A stretch of 64,000 bases of DNA. Source: Pararhizobium sp. GTDB taxonomy: Bacteria > Pseudomonadota > Alphaproteobacteria > Rhizobiales > Rhizobiaceae. The notes below the pieces were generated by a model, which searched no databases, was not told where the DNA came from, and saw only the letters and a list, made by a program, of their open reading frames with translations. Shown here piece after piece: positions 1 through 64,000 of this stretch. The stretch covers positions 1,240,001 through 1,304,000 of the forward strand of contig CP051237.1 of the NCBI GenBank assembly GCA_017794825.1. Reading direction: 5' to 3'. The position numbers and the translations under genes are program-made. The number at the start of each line of letters is the position of its first letter. Positions within the stretch are counted from its first letter, which is position 1.

Positions 1-2
1 AC

Positions 3-116
3 CTCGGCGTGATCATTCACCGTGACGGCGAACAGTCCTTCCTGCTGATGTCGGCCCGTTCCTCCGCCGAATCCTTCGCCCATGCAGTGGTGACGAGTGT
101 GGAGAACGTGATCTGA
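3..116 (+). CDS. C-terminal end of an unidentified protein (5' truncated)
   Basis: An open frame enters from the left edge and ends in TGA, giving the last 37 residues of a protein that starts outside the window. The peptide begins LGVIIHRDGEQ and ends TSVENVI. I see no recognisable motif, and the product cannot be named from this fragment. The frame is the only one of the three plus-strand frames open from the edge. It stops 55 bp before the next gene on the same strand. Confidence 0.5.
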   Translation, partial: LGVIIHRDGEQSFLLMSARSSAESFAHAVVTSVENVI

Positions 117-171
117 ATTTATTGTAGGACACCAAGACAAATAATGTCATTCTGGTCCCAGGTGGGGACTG

Positions 172-1008
172 ATGGCAGACGAAGACATATCAGGAAAAGA
201 CTGGAACGATTGGGAGATCGATCTGATTGTCGCAGATTACTTTGCGATGCTCCGTCTTGAACTCGCTGGCCAGTCTTACGTCAAGTCAAAGCGTAACGAA
301 GCTCTTCAGAAATTGATCGGTCGTTCCAAAGGTTCGATCGAATTCAAACACCAGAATATCAGCGCCGTACTAGATACGTTGGGGAAGCCACAAATAAGAG
401 GCTATAAACCGAGGTATAATTTTCAGGGAGCCCTCATTGATGGTGTCGAAAGGTACCTTGATCAAAACACAGAGTATTTTCTCAACACCTATATCGACAA
501 GAACGCTTTTGAAGAGGGAGAAGCCCTGTACTACGATCCTCCTCCCAGTCTGACGCAACACGAGACGCCGCGCGCCCTTTCCCGACTAATAAGGAAATTC
601 GATCCTGCTGTTCGTGATAGTAGAAACAGGGAATTGGGATTGAAAGGTGAGGAGTACGTGTTTTTGTCTGAGCAAGTCAGGCTCCGAGCACTTGATCGAT
701 CTGACTTGGCCAGAAAAATGCAATGGGTCTCGCAAGAACTGGGAGACGGCGCCGGTTATGACATCCTCACCTTCGATGCTCGTAATGGCGAGAAAAGATT
801 TCTGGAGGTCAAGACGACCATGGGAGGCAACAAAACTCCCTTCTTCATTTCGAGCAACGAGAAACTGTTTTGCGAGGAAAATCCGGAACGGTCCAGAATC
901 GTCAGATTATTCGATTTTGCAAGTAGACCAAGAGCATTTGAGATAACACCTCCGTTGGAGACCAGCCTCATTCTCAATCCTGCAAATTACAAGGCCTCAT
1001 TTGATTGA
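172..1008 (+). CDS. DUF3883 domain protein, putative PD-(D/E)XK-type nuclease
   Basis: The protein has 278 residues. The N-terminal half (about 10-95) carries a block seen in front of HNH and DUF3883 nucleases, with the string GSIEFKHQNISAVL. The C-terminal half is a DUF3883 domain: a GAGYDILTF strand, then FLEVKTT, then FFISSNE. The D followed by E-x-K is the layout of a PD-(D/E)XK active site, so DNA cleavage is plausible but inferred. Such domains often sit in restriction or phage-defence proteins; no methylase or helicase partner is present here. A GGTGGGGA ribosome site precedes the ATG. Its stop lies 23 bp before the GTG of the 6-phosphogluconate dehydrogenase gene. Codon use looks less GC-rich than in the neighbours, which may mean acquisition. 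Confidence 0.7.
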   Translation: MADEDISGKDWNDWEIDLIVADYFAMLRLELAGQSYVKSKRNEALQKLIGRSKGSIEFKHQNISAVLDTLGKPQIRGYKPRYNFQGALIDGVERYLDQNTEYFLNTYIDKNAFEEGEALYYDPPPSLTQHETPRALSRLIRKFDPAVRDSRNRELGLKGEEYVFLSEQVRLRALDRSDLARKMQWVSQELGDGAGYDILTFDARNGEKRFLEVKTTMGGNKTPFFISSNEKLFCEENPERSRIVRLFDFASRPRAFEITPPLETSLILNPANYKASFD

Positions 1009-1031
1009 ACCATGCAGAGGAAACACAAATC

Positions 1032-2444
1032 GTGAACAAAGAGACGCCGGCCGAAATTGGCCTGATCGGGCTGGGAACGATGGGGGCCGCCCTCTCCCTG
1101 AATATCGCCGAAAAGGGCTTCGGCGTTGCCGTCTTCAACCGCACGGTCGCGACCACGCATTCATTTTACGACAACGCCGGCGAACTCGCAGCAAAAGTCG
1201 TTCCTTGCGATACTCTTGAAAGCCTCGTCGCTTCCATCAGGCCGCCCCGGGCGATCATCCTCATGGTGCCGGCTGGCGATCCGGTGGACCAGCAGATCGC
1301 CGCCTTGCGCCCGTTGCTTGACGATGACGATCTGATCATCGACGCCGGCAACGCCAATTTCCACGACACCAACCGACGCGTCGCCGAGGCGGAAGCTGAA
1401 AACCATCCCTTTCTCGGAATCGGCGTCTCCGGCGGCGAGGAAGGCGCCCGACACGGACCGGCGATCATGGGCGGCGGTTCCGAAGCCTCCTGGCGGCGCG
1501 TCGCGCCGATCCTCGAAGCGATCGCCGCCAAATACGAAGGCGCGCCCTGTGCGACCTGGCTCGGAGAAGCCGGGACCGGACACTTCGTCAAGACCGTCCA
1601 TAACGGCATCGAATATGCGGACATGCAGATGATCGCCGAAATCTACGGCGTCATGCGCGACGGAATGGCGATGCAACCGGCCGACATCGCGGATGTCTTC
1701 ACGCGCTGGAACGAGGGGCCGCTGCAATCCTATCTGATTGAAATTTTAGGAGAGGTCTCCCGCGCTGTCGATCCGGAAACGGGCAAGCCCCTGCTTGATA
1801 TCATTCTCGACAAGGCCGGCCAAAAGGGCACGGGCCGCTGGACGGCTATCGAGGCGCAGCATCTTGGCGCGCCGATCCCGTCCATCGAAGCAGCGGTCGC
1901 AGCCCGCAATATTTCGGCCCGGATCGCCGCGCGAAAGATCGGCGGCGACATTTATGGCGAGCCATCCCACAACGCGGGAACATTCGATCTCGATCTTCTC
2001 GAGCGCGCGCTGATCGCCGGCAAGATCCTCTGTTATGCGCAGGGCTTCGATCTCCTGAAAGCCGCCAGCGACAGCTTTGACTGGAACCTGTCATTGCCCG
2101 ATGTCGCGCGGGTCTGGCGCGCCGGCTGCATCATTCGGTCCACGATGCTCAACGACATGGCGTCCGCCTTTACCGACGAGCCCGATGCCAACCTGATGTT
2201 CGCATCGCGCTTTGTGCCTCTGTTGAAAGAAAACGAGACGTCGTTGCGGTCGCTCGTCTCGAAAGCCGCATCGGCGGCATTGCCGGTTCCGGCGCTCTCC
2301 TCTGCGCTTTCCTATTTCGATATGATGCGGATGAAGCGCGGCACAGCCAACATGATCCAGGCGCAGCGGGATTTTTTCGGACTGCATTCCTTCGAACGCA
2401 TCGACCGCGAAGGCAGCTTCCACGGCCCCTGGGCGGGGACATAG
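1032..2444 (+). CDS. gndA: 6-phosphogluconate dehydrogenase, NADP+-dependent, decarboxylating
   Basis: Oxidative pentose phosphate pathway enzyme converting 6-phosphogluconate to ribulose 5-phosphate with CO2 and NADPH. The 470-residue length matches the long form of the family. A Rossmann GLGTMG motif lies at residues 13-18, the substrate loop GVSGGEEGARHGPAIMGGG follows mid-domain, and the family signature ILDKAGQKGTGRW lies in the all-helical C-terminal domain. I chose the GTG at 1032, which has AGAGGA about 10 bases upstream, over an in-frame TTG at 1005 that would overlap the preceding stop. The gene converges with the minus-strand operon ending at 2520; the 75 bp between them show no clear terminator. 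Confidence 0.93.
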   Translation: MNKETPAEIGLIGLGTMGAALSLNIAEKGFGVAVFNRTVATTHSFYDNAGELAAKVVPCDTLESLVASIRPPRAIILMVPAGDPVDQQIAALRPLLDDDDLIIDAGNANFHDTNRRVAEAEAENHPFLGIGVSGGEEGARHGPAIMGGGSEASWRRVAPILEAIAAKYEGAPCATWLGEAGTGHFVKTVHNGIEYADMQMIAEIYGVMRDGMAMQPADIADVFTRWNEGPLQSYLIEILGEVSRAVDPETGKPLLDIILDKAGQKGTGRWTAIEAQHLGAPIPSIEAAVAARNISARIAARKIGGDIYGEPSHNAGTFDLDLLERALIAGKILCYAQGFDLLKAASDSFDWNLSLPDVARVWRAGCIIRSTMLNDMASAFTDEPDANLMFASRFVPLLKENETSLRSLVSKAASAALPVPALSSALSYFDMMRMKRGTANMIQAQRDFFGLHSFERIDREGSFHGPWAGT

Positions 2445-2519
2445 AGCCGTCCAATTACACTCATACAGCGCCAGACGCGCCTTCGCGGATAAAAAGCGTC
2501 ACACGGTCACGCCGGGCCG

Positions 2520-3707
2520 TCAGATCTTGACCCAGGCGCCGTTCTTCTTCGATGATTTCACGCACGCCTCGATGAAGCGCATACCCAAGACGCCGTCCTC
2601 CACCGTCGGGAAAATCACGTCTTTGGGGACCTTGCCCTTCTTGCGACGCATGGCCCGTATCGCCAAGGCCGCTTCGCTGTAGATATTGGCGAAGCCTTCC
2701 AGATACCCTTCCGGATGGCCCGGCGGGACGCGCGTCATCCGCCCGGCCGCCGGTCCCGAGCCCGCCCCGCCGCGCGTGATGAGCTGCTTCGGCTTGCCGA
2801 AAGGCGTGTACCACAGAAGGTTGGGGTTCTCCTGAGACCATTCGAGGCCGCCGTTCGTTCCATAGACCCGGAGCTTCAGGCCGTTCTCGTTTCCGGGCGC
2901 CACCTGGCTGCACCAGACCATGCCTTTGGCGGGCTTTGCCTTCCCTTTTGCCTTGAACCGCAGCATGATGTGGGCGTTGTCGTCGAGCGCCCGTCCTTCG
3001 ACGAAACTGTCGAGATCGGCTGCCAGGCTGTCGGTTTCGAGACCGGAGACGAAACTGGCGAGATTCCAGGCATGGGTGCCGATATCGCCGATTGAGCCGC
3101 CGGCGCCGGACTGTTTGGGATCGGTCCGCCACACAGCCTGCTTGGCGCCGGTGTCTTCCACCTTCTCGGTCAGCCAGTCCTGCGGATATTCCGCGTGAAC
3201 AAGACGGATATCGCCAAGCACGCCCTTTTCCACCATTTCACGGGCCTGCCGGATCATTGGATAGCCGGTGTAATTGTGAGTGAGAACGAACAGTTTGCCG
3301 GTCTTGTCCACCAGTTTGGCGAGCTTCTTTGCGTCGGCCAGGTTCGACGTCAGCGGCTTGTCGCAGATCACGTGGATCCCGGCGTCGAGAAACGCTTTCG
3401 CGGCCGGATAGTGAACGTGGTTCGGCGTGACGATCGACACCGCCTCGATACCGTCCTCGCGCGCTGCTTCCGCCTTCGCCATTTCCGCGAAACTGCCATA
3501 GGAGCGCTCCGGATCGATGCCGAGTTCGGCGGCCGACGCCGCCGCCCGATCAGGATCGGACGACAACGCTCCCGCCACCAGTTCGTAATGTCCGTCTATA
3601 CGCGACGCGATGCGATGAACCGCGCCTATGAAGGCACCCTGTCCGCCGCCCACCATGCCGAGACGAATGGGGCTCGCTTCGCTGGTTGTTTTGGCTGCAC
3701 TGACCAT
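2520..3707 (-). CDS. Gfo/Idh/MocA family oxidoreductase
   Basis: NAD(P)-dependent sugar or polyol dehydrogenase-like protein of 395 residues. The N-terminal Rossmann fold has GMVGGGQGA at about 17-25, and a CDKPLT motif supplies the lysine typical of the family (the usual E/D-K-P). The rest fits the alpha/beta C-terminal substrate domain. It is the last gene of the long minus-strand operon, starting 9 bp after the isomerase stop. The pairing with a xylose-isomerase-like protein is common in inositol- and sugar-catabolism loci, so the two probably act in sequence on the imported substrate. The substrate itself cannot be told from sequence. Confidence 0.85.
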   Translation of the reverse strand: MVSAAKTTSEASPIRLGMVGGGQGAFIGAVHRIASRIDGHYELVAGALSSDPDRAAASAAELGIDPERSYGSFAEMAKAEAAREDGIEAVSIVTPNHVHYPAAKAFLDAGIHVICDKPLTSNLADAKKLAKLVDKTGKLFVLTHNYTGYPMIRQAREMVEKGVLGDIRLVHAEYPQDWLTEKVEDTGAKQAVWRTDPKQSGAGGSIGDIGTHAWNLASFVSGLETDSLAADLDSFVEGRALDDNAHIMLRFKAKGKAKPAKGMVWCSQVAPGNENGLKLRVYGTNGGLEWSQENPNLLWYTPFGKPKQLITRGGAGSGPAAGRMTRVPPGHPEGYLEGFANIYSEAALAIRAMRRKKGKVPKDVIFPTVEDGVLGMRFIEACVKSSKKNGAWVKI

Positions 3708-3716
3708 GTCGTCCCC

Positions 3717-4772
3717 CTAAATACCGAGCATCTTGCGGATTTGCGCCTGATCGGTCTCGCCGCCGGCGAAATCGTCGAACGCCTTTTCGGTCACGCGGAT
3801 GATGTGGTCGGCGATGAAAGGGGCCCCTTCCGCGGCGCCCTGCTCGGGATGTTTGAGGCAGCATTCCCATTCAAGCACCGCCCAACTGTCGTAGTCGTAC
3901 TGCGCGAGCTTTGAAAAGATGCCGGAGAAATCCACCTGACCGTCGCCCAGCGACCGGAAGCGTCCGGCCCGTCCGACCCAGCCCTGATAGCCGGAATAGA
4001 CGCCCTGCCGGCCATCCGGATTAAACTCCGCGTCCTTGACGTGGAAGGCGGAAATCCGCTCGTGATAGATATCGATGAAGGCCAGATAATCGAGTTGCTG
4101 AAGCAGGAAATGCGATGGATCGTAGTTGATCGTGCAACGCTTGTGGCCGTCGAGCGCATCGAGGAACATCTCGAAGGTCGCGCCGTCAAAAACGTCTTCA
4201 CCCGGATGGATTTCATAGCCGACATCGACGCCATTCTCTTCGTATACGTCGAGGATCGGCTTCCACCGACGCGCGAGTTCGGCGAAAGCCTCCTCGATCA
4301 GCCCGGCGGGCCGTTGCGGCCACGGATAGAGATAGGGAAATGCGAGCGCGCCGGTGAACGAAACGGATACGTCGAGGCCAAGATTGCGGGATGCTTTCGC
4401 TGCATGCTGCATCTGCTTGACCGCCCATTGCTGGCGCGCGGCCGGATTGTTGTGAACGGCTTCCGGCGCAAAGGCGTCGAACGCGCTGTCATAGGCTGGA
4501 TGCACGGCGACCAGTTGGCCCTGCAGATGCGTTGAAAGTTCCGTAATTTCCACACCTGCATCGTTGCAGACGCCTTTTACTTCGTCGCAATAGTCCTTCG
4601 AAGAAGCAGCCTTTTCCAGGTCGAACAGTCGACCGTCCCAGGTCGGAATTTGCACGCCTTCGTAACCCAGAGAGGCGGCCCATTTCGCTATCGCCGGAAG
4701 CGAATTGAACGGCGCCGCATCGTCAGCGAACTGGGCCAGGAATATTGCCGGGCCCTTGATATTCGTTGCCAT
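3717..4772 (-). CDS. Xylose-isomerase-like TIM barrel (sugar phosphate isomerase/epimerase)
   Basis: Protein of 351 residues in the AP_endonuc_2/xylose isomerase-like TIM-barrel family. Metal-site residues can be followed in order: E in GYEIHPGE, D in NYDPSHF, H and D in FHVKDAEF, and E in VLEWECC near the C-terminus. I chose the ATG at 4772 because AGGAGGAA precedes it; an upstream in-frame start at 4862 lies inside dhaK and its extra 30 residues look non-coding. It follows dhaK by 22 bp. Members of this family isomerise, epimerise, dehydrate or decarboxylate sugars and sugar acids, so the exact reaction is open. Confidence 0.85.
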   Translation of the reverse strand: MATNIKGPAIFLAQFADDAAPFNSLPAIAKWAASLGYEGVQIPTWDGRLFDLEKAASSKDYCDEVKGVCNDAGVEITELSTHLQGQLVAVHPAYDSAFDAFAPEAVHNNPAARQQWAVKQMQHAAKASRNLGLDVSVSFTGALAFPYLYPWPQRPAGLIEEAFAELARRWKPILDVYEENGVDVGYEIHPGEDVFDGATFEMFLDALDGHKRCTINYDPSHFLLQQLDYLAFIDIYHERISAFHVKDAEFNPDGRQGVYSGYQGWVGRAGRFRSLGDGQVDFSGIFSKLAQYDYDSWAVLEWECCLKHPEQGAAEGAPFIADHIIRVTEKAFDDFAGGETDQAQIRKMLGI

Positions 4773-4794
4773 GTATTTCCTCCTCGCTTGCTGC

Positions 4795-5796
4795 TCACAT
4801 CCCCATGCGCAACGCCGCGGTATGGACCGGCGCGTCCCACAGTTTGAGCATCTCCTCCTCAAGAGCCGTCACAGTGACGGAACAGCCGGCCATGTCAAGG
4901 GATGTGACAAAGGAACCGGTCAGCGAGCGCGCTATATTCACACCCTGTTTTTCAAGCACCTTCCGCGCGCTGTTGTGCATGAGATACAGCTCCATCAGGG
5001 GCGTGGCGCCGAAGCCGTTGACGAGCAGCAGAACAGGCTTGCTTTTGGACGCTCCCAGTTCCCTGACGATGCCCTCGCAGATTTCTTCCGCGATCTCGTC
5101 GGCCGAAATCAGCTTGCCGCGTCGCCGACCCGGCTCCCCGTGGATGCCGACGCCGAATTCCATTTCGTCTTCGCCGATGTCGAAGGTTGGTTTTCCGGCC
5201 GCAGGCACTGTGCAGCTGGTCAGCGCCACGCCGAAGGAACGCGTATTGGCGTTGACCCGTTTGCCGAGTTCCTGAAGCGCCTCGATATCCATCCCGGTTT
5301 CAGCCGCGGCGCCGACGATTTTCTCGACCACCAGCGTGCCGGCGACCCCGCGACGTCCGGTCGTATAGGTCGAATCCTCTACCGCCATGTCGTCATTGGT
5401 GACGACCTGAAGCACCCTGGCGCCGGCCATTTCGGAAGCCATTTCCGCCGCCATGTCGAAGTTCATGACATCGCCTTCATAGTTCTTGACGATGAACAGA
5501 CAGCCGGCGCCGGTATCGACATCTTGCACCGCTTCCACCATCTGGTCGGGCGTGGGCGAGGTAAAGACCTCTCCGGGACAGGCGGCGTCAAGCATTCCCT
5601 GGCCGACAAAGCCGGCATGCAACGGCTCATGTCCGGACCCGCCTCCCGAGATCAGGGCGACCTTGCCCTGTTTCAGTTCCTTGCGGCGAACGAACTTGCC
5701 GGACGGCGCGAGCGTGACGATATCGGCGTGGGCTGCGGCGAAGCCTGCAAGGCTCTCCTGCAACGCGGTTGACGGATCGTTGATGAACTTTTTCAC
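4795..5796 (-). CDS. dhaK: DhaK, substrate-binding subunit of PTS-dependent dihydroxyacetone kinase
   Basis: Protein of 333 residues that binds a short ketose for phosphorylation by DhaL-ADP. The catalytic residues line up with E. coli DhaK: H56 in GGGSGHEP, D109 in NYEGDV, and the substrate-linking histidine at 219 in GVGIHGEPG. DhaK homologues also act on erythrulose, so dihydroxyacetone is the default rather than a proven substrate. In this operon dhaK is separated from dhaL and the PTS genes by an HTH gene, an unusual order. It starts 26 bp after the HTH gene stop. Confidence 0.92.
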   Translation of the reverse strand: MKKFINDPSTALQESLAGFAAAHADIVTLAPSGKFVRRKELKQGKVALISGGGSGHEPLHAGFVGQGMLDAACPGEVFTSPTPDQMVEAVQDVDTGAGCLFIVKNYEGDVMNFDMAAEMASEMAGARVLQVVTNDDMAVEDSTYTTGRRGVAGTLVVEKIVGAAAETGMDIEALQELGKRVNANTRSFGVALTSCTVPAAGKPTFDIGEDEMEFGVGIHGEPGRRRGKLISADEIAEEICEGIVRELGASKSKPVLLLVNGFGATPLMELYLMHNSARKVLEKQGVNIARSLTGSFVTSLDMAGCSVTVTALEEEMLKLWDAPVHTAALRMGM

Positions 5797-5822
5797 GATT
5801 TCCTCCCCGGGTGAATGGTGTG

Positions 5823-6233
5823 TCAGTCGTCTTTCCGGCTGGCAATGGCCGCCATCCTGTGTGCGAACTCCGTGATCGCCTGATCGAACTGTCTGTTCTG
5901 TTCCTCGTCGCCGAAATCCGGCGCCAGAATGGATAGATGACGCAGCCGCTTGCCGTGGCCCGCCCGTTTCAACCGGCCGGGATGCGCCTTGTTGTATGCG
6001 TCCAAAAACTGCTGCTGCTCGGCCGCCCCCATGTGGCAGACCGAAAAAATCGTAGCCAGATGCCGGGCGGGCAGCGGCGTGGCGTAGGAGGCGCTGGTGA
6101 TCTGTGTGACGAAGCTGCGATTCTTGCCAAGCGCATCTGCCAGCCGCTGCCGCGTTCCCGACGGACGACGATCGATGAGCGCGCCCAGCAAGGTCTTGTA
6201 ATCCCGGATTGCGTCTTCGGTATCGCTCGCCAC
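5823..6233 (-). CDS. Small HTH-type protein, possible regulator of the dha operon
   Basis: Protein of 136 residues with an XRE-like helix-turn-helix near residues 20-50 (TRQRLADALGKNRSFVTQI) and a charged C-terminal half. The GTG at 6233 lies 13 bp after the EI stop; longer in-frame starts run back into the EI gene and give cysteine- and arginine-rich sequence that looks non-coding. It sits between ptsI-like EI and dhaK, so it is co-transcribed with them. A role as autoregulator or as a sensor of the phosphorelay is inference. I do not recognise a characterised homologue. Confidence 0.65.
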   Translation of the reverse strand: MASDTEDAIRDYKTLLGALIDRRPSGTRQRLADALGKNRSFVTQITSASYATPLPARHLATIFSVCHMGAAEQQQFLDAYNKAHPGRLKRAGHGKRLRHLSILAPDFGDEEQNRQFDQAITEFAHRMAAIASRKDD

Positions 6234-6246
6234 CAAAAGTCCCCGT

Positions 6247-7884
6247 TCACGCCGTATGCCGCAAGCCCGGCGCCGGTTCCGCCTTGCGCCACTGGCGAAC
6301 GACTTCCTTGACCATGCCGATGCGGGATGCCGCGACCGACAGCTTGCGCAATCCGGTCTGCAGAAGCAAGGGCACAAGGCGGGTGTCGCTGGCCGCGTCT
6401 CCACACAGGCTCACTTCCCGATTCTGGGCGCGGGCGACGGCGACGACATTCTCGATGAGCGCAAGAACGGACGGATCCGCCGGGTCCGCCAGTTCGGACA
6501 GATCCGCATTGTCTCGCGAGACCGCCAGCACATACTGGGTCAGGTCATTGGAGCCGATGGAGAAGAACGCAGCCCTTGCAAAACGCGCCGGCTGGACAGC
6601 CACGGAAGGGACTTCCACCATGATGCCGATCTCCGGTATGGCGTGTTCGACGCCCTCTGTCTCCAGCAGACGCGCTTCCTCTTCAAAAAGAGCGATGGCG
6701 CGGTCGATCTCGTCCGGAACGGACACCATCGGCAGCATCACCTTGAGGCGGCCGCTTGGCGCTGAACGAAGCAGCGCCCTTATCTGCTGACGGAACACCG
6801 CCGGCCGTCTCAACGAGAGGCGGATGCCGCGCATGCCAAGAAATGAATTGTCTTCCTCGACGCTGTAGCCCTCGATCGGCTTGTCGCCGCCGATATCGGC
6901 GGTGCGTATGATCACGGGTTTGCCGTCGGCCCATTCCAGCACCTTGCGATAGGCGGCGTATTGATCGTCCTCGTCCGGCAAACCGCGGTCGCCGCCGAAA
7001 AGGAATTCGGTCCGCATCAGACCGACGCCGTCGACCGTCGCGACGTCGATCGCGTCGACCTCGGAGGGATCGGCGATGTTGACGAAGATCTCCACCCTTT
7101 CGCCATCCGCGGTAAGGGCCGGTTGGACCGCATTGCGATCCGCGTCGCGGATGGTCTTGAGATAGCGCTCATACGCAGCCTGAAATTCGGCGCGCTCTTT
7201 GGCGTCCGGTTCGGCGATCAGCACACCCTGCTCTGAATCGAGGAGAGCGCTAACGCCATCTTCCAGCCCTTCAGCGCCCCCTGCAGCTCCAATGCCGACG
7301 ATAGCCGGAACGCCGGCGGCCCGCGCCAGCATCGCCACATGGCTGGTCGCGCTGCCCCTTCGCAACGCAATGCCGCCCCCCCGCCAGTCATGCGACAGAA
7401 AGGCCGAGGGCGTCAGATCATCGCCAATATAGATCGATCCCGCCGGGATGACGGTCTCGCCGGCGCCGGTGAGCGCTCCGAGGACCCGGTCGCGAATATC
7501 CGTGAGATCGGCCGAGCGCGCTTTGAAATACTCATCGTCCGAGGCGAGATAGCCGGCGATCTCCTCGTCCAGCGCGTAACGCCAGGCAATGTCGGCCTGG
7601 GCGCCCTCCCCGATCTTGGCGCTGGCCACCTCGAAAAACGTGTCGTCAGCGAGCATTGCAAGCTGGAATTCCAGGATGTCGACGGCGTCGCCCTCTGCCC
7701 TTTCTACAAGTGTCTGCAACCCGCTGATCGCCACGGAGATAGCCGTCTGCAGGGCCTCGATCTCGCCCTCAGCCGATGAAGCCGGAACATAATCGCTGTC
7801 GCCGGGATCCCGCGCCAGATGGATGCGCCCCTCGGCGTATCCGGGGCTCGCAGGGCGCCCCTTGATCCTAGCCGAGGCTGGCAT
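6247..7884 (-). CDS. PTS enzyme I (phosphoenolpyruvate-protein phosphotransferase)
   Basis: Full-length EI of 545 residues. The phospho-histidine is H182 in SATSHVAMLAR. The PEP-binding barrel shows ADIGGDKP, MLPMVSVPDE, EIGIMVEVP, GSNDLTQY and the catalytic cysteine in SLCGDAA. It transfers phosphate from PEP to the neighbouring HPr. E. coli DhaM carries only a truncated EI domain fused behind EIIA and HPr; here EI is separate and complete. The start codon overlaps the HPr gene by 17 bp, indicating translational coupling. No sugar-specific EIIB/EIIC is nearby, so this EI probably serves the kinase only. Confidence 0.92.
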   Translation of the reverse strand: MPASARIKGRPASPGYAEGRIHLARDPGDSDYVPASSAEGEIEALQTAISVAISGLQTLVERAEGDAVDILEFQLAMLADDTFFEVASAKIGEGAQADIAWRYALDEEIAGYLASDDEYFKARSADLTDIRDRVLGALTGAGETVIPAGSIYIGDDLTPSAFLSHDWRGGGIALRRGSATSHVAMLARAAGVPAIVGIGAAGGAEGLEDGVSALLDSEQGVLIAEPDAKERAEFQAAYERYLKTIRDADRNAVQPALTADGERVEIFVNIADPSEVDAIDVATVDGVGLMRTEFLFGGDRGLPDEDDQYAAYRKVLEWADGKPVIIRTADIGGDKPIEGYSVEEDNSFLGMRGIRLSLRRPAVFRQQIRALLRSAPSGRLKVMLPMVSVPDEIDRAIALFEEEARLLETEGVEHAIPEIGIMVEVPSVAVQPARFARAAFFSIGSNDLTQYVLAVSRDNADLSELADPADPSVLALIENVVAVARAQNREVSLCGDAASDTRLVPLLLQTGLRKLSVAASRIGMVKEVVRQWRKAEPAPGLRHTA

Positions 7885-8170
7885 CGCTGTGCGCCTCGTC
7901 GAAGTCCCGTTCGACGAGGCCTTTCAGTGCGGCCAGAGCTTCCAGGCTTGCTTCGCCGTTCGCCCGCATCAACAGGCGCGTTCCCTCCGGCGCGCGCGCC
8001 GCCATGACCTTGACGATGCTCTTGGCGTCGATCCAGGGACCGTCCGGGCTGGTGGCTATCTCAATGACGCAGGGGAAAGTCTTGGCAAGCTTGGTGAACT
8101 TGACCGACGGCCGGGCGTGCAGACCGACCTTGTGGGTGATGATGACTTCCTCTGTGGCTTCGCCGTTCAA
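7868..8170 (-). CDS. HPr family phosphocarrier protein
   Basis: Protein of 100 residues. The phosphorylation site is H18 in VGLHARPSVKF, and a serine in the DAKSIVKVM helix corresponds to the Ser46 region of HPr. The start is a TTG at 8170 with AAGGA about 8 bases upstream, 21 bp after the EIIA stop. It should pass phosphate from the adjacent EI to the DhaM-type EIIA. The acidic C-terminal extension (DEAHSDASLG) overlaps the EI start. Confidence 0.9.
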   Translation of the reverse strand: MNGEATEEVIITHKVGLHARPSVKFTKLAKTFPCVIEIATSPDGPWIDAKSIVKVMAARAPEGTRLLMRANGEASLEALAALKGLVERDFDEAHSDASLG

Positions 8171-8191
8171 CTCAGGCTTCCTTCTTCACGT

Positions 8192-8578
8192 TCACAGGGG
8201 CGACAGTTCTTCAGCGGTCGCGACCACTGTTGCGAGCGATGAACCGCCCGCGGCTTCCGTCGCCGCCATCACCGCGCCTTCGACGATCGGCGCATTGCAT
8301 ATCCTTATCTTGCTTGAGCGCGGCTCGCCGATGACCTCCATGGCCATTTCGGAATTGGATTCAGCGCCGCCCAGATCCACGAGGACCGCCACGCCGGCGT
8401 CCGACCAGACCGATTCCATGGCGTTGATGATGTCCTGCACACTGGTGCCCAACCCGCCGTCGGGATCGCCGCCGCACCATGCAAGCCGCACCTCGTCGCC
8501 GACCATCTGCCGCACCATCTGCGCGGTGCCTTCAGCCACCAGGGGCGAGTGGGAAACAATGACGATTCCGACATTCAT
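8192..8578 (-). CDS. dhaM: DhaM-type PTS EIIA (mannose-family) phosphocarrier domain
   Basis: Protein of 128 residues equal to the N-terminal EIIA domain of DhaM. The phospho-histidine is H10 in IVIVSHSPLV, the place of H9 in E. coli DhaM. It should receive phosphate from HPr and rephosphorylate ADP held on DhaL. The ATG at 8578 overlaps the dhaL stop as ATGA, the usual sign of coupled translation. Here the DhaM fusion is split into three genes (EIIA, HPr, EI). Confidence 0.9.
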   Translation of the reverse strand: MNVGIVIVSHSPLVAEGTAQMVRQMVGDEVRLAWCGGDPDGGLGTSVQDIINAMESVWSDAGVAVLVDLGGAESNSEMAMEVIGEPRSSKIRICNAPIVEGAVMAATEAAGGSSLATVVATAEELSPL

Positions 8579-9207
8579 GCCGCATGTTCCTTTGCGCTTG
8601 TCCATGCGGCGACCGTGTTGACCAGCAGACTGCAGGAACACGATCCCGGGTCCATGTGACCAATTGACCTCTCGCCCAGAAAAGACGCCCGGCCGCGTTT
8701 GGCTTCCATCGGGACAGTCGCCTCGGCCGCCTCGGCCGCAACAGTCGCAACCTCCCCGGCGCTCTTGCCGGCGGCAATCGCGTCACCCACAGGATAGAGC
8801 ACATCGAGCATGGTTTTCTGGCCGACCGACGACTTGCCGCGAGCAGCGACCGCGTCGACAGCCTTTGCGAAGGCGTCAGCAAAATCAGCGCGTTCAAAAT
8901 CCTCCGGGAGCGATTTGCCAAGCGTCATGAACAGCGTCCCGAACAACGGCCCGGAAGCCCCGCCAACCGACATGACCAGCTTCATGCCGGCCGCGCTCAG
9001 CGCCTGGGGCGCCGGTTTGTCGCACATGGCCTCTGCGTCCGCCGCTATCGCATCGAAGCCGCGTTTCATGTTGATGCCGTGATCGCCGTCGCCAATCGCC
9101 TGGTCAAGCGCCGTCAGGTGCTCGGCGTTGTCAGCAATCGCCGCCTGCATGACCCCAATCAGGGACTTCATGTCCTCGCTCGTCAGTCGCGTCATCGTCT
9201 TGCTCAT
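8575..9207 (-). CDS. dhaL: DhaL, ADP-binding subunit of PTS-dependent dihydroxyacetone kinase
   Basis: Protein of 210 residues. The Mg-ADP site shows D35, D40 and D42 in LDQAIGDGDHG, followed by GGASGPL and the nucleotide lid GRASFLGERSIGHMDPGS. In PTS-type kinases ADP stays bound as a cofactor and is rephosphorylated by DhaM. It begins 16 bp after the second transporter ATPase, so uptake and phosphorylation are in one transcript. Confidence 0.93.
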   Translation of the reverse strand: MSKTMTRLTSEDMKSLIGVMQAAIADNAEHLTALDQAIGDGDHGINMKRGFDAIAADAEAMCDKPAPQALSAAGMKLVMSVGGASGPLFGTLFMTLGKSLPEDFERADFADAFAKAVDAVAARGKSSVGQKTMLDVLYPVGDAIAAGKSAGEVATVAAEAAEATVPMEAKRGRASFLGERSIGHMDPGSCSCSLLVNTVAAWTSAKEHAA

Positions 9208-9223
9208 GTCAAAGCTCTTTCGG

Positions 9224-10237
9224 TCATGTGATCCGGTGACCGTTTTCGTCGAAAAACAACGGATTCTTCAGGCTCAGGCTGATCGCATCGCCCGGATTGA
9301 TGCCGGCGTAGGGATCGGCCAGGGTGATGATCTTTTCGCCTTCCGAACTGATATGGAGATGGTTCTGGTCGCCCAGATGTTCGATCCAGTCAACCCTGGC
9401 GTTGGCGTCGTTCTTCGCGGACGGTCGGATTTCGAGATGCTCGGTGCGCGCTCCGATCGTCCGCGCGCCGCCCGGAACGCTCTCGCATGGCAGCAAACCC
9501 GGCTTCAGCAGATTGATATGCGGATGCCCAAGACGGGCGGCGACATGCAGATTGACGGGATCCGTGTAGATTTCACGCGGCGTGCCGATCTGCAGCAACT
9601 TGCCCTCGGCGAGGATGCCGATCCGGTCGGCCATCGTCATCGCCTCGACCTGGTCGTGGGTCACGTAAAGCAGTGTCGCGCCGATCTCGTTCTGAATGCG
9701 CTTGAGCTCCACCCGCAGTTCGGCGCGCAGCTTTGCGTCGAGCGAGGAAAGCGGCTCGTCCATCAGAAAGATCGACGGATCGCGCACCAGCGCCCGGCCG
9801 ATCGCCACCCTCTGCATTTCGCCGCCGGAAAGCGCAGTGGAGCGATTGGCGAGCTTGTGGTCGATGCGCACCATGGCGGCGACCTTGTTGACGCGGGCGG
9901 CGATCTCGTCCTTGGGCATCCGGCGCGCCGGAGACTTGAGCGGAAAAGCGAGGTTCTCGAAAACCGTCAGATGCGGATAGAGCGAATATTGCTGGAACAC
10001 GAAAGCCACGTCGCGTTCCGACGGCGCGCAATCGCTGACGTCTTCGCCGCCGATGACGATCCGGCCTCCATCCGGCTTTTCCAGTCCGGCGATCAGTCGA
10101 AGCGTCGTCGTCTTTCCGGCGCCGGTCGGTCCGAGCAGCACAACGAACTCGCCGTCCGCGATAACCAGGTCGACATGGTCCACCGCGACGGCGTCGCCGA
10201 AACGCCTGGTTACGGATTCAAGCCGAACTTCAGCCAT
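9224..10237 (-). CDS. Sugar/polyol ABC transporter ATP-binding protein (GlpT-like)
   Basis: ABC ATPase of 337 residues of the MalK/UgpC type with a C-terminal regulatory domain. Walker A is GPTGAGKTT, the signature is LSGGEMQRVAIGR, Walker B is IFLMDEPLSSLD and the H-loop is YVTHDQVEA. The ATG at 10237 overlaps the upstream ATPase stop by 8 bp; longer in-frame starts would read through that gene. Two different ATPases next to a DUF2160 gene match the GlpST arrangement of rhizobial glycerol importers. Confidence 0.9.
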   Translation of the reverse strand: MAEVRLESVTRRFGDAVAVDHVDLVIADGEFVVLLGPTGAGKTTTLRLIAGLEKPDGGRIVIGGEDVSDCAPSERDVAFVFQQYSLYPHLTVFENLAFPLKSPARRMPKDEIAARVNKVAAMVRIDHKLANRSTALSGGEMQRVAIGRALVRDPSIFLMDEPLSSLDAKLRAELRVELKRIQNEIGATLLYVTHDQVEAMTMADRIGILAEGKLLQIGTPREIYTDPVNLHVAARLGHPHINLLKPGLLPCESVPGGARTIGARTEHLEIRPSAKNDANARVDWIEHLGDQNHLHISSEGEKIITLADPYAGINPGDAISLSLKNPLFFDENGHRIT

Positions 10238-11324
10238 GGGCGGCTCCCGCTGCTTTCGTCCGGACAGCCCGTCCCGTGTCCTTGATAAACACCGACAGAC
10301 GATCGCTGTCGAGTTCGAGACCGACATTCTGCCCGTGCGAAAATGCGCGGTCGGCCGGCACGCGCGCCTTGACGATGCCGTCCACCGTGGCGATCGACAC
10401 GATCTGGTTGGTGCCCAGGTACTCGGTCTCGTAGACCGAGCCTCGCAGGCCGCCTTCGTCGCGCAGACGGATATGTTCGGGCCGAACGCCGAGCGCCATT
10501 TCGCCGGGCGCCACGTCCTCGGCAAGGTCCGGCAGGCGGATACTGACGTGATCAATGGCGATCTCGCTGCCGCCCTTCTTCAGCCCGCTGTTGAAGCCGA
10601 TGAAATTCATCGGCGGCGACCCGATGAAGTCCGCCACATACATCGACGCCGGGCGGTCGTAGATTTCCTGGGGCGGACCGAACTGCTCGATAATTCCATG
10701 GTTCATGACGGCGATCTTGTCGGCCATGGCCATCGCCTCGAGCTGGTCGTGCGTCACGTAGATCGTGGTGGCGCTGATGCGATTGTGGAGCTCCCGCAAC
10801 TCCCGGATCATGACGCTGCGAAATTCCGCGTCGAGCGTGCCCAGCGGCTCGTCCATCAGGAAACACTTCGGCCGTCGCACGATCGCGCGGCCAAGCGCGA
10901 CGCGCTGCCTGTCGCCGCCGGCGAGACCGGAGACCGGACGATCCAGAATGTGATCTATGCGCAGCAGCTTCGCCGTTTCCTCGACCCGGGTCCGCATCTC
11001 GGCGCGACCCATGCCCTGGGACTTCAGCGGAAATCCGATATTCTTGCGTACATTCATATGCGGATAGAGCGCGAAGAGCTGAAACACGAACGCAATGTCG
11101 CGTTCACGCGCGCGATTGAACGTGACATCCTCGCCGTCGAGCAGGATCTTGCCGTCCGTCGGCAGTTCAAGACCCGCAATCATGCGCAAGGTCGTGGTCT
11201 TGCCGCACCCGGATGGGCCGAGCAGGGCAAGGAATTCGCCATCCTCGACGACAAAACTCGACGCCTGAACGGCGACGAAATCACCGAAGACCTTGCGAAC
11301 GTTTTCAACGCGAATCTCCGACAT
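10230..11324 (-). CDS. Sugar/polyol ABC transporter ATP-binding protein (GlpS-like)
   Basis: ABC ATPase of 364 residues with Walker A GPSGCGKTT, Walker B CFLMDEPLGTLD and H-loop YVTHDQLEA. The signature reads LAGGDRQRVALGR instead of LSGGQ, a departure that may leave this half-site less active in a heterodimer with the next ATPase, which keeps LSGGE. The ATG at 11324 lies 2 bp after the DUF2160 stop. C-terminal regulatory domain is present. Confidence 0.9.
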   Translation of the reverse strand: MSEIRVENVRKVFGDFVAVQASSFVVEDGEFLALLGPSGCGKTTTLRMIAGLELPTDGKILLDGEDVTFNRARERDIAFVFQLFALYPHMNVRKNIGFPLKSQGMGRAEMRTRVEETAKLLRIDHILDRPVSGLAGGDRQRVALGRAIVRRPKCFLMDEPLGTLDAEFRSVMIRELRELHNRISATTIYVTHDQLEAMAMADKIAVMNHGIIEQFGPPQEIYDRPASMYVADFIGSPPMNFIGFNSGLKKGGSEIAIDHVSIRLPDLAEDVAPGEMALGVRPEHIRLRDEGGLRGSVYETEYLGTNQIVSIATVDGIVKARVPADRAFSHGQNVGLELDSDRLSVFIKDTGRAVRTKAAGAAHG

Positions 11325-11326
11325 GA

Positions 11327-11536
11327 CTACTCCGGAAACTTCGAGACGATGATGAACATGACGGTTCCCGTCAGCAGCGTGACAAAGGAATAGGTGTAGA
11401 GGATTTCTGCGAAGGGCTGGAACATCATCAGGAACCCCAGACCGATGAGGATCATCGCCAGCATTTCCATCGGCCCCCGCCTCAGGAAGCCGGGCCAGGC
11501 GCCGCGCGACCCGTTGCCATTTCTCTGCACGCTCAT
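11327..11536 (-). CDS. DUF2160 small membrane protein (GlpU-like)
   Basis: Protein of 69 residues with a basic N-terminus and two hydrophobic helices (about 23-41 and 46-63). It starts in an ATGA overlap with the permease stop and ends 2 bp before the ATPase start. This size, topology and position match GlpU of the glpSTPQUV glycerol transporter described in Rhizobium leguminosarum, a small protein of unknown mechanism. Confidence 0.82.
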   Translation of the reverse strand: MSVQRNGNGSRGAWPGFLRRGPMEMLAMILIGLGFLMMFQPFAEILYTYSFVTLLTGTVMFIIVSKFPE

Positions 11537-12480
11537 TTTCTGACCGCTCCAAATGTGATCCCGCGCAGCAACTGTTTGCGCAGCAGGATTGTGAAAACGA
11601 GGATCGGCACCAGGAAGATCGTGGTTCCGGCTGCGACCGCCGGCCAGTCCTGACCGCCCTCGCCGATAATGGTTGGAATGAACGGCGGCGCCGTCTGGGC
11701 CTCGCCTGACGTCAGGAGAACGGCGAAGGCGTATTCGTTCCACGCGAAGATCAGGCAGAAGATCGCGGTGGCCGCGATGCCGGTGGTCGCCTGCGGCAGC
11801 ACCACCTTGAAGAAAGCCTGCATGCGGCTATAGCCGTCGATCATCGCGGCCTCTTCATATTCGCGGGGAATTTCGTCGATGAAGCCTTTCAGCAGCCATA
11901 CGGCCAGCGACACGTTGACGGCGGTGTAAAGCAGGATCATGCCCATCGCCGTGTCGGACAGGCCAAGTTCGCGATACATGAGATAGATCGGGATCGCGAC
12001 CGCGATCGGCGGCATCATGCGCGTTGACAGAATAAAGAACAGAAGATCATCGGCGAGCGGCACCCGGAAGCGCGAGAACCCGTAGGCGGCAAGCGTGCCG
12101 AGAAAGACCGCGAGCACGGTCGAACCGAAACCGATGATCAGCGAGTTCATGAACCGCGGCCAGTAGTTGCTCTCGCCGACGATCACCATGTTTCGCTTGC
12201 GGGTGATCTCGTCGCAAATTCCCTGGGGCGGTCCGAGGCTTTCGATATATTCGTCCGTCTGCCGGCTGCGCGTCGTGAAGAGATTGCAGTAGCCCTCAGC
12301 CGTCGGCTCGAAGATCACCTTCGGCGGATAACTGATGGAATCGGGCGGCGACTTGAAGCTCGTCAAAAGGATCCAGGCCAGGGGGATCATCGTCACCAGC
12401 GCATAGATGATGACAACGGCTCCGGCGATCGATTTCGAAAGCCTGCCCGGCGAGACGACGGAATGTGCTGTCGTGCTCAT
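11533..12480 (-). CDS. Sugar/polyol ABC transporter permease (GlpQ/MalG-like)
   Basis: Permease of 315 residues with six predicted membrane helices and the EAA loop EYEEAAMIDGYSRMQAFFKVVLP that docks an ATPase. It carries a long periplasmic insert after the first helix (residues about 55-95), as in other GlpQ-like proteins. The start overlaps the partner permease stop by 4 bp (ATGA). Confidence 0.92.
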   Translation of the reverse strand: MSTTAHSVVSPGRLSKSIAGAVVIIYALVTMIPLAWILLTSFKSPPDSISYPPKVIFEPTAEGYCNLFTTRSRQTDEYIESLGPPQGICDEITRKRNMVIVGESNYWPRFMNSLIIGFGSTVLAVFLGTLAAYGFSRFRVPLADDLLFFILSTRMMPPIAVAIPIYLMYRELGLSDTAMGMILLYTAVNVSLAVWLLKGFIDEIPREYEEAAMIDGYSRMQAFFKVVLPQATTGIAATAIFCLIFAWNEYAFAVLLTSGEAQTAPPFIPTIIGEGGQDWPAVAAGTTIFLVPILVFTILLRKQLLRGITFGAVRK

Positions 12481-13445
12481 CGCTGCTTCACCCTGTTCAG
12501 CGCCTTGACGTAGATGTTGGCGAGACCGAAGACCGCGACGAACAGAATGATGGCGAAGGCCGAAGCCCTGCCCGTCCGCCAGCTTTCGAACGCCTCGCGC
12601 TTCAGCGTGATGGAAGCCAGCTCAGTCGTCGATCCGGGTCCGCCGCCGGTGAGCAACACCACCATGTCGAACATCTTGAAGTTCTCGATGCCGCGGAAGA
12701 GAACCGCCAGCATGATGAAGGGCAGCGCCATCGGAATGGTGATCGACCAGAACTGCCGCCAGGGCGACGCGCGATCAACCTCGGCCGCTTCATAGATATA
12801 ATCAGGAATCGATCGCAGTCCGGCCAGACAGATCAGCATGACATAGGGCGTCCACATCCAGGTATCGACGATGATGATTGCCCATGGCGCCAGCGTCACG
12901 TCGCCCAGCATCTGAAAGGAGGACGGCTCGACGCCGGTGAAGAACGAGACGATGTAATTGAAAAGCCCGATCTGCGGCTGATAGAGGAAGCGCCAGAAAT
13001 TGCCAACCACCGCAGGCGACAGCATCATCGGAATGAGGATGACGGTCGTCCAGAAGGCATGGCCGCGAAACTTGCGGTCTATCAGGTAGGCCAGCGTGAA
13101 GCCGATCAGCGTCTGCAACACGATCGTCCAGAACACGAAATGCGCGGTCGCCTGCATGGCGAGCCACGTGTCGCCGTCGGTCAGCACGCGTTCGAAGTTG
13201 CGCAGTCCCACGCCCTCGACTTCCGAGTTGGGCCGGTTTGCCCGGTAATTGGTGAAGGAGAGATAGATCGCCCAGCACAGCGGGAAAATATTGATGGCGA
13301 GCAGCAATATGATTGTCGGTGAGATGAAAATCCAGGCTATCGCCCGGTCGGACAGGCCCCGGAGTCGCCGCGCCACTGCAGGCGGCGTCGAGCGCGCCGC
13401 AGCGTCGGCTGTCCCTTCCAGAGTTGTCGAGAAACGTTCGTTCAC
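12477..13445 (-). CDS. Sugar/polyol ABC transporter permease (GlpP/MalF-like)
   Basis: Permease of 322 residues. After a cytoplasmic N-terminus of about 35 residues come six membrane helices, with the docking loop YIYEAAEVDRASPWRQFWSITIP near residue 215. It is separated from the binding-protein gene by 83 bp holding a strong hairpin, and overlaps the second permease by 4 bp. Confidence 0.92.
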   Translation of the reverse strand: MNERFSTTLEGTADAAARSTPPAVARRLRGLSDRAIAWIFISPTIILLLAINIFPLCWAIYLSFTNYRANRPNSEVEGVGLRNFERVLTDGDTWLAMQATAHFVFWTIVLQTLIGFTLAYLIDRKFRGHAFWTTVILIPMMLSPAVVGNFWRFLYQPQIGLFNYIVSFFTGVEPSSFQMLGDVTLAPWAIIIVDTWMWTPYVMLICLAGLRSIPDYIYEAAEVDRASPWRQFWSITIPMALPFIMLAVLFRGIENFKMFDMVVLLTGGGPGSTTELASITLKREAFESWRTGRASAFAIILFVAVFGLANIYVKALNRVKQR

Positions 13446-13493
13446 GATGTGATCGCCTGAAGACTATTACGGATTGCAGATACAAAACGCCGC

Positions 13494-13511
13494 CCCGGCG
13501 CGAACGCCGGG
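13494..13511 (-). promoter_or_regulatory. Intercistronic hairpin after the binding-protein gene
   Basis: Perfect 7-bp GC-only stem (CCCGGCG / CGCCGGG) with a 4-base loop, between the binding protein stop and the first permease. No T-run follows, so it is not a standard terminator. Hairpins here usually stabilise the upstream mRNA so the binding protein is made in excess. Confidence 0.6.
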
Positions 13512-13528
13512 ACGGCCGGGAGGAGCGG

Positions 13529-14860
13529 TCAATTATTGATTTTGCCGTCGTCTTCGAAGGTCTCGGTCCAGTCCTCGATCAGCTGATCGAGCGCTTCCTT
13601 GGCCGTTCCCTTGTCGGCGACGACATAGTCGTGCAGACGCTTCTGCATGTCCTGCAACAGGATGGCGTAGGACGGCTCCTGCCAGAAGTCCTGCACCTGG
13701 TTCATGGCGACCAGGAAGTCGGCGGCGAAGGGTTGCGAGTCCTTGAATGACGGATCGTTCAGTACGTCGTTGTGAACGGAATATCCGCCGAGATCCCACC
13801 ACTTTTTCTGGACGTCAGGCTGTGCGAACCATTTGATATAGGCGAGCGCGCCGTCCATGTTGTCGGTATTGGCGACAACCGAGATGCCCTGACCGCCAAG
13901 CGTCGAGGCCGCGACATTCTGTTTCGGATTCACGAAGAAGCCGATCTTGTCGCCGCCGACATTCTCGTCCTTCGCAAGGCCGGGGAAAAAGGCGAACCAG
14001 TTCATCGCCATCGCTACCTGACCGGACTTGAAGGCGTCCAGCCCTTCCGTCATGTAGCTGTCGGTGTAGCCCGGAGGCGTACAGCACTTGTACAGCTCCT
14101 TGTAGGCTTCAAGACCGGCGACGGCTTCCGGGGAATTGACGGCCCCTTCCATGTCGTAGCTGCCGGGGGTGTTTTCATATTTGAAGCCATATGGGTACAT
14201 CGCAGACGTCGCGCCCATCGTGATGCCTTCGGACGCGCGTTCCGTGAAGATCGCTGCGCCGTATACGGTCTTGCCGTCGATCTCTCGGCCCTGGAAGAAT
14301 TCGCCGACTTCCTTCATTTCGTCCCAGGTCTGGGGCGGCGCCAGGTCGCGGCCGTATTTCTCCTTGAACTCGGCCTGCAGTTCGGGTCGCGAGAACCAGT
14401 CCTTGCGGTAGAACCAGCCATTGGCGTCTCCCATGGCCGGCAAGGCCCAGTAGTTCGGCGTTCCCTTTGGCCAGGTGGAATAGGCGTTCACGGCAGCGGC
14501 TGCGAAGTCATCCATGGAGATGCCTTCGGCTTCAAAGAAATCGTTCAGCTTGACGTAGTAGCCGTTTTCGGCGGAACCGCCGATCCATTGCGAGTCTCCG
14601 ATGAGAAGATCGCAGAGCTTTCCGCCGGCGTTGAGTTCGTTGAGGATGCGGTCTGCGAAATTCGGCCAGGGCACGAATTCGAAACTCATCGTGGTCCCGT
14701 TCTGCGCCTCGAAGTCCTTCGACAGTTCGACAAGCGCATTCGCCGGGTCCCACGCAGCCCAGCAAAGCGTCAGTTCGTCGGCCTTCGCCGATACGCTCGC
14801 AGCCGCTGTCAGCGACAGCGCCGTCGTCATTCCAAGTGTGAGTTTGAGTGCTCTACTCAT
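13529..14860 (-). CDS. ABC transporter substrate-binding protein, family 1 (GlpV-like)
   Basis: First gene of the operon, 443 residues. A signal peptide (MSRALKLTLGMTTALSLTAA, cleaved near SAKA) leads into a periplasmic binding fold rich in tryptophan and tyrosine. The ATG at 14860 has GGGAGGAG just upstream; an extra 28 residues from an upstream start show no such site. By context it should bind a glycerol-like polyol or small sugar, but the kinase and isomerase genes in the operon leave the true ligand open. Confidence 0.9.
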   Translation of the reverse strand: MSRALKLTLGMTTALSLTAAASVSAKADELTLCWAAWDPANALVELSKDFEAQNGTTMSFEFVPWPNFADRILNELNAGGKLCDLLIGDSQWIGGSAENGYYVKLNDFFEAEGISMDDFAAAAVNAYSTWPKGTPNYWALPAMGDANGWFYRKDWFSRPELQAEFKEKYGRDLAPPQTWDEMKEVGEFFQGREIDGKTVYGAAIFTERASEGITMGATSAMYPYGFKYENTPGSYDMEGAVNSPEAVAGLEAYKELYKCCTPPGYTDSYMTEGLDAFKSGQVAMAMNWFAFFPGLAKDENVGGDKIGFFVNPKQNVAASTLGGQGISVVANTDNMDGALAYIKWFAQPDVQKKWWDLGGYSVHNDVLNDPSFKDSQPFAADFLVAMNQVQDFWQEPSYAILLQDMQKRLHDYVVADKGTAKEALDQLIEDWTETFEDDGKINN

Positions 14861-15166
14861 GATGCTCCTCCCGTTTGCGGGTCGGCCCTTTGACCGAACC
14901 CCTGAAAATCCCTCCTGCCCGCCGCATTCATCCATCTTTTTCACAAAAGCGAATGTTTAGCAGTTTGTTTAGTTAAACAGCATTTACTAAACATTGCAAC
15001 CGGAAATGTCGTGATGTGCAAAACCTCGCTCCCTGGCTTCAACATATTGCAATGCAACAAAAAATTCTGATGACATTTTAATATCTTGCCGCTTGTGCGC
15101 AGAGAAGGAATGAGTGGCTCTTGCATTCTACTAAACAACGCCTTGAGGAAATTCCAGGCGACGCTA
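14861..15166 (-). promoter_or_regulatory. Promoter/operator region of the ABC-dha operon
   Basis: 306 bp without a gene. It holds an outer inverted repeat AATGTTTAG (14952-14960) / CTAAACATT (14987-14995) and, inside it, TGTTTA-GT-TAAACA (14966-14979). A further CTAAAC lies at 15131-15136, and TTGCA-A-TGCAA at 15047-15057. These nested sites look like repressor operators over the minus-strand promoter. No DeoR-, LacI- or GntR-type gene lies next to it in this window. The IS630 element begins right behind it. Confidence 0.6.
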
Positions 15167-16214
15167 GAGCGATTCTGCCCTTGACTGAATCAATAGGGAT
15201 TCCCTTTTTCGGATGTTTGTGATTCAAGATGCTGGCTGGGACAGGAGGCCAGCATCTGATGACACGACCTCTTTCTATGGATCTTCGTGAGCGGGTTGTT
15301 GCGGCGGTTGCGGCGGGCGAAAGCTGCCGTGCAGTTGCGACCCGATTTGGCGTTGCTGTTTCGTCCGTCGTCAAATGGTCGCAACGCTATCGCGCGACCG
15401 GCTCGGTTGCGCCTGGCAAGATGGGCGGCCATCGCAAGCACATTCTGGAGCCGCACCGGGCCTTTATCGTAGAGGCTATCAACCAGACGCCACATCTGAC
15501 ACTGCATGGGTTGAAGGCGCAACTGGCGGCCCGCGGCGTGACAGTATCGCACGATACAGTGTGGCGGTTCCTGCGCCGGGAAGGATTTCGGTTCAAAAAA
15601 AACTCTATTCGCTCTTGAGCAGGCGCGCGCCGATATCGCACGACGACGACAGCGATGGCGCTCCTTCCAGGCCAACCTCGATCCACGTCAGTTGGTCTTT
15701 ATCGATGAAACCTGGATCAAGACGAATATGACCCCCTTGCGCGGCTGGGCAGACAAAGGCAAACGACTGCGCAGCTTTGCGCCGCACGGTCACTGGCGTA
15801 CGATGACCTTCCTTGGAGCACTGCGGTGTGATGGTCTTGCCGCTCCTTGCGTCTTCGACGGGCCAATCAACGGCCAAAGTTTCCGCGCCTATGTGGAGCA
15901 GATCCTGCTGCCGACGCTGAAACCCGGCGATATCGTCATTATGGACAACCTTGGCTCTCACAAGGCCGCAATCATTCGTCAATTGATCAAAGCGGCAGGA
16001 GCTCGGCTTTGGTTTCTCCCACCCTATTCACCAGATCTCAATCCCATCGAGCAGACCTTCGCAAAGATCAAGCACTGGATGAGAATGGCCCAAAAGCGCA
16101 CCATCGAGGATACATGGAGGCACATCGGAAGTCTTATCCACACCATTACTCCCAATGAATGTGCAAACTATCTCAACAACGCAGGATATGCTTCCGTGAA
16201 AACCTGAAACGCAC
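15167..16214 (+). mobile_element. IS630 family insertion sequence, 1048 bp
   Basis: The element is bounded by TA on both sides (15165-15166 and 16215-16216), the expected TA target duplication of IS630. The ends form imperfect terminal inverted repeats: GAGCGATTCTG at the left and, reversed, GTGCGTTTCAG at the right, with 16 of the first 25 positions matching. It contains one transposase in two reading frames. It lies between the promoter region of the ABC-dha operon and an acetyltransferase gene. Confidence 0.8.
15259..16207 (+). CDS. IS630 transposase in two frames, joined at an A8 run
   Basis: The first frame (15259-15618, 119 residues) carries an N-terminal helix-turn-helix (DLRERVVAAV...SCRAVATRFGV). 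The second frame, open from before 15618 to 16207, carries the DDE catalytic core: FIDETW, then IVMDNLGSHK, then PYSPDLNPIEQTF. The frames meet at eight A's (15595-15602) and differ by +1, with the protein reading on as KTLFALEQAR. A programmed shift is plausible because several rhizobial IS630 elements are organised this way; a decayed copy is the alternative. The ATG at 15259 has GGAGG upstream. Confidence 0.8.
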
Positions 16215-16250
16215 TAAATAACGGGCGCGCCGTAAATCGGGAGATCGGCA

Positions 16251-16772
16251 ATGCGTCTGCGCACAGCAGTTCCTTCAGATCGACAGATCCTGGAAAACTG
16301 GGACACCAAACCCCACGTCGTATGGGCTGGCGGCGAAGACGATACGTTCGACTGGGCTTACGAACTCCCTCGCCACCCGACATGGCGCCAGCTTCTGATC
16401 GCGGAGGTAGACGATCGGCCGATCGGTTTCATGCAGATCATCGATCCGAAGGAGGAGGAGACGCGCTACTGGGGCGACGTCGCCCCGAACCTTCGCGCCA
16501 TCGACATCTGGATCGGCGAGGAAGCCGATCTCGGTCGCGGTTACGGCGCCGAGATGATGCGCCTCGCGCTTGGACTCTGCTTCTCAAATCCGGATGTCAC
16601 CGCAGTGCTGATCGACCCGCTCGCAAAGAACGTCCGGGCGCATGTGTTCTATCAGCGTCTGGGCTTCCGTCCGGTCGGGCGGCGCATGTTCGATAAAGAC
16701 GACTGCCTCGTACACCGGCTGGAGCGCGGAGCCTGGGAGGAAGGCGTCTATCGCGGCCCCGATTGCCTGTAG
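16251..16772 (+). CDS. GNAT acetyltransferase, AAC(6')-like
   Basis: Protein of 173 residues. The GNAT core is clear: AIDIWIGEEADLGRGYGAEMM (acetyl-CoA loop, R/Q-x-x-G-x-G/A) and DPLAKNVRAHVFYQRLGF. The layout resembles aminoglycoside 6'-N-acetyltransferases and related small-molecule acetylases; the substrate is unknown and resistance should not be assumed. Its 3' end overlaps the convergent TPR gene by 25 bp. It begins 34 bp after the IS630 right flank. Confidence 0.82.
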   Translation: MRLRTAVPSDRQILENWDTKPHVVWAGGEDDTFDWAYELPRHPTWRQLLIAEVDDRPIGFMQIIDPKEEETRYWGDVAPNLRAIDIWIGEEADLGRGYGAEMMRLALGLCFSNPDVTAVLIDPLAKNVRAHVFYQRLGFRPVGRRMFDKDDCLVHRLERGAWEEGVYRGPDCL

Positions 16773-19015
16773 GAACCGTCCAGTTCGGCCAGCAGCATGG
16801 TCGCGTCGGTATGCTCCGGATCGATCCGGACCGCCAATCGGCAATGCTGCGCAGCCGCATGCGTCACGCCAAGCTCCAGGTAGGCTTGAGCCAACAGAAA
16901 TTGCGGCTCGGCGGAACCGGGACTTGCCTCCGCCCAGCGCCGCAGCGCCGCCGGTATTTCGGTCTCTCTGCCGCACTTCTTGAGAGCGGCTCGCCAGTCG
17001 CGATAGATATACGCGGATGTCGGCGAGAGGAGCGCCGCCTTGTCGAAGCTGGGTATGGACGTATCGCAGGCGCCCAAACGCGCATTCGCGCTCGCGAAAC
17101 CTGCCTGAATATAGGCGACGTCCGGATTTACCTCCAGCGCCTTTGCGAAAGCATCGCTTGCCTCCGCATACTTTCCGAGCCGGAATTCGACGTTGCCTAA
17201 CCCGGCATGGGAATGCACTGCATTGACGTTGTGCCTGACCGCTTCTGCAAAGTGAGCCTCCGCCTCGACATAATCGCCGCGGCTGAACGCGATATTGCCC
17301 AAGCCCTCGTGAGCCCTGAACGCGTTTTCCTGGTATTCGACAGCCTGGCGATATGCGGTTGCGGCCTGTTCGTGGAATGGCTTTCCCTTGTGATACCAGG
17401 CATCGCCAAGGCCGACCGCAGCCCGGACATAGTCCTTTTTCGCTTCCAGCGCCTTCTGATAGTGCTTGATCGCTTCATCGTAGCGTCGCCGGCTGCTCAG
17501 CGCATCGCCGAGACCGGCGAGCGCCTGAAGATTGTCCTGGCGGAATTTCAGCGCCGCGCTGTAGTGGCTAATGGCGGCTTTCGGGTCGTCGTCTATGCGA
17601 ATATGAAGATCGCCCAGGCTTGCATTCACATAGGCGAGCGTGCCGCTGCGGTTCGGTATGTCACGTGACGTGGCCTCCTCCAGCCCCTCGCCGATCTTTT
17701 TCAGGGCGCCATCATAATCGCCCTGCTTCATCAGGGCGTTGCCCCAGCTGACGTAGGCGAACACGAGAGCCGGCTCGATGTCGATCGCATCCCGGAAATA
17801 GTCGAACGCCTGGACATAGGCGGCCTGAGCGTTTTGATCATCGCCGTCTGCCGTCAGCCCATCTCCCTTTCTCGCAAAGGCGTCGCCGAGATTGGCGTAG
17901 GCGTAGGCGATTTGGGGATCGATGTTGATTGCAGTCCGGTATTTCTCGATCGCATCGTCAACCCTGCCGAGACGCATCAGGGCGTCGGCGATGTTGGCGT
18001 GCGCGGACGCGAATTCCGGGTCCAGCCTTATCGCCATTTCATACTTGGCGATCGCCTCATCCGTCTGGTGCTGGGACAGGAGGGCGTTGCCCCAGTTGCT
18101 GTAGGCCTCGGTCAGTTCCGGTTCGATTTCTATGGCGTTTCTGAAATAGCCGATCGCGCTCGCATAGCGGCCCGCATGAAGGTCCATCACGCCGAGCAGG
18201 TTGTTTGCGAGGGCGATATCTTCTTGCGTCTCGGACCCTCGAAGAATGCGCCTGATGATTGTCGTCGCGCGATCGGGATTGCGATCATAGTAGTAGGCTG
18301 CGGCGACGTAGGGATCGATTTTCTCCAGCAGATCGATGGCCGCCGATCGGAAATATTCGTCTTCCCAGCCTGACGTCGAGCTGTCGCCGATCGTCTCCAG
18401 GTTTACGGTTGCGTCGGCGCCGCCGAGCACCCGCAAACGCAAGTAGATCCCTTCCGTATCGCAATCTCTGGTGCTGCAGATGAACTCGCCTGCAATCTGG
18501 ATGTCCTGCCGCGAGAACAGTTGCTTTACATAGTAGAGGCTGGTGTCGAACAACGTGCCGACTTCCGGCACGGTGATCTCGACGTTTCGGGATCGCGGAA
18601 TGACATCCAGATTGTTGCGCCGCACCTTGGCCGCCTGTTCCACGCCGTTGATGGCGTCGACGAGACGGTCGGCCGCGACGTCTCCGGAATATCCGAGTTG
18701 CGTGAGCATGGCCGGCGCCTTGATGGGCTCGACGATCAACTTCCGTTCGGAGAACGCAAGATACACAGCGAGAAAAGCCAGGAAGGCGACCAGAATGATG
18801 AACAATATGTCGAAGAACAGAGACCGGAAGCGACCGACGCCTTCGACGAGGCTTTTCAGCCGGTCGTTCCGCGCGGGCTTCGCCGGCGGTTTTTCCGGAG
18901 GCGCCGGCACATAGCTTACCGGCCCATACTGCACCGTGACCGGAACTATGGAATAGCCTGCATAATTCCCTGACGGGCCTTTGTCTTTGCTGTCGCCTTC
19001 GGACATGCCACCCAT
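16748..19015 (-). CDS. Membrane-anchored TPR repeat protein
   Basis: Protein of 755 residues. A proline-rich N-terminus (about 1-60) leads to one membrane helix (FFDILFIILVAFLAFLAVYLAF). A region of about 170 residues follows, and from about 270 to the end there are roughly a dozen tetratricopeptide repeats with the A-x-x-x-Y/W-x-N-x-G/A spacing (for example AYSNWGNALL, AYANLGDAF). It is probably a protein-protein scaffold. No partner domain tells its role. A second ATG at 19006 is possible. Confidence 0.75.
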   Translation of the reverse strand: MGGMSEGDSKDKGPSGNYAGYSIVPVTVQYGPVSYVPAPPEKPPAKPARNDRLKSLVEGVGRFRSLFFDILFIILVAFLAFLAVYLAFSERKLIVEPIKAPAMLTQLGYSGDVAADRLVDAINGVEQAAKVRRNNLDVIPRSRNVEITVPEVGTLFDTSLYYVKQLFSRQDIQIAGEFICSTRDCDTEGIYLRLRVLGGADATVNLETIGDSSTSGWEDEYFRSAAIDLLEKIDPYVAAAYYYDRNPDRATTIIRRILRGSETQEDIALANNLLGVMDLHAGRYASAIGYFRNAIEIEPELTEAYSNWGNALLSQHQTDEAIAKYEMAIRLDPEFASAHANIADALMRLGRVDDAIEKYRTAINIDPQIAYAYANLGDAFARKGDGLTADGDDQNAQAAYVQAFDYFRDAIDIEPALVFAYVSWGNALMKQGDYDGALKKIGEGLEEATSRDIPNRSGTLAYVNASLGDLHIRIDDDPKAAISHYSAALKFRQDNLQALAGLGDALSSRRRYDEAIKHYQKALEAKKDYVRAAVGLGDAWYHKGKPFHEQAATAYRQAVEYQENAFRAHEGLGNIAFSRGDYVEAEAHFAEAVRHNVNAVHSHAGLGNVEFRLGKYAEASDAFAKALEVNPDVAYIQAGFASANARLGACDTSIPSFDKAALLSPTSAYIYRDWRAALKKCGRETEIPAALRRWAEASPGSAEPQFLLAQAYLELGVTHAAAQHCRLAVRIDPEHTDATMLLAELDGSYRQSGPR

Positions 19016-19186
19016 TCTATTCCACCAATGGAATTGATGGTGTGATTTTCATCACCAGTCATGAAGTAGTAATATAACCGAACGAACAACAAATGGCACT
19101 TGTTGCTGGAACAGTCTTAATGCGTCATTGGACTAAATCATTACAATATCAATAGTGTTGGTTGCTTTGGGCCACGGACGAGTTCA

Positions 19187-19350
19187 TCATCCGTTTTTCT
19201 CCAGACGCCAGACTTGTTCAACGGGATACTTTTTTGCCCATTCGGCAAGAACAAAGGCGCGCGTGTCGGTTACGGAATCAGGCGCGAATATTTCCTGATA
19301 ACCCTTCACGGCGAAACCGATGGCGGCGACACATTTTTTTGCGTCCGCAT
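19187..19350 (-). pseudogene. Possible small gene broken at an A7 run
   Basis: A minus-strand frame ending at 19187 encodes AAIGFAVKGYQEIFAPDSV and on to WRLEKNG, which has a protein-like composition. It lacks a convincing start in frame. An ATG at 19350 lies just upstream but is one base out of frame across seven A's (19334-19340); one more A would give an intact protein of about 54 residues. This may be a decayed gene, a slippage site or an error in the sequence. I recognise no family. Confidence 0.3.
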
Positions 19351-19418
19351 TCGGTTGGCGCGGCGGTAGCCGCAAACACGAGACTCGACCCGGCTCAAGG
19401 CGAGGGCCGCCAGGACGG

Positions 19419-19940
19419 CTAGCCGACAATCAGCTGCTTGAGCTTCAGGGCCTCGTATTCCAGTTGCAGCAGCCGGTAATTCACCACGTCGCCGATGGTG
19501 ACTATGCCGATCAGGCGGCCTTCCTCGACAACCGGCATGTGGCGGAAGCGTCCGTCGGTCATACGTCGCAGCACGGACACCAGGTCATCCCCGGACGAAC
19601 AGACTTCCACGTTGCTGGTCATCACTTCATCCACGCGGTGCGGCAGCGTACGGCCCGGCGCGTCGGCAAGTTTGCGCACGATGTCGCGCTCGGAAAGAAT
19701 GCCCAGCAATGCGCCGCCCGCGTCGGTGACGATCAAGGCGCCGATGCCCTTGTCCCGCAATACCTGCACGGCATCGCCGAGCGTATCGTCGGGACGGATG
19801 GCGATCACTTCGCCGCCCTTGTGAGCGAGGATCTTGTGGACGGTCGCCGCCTCTTTGGAGATATTGGTCTCAAGGGACTGACTGTGCGTCGTCTCGTGCT
19901 CGTCGTCCTTTTGCAGGGGCGGCTGATATGATTCCGGCAT
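19419..19940 (-). CDS. CBS-pair domain protein
   Basis: Protein of 173 residues with two CBS motifs (about 35-85 and 100-155): VIAIRPDDTLGDAVQVLRDKGIGALIVTD and VEVCSSGDDLVSVLRRMTDGRFRHMPVVEEGRLIGIVTIGDVV. Such stand-alone pairs bind adenine nucleotides and sense energy state. The ATG at 19940 has GGGAGGAACGAGG upstream and is preferred to 19964. It is transcribed away from the small plus-strand membrane gene at 20026. Confidence 0.88.
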   Translation of the reverse strand: MPESYQPPLQKDDEHETTHSQSLETNISKEAATVHKILAHKGGEVIAIRPDDTLGDAVQVLRDKGIGALIVTDAGGALLGILSERDIVRKLADAPGRTLPHRVDEVMTSNVEVCSSGDDLVSVLRRMTDGRFRHMPVVEEGRLIGIVTIGDVVNYRLLQLEYEALKLKQLIVG

Positions 19941-20025
19941 TTGCCTCGTTCCTCCCTTGAACATTGGTGCGCCTTCGTGGCACCTACCTTAAACTTGTTC
20001 GGGAAGCTGTGGGAGCCCCTGTTTC

Positions 20026-20205
20026 GTGATTGATTTCACCCTGACGCCGATCTGGGCGACGCTGCTGTTCATCCTGGGCTGTGTCATGGGGTATCAGTAT
20101 CGCCGGGTATGGAAGGCGGAAGGCCCTACCTGGCAGCTATGGCTGTTCGGCCTGGCGGCCGCAGCGGCGTTTCTGACGCTCGGATTCGTTCCGGTGATAC
20201 CCTGA
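20026..20205 (+). CDS. Small two-helix membrane protein
   Basis: A GTG start preceded by GGGAG gives a 59-residue protein with two hydrophobic helices (about 9-24 and 38-57) separated by a basic loop YQYRRVWKAEGP. It converges with nqrM, 17 bp away. I do not recognise a family. Membrane topology and the ribosome site are the support. Confidence 0.55.
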   Translation: MIDFTLTPIWATLLFILGCVMGYQYRRVWKAEGPTWQLWLFGLAAAAAFLTLGFVPVIP

Positions 20206-20222
20206 ACGCGGCCAAACCGCGA

Positions 20223-20456
20223 TCAGTCGGCCTCGGCCATCTTCAGCATCCGCCGCGCCCTGGGGCAGGCAAGCCTCTCGACCAGTGGGCTGTTCGGATC
20301 GATTTCCTTCTTGCAGACCAGGCAATGATCGGCGCCGGCAATGGCGTTAAGCCCGCCGCAGCTTCCCTTGATGGTGCGCCCCATCAGGATCACGCCCAGC
20401 GACATGCCCAGCGTGACAAGCATCAGAAGACCAAAGGCAAAGAGAAAGGTTGTCAC
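20223..20456 (-). CDS. nqrM: NqrM, Na+-NQR maturation protein
   Basis: Protein of 77 residues with an N-terminal membrane helix, the IKGSCGGLNAI motif and then CLVC, the cysteine pattern of NqrM (DUF539). NqrM is needed to build the iron site between NqrD and NqrE in Vibrio. Its start overlaps the apbE stop by 4 bp (ATGA), and the pair lies divergently beside nqrABCDEF. Confidence 0.9.
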   Translation of the reverse strand: MTTFLFAFGLLMLVTLGMSLGVILMGRTIKGSCGGLNAIAGADHCLVCKKEIDPNSPLVERLACPRARRMLKMAEAD

Positions 20457-21493
20457 GACAGACCGTCCTGTAGCGCCTGCAACGCGGCGAACTTCTTGCT
20501 CGGGGTGATGGTGTAGGGCTTTTCGGCGCCCGCGGAATCCACGAACAGCACGGCGAGGCCGCGTTCGTCGGCAATCTCCAGGCCGCGCTCGCTGCCAAGC
20601 ACCAGCATGGCTGTCGCCCAGGCGTCGGCCAGCATTGCGTTCTCGGTCAGCACTGTCGCAGACGTTGTGGCATGCCTGATCGGCCTGCCCGTCTTCGGGT
20701 CAATGACATGGGAATAGCGCTGGCCGTCCTGTTCGAAGTAGTTGCGGTAATCACCGGACGTCGCCATGCCGAGGCCGGAGGTCTCCACGACCTGCAGCAC
20801 GGAACGACCGTCCCTTTCAGGAGTCTCGACGCCGATCTTCCAGTTCTCGCCGTTCGGATTCTTGCCGGACGTATAGAGATCGCCGCCGATTTCAATCATG
20901 TAATCGCTCACGCCAAACGACTCGATGGAAGCGGCGACGCGATCGACGCCGTAGCCCTTGCCAATGGCTGCAAGGTTGATTTCGACGCCCGGCTCCAGCT
21001 TCCGCAGGTGGTCGTTGCTGAAGGAGAGCGCCCGCTCCTGCCCCGAAATGCCGAGGGCGGTCGCAATCTCGGCGTCCGACGGCGCATCGCTCCGGCTCCG
21101 ACCGGAGCCAAAGCCCCAGGCATCGACGAGAGGGCCGACGGTAATGTCAAAACGGCCGTCGCTGGCGGCGTGCACTTCCTGCGCCGCCTTGATGACCTGC
21201 GCCAATTCAGGCGACACCGGCGTCGCTTGCGAAGTCATGGCGTTGAAACGGGATATCTCGGACCCGGGGTTCCAGTTCGACATCTGGTCGTCCACTTCGA
21301 CGAGCGATGCTTCGACGGCCTTGCGCAATTCATCCCGGTCCAGTGTTCCGCCATGGTCGACGGCGACCAGATTGTAGGTCGTGCCCATCGTCTGCCCGGA
21401 CAGTTCAACAATCGATGATCCCGGCTTGCAGGCCGCCAGTGCAGCCGTCATCAGGAGGAACGAGCGTCGCGAGAATGTTATGCAGTCGGACAA
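20453..21493 (-). CDS. apbE: ApbE, FAD:protein FMN transferase
   Basis: Protein of 346 residues with an RRSFLLMTAALAAC signal and lipobox, so probably exported and lipid-anchored. Family motifs are SGQTMGTTYNL, NLAAIGKGYGVDR, IEIGGDLYTSGKNPNG and SHVIDPKTGRPI. It attaches FMN covalently to threonines of NqrB and NqrC. Divergent from nqrA, with which it shares a 186-bp promoter region. Confidence 0.92.
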   Translation of the reverse strand: MSDCITFSRRSFLLMTAALAACKPGSSIVELSGQTMGTTYNLVAVDHGGTLDRDELRKAVEASLVEVDDQMSNWNPGSEISRFNAMTSQATPVSPELAQVIKAAQEVHAASDGRFDITVGPLVDAWGFGSGRSRSDAPSDAEIATALGISGQERALSFSNDHLRKLEPGVEINLAAIGKGYGVDRVAASIESFGVSDYMIEIGGDLYTSGKNPNGENWKIGVETPERDGRSVLQVVETSGLGMATSGDYRNYFEQDGQRYSHVIDPKTGRPIRHATTSATVLTENAMLADAWATAMLVLGSERGLEIADERGLAVLFVDSAGAEKPYTITPSKKFAALQALQDGLS

Positions 21494-21610
21494 GGATTGA
21501 ATCCTTCGAAATGAGGTGATCGGTCTATGACCCTTCTTGCGGATGGGTTTTCTTCGACATTTCGTTTTGTTTCAAGTGCAAATTTTTTTTCCAAAAGTCT
21601 CAAAGCGGTT

Positions 21611-21639
21611 TTGACCCGTGATGCCGCGTTGCATATAAG
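21611..21639 (+). promoter_or_regulatory. Sigma-70-type promoter of the nqr operon
   Basis: TTGACC (21611-21616) and TATAAG (21634-21639) are separated by exactly 17 bp. Transcription would begin near 21646, giving a leader of about 34 bases to the GTG at 21680. This supports 21680 rather than the longer upstream frame as the nqrA start. Confidence 0.7.
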
Positions 21640-21679
21640 CGGGCGTCTCTTCAGTTCAACTCTCGGGAAACAATCATCC

Positions 21680-23023
21680 GTGCAGCAGTTCACCTTACGA
21701 AAAGGTCTCGACATTCCTGTCCTGGGCGCGCCTGTTCAGGACATTGAATACGGTCCGCTTGTCAGAACTGTCGCAATACTGGGAGATGACTATATCGACC
21801 TCAAACCGAGGCTCTCCGTCCAGGAAGGCGATGTCGTTGGCGCTGGAGCTCCGGTGCTCGTCCACAAGGATTTGCCGGATGCAGTCATCACATCTCCGGT
21901 CTCAGGCAGGATCAAGGCAATCAATCGCGGCTCCCGCCGCAGGCTGATCAGCGTCGAGATCGAAGTCGACGAAAAAGCCGCGCCGCCGGTGGATTTCTCC
22001 GACGTCGGAGACATCGCCACCACGGAAGGGCTTGTTGAACGCCTCTGCGCGGCGGGACTGTGGACCTCCTTCAAAACACGGCCCTATTCGAAGACGCCTG
22101 ATCCTGCGACGCGTCCGGCTGCGCTCTACGTGACGGCCATGGACACCGAACCTCTGTCAGCCGACCCGGAGGCCGTTATCGCCGACGCCGCCGAAGATTT
22201 CGCGCGCGGGCTTGCAGCGATCGCCCAATTGCCTGAAGGGCCAGCCTATCTCTGCCAGGCTCCCGGCTCGACAATTCCCGGATCCGACGCTCCAGGCGTC
22301 GAGAAGGTCGCCTTCAGTGGACCGCATCCAGCCGGCCTAGCGGGCACGCACATGCATTTCCTGAAGCCCCCCGCCGCCGACAGGATCGTGTGGACGATCG
22401 GCTACCATGATGTGATCGTGATCGGACGATTGCTTGCCACGGGTCGTTATGACGCATCCCGCGTCATCGCCCTGTGCGGACCGTTATGCGCAAATCCGCG
22501 GCTCATCCGCGCACCGGCCGGCGCGTCCATGATCGATCTGACGCAGGGAGAATACCCCCAGAATCTTCCTGTGCGCATGATATCCGGCTCGATCCTGAGC
22601 GGCCGGGCCGGCGAAGGACCCGAGGCCTATCTTGGACGTTTTGCGCGGCAGCTCACGCTCATCGAGGAGGACCACAAGCAGATACCCATGGGTTGGATCA
22701 GGCCCATGCCATCGAAGTTCGCCGTCCAGCCCGTTCTCGGTTCGGCTTTCTCGCGGAAACTGTTCGCACTGACTTCCAACCTCAATGGCGGCCGGCGCGC
22801 CATGGTGCCGACAGGAACCTTCGAGCAACTCATGCCGCAGGATTTCCTGCCGACGCAATTGCTGCGCGCGCTTCTTGTCATGGACTCGGATCAGGCGCAG
22901 GCGCTCGGCGCGCTCGAACTAGATGAAGAGGATCTCGGTCTCGTGGGTTTCGCCTGCCCGGCCAAATACGAATACGGCCTCGCGTTGCGTGATTGCCTGA
23001 CAAAGATCGAGAAGGAGGGCTGA
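21680..23023 (+). CDS. nqrA: Na+-translocating NADH:quinone reductase subunit A
   Basis: Protein of 447 residues, the same length as Vibrio NqrA. It opens with [15 protein letters not shown], the conserved start of the family, and contains [24 protein letters not shown]. NqrA is the cytoplasmic, quinone-associated subunit. The GTG at 21680 was chosen because the family motif starts there and the promoter lies just upstream; the frame extends to 21527 but that part is upstream of the -10 box. Confidence 0.92.
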
Positions 23024-23027
23024 GGCC

Positions 23028-24219
<1,192 letters not shown>

Positions 24220-24227
<8 letters not shown>

Positions 24228-25029
24228 GCAACCGGAAATCCGCAAGGGCGTCATCCGCCGCTTTCTCGACATGTCGCCCGATTCGGCGCCAAAAACCGTC
24301 TTTGTCGCGGTAGCCTTGTGCCTTGTCGCCTCGATGATCGTGTCCGCAACCGCCGTCGCGCTGCGGCCGCTGCAGGAAGTCAACGCGCTGAAGGACAAGC
24401 AGGTCAACATCCTGCAGGTGGCCGGCATTTACCAGCCCGGCGAAGACGTCGCCGACGCCTTCGCCGCATTCGAGACGCACGTTCTGGACCTCGAAACCGG
24501 GCAATTCACAGACAAGTTCGATCCGGCGGAGTTCGACGATCAGGCCGCCGCCGACGATCCGCAAACCTCGGTGGAACTTGAAGACGATCCCGCCGGCATC
24601 GGCAGGCAGGCGCGTTACGTGACCGTCTATGTGCTTCGCAACGACAGCGGCGCCGTCGACAAGGTCATTCTGCCGCTTCACGGCTACGGGCTATGGTCCA
24701 CGCTCTACGGATATATCGCGATCGAGAACGACGGCAACACGATCTACGGTCTGCAGTTCTACGATCATGCGGAAACGCCGGGTCTCGGCGCCGAGGTGGA
24801 CAATCCCCGCTGGAAGGCCCTCTGGCGCGGCAAGAAGCTTGCCGATGAAGACGGCGATTTGCAGATTACCGTGGCGAAAACCCCACCCGCGGCTGGCCAG
24901 GAATATCATGTGGACGCCTTGTCCGGTGCGACGCTGACCTCGCGCGGCGTGGACAGCCTGGTGCGATTCTGGCTTGGCGAACGGGGCTACGCGCCTTTCC
25001 TTGAAAATCTGAAGGCAGGAGACATCTGA
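24220..25029 (+). CDS. nqrC: Na+-NQR subunit C
   Basis: Protein of 269 residues with one N-terminal membrane helix (about 26-46) and a periplasmic FMN domain. The FMN-bound threonine is T238 in [14 protein letters not shown]. The start overlaps nqrB by 8 bp. Confidence 0.94.
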
Positions 25030-25682
25030 TGGCGCAGACGAGACGCACGTTGCTGATCGACCCGCTGGTCGACAACAATCCGATCACCTTGCAGGTCCTT
25101 GGCATCTGTTCGGCGCTGGCGGTCACGTCCTCTCTGAAGGTTTCGATGGTGATGGCCATCGCCGTCACGCTGGTGACCGCCTTCTCCTCGATGTTCATTT
25201 CCGTTCTGCGCAACCAGATACCGGGTTCGATCCGGATCATTGTGCAGATGGTCATCATCGCGTCGCTGGTGATCGTGGTCGACCAGGTGCTCAAAGCCTA
25301 TGCCTACGACATCTCGAAAACACTGTCCGTCTTCGTCGGCCTCATCATCACCAATTGCATTGTGATGGGCCGCGCCGAAGCCTTCGCAATGAAAAACCCG
25401 CCGATCGAATCCTTCATCGACGGCGTCGGAAACGGGCTCGGTTACGGCCTGATCCTGATGCTGGTGGGAACCGTTCGCGAACTGCTCGGCGCAGGCAGCC
25501 TGTTCGGCGTCACCATACTGCAGACTGTCAACAATGGCGGCTGGTACGTGCCCAACGGGCTGCTGCTGCTCCCGCCTTCGGCGTTCTTCGTGATCGGCCT
25601 TCTGATCTGGGGATTCAGGACCTGGAAGCCGGCACAGGTCGAGAAACGCGAATTCCGCATCCAGACGGTCGAGGCGCATTGA
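25029..25682 (+). CDS. nqrD: Na+-NQR subunit D
   Basis: Membrane subunit of 217 residues. C27 (LGICSAL) and C110 ([11 protein letters not shown]) correspond to the two iron-binding cysteines of Vibrio NqrD. It pairs with the related NqrE across the membrane. The start overlaps the nqrC stop by one base. Confidence 0.94.
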
Positions 25683-26290
25683 TGGAAGCCCTGATTTCCC
25701 TCGCCGTCAAAGCCATATTCGTCGAGAATATGGCGCTGAGCTTCTTCCTTGGCATGTGCACATTTCTCGCCGTGTCAAAGAAGATATCGACGGCCATCGG
25801 GCTCGGCATATCGGTCACGATCGTCCAGGCCATCACCGTTCCCGCCAACAACCTTCTGCTGACCAACCTTCTCAAGCCCGGCGCACTCGCCTGGGCGGGC
25901 TTTCCCGATGTCGACCTGACCTTCCTCGGACTGATCTGCTACATCGGGGTGATCGCGGCCATCGTGCAGATCCTCGAGATGGTCTTGGACAAGTATTTTC
26001 CCCCGCTCTACAACGCCCTTGGCATCTTCCTGCCGCTTATCACGGTGAATTGCGCCATTCTGGGCGGTTCGCTGTTCATGGTGGAGCGCGACTATGATTT
26101 CACTGAGGCTTCGGTCTACGGCGTCGCTTCGGGACTTGGCTGGGCGCTGGCGATCACCGCCATGGCCGGGGTGCGCGAGAAACTGAAATATTCCGACATC
26201 CCCGATGGCCTTCAGGGCCTGGGCATTACCTTCGTCACAGCCGGGTTGATGGCCATGGCGTTCATGTCGTTCAGCGGCGTGAAACTCTGA
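25682..26290 (+). CDS. nqrE: Na+-NQR subunit E
   Basis: Membrane subunit of 202 residues starting at the ATG that overlaps the nqrD stop (TGATG). C26 ([12 protein letters not shown]) and C124 (VNCAILGGS) are the conserved iron ligands. Longer in-frame readings into nqrD are out of keeping with the family length of about 198. Confidence 0.94.
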
Positions 26291-26306
26291 GACGGATCGG
26301 ATCGAT

Positions 26307-27527
26307 ATGCAGACTTTCACACTCGGCGTACTGCTTTTCACAATCATCGTGCTTGCGCTTGTCACGATCATCATGCTGGCGCGGTCGAGGCTTGTGTCCA
26401 CCGGCAACGTCAACATCACGATCAACCACGAAAAGACGATCTCGGTTCCGGCCGGCGGCAAGCTCCTGCAGACGCTGTCCGCCGAGAAACTCTTCGTGCC
26501 GTCGGCCTGCGGCGGCGGCGGCACATGCGCGCAGTGCCGCGTGCGGGTGCTTTCCGGCGGCGGCTCCATCCTTCCGACCGAGGAAAGCCACATCACCAAG
26601 CGCGAAGCCGCGCATGGCGACCGGCTGTCCTGTCAGGTCTCGGTCAAGCAGGACATGGAAGTCGAAGTTCCCGAAGAGGTCTTCGGCGTCAAGAAATGGC
26701 AGTGCACGGTGCGCTCCAACGACAATGTGGCGACCTTCATCAAGGAACTTGTGCTGGAACTGCCGGAAGGCGAAAACGTGAATTTCCGGGCGGGCGGCTA
26801 CATCCAGATCGAGGCGCCCAAACACAAGCTCAGCTACAAGGAATTCGACGTCGGCGAGGAGTATCGCGGGGACTGGGACAAGTTCAATCTGTGGCAATAT
26901 GAATCGGTCGTCGACGAGCCGGTCGAACGCGCATATTCCATGGCGAACTACCCCGAAGAAAAAGGCATTATCATGCTGAATGTCCGCATTGCTTCGCCCC
27001 CGCCCGGCTCCGAAGGCATTCCAGCAGGCCTGATGTCGTCATACATCTTCAATCTCAAGCCCGGCGACAAGGTAACGATCTCGGGCCCGTTCGGAGAGTT
27101 CTTCGCGCGCGACACCGACAAGGAAATGATCTTTGTGGGCGGCGGCGCCGGAATGGCGCCCATGCGCAGCCACATTTTCGACCAGCTCAAACGGCTGAAA
27201 TCGAAACGGAAAATCAGCTTCTGGTACGGCGCGCGCTCCAAGCGCGAGATGTTCTATGTGGAGGATTTCGACGGTCTGGCCGCCGAGAACGACAATTTCG
27301 AGTGGCACGTCGCGCTATCCGATGCGTTGCCCGACGACAACTGGACCGGTTACACCGGCTTCATCCATAACATCCTTCTGAAGGAATATCTGAAGGACCA
27401 CCCGGCGCCGGAGGATTGCGAGTATTATATGTGCGGCCCACCCATCATGAACCAGTCGGTCATCAACATGCTGCTGGAACTTGGCGTTGATCGCGAAGAC
27501 ATCATGCTCGACGATTTCGGCGGCTGA
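26307..27527 (+). CDS. nqrF: Na+-NQR subunit F, NADH-oxidising
   Basis: Protein of 406 residues with an N-terminal membrane anchor, a 2Fe-2S ferredoxin domain (C68, C74, C77, C109, matching C70/76/79/111 in Vibrio), an FAD site RAYSMANYP and an NADH site [12 protein letters not shown]. It accepts hydride from NADH at the entry of the complex. Last gene of the operon, followed by a hairpin at 27551. Confidence 0.95.
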
Positions 27528-27550
27528 CGACATCCACCGCAGGACATAAA

Positions 27551-27582
27551 AAAGAGCCGTCCGAAGCTTCAGACGGCTCTTT
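27551..27582 (-). terminator. Rho-independent terminator, best fit for the minus strand
   Basis: An 11-bp perfect stem, AAAGAGCCGTC / GACGGCTCTTT, closes a 10-base loop. Read on the minus strand it ends in six T's, a classic terminator for the small-ORF transcript. On the plus strand the tail is only TCTTTCC, but the hairpin probably also ends nqrF transcription. Confidence 0.85.
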
Positions 27583-27651
27583 CCAAGCTCTAAGGAGATG
27601 GGTCAGTTAGGGAAAGACCCAATCAGACGTCACAAGGACGAAGGGCTGCCT

Positions 27652-27708
27652 TCAGATCCCGTTACCTCCGATTTTCCTGACTTCAATCTCCAATATCGCT
27701 TTAGACAT
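27652..27708 (-). CDS. 18-residue peptide ORF with an extreme ribosome site
   Basis: ATG at 27708 to TGA, encoding MSKAILEIEVRKIGGNGI. It is preceded directly by a 17-base sequence fully complementary to the 3' tail of alphaproteobacterial 16S rRNA, with 7 bases between GGAGG and the ATG. The transcript ends at a strong terminator 70 bp downstream. A TTGACA lies about 60 bases upstream of the start, but a clear -10 is missing. Whether the product is a working peptide, a leader or only a ribosome-binding RNA is unknown. Confidence 0.5.
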   Translation of the reverse strand: MSKAILEIEVRKIGGNGI

Positions 27709-27725
27709 TGGATCACCTCCTTTCT
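27709..27725 (-). promoter_or_regulatory. Full-length Shine-Dalgarno sequence
   Basis: On the minus strand AGAAAGGAGGTGATCCA, the perfect complement of the last 17 bases of 16S rRNA (TGGATCACCTCCTTTCT), ends right at an ATG. Ordinary genes in this window pair over 4 to 8 bases. Confidence 0.75.
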
Positions 27726-27802
27726 GTTGTTGAAACCTGAGTCCCAAGTTGGCGTCGCGCCCTTCAACTGTCAAGAGGGTGCGCTGCAATATTGTCCGGG
27801 CT

Positions 27803-27967
27803 TTATTCGCACCAGAATTTGTCGTTCACACCCTTGGTGACTCCGATGTCCTTGAGGAGATGCAGCGAAAGATCGCTCATGTCTCCGTAGGCCTTTCGGG
27901 CCGCTTTCCTGTTGGATCTCGCGGCATTCGGGCGCCGCAGACCGAGAATATCCCTGATACTGTGCAT
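27803..27967 (-). CDS. DUF1127-like small protein
   Basis: Protein of 54 residues starting MHSIRDILGL, with an arginine-rich middle (RSNRKAARKAYGD) and LSLHLLKDIGVTKG, the core of the DUF1127 family (L-x-x-x-x-L-x-D-I-G-x-x-R/K). AAGGA lies about 9 bases before the ATG. Small DUF1127 proteins in alphaproteobacteria have been linked to RNA turnover and stress or nutrient regulation. It lies 94 bp upstream of the 18-residue ORF on the same strand and may share its transcript. Confidence 0.65.
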   Translation of the reverse strand: MHSIRDILGLRRPNAARSNRKAARKAYGDMSDLSLHLLKDIGVTKGVNDKFWCE

Positions 27968-28473
27968 ATCGCTTTTCCTTCATCCTGTGTCGTCGGTTCA
28001 GCGAAGGAGCAAGCAGGACCCAAGGCGCCAAAGCGCCGGTTCACACACTTTCCTTTCGGAATGAGCCGCATTTGGCTACACCCGCCGCCTGACCGACATT
28101 CCGGATCGGTGTCAGGCAGTGGCTGAAGACCGATTTGCCTGCTGTCCGGATAACTCCGCGATGTTCTTATCGGCCCGCTGTCCGCGAAATCAGGGACGGG
28201 GTCGGACAGCATTATCGCGGCCAGAGCCCAGATAGGCAGCGCGCCAGTTCAAAACAAGGAGCCGGCAACGATTTTTCCGATCGTGAATGATCTGTCCACA
28301 ATCGTTGAACAGGCAACGATTCCACTTACATAAGACGTGCGACACAATCCCGCCGACCCGGTTATTCTTGCCTCGGATACTTCCGGACACACCGGCAAGC
28401 GGATATGGTCGCGCTGCCGGATCAACTCAGTCAGGGCCGCGGCGATAGCGTCGGCCTGCTTCGGAAGGAGCAC
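27968..28473. other. Intergenic region between DUF1127 gene and cbpA
   Basis: 506 bp with no ORF I can support. It must hold the divergent promoters of the DUF1127 gene and cbpA, but no convincing -35/-10 pair was found. The one structured part is a set of 8-bp repeats at 28141-28210. Confidence 0.5.
28141..28210. repeat. Three copies of an 8-mer, two direct and one inverted
   Basis: GCTGTCCG occurs at 28141-28148 and 28177-28184, and its complement CGGACAGC at 28203-28210. The second and third copies can pair as an 8-bp stem with an 18-base loop. It could be an operator or RNA structure upstream of cbpA. Confidence 0.45.
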
Positions 28474-29415
28474 ATGGATTACAAGGATTACTACAAGGTT
28501 CTCGGCGTGGAGCGCGATGCGACGCAGGACGACATCAAGCGCGCTTACCGCAAGCTGGCCCGCAAGTACCATCCTGACGTCAACAAGGAGGCCGACGCCG
28601 AATCCAAGTTCAAGGACGCCGGCGAAGCCTACGAGGTTTTGAAGGACCCGGAAAAACGCGCCGCCTATGATCAACTCGGCGCCAACTGGCAGGCGGGTCA
28701 GGACTTCCGTCCGCCTCCGGGCTGGGACAGCGGATTTGAATTCTCCGGCGGCGGATACACCGAAGCCGACCAGGAGGCTTTCAGCGATTTCTTCGAGAGC
28801 CTCTTCGGCCAGGCCCGCTCGGGCCGGACGCGATATCAGGGAAGCCGCGAGTTCCATGCTCCGGGCCAGGATCATCACGCCCGAATAGAGATCGCGTTGA
28901 AGGACGCCTATGATGGCGCAACGCGGCAGATCGGTCTGCATGCGCCGCAGGTCGACCCGGCCGGACACGTCAGCGTCAAGGACCGGACGATCAAGGTCAC
29001 GATCCCCAAGGGCATACTTCCAGGTCAGCACATACGGTTGAGCGGACAAGGCACGCCTGGAATCGGCAAAGGCCGGGCCGGCGACCTGTATCTTGAAGTC
29101 GCGTTCAAGCCGGAGCGAGGATTCAGCATCGACGGACGCGATGTCTACATGGACCTGCCGATCACGCCCTGGGAGGCGGCGCTGGGCGGCAAGGTCAAGG
29201 CTCCGACGCCGTCAGGCTCCGTTGAACTGTCTATTCCCCGCAATGCGCGCTCGGGTCAGAAGCTTCGTCTTAAGGGGCGTGGATTGCCGGCAAAACCCGC
29301 CGGTGATCTTTATGCTGTCCTGCAGATTGTCACGCCGCCGGCCGACACGCCGGAAGCGCGCGAAATCTACGAGAAAATGGCGCGTGAACTCGACTTCAAT
29401 CCGCGTTCGAAATAG
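28474..29415 (+). CDS. cbpA: CbpA-like DnaJ-family co-chaperone
   Basis: Protein of 313 residues: J-domain (1-68) with HPD at 33-35, a G/F-rich linker, and two C-terminal beta-sandwich substrate domains (from about 130). The zinc-finger domain of DnaJ is absent, as in CbpA. The ATG at 28474 has GGAAGGAG upstream; a start at 28405 would add 23 non-family residues. It works with DnaK and in E. coli also binds DNA. Confidence 0.9.
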   Translation: MDYKDYYKVLGVERDATQDDIKRAYRKLARKYHPDVNKEADAESKFKDAGEAYEVLKDPEKRAAYDQLGANWQAGQDFRPPPGWDSGFEFSGGGYTEADQEAFSDFFESLFGQARSGRTRYQGSREFHAPGQDHHARIEIALKDAYDGATRQIGLHAPQVDPAGHVSVKDRTIKVTIPKGILPGQHIRLSGQGTPGIGKGRAGDLYLEVAFKPERGFSIDGRDVYMDLPITPWEAALGGKVKAPTPSGSVELSIPRNARSGQKLRLKGRGLPAKPAGDLYAVLQIVTPPADTPEAREIYEKMARELDFNPRSK

Positions 29416-29430
29416 GGAGGTGAACCGATC

Positions 29431-29736
29431 ATGACCAGGAAAACAGCGGAAGCCGTCCCGTCGGAACTGATCGAAGCGCTGACCCTGGCGGAACTGTGCA
29501 GGTCCTGCGGCGTTCGGGCGGACTGGATCATTGAACTCGTAGAGGAAGGCATTCTGGAGCCGACCGGTCGCGAGCCGTCCGCGTGGCGATTTACGGCGAC
29601 CAGCATTCGCAGGACACGCACAGCGTGGCGACTGCAGCACGACCTCGGGGTAAACCGGGCAGGCATCGCCGTCGCTCTCAATCTCATGGAAGAACGCGAG
29701 CAGCTCTATATCAGGCTCCAGCGCGGAGAGCGCTGA
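29431..29736 (+). CDS. cbpM: CbpM-like chaperone modulator
   Basis: Protein of 101 residues with a MerR-like helical fold (LTLAELCRSCGVRADWIIELVEEGILEP...). It starts 15 bp after cbpA, the position of cbpM, whose product inhibits CbpA by binding its J-domain. An AGGGAGGTG ribosome site precedes the ATG. Confidence 0.8.
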   Translation: MTRKTAEAVPSELIEALTLAELCRSCGVRADWIIELVEEGILEPTGREPSAWRFTATSIRRTRTAWRLQHDLGVNRAGIAVALNLMEEREQLYIRLQRGER

Positions 29737-29777
29737 ATTTGCATTGATGAGTACTCGCTTTTGGGGGCTGTCCCACG

Positions 29778-30137
29778 TCAGGCTGCGGTCTCGATGTCGA
29801 ATTCGACATGAATGCGATCATAGGGAAAGATGACCCCGTCGGCCGTCTTTTCTATCACTCCGTTCCTGGTAAGCATCTCAAGATCACCATGAACATTCTT
29901 GACGTCCCGGCCGACCCGCCTGGCAACCTCCCGGACGCTCATTGCGCCTTGTCCGGTCATGGCGCGAATTATTTCAATCCGCATTGGAGAGAGCGTCTTG
30001 TGAAGCATCGCCCAGGAGGAAAAAGTGTAGGTGCTTTCAGGTTCGACGCGACTTCCCAGCGCCGACTGACTGGCTTTGTGTTCGACTTCGGCGATCATAT
30101 CTTGGTAGCTTTGAACTCTCACTCTAAGCGTTGTCAT
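29778..30137 (-). CDS. TumA-like antitoxin, HTH protein
   Basis: Protein of 119 residues with a winged helix-turn-helix in the second half (MSVREVARRVGRDVKNVHGDLEMLTRNGVIEK). The ATG at 30137 overlaps the toxin gene by 14 bp and has AAGGATGG upstream. The toxin-first order, sizes and HTH agree with TumE/TumA pairs. It should bind the toxin and repress the shared promoter. Confidence 0.75.
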   Translation of the reverse strand: MTTLRVRVQSYQDMIAEVEHKASQSALGSRVEPESTYTFSSWAMLHKTLSPMRIEIIRAMTGQGAMSVREVARRVGRDVKNVHGDLEMLTRNGVIEKTADGVIFPYDRIHVEFDIETAA

Positions 30138-30414
30138 TGATCCATCCTTTAATGTCTGCATCGAAGTCCAGCAGAAGCTTTCGGATATTCTCGAATGCAT
30201 AAGGGATCTCGCGGTCGCCGATATGCTTGTGATCGCCTTTGCCCGCTTCGTTGTCATAGCGCATAACGCAGTGACCATTCACCACGAAAGCCAGCCGGTA
30301 TTTGAAGTCATAGTCACTCCCACGCAACGGCGCCGGCACCCGCCAGATCACAAGGTCGGCGAAACTCCCGTCTGCCACTTGCCGTCTGTCCCTTAGAATC
30401 TGCACCGCTCTCAC
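30124..30414 (-). CDS. TumE-like toxin (DUF6516)
   Basis: Protein of 96 residues from the GTG at 30414: ILRDRRQVADGSFADLVIWRVP, then KYRLAFVVNGHCVMRYDNEAGKGDHKH, the conserved block of the TumE family, whose aspartate, glutamate and histidines may form a nuclease site. The frame also opens at a TTG at 30459, giving 111 residues, but the family motif fits the shorter form. Toxin identity is by motif memory only. Confidence 0.75.
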   Translation of the reverse strand: MRAVQILRDRRQVADGSFADLVIWRVPAPLRGSDYDFKYRLAFVVNGHCVMRYDNEAGKGDHKHIGDREIPYAFENIRKLLLDFDADIKGWINDNA

Positions 30415-30451
30415 GTTGGCAACAATACCAACAGTCGCCCTTGTTGGCAAC
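30415..30451 (-). promoter_or_regulatory. Two palindromic direct repeats before the toxin gene
   Basis: GTTGGCAAC occurs at 30415-30423 and 30443-30451, 28 bp apart. Each is an inverted repeat GTTG-G-CAAC. Position and symmetry suggest operators for the antitoxin, with the inner copy touching the GTG start. Confidence 0.55.
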
Positions 30452-30531
30452 CCAACCAACGCAGCTGCAGCGTTATTGATTGCCGGCGACTGTACGAGCG
30501 AATTCTGCGTGCAGTCATCCTTACCGAAACT

Positions 30532-31494
30532 CTATGAAACCAGGCCGCTCTTCTCGTAGGTCGGGTTGAGGCGGCTTTCGAGATAATCGTCGCCCCGAAT
30601 CGGCGGATATTTCGCAGGCCTGTCGGGCGCAGCGCAACCCGGAAGACATTCCACGATCGCTTCCGGATTGGGATCCAGGAAAAACGCGATCGAATAGCGC
30701 TCGCGTCCGGGAGGGCTCACCACGCGATGCGGCGTGGATACGTAGACGTCGTTCGTCCAGCGCATCAGACAATCTCCGATATTGCAGACGAAGGTATCCG
30801 GAATATAGGGCGCGGCCAGCCAACGTCCGTCCCTCGAGTGCACTTCCAGGCCGCCGACCTCGTCGGTCGCCAGAAGCGTCACGCAGCCATAGTCCGTGTG
30901 CTCTCCTGCGCCGAGTTGACCTTCATCAAGAGCGGCCGGCCGGGGCGGGTAGTGGAGAAGCCGCAGGGTCGCCAGCGGCCGGCTCAGCTTGTCTTCGAAA
31001 AAATCCGTCTCGATGCCCAGTTCCGTCGCGAAAGCGCTGTGCAGCGTCTTTCCGAGCGACCACACAGCATTGTAGTAGTCGAGCATCGTATCCCTGAATC
31101 CGCTGACGTCCGGCCACAGATTGAGCGCTCGAAACCGCGCGCCTGAGACGATCTCAGGATCGTCGGCGGGCAGCTCGAGGCCGATATTGAAGGCTTCCTT
31201 CAGATCAGGCGCTTTTGTCGGATCAAGGGATTCTCCCTTCATCGGTATGAAACCGCGATTGCCGCTGGCCGCCGAATAAAGCGACTTTCGTTTCAATTCG
31301 TCCGGACTGTCGAAGAATTCCTTCGCCTTGGCGAAAACCTGTTCACGCAAGGACGCCGGAACGCCATGACCAGCCAAGTAGAAAAAGCCGATTCCGCGAC
31401 AGGCCTCGCCGATCTGCTCGGCCACCTGCTTCCGTCCGGTTTCGCCGCCTTCGAAAAGCGGCTTCATGTCGATTACGGGTATCGTGTCGGTCAT
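30532..31494 (-). CDS. 2-oxoglutarate/Fe(II) oxygenase, isopenicillin N synthase family
   Basis: Protein of 320 residues. The iron ligands H199 and D201 (GEHTDYG) and H256 (TPHRV) and the 2-oxoglutarate arginine R266 (RYSIAFF) are present. Its start overlaps the adenosine deaminase stop by 4 bp (ATGA), so the two are co-translated. A purine or nucleoside substrate is suggested only by this pairing. Confidence 0.88.
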   Translation of the reverse strand: MTDTIPVIDMKPLFEGGETGRKQVAEQIGEACRGIGFFYLAGHGVPASLREQVFAKAKEFFDSPDELKRKSLYSAASGNRGFIPMKGESLDPTKAPDLKEAFNIGLELPADDPEIVSGARFRALNLWPDVSGFRDTMLDYYNAVWSLGKTLHSAFATELGIETDFFEDKLSRPLATLRLLHYPPRPAALDEGQLGAGEHTDYGCVTLLATDEVGGLEVHSRDGRWLAAPYIPDTFVCNIGDCLMRWTNDVYVSTPHRVVSPPGRERYSIAFFLDPNPEAIVECLPGCAAPDRPAKYPPIRGDDYLESRLNPTYEKSGLVS

Positions 31495-32516
31495 AGTCCT
31501 GCCCCAGCATATGCTTCGTCGATTTCTTTAGACCAGTCGGTCTTCCATTGCCGCTTCGTTGTGTCGTCTAGCCAGGAGGCGTCGAGGCTTGTCAGAATGG
31601 CGGCCTTCAGGTCTTGCAAGGAAAAGCCGAGATGGTCGTGTGCAATCTCGAACTCACGCCTGAGATCGGTCGCGAACATGGGAGGGTCGTCGGAATTGAT
31701 GGTCACTGAAAGTCCTGCTTCGCGCATCCGGCGGATCGGATGATCGGCGGCGTCAAGGTCGCGCCAGGCGGTGGTGTATTGCGTGGTCGACGGACAGCAG
31801 GTGAATACGATGCCCTCTCCGCGACAGCGCTCGATCAACGCCTGATCATTGACAATGTTGTAGCCGTGGTCGATGCGCTCGACCTTCAATGTGTCAAGCG
31901 AGCCTGCGATGAACGCCGCCGGACCGGATTCGCCGGCATGCGCGGTCAGACGCAATCCGTTTTCGGCGGCGCGCGAAAACAGATCAGCGAATGGCTCCGG
32001 TGGGAAAGGCGCTTCGTTGTAATCGAGGCCCAGCCCGATCAGTTCGTCACACCGATTTTCGAGGATTTCGTCGAGATAGTCTTCACCGGCTTTCGGCCCG
32101 AGCTCCCGGTTCACGCCCGGGATGAAGCGGGAGACGATCCCGAGATCGGTTTCGGCGTCCGCCATGCCTGCGCGAATGCCTTCGAACTGCAGCTTGAAAG
32201 GAACGCTCCTGTGGGCGTGCGGGCTGATGAAAAACTCCATGTAGCGCGCGCCGTTCTCTGCGGCCGACTGCAACATTTCGTAGGTTATGCGATGAAAATC
32301 GTCCACCGTGACGATGCTATCCGAGATCGCGCCATAGACAGCCAGAAACTCGGCGAGATCGGCGTAGGAGTACAGATCCTCTACCCGTTCGCATTCGGGC
32401 AGCGCGACATCGTTCTTCGCAGCGAGCTCCATAGCCGTGGCAGGAAGGATCGCGCCTTCCAGGTGGATATGGATCTCGGCCTTCGGCAACGAGCGGATAA
32501 GCGAATGCATGTCCAT
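31491..32516 (-). CDS. add: Adenosine deaminase family protein
   Basis: Protein of 341 residues in the metal-dependent deaminase family. Zinc and catalytic residues are H16 and H18 (EIHIHLEG), the HAGE motif, ERIDHGYN, and SDDPPMF. It hydrolyses adenosine to inosine, or adenine to hypoxanthine in related members; sequence alone does not decide between them. Two palindromes lie directly upstream. Confidence 0.87.
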   Translation of the reverse strand: MDMHSLIRSLPKAEIHIHLEGAILPATAMELAAKNDVALPECERVEDLYSYADLAEFLAVYGAISDSIVTVDDFHRITYEMLQSAAENGARYMEFFISPHAHRSVPFKLQFEGIRAGMADAETDLGIVSRFIPGVNRELGPKAGEDYLDEILENRCDELIGLGLDYNEAPFPPEPFADLFSRAAENGLRLTAHAGESGPAAFIAGSLDTLKVERIDHGYNIVNDQALIERCRGEGIVFTCCPSTTQYTTAWRDLDAADHPIRRMREAGLSVTINSDDPPMFATDLRREFEIAHDHLGFSLQDLKAAILTSLDASWLDDTTKRQWKTDWSKEIDEAYAGAGL

Positions 32517-32517
32517 T

Positions 32518-32550
32518 GTTGCAACGCCCCTTTCCTGTTGCGACGCAACA
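32518..32550 (-). promoter_or_regulatory. Palindromic operator candidates upstream of add
   Basis: A perfect 15-bp palindrome TGTTGCG-A-CGCAACA (32536-32550) lies 20 bp before the start, and GTTGCAAC (32518-32525) touches the start codon. Both share the GTTGC half-site. Binding would block ribosome access or transcription. Confidence 0.55.
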
Positions 32551-32606
32551 ATCGTGTCGTGTGGAACGGTCGTTTGTCAACGGCATTGATTGCCGCAGTC
32601 GGGCCT

Positions 32607-33518
32607 TCACCTGCGATAGAGATAATCAACGGGCAGACCGAGCCGCAGGCAGGACTGCGCCGGAGGCGCTTCGGCAAGGACAACGCGGTCGGCCAGTCCG
32701 CCCGCCTGCCTGACAATCCTGTCCTGCCAAGGCTTGAGGCCAAATGATTGGCCGAGCCCCAGAATATCCCTGATCTGCGCCGGTACAATTTCCACGGCCG
32801 CGCCCACGAGCAGCTTCTGCACAGGCTTCAACGTCGGTGAAAGAGCAGGCGCATCCTTGATGATGTCGAGAAACTCGAAGACAATCGGAGACGCGTTCAT
32901 GCGCGGCGCCAGTCGGGCGAGAAGCGCGTCGAACTCGGCTTTTGAAGACGGAGCGCCTATTGCGCCGTAGAGCCGGGCCGCCGCCAGACCTTCGGCGTAA
33001 CACCGGTCAATGCTGCTCGCGTCAAGATGCTTCACGTAACGGCTGTAGCTTTCGGAGAAACCGTATATCGCCGTCGCCTGGACCCAGTTCAGAAGTTCGA
33101 CGTCATTGGCCGAATAGGCCTCGCCTTCCGCCGTCACGCCGGAGACCCTGGCATGCATGCGCGTTACGTGATCGATCATGTCGCGCGCTTTATCTTGTGC
33201 GCCGTAGACCGTAACCATCGCGGCAAGCCCAGTGCGCTGCAAACGCTCGACCGGCTTGCTTTTGAAACTGGAGTGTTCCCAGACGCCACTTCGCACGCCA
33301 GGCAGGGCGAATTCCATCATCACCGCCGCAACGCCACCGATGAAAAGCGACACGGGGTTCTTGAAAACGATCCAAGAAACGGAAGACGCGGGCGCAAGGG
33401 CTGGCGCGCCTTCAGGTTTCGAGAAGTCGAAAGCGCGTAAATCTCTGCCTTGAAACAAAGCGGCGATCCTGCGGTCGAGGTATCGCGGAAGATTATATGG
33501 ACCGGACAGACGCATCAT
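32607..33518 (-). CDS. DUF2236 (MpaB-like) oxygenase family protein
   Basis: Protein of 303 residues with the DUF2236 features: WEHSSFKSKPVERLQRT, then MIDHVTRMHARVSG, and ELLNWVQATAIYGFSESYSRY with the conserved histidines and a tryptophan-rich helix. Family members include heme-type oxygenases such as latex-clearing protein and MpaB. The role here is not evident. It follows an entericidin gene by 30 bp. Confidence 0.75.
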   Translation of the reverse strand: MMRLSGPYNLPRYLDRRIAALFQGRDLRAFDFSKPEGAPALAPASSVSWIVFKNPVSLFIGGVAAVMMEFALPGVRSGVWEHSSFKSKPVERLQRTGLAAMVTVYGAQDKARDMIDHVTRMHARVSGVTAEGEAYSANDVELLNWVQATAIYGFSESYSRYVKHLDASSIDRCYAEGLAAARLYGAIGAPSSKAEFDALLARLAPRMNASPIVFEFLDIIKDAPALSPTLKPVQKLLVGAAVEIVPAQIRDILGLGQSFGLKPWQDRIVRQAGGLADRVVLAEAPPAQSCLRLGLPVDYLYRR

Positions 33519-33548
33519 TGCCTGCTCGGAGTTTGAGGCGACAGTGAC

Positions 33549-33698
33549 TTATTCAACCGCTGCCGCGACGCTGTTCCCGGCCGATTTCGTCGCATTGACC
33601 GTGTTGGCGGTATCCTGGCCGACGCCGCGAATGGTGTTCGCGCACGCCGAAAGACCAACAATTGAAAGAAGAATGATGAAAACACTGATCCGCTTCAC
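33549..33698 (-). CDS. Entericidin A/B family lipoprotein (first copy)
   Basis: GTG start with GGAGG upstream; 49 residues. Signal helix ISVFIILLSIVGLSAC ends in a lipobox, followed by ANTIRGVGQDTANTV, the entericidin core. Usually a stress-induced outer membrane lipoprotein. One of two tandem paralogues. Confidence 0.8.
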   Translation of the reverse strand: MKRISVFIILLSIVGLSACANTIRGVGQDTANTVNATKSAGNSVAAAVE

Positions 33699-33816
33699 GG
33701 GGAGCCTCCAAGTTCAATCTGGATGACGATTAAACGCGAAGACCGGAAGAAGGTTCCCCGTTCGGTCCTGTCGGACAGAGCCGGTTTATCAAACTGGCGA
33801 ATGCCGAATTAACGGT

Positions 33817-33966
33817 CTACTGGATCGCCTGAACCACTTCTTCACCAGCCTGCTTGGTGGCGTCCACTGCGTTGGCCGCATCTCGACCGGCGCCCTTGAT
33901 CGTATTGGCGCAAGCGGCCAGTCCGAGGGCGAGAATGAGTACGGAAAGAAATCCAGGGCGCTTCAT
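33817..33966 (-). CDS. Entericidin A/B family lipoprotein (second copy)
   Basis: Also 49 residues, with lipobox LAAC and the core ANTIKGAGRDAANAVDATKQAG. It is 118 bp upstream of the other copy on the same strand and shares its layout residue for residue, so it arose by tandem duplication. The two differ in the signal helix and C-terminus (GEEVVQAIQ here). Confidence 0.8.
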   Translation of the reverse strand: MKRPGFLSVLILALGLAACANTIKGAGRDAANAVDATKQAGEEVVQAIQ

Positions 33967-34102
33967 CACGGCTTCCCGATGCGTGGAATGAGATCACGTA
34001 CAGCCGATAAAACGCCGCATGCCGCATGTCTTATTCGCTGTAGTTCATCCGTTGCAAAGCGGCCCCAACGTTCGGCGCCGCCCGATCTGAAAAACCGCTG
34101 GA

Positions 34103-34411
34103 TCAGGCTTTCTGCAGGGATTCGACGATGCCGGTGTCGCTGATCACGCAAACAGCCTTCTCGCCTGCCATGGTGAGATCCACGCGGTAACGATTTGCGC
34201 CTTCCTGGCTGGAACTGACCGGCAGGATCGTGTCGCGGTTGGCTCCGAAACGGGTCGAGGCTTCCGAGGCGCAGAGGAGTTGCAGGTCCGCCGGCGCCGT
34301 CGTTCCCGCGCTGCGCACCGTCGGCTCGGGCTTGCTGGCTGTGCATGCGCCCAATCCAAGGGCCATCAGCCCCACGGCGACTGCCGCGTACCCCGACTTC
34401 AATTGAACCAT
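34103..34411 (-). CDS. Small putative lipoprotein
   Basis: Protein of 102 residues from the ATG at 34411, which has AGGGGA upstream. Signal helix ends in a lipobox LGAC. The mature part ADLQLLCASEASTRFGANRDTILPV and YRVDLTMAGEKAVCVISDTG has two cysteines that could form a disulfide. It resembles small exported proteins of rhizobia; function unknown. Confidence 0.65.
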   Translation of the reverse strand: MVQLKSGYAAVAVGLMALGLGACTASKPEPTVRSAGTTAPADLQLLCASEASTRFGANRDTILPVSSSQEGANRYRVDLTMAGEKAVCVISDTGIVESLQKA

Positions 34412-34443
34412 TTGGAAATCCCCTTTGACTCTTATTCGATAGC

Positions 34444-35124
34444 TCACACGCCCTTGTACAACGCGGCGCCCTGCATGAGAACGATAACGCGCGCGCCGAC
34501 CTCGACGCGACTGTAAAGATCGATCACGTCGTCATTGACCATTCGTATACACCCCGATGAGATGTTCAGGCCGATCGTCCACGGCTGATGTGTTCCGTGG
34601 ATACGGTAGATGGAGTCCTGCCCGCCGACATAGAGATACATTGCGCGGGCGCCGAGCGGATTTTCCGGTCCGCCGGGCATTCCGCCGGCGTATTTGGCGG
34701 CGTTCGGATCTCTTGCGACCATTTCGGGCGGCGGCGTCCAGGTTGGCCATTCCGCCTTGCGTCCCACCTCGACAATGCCGGCCCAGCCGAAGCCGTCGCG
34801 TCCAACGCCAATTCCATAGCGGATCGCCTGAAAGTTGGGCAGCACGTAGTACAGAAAATGCTTGTCGCCGTCTATGATGATGGTCCCGGGTTTCTCGGCG
34901 GTCCGGAACGTTACGACCTGACGCTGAAAATCACCCGGCGTCTGGCCGTGTTTACGATAATATTTCATGGCTCGGTTCTGGTCGTAATTATACCATTTCC
35001 GAGTATCGGGATCGTATATCTGCGTCTTGAACGTCTGGGCGTATGCGATCGCTGTCCCGGCAAGGATCGGCGCAAGAATCAGCAAAGGCGCGTACCTGCG
35101 AAAACGCGTCAGTAGATTGACCAT
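34444..35124 (-). CDS. L,D-transpeptidase, YkuD domain
   Basis: Protein of 226 residues with an N-terminal signal or anchor (YAPLLILAPILAGTAIAYA) and the YkuD active site HGTHQPWTIGLNISSGCIRM, catalytic C192. It cross-links peptidoglycan (3-3 links) or attaches proteins to it. The ATG at 35124 has AGGAAAAG upstream and is preferred to a GTG at 35154. Confidence 0.88.
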   Translation of the reverse strand: MVNLLTRFRRYAPLLILAPILAGTAIAYAQTFKTQIYDPDTRKWYNYDQNRAMKYYRKHGQTPGDFQRQVVTFRTAEKPGTIIIDGDKHFLYYVLPNFQAIRYGIGVGRDGFGWAGIVEVGRKAEWPTWTPPPEMVARDPNAAKYAGGMPGGPENPLGARAMYLYVGGQDSIYRIHGTHQPWTIGLNISSGCIRMVNDDVIDLYSRVEVGARVIVLMQGAALYKGV

Positions 35125-35141
35125 CAAACTTTTCCTGCTAC

Positions 35142-36104
35142 TCACTTTGTCCACTCCCCGATGCGATCGGAATTGGCTTCAATCCAGCTCCGCGCAACCT
35201 CTTCAGGAGAAATCCTCTCGACTTCGACTGCATAGCTCATGTCGACGATATCGTCCGCGTTGAAAGAGATGCTGTCCAGAAAACCGGCGATCTCCGGCAT
35301 TTTCTTGACACTGGCGGAGTAACCGACATGAAAATGCGAATGGTCCCAGGCAGTGGCGGCCATTGAATTTTCGATCCAGTTCGCGTCCTCGTTGCTGTCG
35401 GCCAGTTTCCATTTCGCCGCATCGTACGCAGGCTCTTCCAGTTTCACGACATCATGCAGCTTGAAAACATGATGTGGCGCATAGCAATAAAAAACAATGG
35501 GCCGCCCCAGCGACGCCGCGACGTCGACGGCGGCCATGGCGACGTCCTCAGGCATTTCCAGAAGAGTCATCGTCTGGTCATAGCCATAGCTGTGAGCGCG
35601 TACTTTTTCGATCGCGGTGGAGGACCAAGAGGGAGCGCCAATCCAGATTTCACCCTTGCCGTCGCCATCGCTGTCGAACTGCGCGGCGATTTCGGGTTTG
35701 GAGAGATCGGCGACACTTCCGACGCCAGTTTGATCCAGAGTTTCGCGGCTGGCGCAGATGTTCTGGGCGGCGTCAACGCCTTTCGGGCTCAGATGAACGG
35801 TCGCATCGGCGGCTTCGAGGCGAGCCATCGCGGTCTCCAGATTGGGAAGCCAGACTTCCGGGTGAATCTGGATCGTGTCCTCACCGACCTGATTGAGGAT
35901 CGTCAAGGTTCCACGCTGAACCAGTTCCGGCTTTGCGCCGAACTTGTCTTCCAGCGTCATCGATATGATGTTCGCCGTCACTTCGGCGGATGGCCAGGCG
36001 GGAACGCCTATGACGATCTTCTCCTCGGCCGCATTCGAAACTGTCGCCATGAAGCCGGCGATACCGGCCGCAACGACAGATTTGCAAATCATTCTGGTCG
36101 CCAT
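35142..36104 (-). CDS. Glycine betaine/proline-type ABC binding protein, orphan
   Basis: Protein of 320 residues, OpuAC/ProX-like, with a signal peptide ending near VSNAAEE. Residues APSWSSTAIEK, FYCYAPHHVF and WDHSHFHVGYS supply the aromatic cage expected for a quaternary amine ligand. No permease or ATPase is adjacent. A GTG at 36119 is an alternative start; neither has a strong ribosome site. Confidence 0.82.
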   Translation of the reverse strand: MATRMICKSVVAAGIAGFMATVSNAAEEKIVIGVPAWPSAEVTANIISMTLEDKFGAKPELVQRGTLTILNQVGEDTIQIHPEVWLPNLETAMARLEAADATVHLSPKGVDAAQNICASRETLDQTGVGSVADLSKPEIAAQFDSDGDGKGEIWIGAPSWSSTAIEKVRAHSYGYDQTMTLLEMPEDVAMAAVDVAASLGRPIVFYCYAPHHVFKLHDVVKLEEPAYDAAKWKLADSNEDANWIENSMAATAWDHSHFHVGYSASVKKMPEIAGFLDSISFNADDIVDMSYAVEVERISPEEVARSWIEANSDRIGEWTK

Positions 36105-36441
36105 TTCACTAGCTTTCACTCGCTATTTCTCTTGATTCATCAATTTCTGCGCTCCAGCGCCGTCGGCTGCGAACAGACATTGAAGAACCTCCCAAACTCA
36201 CGCAACGTCATGCGGTTTCTTACTACTTAATCTCATTAAAACACACAAATTTCATTCAACACATACAATTATTTGTATGGCGAATACATGAAGCGATACA
36301 TCTTGTCATTTGACTGCCGCTGGAAGGATTTCATGGTTCATGCGGCTGCGAACTCTGGTCTTCATACCTTGATGACGGTAAAGAAACCGGGTTGAATGTC
36401 ACGTCAATTCACCTCGAATGCTCAATCAGGAAATCTTGTTC
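36105..36441. promoter_or_regulatory. Divergent, AT-rich promoter region with a palindrome
   Basis: 337 bp between the orphan binding protein and the catabolic island, clearly richer in A and T than its surroundings. CATACAA-ttat-TTGTATG (36262-36279) is a perfect 7-4-7 palindrome, the shape of a GntR or LacI operator. No regulator gene adjoins it directly. Confidence 0.5.
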
Positions 36442-37434
36442 ATGCGCTCCGACAGGTTGGCGACACCCGTCCGTATCGTTTCCAACCCTTTCTCCGCCAA
36501 GGACATGATCAATAGCCGGCTGGGCCAGATCGACGGAATCGACGTGATCCCCGTTGAAGACAGGAGCGAGCTTGTCGCTGCGATCAAGAGCGCGCGAGTC
36601 CTGATCATGCCGGGAGGCGGATTCTTTTTCGACGCCGAACTGGCCGACCTGTTGCGCGAACACGCGCAAGAACTGCGCTGGATCCAGCTTACCTCGGCGG
36701 GGTACGATGGTCTCGAGATCAATGGCGTTCCGGAAGGCGTGGTGGTGACGAACAATGGCGGCGCCCTCGGCGCCCCGGTGGCCGAGCACGCCATCACCCT
36801 GCTGCTCGCCCTTGCGAGAAGATTGCCGGATTTCTGGCGACACCAGTCGACAAAACTCTGGATGCGGAACGCCGAGGCGCCGATAGCCAGCCTCGAGGGG
36901 CGAACGATTGCGGTTGTCGGTTTCGGAGCGATCGGCCGCGAATCAGCGCTCCGCGCGAAGGCTTTCGGGATGCGGGTCCTCGGCGTTCGACGCACGCCGA
37001 CGCCTGACGCTCTGGCCGACGAGATGTTCGCGGTGGAAAACCTCGAACGCGCGCTCGGTCAGGCCGATGCGGTTTTGATCAGCCTGCCCCTGAACGACGA
37101 AACCAGGAATATCTTCAACAGTCGGACGCTCGCCGCCTGCAAGGCCGGCGCATTGATCGTCAACGTCGGACGCGGCGCGCTCGTCGACACGCATGCGCTG
37201 ATCGACGCGCTTCATTCGGGACATATCGGCGGCGCCGGGCTTGACGTCACCGAGCCTGAGCCGCTTCCCTCCGATCATCCCCTCTGGTCGGCGCCGAACG
37301 TGTTGATCACGCCGCATGTGGCGGGCAGCGGCAGCGATGCAAGTTATCGGCGCGTCGCCGATACGATCGAAACCAACATGAAGCGCTTTCTCGCCGGAGA
37401 GCAGCTTCTCCATCAGGTCGTGGTGAAGGCGTGA
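36442..37434 (+). CDS. D-isomer-specific 2-hydroxyacid dehydrogenase
   Basis: Protein of 330 residues. NAD site VVGFGAIGRESALRAKAFGM, then the catalytic arginine in VNVGRGALVD, glutamate in DVTEPEPLP and histidine in ITPHVAGSG. First gene of the 36-50 kb island. The ATG at 36442 has AGGAAATC upstream; 36418 is possible. The substrate is a 2-hydroxy or 2-keto acid, otherwise unknown. Confidence 0.87.
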   Translation: MRSDRLATPVRIVSNPFSAKDMINSRLGQIDGIDVIPVEDRSELVAAIKSARVLIMPGGGFFFDAELADLLREHAQELRWIQLTSAGYDGLEINGVPEGVVVTNNGGALGAPVAEHAITLLLALARRLPDFWRHQSTKLWMRNAEAPIASLEGRTIAVVGFGAIGRESALRAKAFGMRVLGVRRTPTPDALADEMFAVENLERALGQADAVLISLPLNDETRNIFNSRTLAACKAGALIVNVGRGALVDTHALIDALHSGHIGGAGLDVTEPEPLPSDHPLWSAPNVLITPHVAGSGSDASYRRVADTIETNMKRFLAGEQLLHQVVVKA

Positions 37435-37468
37435 GCGGGATCCGCGCCGCAGGCAGAAGGAGGAAAAA

Positions 37469-38296
37469 ATGAAAATCTATCTGTGCAGTGAGGTGGTGCG
37501 CGAACTCGACTTCGCCGAACAGTGCCGGTTCGCCCGGGAAGTCGGCTATGACGGGCTGGAAGTCGCGCCTTTCACCTTGTCCGACCAGCCACAGCTTTTA
37601 AGCGCGGACAAAGTTGCGGATCTGCGCTCAATCGCCGATGGCGAAGGCGTCGAGATCGCCGGTCTGCACTGGTTGATGGCGACGCCCGAAGGCCTGTCGA
37701 TCACCTCGACGGATCCGGCCGTGGCGGAGCGAACGGTTGATTTCGGCAGACGCCTCGTTGCGCTTTGCGCAGATCTTGGCGGCGCGTATCTCGTCCATGG
37801 ATCGCCTTTTCAGCGCGTTCTTGAAGACGACAATGAAACGGACAGCCGGCGGCGCGGGTTCGACTATTTCGCCGCGATGGGCGACGCTGCCAGGGATGCG
37901 GAACTGCGCTATCTCATCGAGCCGCTGTCGCGCAACGATACGCGATTCATCAACACGGTCGATGAAGCGCTCGCGATCATCGAGGCCACCGGATCGCAGG
38001 CGCTTGGAACGATGATCGACTGCTACGCGGCGGCGAGCAATAGCGAGGATGTGGCGCGCGCGCTCGAGCGCTGGATCAGCCGCGGCGTCGTCTCCCATAT
38101 CCATTTCAACGACGACAACAAGCGAGGTCCCGGCGAAGGCTCCACCGATTTCGTCGCCATCATGGAAACCCTTCGCAAACTTGACTATTCGGGGACGACT
38201 GCAGTAGAGCCCTTCATCTATCAACCGGACGGATGCAGTTGCGCCGCCCGCTCGATCGGCTATCTCAAGGGTCTGATGGGCAGACGCCCCGAATAG
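37469..38296 (+). CDS. Xylose-isomerase-like TIM barrel protein (first of island)
   Basis: Protein of 275 residues starting MKIYLCSEVVRELDF. Metal-site positions are E in YLIEPLSR, D in MIDCYAAA, H in HIHFNDDN and E in TAVEPFIY. AAGGAGGAAA precedes the ATG. It is a sugar isomerase, epimerase or related carbon-carbon enzyme, with substrate unknown. Confidence 0.83.
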   Translation: MKIYLCSEVVRELDFAEQCRFAREVGYDGLEVAPFTLSDQPQLLSADKVADLRSIADGEGVEIAGLHWLMATPEGLSITSTDPAVAERTVDFGRRLVALCADLGGAYLVHGSPFQRVLEDDNETDSRRRGFDYFAAMGDAARDAELRYLIEPLSRNDTRFINTVDEALAIIEATGSQALGTMIDCYAAASNSEDVARALERWISRGVVSHIHFNDDNKRGPGEGSTDFVAIMETLRKLDYSGTTAVEPFIYQPDGCSCAARSIGYLKGLMGRRPE

Positions 38297-38312
38297 CCTT
38301 GCCGGGAGCAGA

Positions 38313-38969
38313 ATGTCCGTCGCATCCGACATCACCGCCGGAAAACAACGCCGCAACCGCCGCAACCCTGAGGCGACGCGCGCGTCGATTCTCGCAGCCG
38401 CGCGCGTGGAGTTCGCGAACAAGGGACTGGACGGGGCGCGCGTCGACCAGATCGCCAGCCGCGCCAAGGCCAACAAGCAGCTCGTCTATTATTATTTCGG
38501 CAGCAAGGACGATCTTTACCGCGCCGCGCTGGAAGCGACTTACGCGGAAATCCGCGAGCGCGAACGCGAACTCGACCTGAGCAATCTGCCGCCGCGCGAA
38601 GCGATGGTGAAACTCATCGATTTCTCGCTCGACTATCTCAATGATCACCGCGAATTCATCCGGATGCTCGCCGATGAAAACGCGCATGGCGCGCCGCATG
38701 TCCGCGCCTCCGAAATGGCGCTGAAGACCAATTCTCCCCTGCTCGACCTAATTGCCGAAACACTTGACCGCGGCGTCGCCGCAGGCGTGTTTCGAAAGGG
38801 CGTCGATCCATTGGAACTGTACGTCTCGATCGCCGGCATGACGTTTTTCTATTTCGCCAACGGTCTCACCATGTCTGCGATCTTCGGCCGGGACCTGTCG
38901 CGTCAGGAAGCGATCAGTTCCTATCGCGATCACATCGTGACGCTCACGCTTCAGGGTTTGAAACCCTGA
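38313..38969 (+). CDS. TetR/AcrR family transcriptional regulator
   Basis: Protein of 218 residues. N-terminal HTH: RRNPEATRASILAAARVEFANKGLDGARVDQIASRAKANKQLVYYYFGSK region at about 13-60, with a long ligand domain behind. It starts 16 bp after the isomerase. Two matching palindromes downstream at 38969 and 39918 are its likely operators. Confidence 0.87.
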   Translation: MSVASDITAGKQRRNRRNPEATRASILAAARVEFANKGLDGARVDQIASRAKANKQLVYYYFGSKDDLYRAALEATYAEIRERERELDLSNLPPREAMVKLIDFSLDYLNDHREFIRMLADENAHGAPHVRASEMALKTNSPLLDLIAETLDRGVAAGVFRKGVDPLELYVSIAGMTFFYFANGLTMSAIFGRDLSRQEAISSYRDHIVTLTLQGLKP

Positions 38970-38970
38970 A
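38950..38970 (+). terminator. Hairpin at the TetR stop codon
   Basis: A 10-bp inverted repeat around a single central G (TTCAGGGTTT on the left arm) covers the stop codon. As RNA it would form a 7-bp stem with a TTTGAAA loop. There is no T-run, so it may slow rather than end transcription, or may be part of the adjacent operator. Confidence 0.4.
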
Positions 38971-38988
38971 TCAACTATCCGGTTGATT
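38969..38988 (+). promoter_or_regulatory. Operator candidate 1, AATCAAC-N6-GTTGATT
   Basis: Perfect 7-6-7 palindrome between the TetR gene and the second TIM-barrel gene. The core TCAAC-N6-GTTGA recurs at 39918. Size and symmetry suit a TetR dimer. Confidence 0.65.
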
Positions 38989-39041
38989 GAAAGCACGACT
39001 TGCCTTTACCCTGCGCCTTCGGCTCTGCAGGACACGGCTTC

Positions 39042-39902
39042 ATGGACATCAGCATCGTCACCGACGAACTTACCGGCGATCCGGAAACGGCCTTCCAGCT
39101 CGGCCTTGAATGGGGCGTGACCCGCTTCGAACTCCGGGGCGTCCATGAAACGCGCGTGCCACGCATCTCCAGCCATGCGAGGCAACGGCTGCTAAGAGCG
39201 ATCGAGCGTTACGGGGTGTCGATCACCGCCATCTCGCCCGGCCTCTTCAAGATCCCGTTTCCCACGACCGAAAGGAAACATTCCAACCTGATCTGGATGG
39301 ATGCGGAATTCGCAGACGCCCAGGCCAGAGCACAGGCGCTCCTTGCGGACCATCTGGAAAATCTGCTTCCCGAATCCATCGCTTTCGCCCAAGCCGTCGG
39401 CGCGCGTTATCTCATTGCGTTCAGCTTCGGGCGCAACGGCGCGCCGCAAGGCCCTGCTCCGCAAGGCGTGGTCGACGCCATAACGCATGCGGCCGAAACG
39501 GCTGCGGCGGCTGGCGTCGAACTGCTGATCGAGAATGAAGAAGGTCATTTCGCCGACACCGGATTGCGCTCGGCGAACCTGATTGAACGCATCCGGGCTC
39601 AGATAGGCCTGAACTGGGATCCGGCGAATGCGCGCATCGACGGCGACACCCCGTTTCCCAACGGCTACGAGGCGGCAAAGTCCCTGATCCGCAATGTTCA
39701 CTACAAGGATGTCCGTTGCTTTGCCGACGGCGGCTGGGAAATCGTGGCTGAGGGAGAGGTCGATTGGACAGGTCAGATTTCCGCTCTGATACGTGACGGA
39801 TATTCTGGCGCGATCGCCGTCGAACCCCATCTGTCACCCCCTGTGAAAGCAACTCGTGATGCGTTGAAAAGACTGCAAAGCCTTGTTTCCAAAGCGTTCT
39901 AA
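39042..39902 (+). CDS. Xylose-isomerase-like TIM barrel protein (second of island)
   Basis: Protein of 286 residues from the ATG at 39042. Conserved metal residues are E in LLIENEEGHF, D in LNWDPANAR, H in VHYKDVRC and E in IAVEPHLS. It differs clearly from the first copy at 37469, so the pathway probably has two such steps. It lies between the two palindromes. Confidence 0.83.
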   Translation: MDISIVTDELTGDPETAFQLGLEWGVTRFELRGVHETRVPRISSHARQRLLRAIERYGVSITAISPGLFKIPFPTTERKHSNLIWMDAEFADAQARAQALLADHLENLLPESIAFAQAVGARYLIAFSFGRNGAPQGPAPQGVVDAITHAAETAAAAGVELLIENEEGHFADTGLRSANLIERIRAQIGLNWDPANARIDGDTPFPNGYEAAKSLIRNVHYKDVRCFADGGWEIVAEGEVDWTGQISALIRDGYSGAIAVEPHLSPPVKATRDALKRLQSLVSKAF

Positions 39903-39917
39903 AGCTTCCTTAACCGT

Positions 39918-39937
39918 TTTCAACTAAATGGTTGAAA
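39918..39937 (+). promoter_or_regulatory. Operator candidate 2, TTTCAAC-N6-GTTGAAA
   Basis: Second 7-6-7 palindrome with the TCAAC-N6-GTTGA core, upstream of the epimerase gene. It would place the genes from 40011 on under the same regulator as the gene at 39042. Confidence 0.65.
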
Positions 39938-40010
39938 CTTTCTCCGGTTCGCGATAGCGTACACGAAACACCCGGACAAAGTGGGGTCGCGTATGCAGGG
40001 GAAAGCACAG

Positions 40011-41078
40011 ATGCAGGACAATCCTGCTTCCATGGAACACGCCGCACAGGCTGGCGCGTTTCCGAAGAGCTTCGACAGTGTCGAACAGCTCGACTCCTTC
40101 CTGTCGCAACCGAGCCCGGACCTGATCGACGACCTCTCGTCGGTCGACGGCGATATTCTGATCCTTGGCGTCGCCGGCAAAATGGGGCCGACGCTTGCCC
40201 GCCTTGCCCGCAACGCCGCTCCGGACAAGCACATCGTCGGCGTTGCGCGTTTCAGTGAAGCCAGCCAGCGCGAGACTTTGGAGCAATGCGGCATAGAGAC
40301 GATCAAGGCCGATCTGCTCGACCAGGAGCAGGTCGAAGCCCTGCCCAGGATGCGCAACGTCATCTTCATGGCCGGCATGAAGTTCGGCGCAAGCGGCAAT
40401 CAGCCGCTGACCTGGGCGATGAACGTTCACTGCCCAAGCATCGTTGCTTCCGTCTTCCGCGAGTCGCGGATCGTCGCCTTCTCCACGGGCAACATCTATC
40501 CCCTGGTCGATGTGATGCAGCAGGGCGCGCTTGAAAAGACGCCGGCCGGACCGCGGGGCGAATACGCCCAGTCCTGTCTCGGACGTGAGCGCATGTTCGA
40601 GTATTTCTCCGGGCGCTACCAGACGCCCGGCCGGCTGATCCGTCTCAATTATGCGATCGACCTTCGCTACGGCGTGCTCTTCGACCTCGCCAGCCGCGTC
40701 AAGCAGGACATTCCTATCGATCTGTCCATGATGGGTCATGTGAACGTGATCTGGCAGGGCGACGCAAACGCCCAGACACTCCGCGCGCTGCGTCACTGCA
40801 CCACGCCGACGTCGCCGCTCAATATCAGCGGCCCGGAAACCCTGTCGGTGCGGTGGCTTGTCGAGGAATTGTCGGCGCGGCTCGGAAAGAAACCAAATCT
40901 GGTCGGCGACGAATCGGAAACGGCCTGGCTGACCAACAGCGCCCAGGCGGCAAGCCTGTTCGGTTATCCCTCCGTGCCTGTCGGCGTGATGCTCGACTGG
41001 GTCGCGGACTGGGTGGCCCATGACCGGCCAAGCCTCAACAAGCCGACGAAATTCGAGGTCCGTGATGGGGATTTCTGA
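40011..41078 (+). CDS. NAD-dependent epimerase/dehydratase family protein
   Basis: Protein of 355 residues. An N-terminal extension of about 40 residues precedes the nucleotide site ILILGVAGKMGPTLARLA. The Y-x-x-x-K motif is not conserved: the region EYAQSCLGRERMFEYFS has a tyrosine but no lysine at +4, so the chemistry may differ from standard extended SDR enzymes. The ATG at 40011 has AGGGGAAA upstream; in-frame starts at 39981 and 39993 are possible. Confidence 0.78.
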   Translation: MQDNPASMEHAAQAGAFPKSFDSVEQLDSFLSQPSPDLIDDLSSVDGDILILGVAGKMGPTLARLARNAAPDKHIVGVARFSEASQRETLEQCGIETIKADLLDQEQVEALPRMRNVIFMAGMKFGASGNQPLTWAMNVHCPSIVASVFRESRIVAFSTGNIYPLVDVMQQGALEKTPAGPRGEYAQSCLGRERMFEYFSGRYQTPGRLIRLNYAIDLRYGVLFDLASRVKQDIPIDLSMMGHVNVIWQGDANAQTLRALRHCTTPTSPLNISGPETLSVRWLVEELSARLGKKPNLVGDESETAWLTNSAQAASLFGYPSVPVGVMLDWVADWVAHDRPSLNKPTKFEVRDGDF

Positions 41079-41904
41079 GAACATGCCCATCGACCGGCTT
41101 GCGGTGAATGACATCGAGGCCGGTATGGCTTTGTCGACCGAGGCGGGCTGGAACCAGGTCGCAGACGACTGGAAACATTTCATCGAACGGGGCGAGACCA
41201 TCGGCGTGCGCGACGCCGACGGGCGACTGATCGCGAGCGCCGCCGCCTTGCCCTATGACGGTTCCTTTGGCTTCGTCGGCATGGTGCTGGTGACCGCCGA
41301 CTGGCGTCGTCGCGGCATTGCGACCCGCCTTGTCGACCGTTGCATAGCTGTACTTCGCTCACGCAATCTCACGCCGGCGCTCGACGCCACCGCCGACGGA
41401 GAATTGGTCTATATCAACCAGGGTTTTCAACCGCAATTCCGCTTCGATCGCTGGCAGCGAGAATCATCGGACATCCAGTCCGTCATCGAAACTTCGACGC
41501 CAGAATCCGCCCCTCTTGACGCATTGCTGAATTGCGACGCCGAAGCTTTCGGCGCCAGACGGTCCGCCCTGATGCGCGATTTCCTGGCGCGCAATGGGTC
41601 TTCGGCCATCACCGACGGCGCCGACGGCTTTGCGATCGTCCGCCACGGCCGGCGCGCCCTGCAGGCGGGTCCTGTTGTGGCGACCAGCGAAACCGGCGCT
41701 CTCGAACTCGTGAAGCGCCTGCTGGCGACCACGCGCGGAACCGTCTTCATCGATGTTCCGCAGATCTGGTCGAAGATAGGCGCATGGCTTCGCGATCAGG
41801 GCTTTACGATCCAGCGCAGCTTTGCCCGCATGGCGCTGGGCCGGTCGGAGCCATTTGGAAATCCGAAACATCTTTTCTCGGTTGCCGGTCCGGAGTTCGG
41901 CTGA
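41065..41904 (+). CDS. GNAT family N-acetyltransferase
   Basis: Protein of 279 residues. Acetyl-CoA site VGMVLVTADWRRRGIATRLVDRCIAVL at about 68-95, then a C-terminal half that also looks GNAT-like. The start overlaps the epimerase end by 14 bp and the stop overlaps the next ATG, so it is a true member of this operon. An ATG at 41083 is an alternative. A substrate within the pathway is unknown. Confidence 0.77.
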   Translation: MGISENMPIDRLAVNDIEAGMALSTEAGWNQVADDWKHFIERGETIGVRDADGRLIASAAALPYDGSFGFVGMVLVTADWRRRGIATRLVDRCIAVLRSRNLTPALDATADGELVYINQGFQPQFRFDRWQRESSDIQSVIETSTPESAPLDALLNCDAEAFGARRSALMRDFLARNGSSAITDGADGFAIVRHGRRALQAGPVVATSETGALELVKRLLATTRGTVFIDVPQIWSKIGAWLRDQGFTIQRSFARMALGRSEPFGNPKHLFSVAGPEFG

Positions 41905-42986
41905 TGACGATCCACTCCCAATCGCCCGTAGACGAACGTCCGGCCGGCGCCTCGGACCCGCTTCAGATCATTCGTCAGGGAACCGTCATTCCGGCGCACC
42001 CGCTGGCTCTCGACGCCGATCGCAAGCTTGATCGCCGCCGCCAGCGCGCGCTTTCGCGCTATTATCTCGACGCCGGCGCGGGCGGTCTCGCCGTCGGCGT
42101 ACACACGACGCAGTTCGAGATCCGTGAGGCCGGCCTATACGAAGACGTGCTGACGCTCGCCGCCGAAACTGCAGCCGACTGGAGCGACCGCCCGCTCGCC
42201 ATGGTCGCCGGTCTTGTCGGTCGAACCGAACAGGCGACGGCGGAGGCGCGGATCGCCAGGTCGCTCGGTTACAATGCCGGGTTGCTCAGCCTCGCCGCGA
42301 TGAAGAACCAGGACACCGACGCCCTCATCGATCACTGCCGCGCAGTGTCGGAGGTCATTCCTCTGGTCGGCTTCTATCTCCAGCCGGCGGTTGGCGGCAT
42401 GGAGCTCGACGCAGAATTCTGGAGGCGGTTTGCAGCCATCCCGAACGTGATCGCCATCAAGGTCGCCCCGTTCAACCGCTATCGCACGCTCGACGTCGTT
42501 CGCGGCGTAGTCGCGGCGGGCGCCGAGGACAGGATTTCGCTTTACACCGGCAATGACGACCATATCGTTCTCGATCTGGTAACGCCCTTCACGGCGATGC
42601 GCGACGGCAAACCCGTGACGGTGCGCTTTGTCGGCGGGCTGCTCGGCCACTGGTCGGTCTGGACGAAATCCGCCGTCGACATCTATCGCCGCTGTCGCGC
42701 GGTCTCGTCGGAAGAGGCAGTTCCTGCGGAACTGCTGGCGCTCGACAGCCGGGTGACCGACTGCAACGCCGCCTTCTTCGACGTCGCCAATGCGTTTCGG
42801 GGCTGCATCGCCGGCTGCCATGAGGTTTTGCGCCGACAGGGTCTTCTGGAAGGCATCTGGTGTCTTGATCCCGAAGAAGGCCTGAGCAGCGGCCAGGCAG
42901 AGGAGATCGACCGCGTTCTCTTGCAGCACGCCGACCTTGCCGATGACGACTTCGTTTCGGAAAACCTCGAACGGTGGCTGGCCTAG
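41904..42986 (+). CDS. Dihydrodipicolinate synthase/aldolase family protein
   Basis: Protein of 360 residues, longer than DapA (about 290). Schiff-base lysine K186 in IAIKVAPFNRY and the tyrosine Y158 in GFYLQPAVGG fit class I pyruvate-type aldolases and lyases. The C-terminal 70 residues have no match I recognise. Start codon overlaps the previous stop (TGATG). Confidence 0.8.
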   Translation: MTIHSQSPVDERPAGASDPLQIIRQGTVIPAHPLALDADRKLDRRRQRALSRYYLDAGAGGLAVGVHTTQFEIREAGLYEDVLTLAAETAADWSDRPLAMVAGLVGRTEQATAEARIARSLGYNAGLLSLAAMKNQDTDALIDHCRAVSEVIPLVGFYLQPAVGGMELDAEFWRRFAAIPNVIAIKVAPFNRYRTLDVVRGVVAAGAEDRISLYTGNDDHIVLDLVTPFTAMRDGKPVTVRFVGGLLGHWSVWTKSAVDIYRRCRAVSSEEAVPAELLALDSRVTDCNAAFFDVANAFRGCIAGCHEVLRRQGLLEGIWCLDPEEGLSSGQAEEIDRVLLQHADLADDDFVSENLERWLA

Positions 42987-43792
42987 ATGACGCGTTCGCA
43001 AAAAGACTGTGGGGGCCGGTGTTGAGTTCCGTAAAGCGACTAATGATCGAGTGGTTTCCCGCCATCCTGATGTTCATTGGCGTGCTGGTCGTCTGGCAAC
43101 TCGCCGTATCGACCCTCGGCATACGCGAATATCTGCTGCCCAGTCCGGGCTCGGTTGTCAACGCCATGCTGTCAAGCGAGATTCCCTGGGGCAAGCACAT
43201 TCTTGTAACAGGCACGGCTATTCTTGGCGCGTTCCTAATCGCAGCCATCGGCGGCATCCTGCTTGGCACGCTCACTGCGTGGTCGAACGTGGTGGGGCGC
43301 GCGCTGATGCCGTTTCTGGTCTTCGTCAACACCCTGCCTAAAGTCGCCGTCGCGCCTCTTTTTCTTCTGTGGTTCGGTTACGGCATATTTCCCAACATGC
43401 TGATCGGGGCGCTGATCGGCTTCTTTCCGGTCGTCATCAACACCGCCGTCGGTCTGTCGCAGATCGATGACGAGATGCTTGACCTCGGCCGGGTCTTCAA
43501 TGCGCCGAAGTGGAAGGTTTTCGCCAAAATCCGCATCCCGAACGCCTATCCCTACATCCTGAGCGCCCTCAAGGTGACCGCGACCGCCGCCGTCGTCGGC
43601 GCCATTGTCGGTGAATTCGTCGCCTCCCAGAGCGGTCTCGGATACGTGATCATCACCAGCCAGAGCAGCCTGAACACGCCGCTCGCCTTCGGGGCGCTGG
43701 TGTGGATTTCGATCCTGGGTCTGGCGCTCTACGGCGCAGTTGCAGCTTTGTCACGCGTGCTGGCCCCATGGGCCGAAGGTCAAGAGAACTAA
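42974..43792 (+). CDS. ABC transporter permease (taurine/nitrate/NMT1 type)
   Basis: Protein of 272 residues with about six membrane helices and the docking loop DLGRVFNAPKWKVFAKIRIPNAYP. GTG start overlaps the previous gene by 13 bp. With the next two genes it forms a complete importer for a small sulfonate-, nitrate- or pyrimidine-like compound or for the pathway substrate. Confidence 0.9.
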   Translation: MAGLDDAFAKRLWGPVLSSVKRLMIEWFPAILMFIGVLVVWQLAVSTLGIREYLLPSPGSVVNAMLSSEIPWGKHILVTGTAILGAFLIAAIGGILLGTLTAWSNVVGRALMPFLVFVNTLPKVAVAPLFLLWFGYGIFPNMLIGALIGFFPVVINTAVGLSQIDDEMLDLGRVFNAPKWKVFAKIRIPNAYPYILSALKVTATAAVVGAIVGEFVASQSGLGYVIITSQSSLNTPLAFGALVWISILGLALYGAVAALSRVLAPWAEGQEN

Positions 43793-43809
43793 AATAAAGG
43801 AGAACTGAA

Positions 43810-44799
43810 ATGCTGAAGAAACTACTCGCCATTACAGCGGTCGTCGGCGTCCTCGTCTCGCCTGCCGCCGCACAGGAGGATTTCAAATTCGCGCTTAACT
43901 GGTTTCCCGTCGGAGACCACGCCGCCTATTGGGTTGCGCTCGACAAGGGTTACTATGCAGACGCCGGGCTGAATGTGACGCTCGAAAACTCCAAGGGCTC
44001 CGGTGACTCGATCGCCAAGGTCGACACGGGAGCCGCCGACGCGGGCCTCGCCGACAGCGCGGTCGTGATCGCCTCGCTTGCGCGCGGCACCACGATCAAG
44101 GTCGTCGGCATGGTCTTCGACACGACCCCGCTCAACGTGTTCTCGAGCGTCGACAATCCGATCAAGACGCCCAAGGATCTGGAAGGCAAGTCCATCGGCG
44201 CGCCTCCCGGCGACAGCCAGCGCCAGGTGTGGCCGGCCTTTGCAAAGGCCAACGGCATCGACTCCAGCAAGGTTACCTGGGTGAATGTCGAGCCCGCCGC
44301 GAAAATCGCAGCCCTCGCGGAAAAGCGCGTCGACGCTGTCGCCGACTACACCACCGGCCTGCCGCTCTACGAGAAGCCGATGGGCGAAGGCAATGTCGTC
44401 ATGATGCCTTGGGCCGAAAACGGCTTTGACATGTATTCCATGTCCATCATCGCCAGCGAGAAGACGATGACGGAACGCCCCGAAGTTCTAAAGAAGTTTC
44501 TCGAAGCTTCCTACAAGGGCTGGCGGGATGTGATGGCTGATCCCGACGCAGCCATGGTGATCTTCAAGAAGCGCGTTCCGGAAATCGACGAGAAGCTGCT
44601 TGGCGCCAACATGGCGATGGGTCTTCAACTGATGCAGACGGACCGTTACAAGGAAAACGGCATCGGCTGGATCGAAAAGGAAAAGATGTGCAGCTCGGTC
44701 GACACGGTGAACACCTACATGGGGCTGCCCAAGGAAGTTTCGTGCGACGACGTCTTTACGACGGAGTTCCTCACCAAAATCGACATGCCGTCCAACTGA
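43810..44799 (+). CDS. ABC transporter substrate-binding protein (NMT1/THI5-like)
   Basis: Protein of 329 residues with a signal peptide (MLKKLLAITAVVGVLVSPAAAQ). Family features: LNWFPVGDHAAYWVALDKGYYADAGL, GSGDSIAKVDTGAADAGLADS, and EKRVDAVADYTTG. The family includes hydroxymethylpyrimidine and riboflavin-related binders, so the ligand may be aromatic or N-heterocyclic. AAGGAGA precedes the ATG. Confidence 0.9.
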   Translation: MLKKLLAITAVVGVLVSPAAAQEDFKFALNWFPVGDHAAYWVALDKGYYADAGLNVTLENSKGSGDSIAKVDTGAADAGLADSAVVIASLARGTTIKVVGMVFDTTPLNVFSSVDNPIKTPKDLEGKSIGAPPGDSQRQVWPAFAKANGIDSSKVTWVNVEPAAKIAALAEKRVDAVADYTTGLPLYEKPMGEGNVVMMPWAENGFDMYSMSIIASEKTMTERPEVLKKFLEASYKGWRDVMADPDAAMVIFKKRVPEIDEKLLGANMAMGLQLMQTDRYKENGIGWIEKEKMCSSVDTVNTYMGLPKEVSCDDVFTTEFLTKIDMPSN

Positions 44800-44824
44800 C
44801 CGGCAGGACGATCGGAAGCACACG

Positions 44825-45637
44825 ATGAAGAACATCATCGAACTCGACCAGGTCGGCATGGTCTACGAGACCGGAAGCGGCTCGGTCGAGGCACTGCGCG
44901 ACATCAGGCTGACGGTCCGCGAGGGAGAGTTCATCTCCCTCGTCGGGCCCAGCGGATGCGGAAAGTCGACATTGCTGCGGGTGACCGCGGGTCTCAGACC
45001 CATGACGTCCGGTTCAGTCGTGGTCGACGGCGTATCGGTCACGAAACCGATCCAGAAAGTCGGCATGGTGTTCCAGTCGGCTGTGCTTTTGAAGTGGCGC
45101 AGCATTCTCGACAATGTATTGTTGCCGGCGGAACTCGCCGGCCTCAATCCTCGCAAGTATCGCGATCGGGCCCGCGAACTGCTTGAACTCGTCGGCCTCG
45201 GCGATTTCACCAAAAAGAGCCCCAACGAACTTTCCGGAGGCATGCAGCAGCGCGCCGCCCTCTGTCGGGCGCTGCTTCTCGATCCTCCGCTGCTGCTGAT
45301 GGACGAGCCCTTCGGCGCGCTCGACGCCATGACGCGCGACGACATGAACCTCGAGCTGCTGCGGGTCTGGGGCGAAACGGGAGGACAGGAAGGACGCAAG
45401 ACCATTCTGTTCGTGACCCACTCCATTCCGGAGGCTGTGTTCCTGGCCGACCGTGTCGTGGTGATGTCGCCACGTCCCGGCCGCATCGCCGAGATCGTCG
45501 ATGTCGACCTGCCGCGCCCCCGCTCCATGGAAACGCGCGCGATGCCGGAGTTCGGCAAGCTCACGCTCGACATCTATGACACGCTGACCGGCGGCCAGGC
45601 AAAGTCGGCCGACACGCCTCGACAGGCGATCGCATGA
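44825..45637 (+). CDS. ABC transporter ATP-binding protein
   Basis: Protein of 270 residues: Walker A GPSGCGKST, signature LSGGMQQRAALCRALLLDPPLLLMDEPFGALD, H-loop FVTHSIPEA. Completes the importer of the two preceding genes. The stop overlaps the next ATG (ATGA). Confidence 0.92.
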   Translation: MKNIIELDQVGMVYETGSGSVEALRDIRLTVREGEFISLVGPSGCGKSTLLRVTAGLRPMTSGSVVVDGVSVTKPIQKVGMVFQSAVLLKWRSILDNVLLPAELAGLNPRKYRDRARELLELVGLGDFTKKSPNELSGGMQQRAALCRALLLDPPLLLMDEPFGALDAMTRDDMNLELLRVWGETGGQEGRKTILFVTHSIPEAVFLADRVVVMSPRPGRIAEIVDVDLPRPRSMETRAMPEFGKLTLDIYDTLTGGQAKSADTPRQAIA

Positions 45638-47070
45638 GCGCACTGCGTGTTCGCCTGATCGAGTTCGAAGCCTTCGAGCGTCCGTACACGCTGCGCATGC
45701 CTTTCCGCTTCGGCGTGAAGACCGCGACCCACGGTCGCCAGGCGATCGTGCGGGCGACCGTGCGCGTGGATGACGGCAATCAGGGATTCGGCTATTCCGC
45801 AGAAGCGTTAGGCGCCAAATGGTTCGACAAAAACCTGGCGCTCAGCGACGAGGATAATCATCACCAGCTTCGCAAGGCGCTTGAGCTCGCAGCCGACACA
45901 TATCTTGCGACCGGAAACGCGACTCCCTTTGACATCTTCGCCGACAATTATGACAATCACGTCGCCGAATGCGCCAGGCTTGATCTCAATCCGCTGATCG
46001 CCAGCTACGGCCAGTCGCTGCTCGACCGGGCCATTCTAGACGCCGTGTGCCGGTTGACCGGAACGAGCTTCTACCAGGCGATGCGCGAGAACCTTCCAGG
46101 TCTGCGCAATCACGAGGTCATACCCGAACTCGACGGTTTTGATCTCGGCGGGCTGTTCCAGGAGACCGTCCCGGCCGACCGGATCGATGTCCGGCATACC
46201 GTAGGCCTCACCGACCCGATCACCGCATCCGACCTGGCGGCTGACGCCCGGGTCAATGACGGGCTACCGGAAACCCTGGAAGAGGTCGTCGCATTCTACG
46301 GCAATCGCTATTTCAAGATAAAGGTCGGCGGCGACGAGGCCGAGGACATCGAGCGGTTGACCATGATCGCATCGGTGCTCGACCGCAGCGACGCCGCCTA
46401 TTCGGCGACACTCGACGGCAACGAGCAGTTTCCGGACGCCGCGAGCATCGCCGCCTTCTATCGCAAGATGATGGAAACGCCCGCGCTCGATCGTCTTGTC
46501 TCGTCGATCCTCTATGTCGAGCAGCCGATCAATCGAAAGGAAGCGTTTTCAAAATCAGTCAGTCAACTGGCTTCTCTTGTTCCGGTCATCATCGACGAGT
46601 CCGACGGCGAACTTTCCGCGTTCAGACAGGCGCGGGATCTCGGCTATTCCGGCGTATCATCAAAGGCCTGCAAAGGCATTTACAAATCGATGATCAACCA
46701 TGCGCGGTGCCGCTTGTGGAACGACGCCGGCGCAACCTGTTTCATGTCCGCGGAAGATCTTACCTGCGAACCGGGCATTTCCATTCAGCAGGACCTGGCG
46801 CTCGTCAATCTCCTGGGCCTGACCCATGTGGAACGCAACGCGCATCACTTCATCGACGGGTTCGGCGGCCGGCCCGACAGCGAAGCCCGCGCCTTCCTGA
46901 CCGCCCACCCAGACCTCTATCACGAGCAGGACAGCAAGGTGCGGATCAGGCTGGAAAAGGGCGTCTTGTCGATAGCCTCTCTCGGTTGCGCAGGATTTGC
47001 ATCCGCCGCACTTCCCGACCTGGAAGCGGCGGAGCCGATGCCTCGATCCCAATGGAGCGTCACACCATGA
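45634..47070 (+). CDS. Enolase-superfamily enzyme (mandelate racemase/muconate lactonizing type)
   Basis: Protein of 478 residues, longer than the usual 350-400. Candidate active-site residues: K228 and K230 (YFKIKVGG), D261 (TLDGNEQF), E296 (VEQPI), D321 (IIDESDGE) and K344 (SSKACKG). It should abstract a proton next to a carboxylate, for example in racemisation, dehydration or cycloisomerisation. It is translationally coupled to the transporter and the amidase. Confidence 0.8.
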   Translation: MSALRVRLIEFEAFERPYTLRMPFRFGVKTATHGRQAIVRATVRVDDGNQGFGYSAEALGAKWFDKNLALSDEDNHHQLRKALELAADTYLATGNATPFDIFADNYDNHVAECARLDLNPLIASYGQSLLDRAILDAVCRLTGTSFYQAMRENLPGLRNHEVIPELDGFDLGGLFQETVPADRIDVRHTVGLTDPITASDLAADARVNDGLPETLEEVVAFYGNRYFKIKVGGDEAEDIERLTMIASVLDRSDAAYSATLDGNEQFPDAASIAAFYRKMMETPALDRLVSSILYVEQPINRKEAFSKSVSQLASLVPVIIDESDGELSAFRQARDLGYSGVSSKACKGIYKSMINHARCRLWNDAGATCFMSAEDLTCEPGISIQQDLALVNLLGLTHVERNAHHFIDGFGGRPDSEARAFLTAHPDLYHEQDSKVRIRLEKGVLSIASLGCAGFASAALPDLEAAEPMPRSQWSVTP

Positions 47071-48491
47071 TTGCGGAATATAGAAGCCTCGACGCTCTGG
47101 CGATCGCAGAACTCGTGCGCAGCGGCGAGATTTCCGCAAGCGAAGTTATCGAAACGGCCATCGCCCTGATCGAAGCCTGCAATCCGGATCTCAACGCGGT
47201 GCTGGAGACCCTCTACGACCAGGCGCGCGCGGCAGCCGCAGTCGGGCTACCAGAAGGGCCGTTCACAGGCGCGCCCTATGTGCTGAAGGAACTGGTCGTA
47301 TCGTTGCCGGGCGCGCGCACCAGTTTCGGCTCGAAGCTGTTCGCCAACAATCGCCCGCAATTCGAAAGTGAAATCGTCGCCCGATACCGCAAGGCCGGAC
47401 TTGTGTTCGCAGGCAAGACCAACACCTCGGAATTCGGGCTGCAACCGGTGACGGAGCCGCATCTTTTCGGACCGACCCTCAATCCCTGGAACAAGGACCG
47501 GTCGCCCGGTGGCTCGAGCGGCGGTTCGGCCGCCCTGGTCGCCACCGGCGCCTTGCCGATGGGGCACGCGACCGATGGCGGCGGATCGATTCGCATCCCG
47601 GCATCCTGCTGCGGCCTGTTCGGCATGAAACCGACGCGCGCGCGCATCACCGCCGGCCCCGAGGGCGGCGAGGGTCTCGCCGGTTTCGCCAACCAGCACG
47701 CGGTGACCTGGTCGGTGCGCGACAGCGCGGCCTTGCTCGACGCGACACAGGGACCGCTGCCGGGCGATCCATATTTCGCATGCCCTCCCGCTGAGAGCTA
47801 TCTCGAACAGGCGGGCCGCGACCCCGGTCAACTGAGGATCGCATATTCGACACAGGCGCCGAACCGGACCGCCATCGATCCCGACTGCGTTCGCGCCACC
47901 GAGGAAGCCGCGCGTCTTTGCGAAAGTCTCGGACACGTCGTGGAGGAAGCCGAGCCGGAATTCGACGTTGAAGCCGTCTCCGGCGGTTTCAGTACGGTTT
48001 TCCAGGCGAATACGGCCGCCAATGTCGCGCGGGCCACGGGCGGCGGGCTGCCCGAAGAAGGCATGGTCGAGCCGATGACCCGAGCTATCGCGGAGCGTGG
48101 CATGGCGATGGCAGCGCCGCTCTATATCCAGAGCCTTCAGGCGCTGCACCGCGAAACGCGGCGGATCGCGAACTTCTTTAGCCGCTACGACGTCTGGCTG
48201 ACGCCGACGCTCGCCACGCCGCCGCCGCCGATCGGCAAATACCGGACAGACGGCGACAATGTCGATGAATGGCTGGCCGAACTGATGGGCTTCATTCCCT
48301 TCACCTATCTCTTCAATGTTACCGGACAACCGGCCATGTCGGTTCCTCTCGGCCGCTCTGCCGATGGCATGCCCGTCGGCTGCCACTTTGCAGGCCGCTA
48401 CGGAGAGGAAGGCCTCCTCTATGCGCTGGCCGGCCAGATCGAGCGCGCACAGCCCTGGTTCGGGACACGGCCCGAAGCCTATCCGCTTTAA
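47067..48491 (+). CDS. Amidase signature family protein
   Basis: Protein of 474 residues. Catalytic triad K74 (VLKELVVS), cis-serine S150 (SPGGSSGGS) and nucleophile S174 (GGGSIRIP). The ATG overlaps the previous stop as ATGA; longer readings run into the enolase gene. It hydrolyses an amide bond, which suggests the imported substrate or an intermediate contains one. Confidence 0.9.
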   Translation: MIAEYRSLDALAIAELVRSGEISASEVIETAIALIEACNPDLNAVLETLYDQARAAAAVGLPEGPFTGAPYVLKELVVSLPGARTSFGSKLFANNRPQFESEIVARYRKAGLVFAGKTNTSEFGLQPVTEPHLFGPTLNPWNKDRSPGGSSGGSAALVATGALPMGHATDGGGSIRIPASCCGLFGMKPTRARITAGPEGGEGLAGFANQHAVTWSVRDSAALLDATQGPLPGDPYFACPPAESYLEQAGRDPGQLRIAYSTQAPNRTAIDPDCVRATEEAARLCESLGHVVEEAEPEFDVEAVSGGFSTVFQANTAANVARATGGGLPEEGMVEPMTRAIAERGMAMAAPLYIQSLQALHRETRRIANFFSRYDVWLTPTLATPPPPIGKYRTDGDNVDEWLAELMGFIPFTYLFNVTGQPAMSVPLGRSADGMPVGCHFAGRYGEEGLLYALAGQIERAQPWFGTRPEAYPL

Positions 48492-48647
48492 GCGGCTTCA
48501 CCTGCACATCTTCGTCTGTCGATGACATCGCACCGCACCTTTTGGTGGTGTGATTTGCGATTGACCCTTTCTGATTGGATTGTATATTCATAAATACTTT
48601 CCTGGGAAACAATCAACAATAGCCCGGGCAATCGGGAGGACGGCGCG

Positions 48648-49439
48648 GTGGCTTCTTCGACAGGCCATGTCACCTACGAGATCGATGGCGACGTCGCGCT
48701 CCTTGGGCTGAACAGGCCCGAGAAGCGAAACGCCATAAGCGACGCCTTCGTGATCGAAATCGGCGAGGCAGTCGCGCGCGCCGGCAAGGAAGCGAAAGCC
48801 GGTGTCCTCTTCGGTCACGGCGATCATTTCTGCGCCGGGCTCGATCTGGCGGAGCACGTCACCAAGACAGCAACGGAAGGCGTTCACGGGTCGCGCCGCT
48901 GGCATGCGATTTTCGCCACGATCGAGCGCGGCGCCATTCCCTGGATTTCGGCGCTCCACGGGGCCGTCGTCGGCGGCGGTCTCGAACTCGCCGCCTCCAC
49001 GCATATCCGCGTCGCCGAAACGAGCGCGTTCTTCGCCCTGCCGGAAGGCCAGCGCGGCATTTTCGTCGGCGGCGGCGGCTCGGTGCGGGCAGCGCGTCTG
49101 ATGGGTCTTGCCCGGATGACCGACATGATGCTGACCGGACGCGTCGTTTCCGCCGAGCAGGCGGAAGGATGGAACCTCCTGCAATACCTGGTCGGCCCGG
49201 GTGAGGCGCTGGACAAGGCGATCGAACTTGCCCGCCAGGCCGCGTCCAACGCCAGCCTCTCCAACTACGCGATCATCCACGCCCTGCCCCGGATACAGGA
49301 CATGGCGGAGTCCGATGGTCTCTTCGTCGAATCGCTGATGGCGTCGCTCACGGCCACCAATCCGGAAGCGGAGCAAAGACTGCGCGAGTTCCTGGAAAAG
49401 AGAGCCAAAAGACTCGCGATACCGGAAAAGGATTCCTGA
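48648..49439 (+). CDS. Enoyl-CoA hydratase/isomerase (crotonase) family protein
   Basis: Protein of 263 residues. Oxyanion-hole segments HGDHFCAGLDL and ALHGAVVGGGLELA, then FFALPEGQRGIFVGGGGSVRAARLMG. One of the two catalytic glutamates of true enoyl-CoA hydratase is present at PEG; the second position looks changed, so the reaction may be different. GTG start with GGGAGGA upstream. Confidence 0.85.
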   Translation: MASSTGHVTYEIDGDVALLGLNRPEKRNAISDAFVIEIGEAVARAGKEAKAGVLFGHGDHFCAGLDLAEHVTKTATEGVHGSRRWHAIFATIERGAIPWISALHGAVVGGGLELAASTHIRVAETSAFFALPEGQRGIFVGGGGSVRAARLMGLARMTDMMLTGRVVSAEQAEGWNLLQYLVGPGEALDKAIELARQAASNASLSNYAIIHALPRIQDMAESDGLFVESLMASLTATNPEAEQRLREFLEKRAKRLAIPEKDS

Positions 49440-49930
49440 TGCAGCTGGCGATGACACGGCAGGACGATCAGGCGACCGTCGAACTCGGAGAGTTGAACGA
49501 CCTGCTCGGTTTTCTGATCCGCATCGCCCAGATTCAGACGTTCGAGCAGTTTTTCGAAGCGTTCGACATGCGGGATCTGCGCCCCGGCGAAGTCTCCAGC
49601 CTGCTCGTGATTGGCCACAATCCCTGCATCCGGCAAGGCCTTCTTGCGCAGGCGCTGCGCATCAAGCCCGCCCAGATGAGCAAGCTCATTCGAAGCCTCG
49701 ACAAGCGCCGCCTGGTCGAAAGGATCATACCGGAGGACGACCGCCGGTCGGTGGAACTGCGCCTGACCCGGGAGGGGGAAAGCGTGCTCGAACATTACCG
49801 GCCGATGCTTAACGCGCTCGACCCAATACAGCGCGGAAATTTGTCGGAGGACGAAGACCGGCTGCTGAAAAGCCTGCTGCGCAAGCTTGTCGGCCTTGAA
49901 CCTGGTCAGGAGGCGCGCAACCAGGATTGA
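49439..49930 (+). CDS. MarR family transcriptional regulator
   Basis: Protein of 163 residues. Winged helix: LAQALRIKPAQMSKLIRSLDKRRLVERIIPEDDRRSVELRLT. Start overlaps the crotonase stop by one base. It may respond to an aromatic or CoA-linked intermediate of the pathway and regulate this block and the TRAP genes downstream. Confidence 0.87.
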   Translation: MQLAMTRQDDQATVELGELNDLLGFLIRIAQIQTFEQFFEAFDMRDLRPGEVSSLLVIGHNPCIRQGLLAQALRIKPAQMSKLIRSLDKRRLVERIIPEDDRRSVELRLTREGESVLEHYRPMLNALDPIQRGNLSEDEDRLLKSLLRKLVGLEPGQEARNQD

Positions 49931-50053
49931 ACCCGGATCCGGGCGAACTGGCGTCTCAGAGAATTCGGAACGGGGCTACGGCGCGTATCCCGTATCCGGA
50001 GGAGCAAAGGCATTCGGCCAAACTCCGCATTTCGACGCGCCAGGGAGGAATGA

Positions 50054-51178
50054 ATGAACAGACTGCTTACAGCATTCGTTGCGGCTTCAGCCGTGCTTGC
50101 AAGCGGCATGAGCCTTGCCGAGGCAAGGGAATTGCGGGTTGGCCCCGCCGCTCCGCCGGCGCATCCGGCCAACAGCCATCTTTATCAGAAACTCGTCGAA
50201 TACCTGCCGGAAGAATCCGGCGGCGCGCTGACAGCCAGAATATTCGGACCGGAGGTTGTCAGCCTACCGCAGATCAAGGATGCGCTCCAGTCGCAGGTCA
50301 TCGAAATCGGCAACCTTCTGCCGCTCTACTTTCCGGCCGAACTGCCGAATATGGCGATGGCCGGCGAGTTGGCGCTCAGCGGCCGCGAACCGCATGTCAT
50401 GGGCGCCGCGGTCACGGAATTCATCGTTACGTGCGCTGCTTGCATTGACGAGATGAAAGGCCTCGGCGTCGTCTATCTCGGCTCCGGTTCTTCGGGCACG
50501 TACCATGTCCTGTCCACAAAGCCGATCAACACGGCCGAAGACCTGAAAGGCCTGCGCCTTCGTTCGGGCGGCGCGCCCTTCTCTCGCTGGGCCGAACATT
50601 TTGGTGCCGTTCCGGTCTCTCTGCCCGTGGGCGACACTTTCGAGTCCATCAGCCAGGGCACGATCGACGGATCGATCGCGTCTCTGGGCGACTTGCTGTC
50701 CTATCGCCTGGTCGAACTGGTCAAGTCTATCAACATGGTGGTGGTCGGCACCTACCACGCCACATCGAACTTCACGGTCGCGGAACAGACCTGGGGAAGC
50801 CTGAGCGTAGACGAGAGGAAAGCGCTCGCCCGCGCTGCCAACCGCGCCAATGCGGATTTCACGCAGCGGTGGGGTTACGAAATCGGCAAGGAAGCGGAAG
50901 CCGCGGCGAACGAGGCGAGCATCGAATTCGTCGCTCCGGACGCCGGGTTGACGGAAGCCGCGGAAGCCTACGCACACGAAGATCAGTCCATAGCAGCGGA
51001 ACTGTCCAAGGACCGCTTCAACATGGACGACGCGGACCAGCGGGTCGCCCGCTTCCTCGAACTGGTCGAAAAATGGACGGCAATCGTGGAAGAGACCGGC
51101 CCGGACGCGAACGCCATTGCCGCCAAAGTCCAGGAGGAAGTCTGGGACAAGGTGGATTTCTCGACCTACGGTTTGTGA
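50054..51178 (+). CDS. TRAP transporter substrate-binding protein (DctP)
   Basis: Protein of 374 residues with signal peptide (cleaved near LAEA). The DctP core contains the carboxylate-binding arginine region KGLRLRSGG and TIDGSIASLGDLL. GGGAGGA precedes the ATG. Binds an organic acid, identity unknown. Followed by a strong hairpin before the small permease. Confidence 0.9.
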   Translation: MNRLLTAFVAASAVLASGMSLAEARELRVGPAAPPAHPANSHLYQKLVEYLPEESGGALTARIFGPEVVSLPQIKDALQSQVIEIGNLLPLYFPAELPNMAMAGELALSGREPHVMGAAVTEFIVTCAACIDEMKGLGVVYLGSGSSGTYHVLSTKPINTAEDLKGLRLRSGGAPFSRWAEHFGAVPVSLPVGDTFESISQGTIDGSIASLGDLLSYRLVELVKSINMVVVGTYHATSNFTVAEQTWGSLSVDERKALARAANRANADFTQRWGYEIGKEAEAAANEASIEFVAPDAGLTEAAEAYAHEDQSIAAELSKDRFNMDDADQRVARFLELVEKWTAIVEETGPDANAIAAKVQEEVWDKVDFSTYGL

Positions 51179-51186
51179 TTTCCGAT

Positions 51187-51211
51187 ACCGGCGCGCGGAC
51201 TGCGCGCCGGT
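51187..51211 (+). promoter_or_regulatory. Hairpin between TRAP binding protein and membrane genes
   Basis: Perfect 10-bp stem ACCGGCGCGC / GCGCGCCGGT with a 5-base loop. No T-run follows. It is placed to stabilise the binding-protein mRNA or to lower expression of the membrane subunits. Confidence 0.65.
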
Positions 51212-51236
51212 CGTACCTCCTGTCTGTAAGGCGCCC

Positions 51237-51752
51237 ATGCAGAGACTATCCGATATCGTGGAACGCATTGTCCGGCTTCTGGCGCTGTTGGGCGCCGTCG
51301 GCGTTATCGCGATGATGCTGCACGTTGCGCTTGACGTGACGATGCGCGGCCTGTTCGGCGCGCCGATACCGGCCACCGTTGAAATCGTTTCGCACTACTA
51401 CATGGTGTTCATCGCATTTCTGCCGCTCGCCTGGGTGGAGCGCAGAAACGGCATGGTCTCGGTGGAAGTTCTCGAAGGACTGCTTCCCAGGCCGCTGCTG
51501 CGTGTCTCCGACCTGCTTGTCGCCGTTCTTGTGACGTCCATTTACGCCACCATCGCGATTATCACCTGGAAGACGGCGATGACGAATTTCAACACAGGCT
51601 CTTTCGTCATCGTCCTCAATTATCGCATTCCGACCTGGCCGACCTATTTCCTGCCGCCGGCGGGATTTGGCCTCGCCGCCTTCGTGACGGCGTGGCGCGC
51701 AATAGAAATCCTGTTGGGCGCAGCGCGGCCGGAGCAAGTTCATGAGTCTTGA
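51237..51752 (+). CDS. TRAP transporter small permease (DctQ)
   Basis: Protein of 171 residues with four membrane helices, the usual DctQ size. ATG at 51237 has TAAGG upstream; the longer frame runs back into the binding-protein gene. Overlaps the large permease by 11 bp. Confidence 0.88.
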   Translation: MQRLSDIVERIVRLLALLGAVGVIAMMLHVALDVTMRGLFGAPIPATVEIVSHYYMVFIAFLPLAWVERRNGMVSVEVLEGLLPRPLLRVSDLLVAVLVTSIYATIAIITWKTAMTNFNTGSFVIVLNYRIPTWPTYFLPPAGFGLAAFVTAWRAIEILLGAARPEQVHES

Positions 51753-53046
51753 GGTCGGTTTCTATGGCGTCGCCGCGCTGCTTTTTCTGTTGCTCTTGCG
51801 CGTGCCGGTCGCCATCGCGCTGATGACCGTCTCATTCGGCGGCATCGCAATGCTTCTGGGCGTGACGCCAGCGCTCGGAATCCTGCAGAACACACCCTAC
51901 AGTTTCGTCTCGAGCTGGACGCTCAGCGCGGTGCCGATGTTCCTCCTCATGGGGTTCGTCGCCTTCCACGCGGGATTAACCGGCGGGCTTTTCCAGGCGG
52001 CGAAGGTGCTGCTGAAACGCATTCCCGGCGGTCTCGCCATTTCCTCGATCTTCGCCTGTTCCGGCTTTGCCGCCGTCAGCGGGTCAAGCCTCGCCTGCGC
52101 CGCCGCCATGGGCAGGATCGCTATTCCCGAAATGGTGAAAGCCGGCTACCGGCCGAGCTTCGCCTGCGGTTCGATTGCCGCCGGCGGCACGATCGGCGCG
52201 CTCATCCCGCCTTCGATCCTGATGATCGTCTACGGCGTCTTCGCCGAAACCTCCATCACCCAGGTTTTCATGGGCGGGATCGCCATCGGCGTCCTGACGG
52301 CGATCGGCTATTCGATCGTGGTCCTTCTGACCTGCTGGCTTCGGCCCGACATTGCGCCGCGCGCCACCATCGGCTCGGAGGAAACCGGCGTCCGCGAGGC
52401 GATCGTCGGCGTCTGGCCGGCGCTGGTCCTGATCCTGCTCGTTTTCGGCGGACTGTTTTCCGGTATCTTCACGGCGACGGAGGCAGGCGCCGTAGGGGCG
52501 CTCGGCGCCATCGTCATCTCCGCCGTCACCGGAAGGCTCACCCGCAAGGTCGCCTACGATTCCCTGCTGGAAACGTTGATGACGGCTGCGTCGCTGTTCA
52601 TCATCGGCATCGGCGCCGCCATGTTCACCCGGTTCCTCGGCATCACGGGCCTGTCCAGTTTCATAGCTTCCACCGTCAGCGGATCGGACATCGGCTATTA
52701 CGAGATGATGCTGATCATCGTCGTGATCTATTTTATCCTTGGCATGTTCATGGAGCCGTTCGGCGCCCTGCTGATCACCCTGCCGGTCTTCCTCCCCCTG
52801 CTTGACGCCGCCGATGTCAGCCTGATCTGGTTCGGCGTGCTGGTGGTAAAGCTGCTGGAGATCGGCATGATCACGCCGCCCGTCGGCCTCAATGTCTTCG
52901 TGATTCGAAACGTGGCCAGCGACTATGCGTCCGTCACGCAGATTTTTCGCGGCGTGACGACGTTCCTGCTCGCCGATTTCGTCGTCGTCGCAATTGCAAT
53001 CATCTTCCCTCAGATCGTCATGGTTCTCCCGAACGCCCTGAAGTAA
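51742..53046 (+). CDS. TRAP transporter large permease (DctM)
   Basis: Protein of 434 residues with about a dozen membrane helices and DctM motifs: SGSSLACAAAMGRIAIPEMVKAGY, GGTIGALIPPSILMIVYG, and EIGMITPPVGLNVFV. Sodium-coupled transport fits with the Na+-NQR of this organism. Confidence 0.92.
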   Translation: MSLEVGFYGVAALLFLLLLRVPVAIALMTVSFGGIAMLLGVTPALGILQNTPYSFVSSWTLSAVPMFLLMGFVAFHAGLTGGLFQAAKVLLKRIPGGLAISSIFACSGFAAVSGSSLACAAAMGRIAIPEMVKAGYRPSFACGSIAAGGTIGALIPPSILMIVYGVFAETSITQVFMGGIAIGVLTAIGYSIVVLLTCWLRPDIAPRATIGSEETGVREAIVGVWPALVLILLVFGGLFSGIFTATEAGAVGALGAIVISAVTGRLTRKVAYDSLLETLMTAASLFIIGIGAAMFTRFLGITGLSSFIASTVSGSDIGYYEMMLIIVVIYFILGMFMEPFGALLITLPVFLPLLDAADVSLIWFGVLVVKLLEIGMITPPVGLNVFVIRNVASDYASVTQIFRGVTTFLLADFVVVAIAIIFPQIVMVLPNALK

Positions 53047-53047
53047 A

Positions 53048-53064
53048 AAGCCGCGGGCTTGTTT
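53048..53064 (+). terminator. Probable terminator after the TRAP operon
   Basis: AAGCC-GCG-GGCTT stem with a short loop, preceded by A's and followed by GTTT. Short stem, so only moderate support. It lies between the convergent dctM and cyclase genes. Confidence 0.45.
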
Positions 53065-53098
53065 CACCCGTCGGATGGGAGATGCCGCACCCAGCCGC

Positions 53099-54742
53099 CT
53101 ACTGTTTCTCCAGCGGCAGAATCCAGACATTCACCGGATCGGCGCGTCCCTTGACCGTGGTCTCCCCGATCTTCTCGAACCCGTCGAGCAAGGAGGCGTG
53201 TTCGTCGGGCGCTTCATGCCGGACCGCCTCGATGACGATTTCGCTGACGACAATCGAAGCCTTGAGGCTGCGGGAAAGACTTTCGAGCCTGCTCGCCGTA
53301 TTCACAGCGTCGCCGATGACCGTGAATGACAGATTGCGCTCGCTGCCGACATTGCCCGCCACGACATGGCCGACATGCAATCCAACGCCGATCGAGAACG
53401 GCGTCTTGCCGCGGCGCTTTCGTCGTTCGGCGAGTTTTGCGGTCCGTTCCACCATGGCGCGGGCGCAACGCACGGCGGAGGCGACATCCGCTTTGCCGAC
53501 CTGCGGGAGACCGAAGGCGGCCATGACGCCGTCGCCGATATATTTGTCGACCACACCGCTGTTGCGGAAGATTTCCTCTTCCATCTCCGTATCGAATTCG
53601 CGCAGCATGGCGATGGTCTCTTCCGGCGTCTGCTGTTCGGCGATCGAGGTAAAGCCGACAATGTCGACGAACATCACCACGACGCGTTGCGAGCGCGTAT
53701 GGTCGACGGATTCCGAGCGGCTGAGCAGATCCTCGACCAGTCTCGGCGAGAAATAACGCTTGAGGTTGGCGCGATCGAGTTCGGCGCGCATCGCGCGCTG
53801 GTGGTCGCGCGCGCGCTGCAGGGTCATCGCGCTGCTGACCTGCGCCAGCACAGTCATGGCGAGAAGATTGGAATAGACGTCGATGGCGTCGCGCGTCGTC
53901 TCCGGCACAGGCGATCCGCCAAGCCCGAATGCGTAGCAACTCGTAACGACCAGTCCAACCGCCGCTGCTGCGACGAGCGCGAACACCATGGAAAACCGTA
54001 GCGCCGCCCACACCAGCAGCAAAAAGAAAGCCGGCGCCATTTCGAGTATGCCATTGGACGCCCAAACCTCGCCGAAGCCGACCACGGCGAAGATGGCGAG
54101 CGCGCACAACGCCAGCCACAGCCCCTGCTCCAGGCGATGCCATTTGCCCGCCTCACGCACCGATTCCGGCTTTTCGATGACCCACGCCAGGACGGCGCAG
54201 AGCGCGAGGCCCAGAGACACCGGCGAAAAACTGTCGCTGATGAAATTCGCCGTGAACAGCAATACGAATTGCGCGCTGTCTATCGTCCCGCCGCCCGCCG
54301 CAAGCAGCGGAACGCCGATCGCCGATGTCAGAACGGGAAAGGCAAGACCAACGATCAGGTACCAGAGCACGAGCGAGCGCACCGGCGTCTGCAGCAAATT
54401 CCGGAAGCCGAAGCGGCGAAGCAGCAATGCTGCGAGAAGCACGGCCGAAAAATAGAGAACCGCGTAGGCGGCGGCAAAACCCGGCGTCATTTCAAAGAGG
54501 TAGTGGAAGGTCAGATAGACCGTCACCCCCCACCCCAAAGCGGCGGCGACGCCGAAATAGACGGTCCCGGCAATCGCGAAGGCGACCGGAAAGGCAGCGA
54601 GGGTAATGGCCCCTTCCGCAATCATGTACTGCAGCATGAGCCATATGCCGAACGCCATGACCGGCAGCGACAACGTGAAGATGACGATCTGCTTCAGCAG
54701 ACCCGTCATGAACCGGGGCTTTGCAGGTTTTTCGATGTTCAC
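53099..54742 (-). CDS. Membrane-bound class III adenylate cyclase
   Basis: Protein of 547 residues. The N-terminal 290 residues contain about seven or eight hydrophobic helices. The C-terminal cyclase domain (about 350-535) shows VMFVDIVGFTSIAEQQ and YIGDGVMAAFG, the two metal-binding aspartates, and FTVIGDAVNTASRLES for catalysis. cAMP is the likely product, although the adenine-specifying residues were not checked in an alignment. Confidence 0.88.
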   Translation of the reverse strand: MNIEKPAKPRFMTGLLKQIVIFTLSLPVMAFGIWLMLQYMIAEGAITLAAFPVAFAIAGTVYFGVAAALGWGVTVYLTFHYLFEMTPGFAAAYAVLYFSAVLLAALLLRRFGFRNLLQTPVRSLVLWYLIVGLAFPVLTSAIGVPLLAAGGGTIDSAQFVLLFTANFISDSFSPVSLGLALCAVLAWVIEKPESVREAGKWHRLEQGLWLALCALAIFAVVGFGEVWASNGILEMAPAFFLLLVWAALRFSMVFALVAAAAVGLVVTSCYAFGLGGSPVPETTRDAIDVYSNLLAMTVLAQVSSAMTLQRARDHQRAMRAELDRANLKRYFSPRLVEDLLSRSESVDHTRSQRVVVMFVDIVGFTSIAEQQTPEETIAMLREFDTEMEEEIFRNSGVVDKYIGDGVMAAFGLPQVGKADVASAVRCARAMVERTAKLAERRKRRGKTPFSIGVGLHVGHVVAGNVGSERNLSFTVIGDAVNTASRLESLSRSLKASIVVSEIVIEAVRHEAPDEHASLLDGFEKIGETTVKGRADPVNVWILPLEKQ

Positions 54743-54883
54743 GGGACCGGGGCCTTCGCGCTGGAGTTGTCGTTTCTTTGCACGTAGCCGGTTAAGTATC
54801 TTTTAAGCCGTGTATTTGGAGAGGGGTATTCCGGAACAGGCGACATTGTTTGATTTATCGTGAAAATCGGTCACCACAAATAG

Positions 54884-56308
54884 TCAGAACCCACCGCCGG
54901 TCCGGAAACCGCCCGAGGATTTGCGCGATCTTCCGCCGCCAATCGATCCGCCGCCGGTCCACGGACCCCGGGAGGAGCCCTTCGGCATTCTGATGCCGCC
55001 GCCGATACTGCCGCCGCGCGACCGCGGCCTGCGTTTGAAGCCCTTGTCGAACAACTCGTCCAGAACGCCGCCCTGCACGGCGCCTGTCAGAATACCGCCG
55101 ATCACCTCGCCGATCAGATCGCCATTGTCGAAACTGCCTGTCGGGTCGTCGTAGCCAGATCGATAGAAACGGTCGCGTGAGCGCTCGAGTTCGGCTCTTC
55201 GCGCCGCGAGTTTCGATGCATTCTCCCGCATCTCCGCGATCTGGGCTTCAAGCGCTGAGAGCTTTTCCTGGAGCGACTCGATCTGCCTGACGATCGCGTC
55301 GTCCTCCGAGGTCGACGTGGCGCTGGCCTCGCGCCACAAGGTTCTGAGATCTTCCCGGCCGAGCATGTCCGTCAGAGCCTGCATCGCCTGTTCATATTCC
55401 GGGTCTTTTCTCGTATCGAGCGTTGCTTCCTGTTCCGAACTGAGCCGATCCAGTTCCATCCTGAAATCAGCGAGCTCCTTTTCCGCCTCGGATAGCAGGC
55501 CGTGCTCGCGGGCAAGCGTCTTCTCCAGGTCGATGACGCCGTGTTTCTCGAGTTCGCGGCGCTCGATGCCCTGCAGCGCCTCCAGTTCAGCCTGCGCCCC
55601 CTGCTCCACGTCTTCGGCGTGTTCCCGCAGACGTTTCGGGATCTCGTTCAGCATGTGGAAACCGCGCCTTGCCGCCTCAAAGCCGATGAGGTGGGCGATC
55701 TTGCCGTCCAGGTATTTCGTCAGGCCGCCGGCGGCATAGCGCGACGTCCCGTACCCGCGCTTCCAGAGATACATGAAAAGCGCATCGTCCCGGTAAGGCT
55801 CGCCTTTCTTGTCCAGATCGCTTTCCGCCAGCTTGGCCTTTTCTTCGGCTGCTTGCGCGATTTCCGCGGCGCGGTCCCCCTTTTGCTTCTGTTCAAGCCA
55901 TTCCACATCATCCGCAAGCGCGGCTTCTATCCGCTTGTCCAGCGTGTCTATCGCCTCGACCGCCTGCTCAACGGCCTCGACCTTGTCGAGGCGTCCGGTT
56001 TCGATCGACTCGATCTTCCGCGTCAGTTCGTCGTGGCGCAGCGAGAGGCTTCCCAGCCGCTTCCTCTGTCTCTCCAGGATGTCGAGGATGGAACGCTCCG
56101 TCCGGTCGATCCGGCCGATGACGTCTCCCTGCTTCAGGCTGTCAATCCGGCTGCGCGCAAGCGCCTTGAAAGCTTCCGCCTGCTCTGCGCGAAGACGTGT
56201 CGCGTCTTCGGTCGCCGCCCGCACCTGCGCCACGACGCCGTTTTCGTCATGCCTGATGCGGCCGATGGCGTTTTCGACGGAGGACAGAGCGTTACGCGCC
56301 GGGATCAT
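54884..56308 (-). CDS. Coiled-coil protein with glycine-rich basic tail
   Basis: Protein of 474 residues, mostly long helices with heptad character (about 20-180 and 230-390, rich in E, K, R, A). The last 70 residues are glycine-, serine- and arginine-rich (GGGSIGGG, RSRGGSIGGGIRMPKGSS). No membrane segment except a weak hydrophobic patch (IGEVIGGILTGAVQGGV). Third gene of a three-gene module, 10 bp after the DUF6384 gene. Function unknown. Confidence 0.7.
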   Translation of the reverse strand: MIPARNALSSVENAIGRIRHDENGVVAQVRAATEDATRLRAEQAEAFKALARSRIDSLKQGDVIGRIDRTERSILDILERQRKRLGSLSLRHDELTRKIESIETGRLDKVEAVEQAVEAIDTLDKRIEAALADDVEWLEQKQKGDRAAEIAQAAEEKAKLAESDLDKKGEPYRDDALFMYLWKRGYGTSRYAAGGLTKYLDGKIAHLIGFEAARRGFHMLNEIPKRLREHAEDVEQGAQAELEALQGIERRELEKHGVIDLEKTLAREHGLLSEAEKELADFRMELDRLSSEQEATLDTRKDPEYEQAMQALTDMLGREDLRTLWREASATSTSEDDAIVRQIESLQEKLSALEAQIAEMRENASKLAARRAELERSRDRFYRSGYDDPTGSFDNGDLIGEVIGGILTGAVQGGVLDELFDKGFKRRPRSRGGSIGGGIRMPKGSSRGPWTGGGSIGGGRSRKSSGGFRTGGGF

Positions 56309-56318
56309 GCCTCACCCC

Positions 56319-57266
56319 CTACCAGCTCGTGATGGCGCCATCCGAGACCGGCATGGCGTATTCGGGTTCAAGCGCTCCGCGCGTCTTCGTTCCCAACCGC
56401 CGGTCCTGAACGACGCCGTCATTCTGCTTGTCGTCGCGCACGGCGTTGTACGTCCGCTCGGGCACCCGGACGCCCCAGGTCGAAACAGTCTGCGTCTCTC
56501 CCGTTTCCTCGTTGCGGACAGGCATGGAAAGGACATTGCCGTCGGGATCGATCGCCTCGACGATCAGATAGTAGTTGCGGGCGCCCGTATTGACGTCGGG
56601 AATTCGAAACACGCCCGACTGGCCGCTCTGCACGATAACCAGGTCATAGGTCTGCGCCAACCGTCCGCGCAGGGCGGTGAGATCGGCGATAGCCTTGCGC
56701 GCGCCATCGGCGTCTGCGTTGCGAAGCGCCGTCTGGCCGTTCGCCGTCAGACGCTCGATTGCGCCGCGGGCCGCTTCGACATTCGCCTCGTCCAGCGCCG
56801 CGGCGGCTGTCGCCTGCAGTTGCTCCGGCAGTGTTTCGGTCAGTTCGATGCGTTGCGCTTCCGCCTCCTGACGCGCGGACGAGGCCTGCTGCCACGAGCT
56901 TCCCACCGCGAAGACGCATACGAGCAGAATGGCCGCGACGGCGCCGAACGTCAGACCGCGGCGCACCCACAGCATGGCGAGAAAACGTTTTCCCGCCGAT
57001 CCCTGCCGCTCATAGGTGAAGCGGCTTTCCTTCAGCGCCAGGATGCCTTCGTCGAGAATTCGGTCGGTGACTTCGAGCCCCTGTGACTCGTAGATCTTGC
57101 GCAGCCGGGCCTTGAGAGCTTCGTCCCGCTCGCCCTGTCCGAGTTCGCGGGCGACAAGCTGTTCCTGATGCCGCAGCGTGTCCACCACGTCCATCGCCAT
57201 CATCAGGTCGTCGAGCTTCGCGGCCGGTTTCCCGGCCGCCACCGTTTGAGAACCGGCGTCGCCCAT
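56319..57266 (-). CDS. DUF6384 family membrane protein
   Basis: Protein of 315 residues. A helical N-terminal domain (1-98) with LDDLMMAMDVVDTLRHQEQLV, a single membrane helix (LTFGAVAAILLVCVFAVG, about 105-122), then a coiled coil and a C-terminal beta-rich domain (YDLVIVQSGQSGVFRIPD...). Family assigned by memory of the pattern. It anchors the module in the membrane, linking the TelA-like and glycine-rich proteins. Confidence 0.7.
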   Translation of the reverse strand: MGDAGSQTVAAGKPAAKLDDLMMAMDVVDTLRHQEQLVARELGQGERDEALKARLRKIYESQGLEVTDRILDEGILALKESRFTYERQGSAGKRFLAMLWVRRGLTFGAVAAILLVCVFAVGSSWQQASSARQEAEAQRIELTETLPEQLQATAAAALDEANVEAARGAIERLTANGQTALRNADADGARKAIADLTALRGRLAQTYDLVIVQSGQSGVFRIPDVNTGARNYYLIVEAIDPDGNVLSMPVRNEETGETQTVSTWGVRVPERTYNAVRDDKQNDGVVQDRRLGTKTRGALEPEYAMPVSDGAITSW

Positions 57267-57283
57267 GGTGCTTTATCCTATGA

Positions 57284-58474
57284 TCAGGCTGCGGGTTCCT
57301 CGAGAAGCAGCGCGTTGCCTTCCTCGGCGAGCCGGGCGATCCGCCGCTTGCCGTCTTCGACCGCGTCACGGATCTCTTCGGAGTTCTGGGTGGCGAGCTT
57401 GCGCATCTCGGCGATGATCTCGGTCGATTTCTCCTGGTAGTTCACGACCGAGTCCACCAGCTTTTTCACCGCGTCGGCGCGGATCGTTGGTCCGTAGCCG
57501 GCTTTCAGCGCCTCTTCCTGCACCTTTCCGCCGATTTCCGCGAGAACTTCGATGGACTTGGAAACGCCTTCCTTCATCTCGTTCAGCGTCTGGGTCGCCT
57601 CATGCAGGCCGAACATGCCGGTAAACGACGCCTTGAGCGCAGTCAGCACGGAATCGTTGGTGGAGAAGAACGAGACCGACTGCTGATAGACGCGCTCCTT
57701 GGCGGACGTCGTCTGCATCAGGCGCGCCATGATCACTTCAGACGTGTTGTAGCCGATGGTCAGATTGTCGGCGAGGTCCTTTGCGATCTGGTAGCGGCCT
57801 TCCTCGTTCTGCATCCGGCGCAGAAATTCGTCGCGGGCAAGTTCCAGCTTCGCCCGTTCGGCGGCGTTCTCACCCGTGTAGGCGGCCACGGCGTCGGACG
57901 ATTTCGTCAGGTCCGTCTTGGCCTCTTCCAGCTTCTGCTCCGCCTTTTTCAGCACTTCGAGCGCGGAAACCTCAGCCTGTTTCAGTGCGCCGCGGAAATC
58001 GCGATAGGCTTCGAGGATGATGTGCTCGCGCTCGATGTTCTCCTTGTTGTCGCGGGAGACTTCGAGATAGGTTTCCTTGATCGCGTCGAAGCGGTCGGCG
58101 ACATCGCCGCGCGACACTTTCATCCACACATTGGTCGCTCTCTCGAATATGTCCACCTTGCTGTCGGCAAGCTGGTCGACCATGCGCTTGGCGTCGTCGC
58201 GGATAGAGTTGAATCCGTCGGTGATCTCCTTGTAACGCTCGCCGATTTCCATCTGGCTGATCTGCTCGCGCACCACCTCGTTGAACACGCTCATCTGTCC
58301 AAGCGTCCGGGTGATAACGGCGATCCGTTCCGGATCGAGATCGGTGATCTTTTCCAGAAGACCGACGATCGGCGCGTCTTCCGTTCCGCCTTCCGGCATC
58401 AGGCCAAGATCGCGCAGCGCATTCGTCGCCTTCTCAAGATACTGCATCGGTGTCTTTACAGCGATTTCGGCCAT
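57284..58474 (-). CDS. TelA-like all-helical protein
   Basis: Protein of 396 residues, almost entirely helical. IGYNTSEVIMARLMQTTSAKERVYQQSVSFFSTNDSVLTALKASFTGMFGLHEATQTLNEMKEG region (about 240-305) resembles the TelA/toxic-anion-resistance fold. First gene of the module; AAGGAGAGG precedes the ATG. TelA-like proteins are linked to envelope stress, but no tellurite role is implied. Confidence 0.7.
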   Translation of the reverse strand: MAEIAVKTPMQYLEKATNALRDLGLMPEGGTEDAPIVGLLEKITDLDPERIAVITRTLGQMSVFNEVVREQISQMEIGERYKEITDGFNSIRDDAKRMVDQLADSKVDIFERATNVWMKVSRGDVADRFDAIKETYLEVSRDNKENIEREHIILEAYRDFRGALKQAEVSALEVLKKAEQKLEEAKTDLTKSSDAVAAYTGENAAERAKLELARDEFLRRMQNEEGRYQIAKDLADNLTIGYNTSEVIMARLMQTTSAKERVYQQSVSFFSTNDSVLTALKASFTGMFGLHEATQTLNEMKEGVSKSIEVLAEIGGKVQEEALKAGYGPTIRADAVKKLVDSVVNYQEKSTEIIAEMRKLATQNSEEIRDAVEDGKRRIARLAEEGNALLLEEPAA

Positions 58475-58651
58475 TTTCCTCTCCTTGTGACGATGTCGCC
58501 TTCAATTGATCGACAGGAATACTAGTCGAATGACCGGGAGTGGTCTATCCGGCAGGTATTCTTTAAACGCAGGTCTTTATCGCCCACAGAACGACTTGCT
58601 CATTTCTTTATGACGACAGTACGACTGTTTCAAACCGGGTTCATGTCAGCA

Positions 58652-60688
58652 TTACAAATTTCTTACAAGGCGCAAGGCGTCGTAGATCGCCGCATGGGTG
58701 TTGCGGGCGGCGACCGCATCGCCGATGCGAAACAGGCGATAGCGGCCTTTCGTGTTGCGTATCACCGTCTGCGGGCGGCCGGAAATGAAGGCCTCGTAAT
58801 CCATCTCGCCGAGATTCGATGCGCCTGGCTTCAGTTCGAAATAGATGTCGTCGAGCGGCCGCGTCCCGTGGTTGACGACGACCTGATCGACCCTGCGCTC
58901 CCGCGTCGCGTCGCCATAGTCGCTGCCCACCGTCGCGATGAGACCGTTGCCGTCGCGGCGAACGCTCTTCAGCCGCCACGTCACCGTAAATGTGACGTCG
59001 AGCTTCTGCATGCTGCGCATATAGGGGACGAGGTTCATTCCCATCACCTCCGGAGCGAAAGTTCGGTCCGGCGTCATGATCTCGACGCGCGCGCCGGTCG
59101 CCGCAATGATCTCGGCCGCCTGCAGGCCGGCGTGATCGCCCGCATCGTCGTAGACCAGAACGTCGCTGCCCGCCTTCGCGTCTCCGGCCAGTATGTCCCA
59201 GGCGGAGACGACGAGTTCGTCGCCCTCATCGAGAACTTCCGTATGCGGCAGACCGCCTGTCGCTATGATCACGATGTCCGGATCGTCCGCGATGACCGTA
59301 TCGGCGTCGGCGAAACTGTTGAAATGGAACGTCACGCCCATGCGGCTGCATTCGGAAAGCCTCCAATCGATGATCGAGATCATCTCGCTGCGCCGTTTGG
59401 ACAGCGCCGTCAGGCGGACCTGGCCGCCGGCGTCATTGGCCGCCTCGTGCACGACGACGTCGTGACCGCGCTCGGCAGAAACGCGCGCCGCCTCCATGCC
59501 GGCCGGACCCGCGCCGACGATGACGATCCGCTTGCGGTCGTCCGCCTTGCCGATGAGATGCGGCATGGTCAGTTCCCGCCCGGTCGACGGATTGTGTATA
59601 CACAGGGCTTCCCCGCCCTGATAGATGCGGTCGAGGCAGTAATTCGCCCCCACGCAGGGCCGTATGGTCTCTTCCCTGCCTTCCATGATCTTCCTGACGA
59701 TATGAGGCTCCGTCATATGGGCCCGCGTCATGCCCACCATGTCCAGCTTGCCGCTGGCGATCGCGTGCCGGGCCGTCGCGACATCGGGGATTCGCGCCGC
59801 ATGGAAGGTCGGAAGCGCCGTCTCGGACCTGATTTCTCCGGCGAAATCGAGATGCGGCGCGCTCGGCATGCCCTGGATCGGGATGACGTCGGTCAGGCCC
59901 GGATCCGTGTCGATGTGCCCGCGTATGACGTTGAGGAAATCGACGAGGCCGCTCTTCTTCAGACGTCGTGAAATTTCCAGCCCCTCGTCGCGGCCGACGC
60001 CGCCAGGCAGCATCTCGTCGCCGGAATAGCGGACGCCGACGATGAAGTCCGGACCGACGCGCTGGCGGATCGCTTCCAGCGTCTCGAAGGCGAAGCGCAG
60101 GCGATTGTCGAGATCGCCGCCGTAGGGCGCGTCCAGCGTGTTGGTCAGCGGCGACCAGAACTGGTCCATGAAATGGCCGTAGGATTCCAGCTCGATGCCG
60201 TCGAGGCCCGCCGCCTTCATGCGTTCGGCGGCGTCTGCATAATCCTCGATGATGCGCGCGATATCCCAGTCTTCCACCTGCTTGGGAAACGCGCGGTGCG
60301 CCGCCTCCCGCTCGTGGCTGGAGGAGACGATCGGCAGCCAGTCGCCCTTGTCCCATCGGGTGCGCCGGCCGAGATGGGTAAGCTGGATCATCACCGCGGC
60401 GCCGTGGTCGTGGCATTCGTCGACCAGTTGCTTCATCCAGCCGACAACTTCGTCCTTCCAGGCCAGAATGTTGTTGAAGGCCGGCGGACTGTCGCGCGAC
60501 ACGGAAGCCGACCCCGCCGTCATCGTCAGCGCGGCGCCGCCCTTCGCCCGCTCGACATGATAGGCGCGGTAACGCTCCTTCGGCATGCCGTCTTCCGGAT
60601 AGGCCGGCTCATGCGAACTGATCATGATCCGGTTGCGCAGGGTGAGATGTTTGAGCTGGTAGGGCTGGAGGAGCGGATCGTTCGACAT
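58652..60688 (-). CDS. NADH:flavin oxidoreductase of the trimethylamine-dehydrogenase type
   Basis: Protein of 678 residues: an N-terminal old-yellow-enzyme FMN barrel (1-350), a Fe-S segment and a C-terminal FAD/NAD domain (IVIVGAGPAGMEAARVSAERGHDVVVHEA). The Fe-S motif reads CVGANYC...LC where TMADH has C-x2-C-x2-C...C, so the second cysteine is alanine. Relatives demethylate amines or N-methyl amino acids, or reduce dienoyl-CoA. The ATG at 60688 has AGAGGT upstream; a 32-residue extension is less likely. Confidence 0.85.
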   Translation of the reverse strand: MSNDPLLQPYQLKHLTLRNRIMISSHEPAYPEDGMPKERYRAYHVERAKGGAALTMTAGSASVSRDSPPAFNNILAWKDEVVGWMKQLVDECHDHGAAVMIQLTHLGRRTRWDKGDWLPIVSSSHEREAAHRAFPKQVEDWDIARIIEDYADAAERMKAAGLDGIELESYGHFMDQFWSPLTNTLDAPYGGDLDNRLRFAFETLEAIRQRVGPDFIVGVRYSGDEMLPGGVGRDEGLEISRRLKKSGLVDFLNVIRGHIDTDPGLTDVIPIQGMPSAPHLDFAGEIRSETALPTFHAARIPDVATARHAIASGKLDMVGMTRAHMTEPHIVRKIMEGREETIRPCVGANYCLDRIYQGGEALCIHNPSTGRELTMPHLIGKADDRKRIVIVGAGPAGMEAARVSAERGHDVVVHEAANDAGGQVRLTALSKRRSEMISIIDWRLSECSRMGVTFHFNSFADADTVIADDPDIVIIATGGLPHTEVLDEGDELVVSAWDILAGDAKAGSDVLVYDDAGDHAGLQAAEIIAATGARVEIMTPDRTFAPEVMGMNLVPYMRSMQKLDVTFTVTWRLKSVRRDGNGLIATVGSDYGDATRERRVDQVVVNHGTRPLDDIYFELKPGASNLGEMDYEAFISGRPQTVIRNTKGRYRLFRIGDAVAARNTHAAIYDALRLVRNL

Positions 60689-60842
60689 TGTTACCTCTTG
60701 GCTGTTCAAAGCATTCTGCATCCGCCATTGCAGCGACACCAGACGCATACGCGACAGGATCTGCCCATTTTTGTATCTGAACAAGACGGAACCACGCCTG
60801 TTTTTTGACCTGACTGCTCAAAGAATCGCCAACAAGCACATT

Positions 60843-60858
60843 AGTCCTATATAGGACT
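60843..60858. promoter_or_regulatory. Perfect 16-bp palindrome between divergent genes
   Basis: AGTCCTATATAGGACT is fully symmetrical, the form of a GntR-family operator. It lies 65 bp before the regulator gene and 155 bp before the flavin oxidoreductase. TTGACG begins at its right edge and could be the -35 of the regulator, with a weak TAGTCT 17 bp on. Confidence 0.7.
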
Positions 60859-60922
60859 TGACGCAGTTTTTCGGCGCTCCTAGTCTCTATTTTACAGAGT
60901 TCTCAAAAGGACTGCGACTGGC

Positions 60923-61714
60923 ATGCCAGCCACAACACTTCGTCCTGTAGAGGGCGGTCAGAGCGGATCGCCGAAGGCAAAACACCGACAGATCTCCGAA
61001 AGGATCCTGTCGGCGATCGAAGCCGGCCGCTGGCTGCCGGGCGACCAGTTGCCCGCCGAAGATCAGCTCGCCGCCGAAACCGGCGCAAGTCTCGGCACAG
61101 TTCAGCGCGCGCTTCGCAGCCTCGTCGCCATGGGCGTTGTCGAGCGCCATCACGGCAAGGGCACCTTCGTTTCCGGCGCCCGCGCGCAGGAGCAGCAGTT
61201 GCTGCATTTCCGTTTCATGGCGGAAGGCGGCACACAGTTGCTGCCGGTCTATTTTCGCATCACCGGGGTGGAAACGACGCGGGAGAGTGGCCCGTGGAGC
61301 CAGTTTCTCGACAGCCCCGACGGCGAATACATCCACATTCACCGAATTGTTTCGGTGAACGACGAATTCGAGGTCTTCAGCGAAATCTACCTGCCGGCGG
61401 ACCGGTTTTCGGAGCTGGCCCGGATGAGCGAGACAACGCTCAACGGCGTCTCCTTCCGCGACATGCTGGCCGAGCGCTTCAACGCGCCGACCCTGAATAC
61501 GCGCCAGACCATGGCCTGCCAGCCCCTGCCTCCGCGCGTATCAAGGCTCTTGAACGTGACGCCCGGTCAATACGGGATTGTTTGGGTGATCGGCGGCATG
61601 AGCTACCGCGACTCTCCGATCACCTGGCAGCGCATCTTCGTGCCGCCAAGCGACCGCGTCATCGAGATCGTACAGGCGCCGCAGCACGGACAACCCAAGG
61701 CGGTTGGCCCCTGA
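60923..61714 (+). CDS. GntR family regulator with UTRA ligand domain (HutC subfamily)
   Basis: Protein of 263 residues. Winged helix at about 22-85 (HRQISERILSAIEAGRWLPGDQLPAEDQLAAETGASLGTVQRALRSLV region), UTRA domain from about 105. Expected to bind the palindrome upstream and control the divergent oxidoreductase and the TRAP genes that follow 102 bp downstream. Confidence 0.88.
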   Translation: MPATTLRPVEGGQSGSPKAKHRQISERILSAIEAGRWLPGDQLPAEDQLAAETGASLGTVQRALRSLVAMGVVERHHGKGTFVSGARAQEQQLLHFRFMAEGGTQLLPVYFRITGVETTRESGPWSQFLDSPDGEYIHIHRIVSVNDEFEVFSEIYLPADRFSELARMSETTLNGVSFRDMLAERFNAPTLNTRQTMACQPLPPRVSRLLNVTPGQYGIVWVIGGMSYRDSPITWQRIFVPPSDRVIEIVQAPQHGQPKAVGP

Positions 61715-61816
61715 AATGGCTCATCTGATCCCAGCAACAACGAGAATGGGCGATCAAGTCCATCGGTCATCGCTTTCGGGAAGCGAACACGATCATCCAG
61801 ACAGGAGAACGACACT

Positions 61817-62857
61817 ATGGAACTGACCATGCCAACCCTTTCCGGCCTGGCCCGGAAAACTTTCACTTGCCTGCGCGGCGTCGCCGCAGCCGCCCTCGTC
61901 GGCGGACTGGCGCTGGGCTCGGCCTCCGCCCAGGACTACCCGGAGATGACGCTGAAATTCGGCCATCCCTACGCCGAGACCCATCCGCTCGCCAAAGGCG
62001 CGCAAATGTTCGCCGACACGATCGCCGAAAAGTCCGGCGGCGCCATAACGGTGGAAGTGTTCCCCAACAGCACGATCGGTTCGTCGCGCGATCTGGTCGA
62101 AAGCATCCAGATCGGCGTCGTCGATTTCGCGCTGGTGCCAACCACCAACGTGGCGAGCTTCTATCCGCCGCTGGACATCTTCTACCTGCCCTTCCTGTTC
62201 CGTGACAGCGAGCACGCCTATGCGGTTTCCGACGGACCAGTCGGAGAGGCGCTCTACGCCGACATGCTCGAAAAGACCGGCATCCGCACGCTCGGCATGT
62301 ACGAAAGCGGCTTCCGCACCATCACCACCCGGGACAAGAAGATCGAGAAGCCCGAGGACATGGAGGGCGTGAAGTTCCGCGTGGTCAACAACCCGCTCAA
62401 CGTGGCGACCTTCAAGGCGCTCGGCGCCAACCCCACGCCGATGGCGCTTTCCGAAGTCTTCACCGGCTTGCAGCAGGGCACCGTAGACGGCCAGGACAAT
62501 CCGGTCGGCAACGTCAAGGCCTTCGGCTTCGACAAGGTGCAGGGCAACATCACGCTCTCCAACCACCAGTGGGCCGGCATCATGTTCCTCGCCGATGACA
62601 AGATGTGGGCTGACCTTCCGGACAATGTGAAGGATCTCTTTGCCGCGACCGCCAAGGAAACCCAGGAATGGGAGCGCAAGGAACTGAACGCCGTCGAATC
62701 GCAATATCTCGACGAGATGGAGGCCGGCGGCATGGTCGTCACCCGTCTCACGCCGGAACAGGCCGTCGCCTTCCAGAAGGCCATGGAACCGGTCTGGGCG
62801 GAGTATCGCGAGAAGATCGGCTCCGATCTCATCCAGTCCGCCGTCGAAACGAAATAA
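61817..62857 (+). CDS. TRAP transporter substrate-binding protein (DctP)
   Basis: Protein of 346 residues with signal peptide ending ASAQ. DctP motifs: LKFGHPYAETHPLAKGAQMFAD, EDMEGVKFRVVNNPL with the ligand arginine, ALSEVFTGLQQGTVDGQDNPVGN. AGGAGA lies before the ATG. Second TRAP system of the window, different in sequence from the first. Confidence 0.92.
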   Translation: MELTMPTLSGLARKTFTCLRGVAAAALVGGLALGSASAQDYPEMTLKFGHPYAETHPLAKGAQMFADTIAEKSGGAITVEVFPNSTIGSSRDLVESIQIGVVDFALVPTTNVASFYPPLDIFYLPFLFRDSEHAYAVSDGPVGEALYADMLEKTGIRTLGMYESGFRTITTRDKKIEKPEDMEGVKFRVVNNPLNVATFKALGANPTPMALSEVFTGLQQGTVDGQDNPVGNVKAFGFDKVQGNITLSNHQWAGIMFLADDKMWADLPDNVKDLFAATAKETQEWERKELNAVESQYLDEMEAGGMVVTRLTPEQAVAFQKAMEPVWAEYREKIGSDLIQSAVETK

Positions 62858-62884
62858 GCCACAACCACCGCCGAGGTCTTCGTC

Positions 62885-63385
62885 ATGCAGGCAATTCGCA
62901 AACTGCTCGACATTTCGGAGCGCGCCCTGGCGGTGGTCTGCATAACGTCGTTCGTCGTGATGTTCATTCTCGGCATCGCGACGGTCGTCTTCCGCTTCAT
63001 CATCCAGAGTTCGCTCGCCTTCCCGGACGAGCTCATCCGCTACCTGTTCGTGTGGATGATCTTTCTCGGATCGGCGATCGCATTCCGCCGCAACATGCAC
63101 GCGGCGATCGGCGTCCTGGTCGCGCATCTGCCGGCGACGCTCAAACGCGCGTCGCTCATCTTCGCAACGCTGATCAGCGGCTTCTTCTTCCTCGTCATCA
63201 TGATCTACGGGATCGATCTGACGCTGAGGGTCAGGCCGCAGATCTCGCCGGCGCTCGAAATCTCCATGGCCTGGGTCTATGGCGCCGTGCCAGTCGGCAT
63301 GGCCTTTCTGCTTGTCTACGCCGTCGAGCTGCTGGCGATCCAGAGCCGCGCGCCCGCCGACGAATTGCTGACGGAAGGTCACTGA
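62885..63385 (+). CDS. TRAP transporter small permease (DctQ)
   Basis: Protein of 166 residues, four membrane helices, with the DctQ motif SLAFPDELIRYLFVWMIFLGSAIAFRRNMHAAI region. It is 27 bp after the binding-protein gene and 5 bp before the large permease. Confidence 0.9.
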   Translation: MQAIRKLLDISERALAVVCITSFVVMFILGIATVVFRFIIQSSLAFPDELIRYLFVWMIFLGSAIAFRRNMHAAIGVLVAHLPATLKRASLIFATLISGFFFLVIMIYGIDLTLRVRPQISPALEISMAWVYGAVPVGMAFLLVYAVELLAIQSRAPADELLTEGH

Positions 63386-63390
63386 AAGCC

Positions 63391-64000
63391 ATGATTACCG
63401 CCGCGATCTTCGGTTCCTTCCTGATCCTGCTTATCCTTCGCGTGCCGATTGCCGTTGCCCTTGGATTTTCCAGCGTGACCGGCCTGTGGCTCAGCGACAT
63501 CAGCTTGGAAATCGTCGCCCAGCGCATGTTCTCGACGAACAACTCCTTCCCGCTGCTGGCAATTCCGTTCTTCATTCTCGCGGGTGAGATCATGTCGACA
63601 GGCGGCATGTCGCGGCGTCTCGTCGGCTTCGCTGCCTCGCTTGTCGGCCATCTGACCGGCGGCCTCGGCGCCGTCGCCATCCTCGGGTCAAGCTTCTTTG
63701 CGGCGCTCTCCGGCTCCAACGCCGCGACCGTCGCAGCCATCGGCGGGGTGATGAACCAGCCGATGGAGGAAAAGGGCTACCGCCCTCAATATACCGCAGC
63801 GACCATCGCCGCAGCCGGCGTCACCGGCATGATCATTCCGCCCAGCATTCTGTTGATCCTCTTCGGCGTCGTGACCGGCGTTTCCATCGCCGACCTCTTC
63901 CTCGCCGGCCTCGTGCCCGGCATCCTGATCTGCGTCAGCATGTTGATCCTCAACCGATTCCTGGCGGTCCGCGAAGGCGTCGAAAAGACCGAATTTCAGG
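63391..64000 (+). CDS. TRAP transporter large permease (DctM), 3' truncated by the window
   Basis: ATG at 63391 opens a frame that runs off the right edge after 203 codons. It shows FFAALSGSNAATVAAIGGVM and GVTGMIIPPSILLILFG, typical of DctM, and at least five membrane helices. The complete gene would be about 1.28 kb. Confidence 0.9.
   Translation, partial: MITAAIFGSFLILLILRVPIAVALGFSSVTGLWLSDISLEIVAQRMFSTNNSFPLLAIPFFILAGEIMSTGGMSRRLVGFAASLVGHLTGGLGAVAILGSSFFAALSGSNAATVAAIGGVMNQPMEEKGYRPQYTAATIAAAGVTGMIIPPSILLILFGVVTGVSIADLFLAGLVPGILICVSMLILNRFLAVREGVEKTEFQ

Follow-up and report, generated by a model that had tools for sequence, protein, structure and literature searches.

A diverged relative of the CC2171 small RNA in Pararhizobium combines a leader complementary to the whole 16S rRNA tail with an 18-codon open reading frame

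The window, by which we mean the whole stretch of 64,000 nucleotides of Pararhizobium sp. DNA that we analyzed, contains on its minus strand a putative small RNA gene that is unusual in anatomy and related to a known RNA family. We identified it as a diverged relative of the catalogued sRNA CC2171 (Rfam RF01867), though not a member of that family by the Rfam criterion. A family filed as non-coding carries a conserved ribosome start with complementarity to the whole 16S rRNA tail; its frame is open without clear constraint on the peptide, and one large clade adds a built-in anti-Shine-Dalgarno (anti-SD) sequence that is predicted to be able to close the RNA. We discuss the possibility that the RNA is a ribosome-gated switch.

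Anatomy and surroundings of the RNA gene

The unit comprises a promoter-like box, a leader, a short ORF, an inverted repeat, about 70 nt of further sequence and a terminator (Table 1). The leader (27725-27708, AGAAAGGAGGTGATCCAA) is exactly complementary to TTGGATCACCTCCTTTCT, an alphaproteobacterial 16S end. Thus, the perfect anti-16S match of 17 bases claimed in the initial annotation was confirmed, and it reaches 18 nt if the first base of the ATG is included. TTGGATCACCTCCTTTCT is the end of a 53-nt 16S query, which we checked against plasmid rRNA records of alphaproteobacteria: 285 plasmid records match, and the 40 matches listed cover bases 1-53 at 98.1% identity with a single mismatch each, Rhizobium, Neorhizobium, Bosea, Paracoccus, Azospirillum and Sphingomonas being among them. 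No 16S gene was found in the host genome (no RF00177 match), and the tail used is the general alphaproteobacterial one. Every 10- to 18-mer of the leader has its sole site in the window at this position, and the 6.06-Mb genome has a single occurrence of the 12-mer AAAGGAGGTGAT; the match is therefore beyond chance.

Table 1 Features of the RNA gene in window coordinates
Feature	Position	Strand	Basis
Promoter-like box: TTGACA (27774-27769), 17 nt, CAACTT (27751-27746)	27746..27774	(-)	Read from sequence
Leader, 18-nt perfect complement of the alphaproteobacterial 16S 3' tail, holds the Shine-Dalgarno sequence	27708..27725	(-)	Sequence and conservation
Helix A, 5' arm AAGGAGGUG (Shine-Dalgarno)	27714..27722	(-)	Predicted fold and alignment
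Helix B, start-codon hairpin: UCCAAUGUC (27712-27704) with GAUAUUGGA (27697-27689)	27689..27712	(-)	Predicted fold
18-codon ORF, ATG...TGA, peptide MSKAILEIEVRKIGGNGI	27652..27708	(-)	Sequence reading
Helix C, 5' arm GUCAG, within the ORF	27677..27681	(-)	Alignment
Small inverted repeat GAAGGCAGCCCTTC, overlaps the stop codon	27640..27653	(-)	Read from sequence
Helix C, 3' arm CUGAC, directly before the internal anti-SD	27602..27606	(-)	Alignment and predicted fold
Helix A, 3' arm CAUCUCCUU, internal copy of the 16S anti-SD just before the terminator	27592..27600	(-)	Predicted fold and alignment
Intrinsic terminator, near-palindromic	27548..27580	(-)	16-bp stem in predicted fold, then T run

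The 18-codon ORF and the terminator 70 bp past its stop, both claimed earlier, also held up (27708-27652 and 27580-27548). The promoter was called by reading the sequence, and the terminator by reading together with the predicted fold; both are absent from the listing of a generic consensus scan. Transcription would start near 27739, judging from the position of the box. The terminator matches its own reverse complement at 94% over 32 nt and, lying between convergent genes, may be bidirectional and also serve the plus-strand gene. The sister genome G001 has the box TTGACT-N17-CACCTT with a spacer different from that of the window, and a similar pattern precedes 45 of 85 Rhodobacterales-type loci (reversed control, 0). 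Many Rhodobacterales-type copies (L181-L210 and L251-L300) have in the promoter spacer a near-palindrome like CACAAAATCTGTG, which is absent from the window and is possibly a regulator site. A loose RpoH-type pattern was found in 68 of 165 family upstream regions (6 when reversed, 0 as the reverse complement), yet in only 6 of 30 groES upstream regions; these mostly read CTTGAC-N-CCTATCT, and the window has TTGACA-N17-CAACTT.

The upstream neighbor is a gene for a DnaJ-type chaperone (28474-29415, plus strand), and the facing neighbor (26307-27527, plus strand) encodes Fer2, FAD-binding and NAD-binding domains; we take the latter to be nqrF-like, judging from its own neighbors. The chaperone gene and a following gene for a MerR_2 protein (PF13591) adjoin the RNA gene (28474-29736, plus strand), a pair that, in our view, recalls cbpA-cbpM. 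Farther out, at 29778-30459 on the minus strand, overlapping genes for an HVO_A0114-type HTH protein (PF25212) and a TumE-type toxin (PF20126) are likely a toxin-antitoxin pair.

The initial annotation had drawn on a DUF1127 gene upstream to liken the locus to stress-linked small RNA loci. This argument proved weak: with the DUF1127 Pfam model, the 54-aa ORF upstream reaches 12.4 bits (cut-off 23.3), it has no NCBIfam match, and a similar ORF occurs at 7 of 172 loci scanned, namely five copies of the window locus and two of G001. We therefore regard the reading as a DUF1127-linked locus as doubtful. We also surveyed neighbors across loci, counting ORFs of at least 60 aa, so that smaller ones are missed (315 neighbors, 164 upstream and 151 downstream). 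The upstream/downstream orientations relative to the RNA were opposite/opposite in 52 cases, same/opposite in 38, same/same in 33 and opposite/same in 27, and a Pfam scan of 120 hand-picked neighbor proteins out of the 315 revealed no family in more than 5. Since neighbor orientation varies, the RNA locus looks like a stand-alone unit.

Conservation and relation to CC2171

A nucleotide search with the 185-nt unit in 61 genomes (its own and 60 relatives) gave matches in 28, mostly over the leader, and in most of the relative loci that we fetched, a short ORF and a terminator-like hairpin come after the leader. Scanning named genomes with a leader pattern yielded at least 117 stretches, from Rhizobiales, Rhodobacteraceae, Sphingomonadales and Roseomonas-like bacteria among others. 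A stricter pattern (at most 3 mismatches) was found in 40 of 385 genomes of the class, with none for the reversed control. In a sample of the phylum (299 genomes, rows hand-counted by taxon), the leader was present in 51 of 86 alphaproteobacteria versus 3 of 213 others; the three outside matches have 3 mismatches each and a broken SD, and are chance-like. The order to which G214 belongs is here termed Rhodobacterales-like on account of the similarity of its copies to those of Aestuariivita (L084) and a Rhodobacteraceae MAG (L087). There, the leader is present in 164 of 195 genomes and in 75 of 87 genera, mostly in single copy (control in 3 genomes). Thus, the leader is strongly conserved, contrary to the lack of conservation of leader and ORF that the initial annotation had named as evidence against its reading. 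The search that it had suggested, for similar ORFs with the same leader in related genomes, found the leader and a short ORF; the peptide sequences differ between lineages.

The window copy is of the Rhodobacterales type, and other genera of the same family carry an MSSD... type; horizontal transfer and old paralogy are candidate origins of such a copy in the window's genus. Most Rhodobacterales-type loci have, by reading, a GGCA.CCC-like element at the site of the stop-codon repeat, and Rhizobiales copies have a hairpin with a CAG loop near the stop. One genome (G072) has two leader-pattern matches on one contig, one of them weaker, and at two loci (L149 and L153) the leader precedes longer, secreted-peptide-like ORFs of 59 and 56 codons.

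CC2171 is a Caulobacter sRNA, reportedly discovered by Landt et al. in 2008. The window copy scores 42.6 bits against RF01867 (E 1.3e-7 in 601 bases; gathering score 75) in a full-length match, model positions 1-159 of 159 with the leader included, while the whole window gives no match at Rfam's own cut-offs. Of 20 loci from related genomes including the window, 19 match the model at E <= 0.06 and 1 reaches 75 bits; the Rhodobacterales-like loci tested match in 14 of 14 cases at 26-48 bits, none at the cut-off. The model starts with the same leader (CAAC..GAAAGGAGGUGAUCC) and has the same start as the window RNA, and its printed consensus, joined by eye, contains a 22-codon ORF from GUG. CC2171 is nevertheless filed by Rfam as an sRNA gene, with the window RNA below its cut-off, and in the printed structure no pairing of the leader with a 3' anti-SD appears, unlike in the predicted fold of the window RNA. 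Identity with another sRNA, RcsR1 (RF02552), was rejected, as the match reaches 30.8 bits against a cut-off of 60 and covers the 3' part only.

A relative is transcribed: MH_s33 of Mesorhizobium huakuii, annotated as RF01867, gave a 215-nt sequenced product, and RNA-seq products are reported there for 34 of 35 predicted non-riboswitch sRNAs, MH_s6 being the exception (PMC5596092). MH_s33 is, however, of the Rhizobiales type, and the passages on it give no function. Passages of PMC11701678 are likewise relevant to CC2171. Our literature search found no function for the CC2171 family, and when exact leader strings were searched, the titles among the matches listed look like papers on 16S primers or sequences. 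The window RNA is unnamed in the relevant passages of PMC5521070, PMC2873474, PMC5082802, PMC10117765, PMC4117421, PMC6234868 and PMC7717549.

The short frame and the predicted fold

We analyzed the frame and the fold after removal of duplicates. The set of 80 representatives includes the first 30 Rhodobacterales loci and leaves out the later 50; one locus of another type (L295) was left out of the Rhodobacterales alignment. For the cluster tests, each 6-mer cluster was represented by a single sequence and leaders had to contain GAGGTG, so that the invariance of this core is partly due to selection of the sequences. Family sequences share kinship, and no p-value below is strict.

The ORF frame is kept open and short. 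Between +12 and +42, it contains a stop in 0 of 80 representatives, versus 18.1 expected from dinucleotide shuffles, and the corresponding counts for the other two frames are 29 and 11. In 78 of 80, the earliest stop codon lies at codon 14-36 (25.2 +- 3.8 expected), the start codons being ATG in 46, GTG in 33 and TTG in 1; in the Rhodobacterales set, 80 of 85 ORFs, including that of the window, have exactly 18 codons. By contrast, the peptide has no clear coding signature. With the exception of one set, pN/pS was 0.89-1.17 in the ORF frame and 0.68-1.09 in shifted frames; the exception, codons 2-12 of the Rhodobacterales set (0.69 versus 0.88 in shifted frames), is a slight hint of coding.

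A predicted fold may close this start. Complementarity of the downstream stretch to the leader, tested in 71 cluster representatives, gave a mean z of -1.16, with 16 representatives at p <= 0.05 (Fisher p 1.8e-13), versus a mean z of -0.07 in controls in which the stretch was reversed or reverse-complemented; in a first pass, 65 of 161 sequences had p <= 0.05. Most loci of the Rhodobacterales type carry the pre-terminator anti-SD [CT]CA[CT]CUCC, and the minimum free energy fold pairs the SD fully with it in 28 of 34 such sequences (hand count). The alignment of 82 Rhodobacterales-type sequences retains helix A in 594 of 656 cells, versus 314-479 for slid versions, although helix A slid by -3 still keeps 479 of 614; with a 5' arm that is nearly invariant, this helix has no room to covary. 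Helix B is kept in 472 of 492 cells over its 6 core pairs, with weak covariation (reached by 16 of 500 shuffles). Helix C pairs codons 10-11 with the CYGRC that immediately precedes the anti-SD; its pairing holds in 384 of 410 cells, and it has 11 compensatory cells versus 1.8 in shuffles, a number reached by 0 of 500. The window has A-U in helix C where most others have G-C, and AUG in helix B where others have GUG; both pairs are kept. For the Rhodobacterales type, computation thus yields a closed fold with compensatory changes.

In the predicted fold of the window RNA, the computed unpaired share of the SD and of the AUG is 0.2% each, and 0 of 300 shuffles reach values as low in both (singly, p 0.037 for the SD and 0.003 for the AUG; 300 shuffles). 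The computed duplex energies are -33.4 kcal/mol for the leader with the 16S tail versus -13.7 for the leader with the internal anti-SD, and the closed fold is at -77.4 versus -68.0 kcal/mol with the leader free, a gain of about 9. The leader duplex of the window alone was not unusual (p 0.24; z +0.29 with a cut at +110). Across all 80 representatives, SD accessibility showed no drop relative to shuffles (observed value under the shuffled mean in 37 of 80; Wilcoxon p 0.19), with 18 of 80 individually at p <= 0.05 for SD masking; we therefore do not regard SD masking as a family-wide rule at the level of folds. Support for the predicted closed fold is confined to the Rhodobacterales type and some others. 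Two loci, L285 (12 codons) and L297, are without the typical anti-SD segment. A clade comprising L203, L204 and L271 has lost the usual anti-SD and has CCTTTG(C/T)TC instead, which by eye could pair with the upstream part of the leader, a possible re-registered closure.

A candidate ribosome-gated switch and its alternatives

We propose, tentatively and with somewhat less than even confidence, that this stand-alone RNA of about 190 nt is a ribosome-gated switch. The proposal builds on the computed leader and its conservation, on the short open frame with no clear peptide constraint and on the closed fold computed for the Rhodobacterales type, and we infer that the RNA is transcribed in this organism, opened by the 30S subunit and productive of an output. 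In the closed state, the SD leader would be paired with the internal anti-SD just before the terminator (helix A), beside the long-range helix C, and the start codon would be held in hairpin B. The true 16S tail, which is complementary to the whole leader, would displace the internal copy; the long 16S complementarity would be the means of invading and opening the closed RNA. A ribosome would then translate the short ORF, whose peptide would be irrelevant, and melt B and C, leaving the internal anti-SD free. The likeliest output would be that the freed anti-SD acts on the Shine-Dalgarno sequences of other mRNAs, or that it sets the lifetime of the RNA, in proportion to free 30S subunits. A sacrificial ORF of this kind fits the narrow range of ORF lengths, the weak peptide constraint and the location of conserved codons inside helices. 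The further claim of an alphaproteobacteria-wide 30S sensor, in which the real 16S tail competes with the built-in copy over a meaningless ORF and the freed copy acts on mRNA SDs, is doubtful; if true, it would mean that ribosome supply feeds back on initiation globally. The switch itself, if real, would be a simple cellular readout of ribosome supply and would give the CC2171 family a testable function. The suggestion in the initial annotation of a ribosome- or anti-Shine-Dalgarno-binding regulator pointed in the right direction but missed the relation to CC2171, the internal anti-SD and the start-codon hairpin.

Several features of the RNA can be accounted for in other ways. The extreme and conserved complementarity to the whole tail, its pairing energy of -33.4 kcal/mol and the lack of another 12-nt match in the genome would suit a sponge, in which a maximal SD binds idle 30S subunits and lowers initiation elsewhere, the ORF releasing ribosomes and the anti-SD limiting the drain; this is unlikely, as a single-copy gene would need very high abundance and helices B and C would go unexplained. 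A micropeptide gene with a very strong start, the main idea of the initial annotation, could explain the conserved start codon, SD and open frame, the constant 18 codons in the Rhodobacterales set and the slight constraint on its codons 2-12. We found this idea unsupported and consider it rather improbable: pN/pS in the other groups is near 1, as in shifted frames, which is not what purifying selection on the peptide would leave, peptide sequences vary from lineage to lineage, some of the conserved residues are encoded within helices B and C, and the SD and AUG of the window are predicted to be masked.

The mRNA of the hok toxin, among others, folds its 5' end back onto its 3' end. A reading as a type I toxin-like mRNA that folds in this way therefore has a precedent, but the peptides here form no conserved family. 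Nor does the RNA fit well as a leader or attenuator of a neighboring gene, even though attenuation by a ribosome-sensing uORF is described for a Sinorhizobium meliloti DUF1127 gene in part of PMC12218461: the downstream neighbor is co-oriented in only 60 of 151 loci, no neighbor family is common to more than 5 of the 120 proteins scanned, and in the window a strong terminator and a convergent next gene take the place of a co-transcribed downstream gene. We rejected attenuation of a neighbor on the grounds of this variable orientation and the lack of a common neighbor family, and regard attenuator and toxin-like mRNA together as very improbable. The remaining alternative is a base-pairing sRNA whose pyrimidine-rich anti-SD covers the SDs of mRNAs, with the leader mainly a lock and translation incidental. 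The conserved [CT]CA[CT]CTCC segment argues for it, as do the alphaproteobacterial anti-SD sRNAs described in passages on Bartonella BbsR14 (PMC7717549) and AbcR1 (PMC6234868). In Caulobacter, moreover, the relevant passages of PMC4117421 report 133 ncRNAs, including 27 known earlier from tiling arrays, that are mostly intergenic and 'not translated' by ribosome profiling. We nevertheless judge this alternative unlikely too, since a start codon in place and a frame kept open and ended at 14-36 codons in 78 of 80 representatives would be needless for an incidental ORF. If CC2171 is among those untranslated ncRNAs, the RNA would be closed or unused in that condition, or its ORF untranslated; because of this report, we lowered our confidence in the ribosome-gated switch and in the alphaproteobacteria-wide 30S sensor to the levels stated above.

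Two published alphaproteobacterial RNAs come close to the window RNA. BbsR14 of Bartonella bacilliformis likewise carries anti-SD motifs, its two stem-loops containing TTCCTCCTAA; the passage that describes it (PMC7717549) mentions neither a complement of the 16S tail nor an ORF, unlike what we see here. The leader of S. meliloti duf1127_1, as presented in the relevant part of PMC12218461, has the uORF sORF26 at about 30 nt from the start of transcription; translation of this uORF enables the RNA structure to sense ribosome binding. The leader also yields a small uORF-containing RNA. It differs in that sORF26 encodes 29 aa with residues other than those of the window ORF, and in that the leader controls a downstream DUF1127 gene via premature, presumably Rho-dependent termination, whereas the window RNA has no co-oriented downstream gene and ends at a strong intrinsic terminator. 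By analogy, and as far as those passages of PMC12218461 go, the ribosome-sensing uORF of this S. meliloti DUF1127 gene is the nearest published logic to that of the window RNA.
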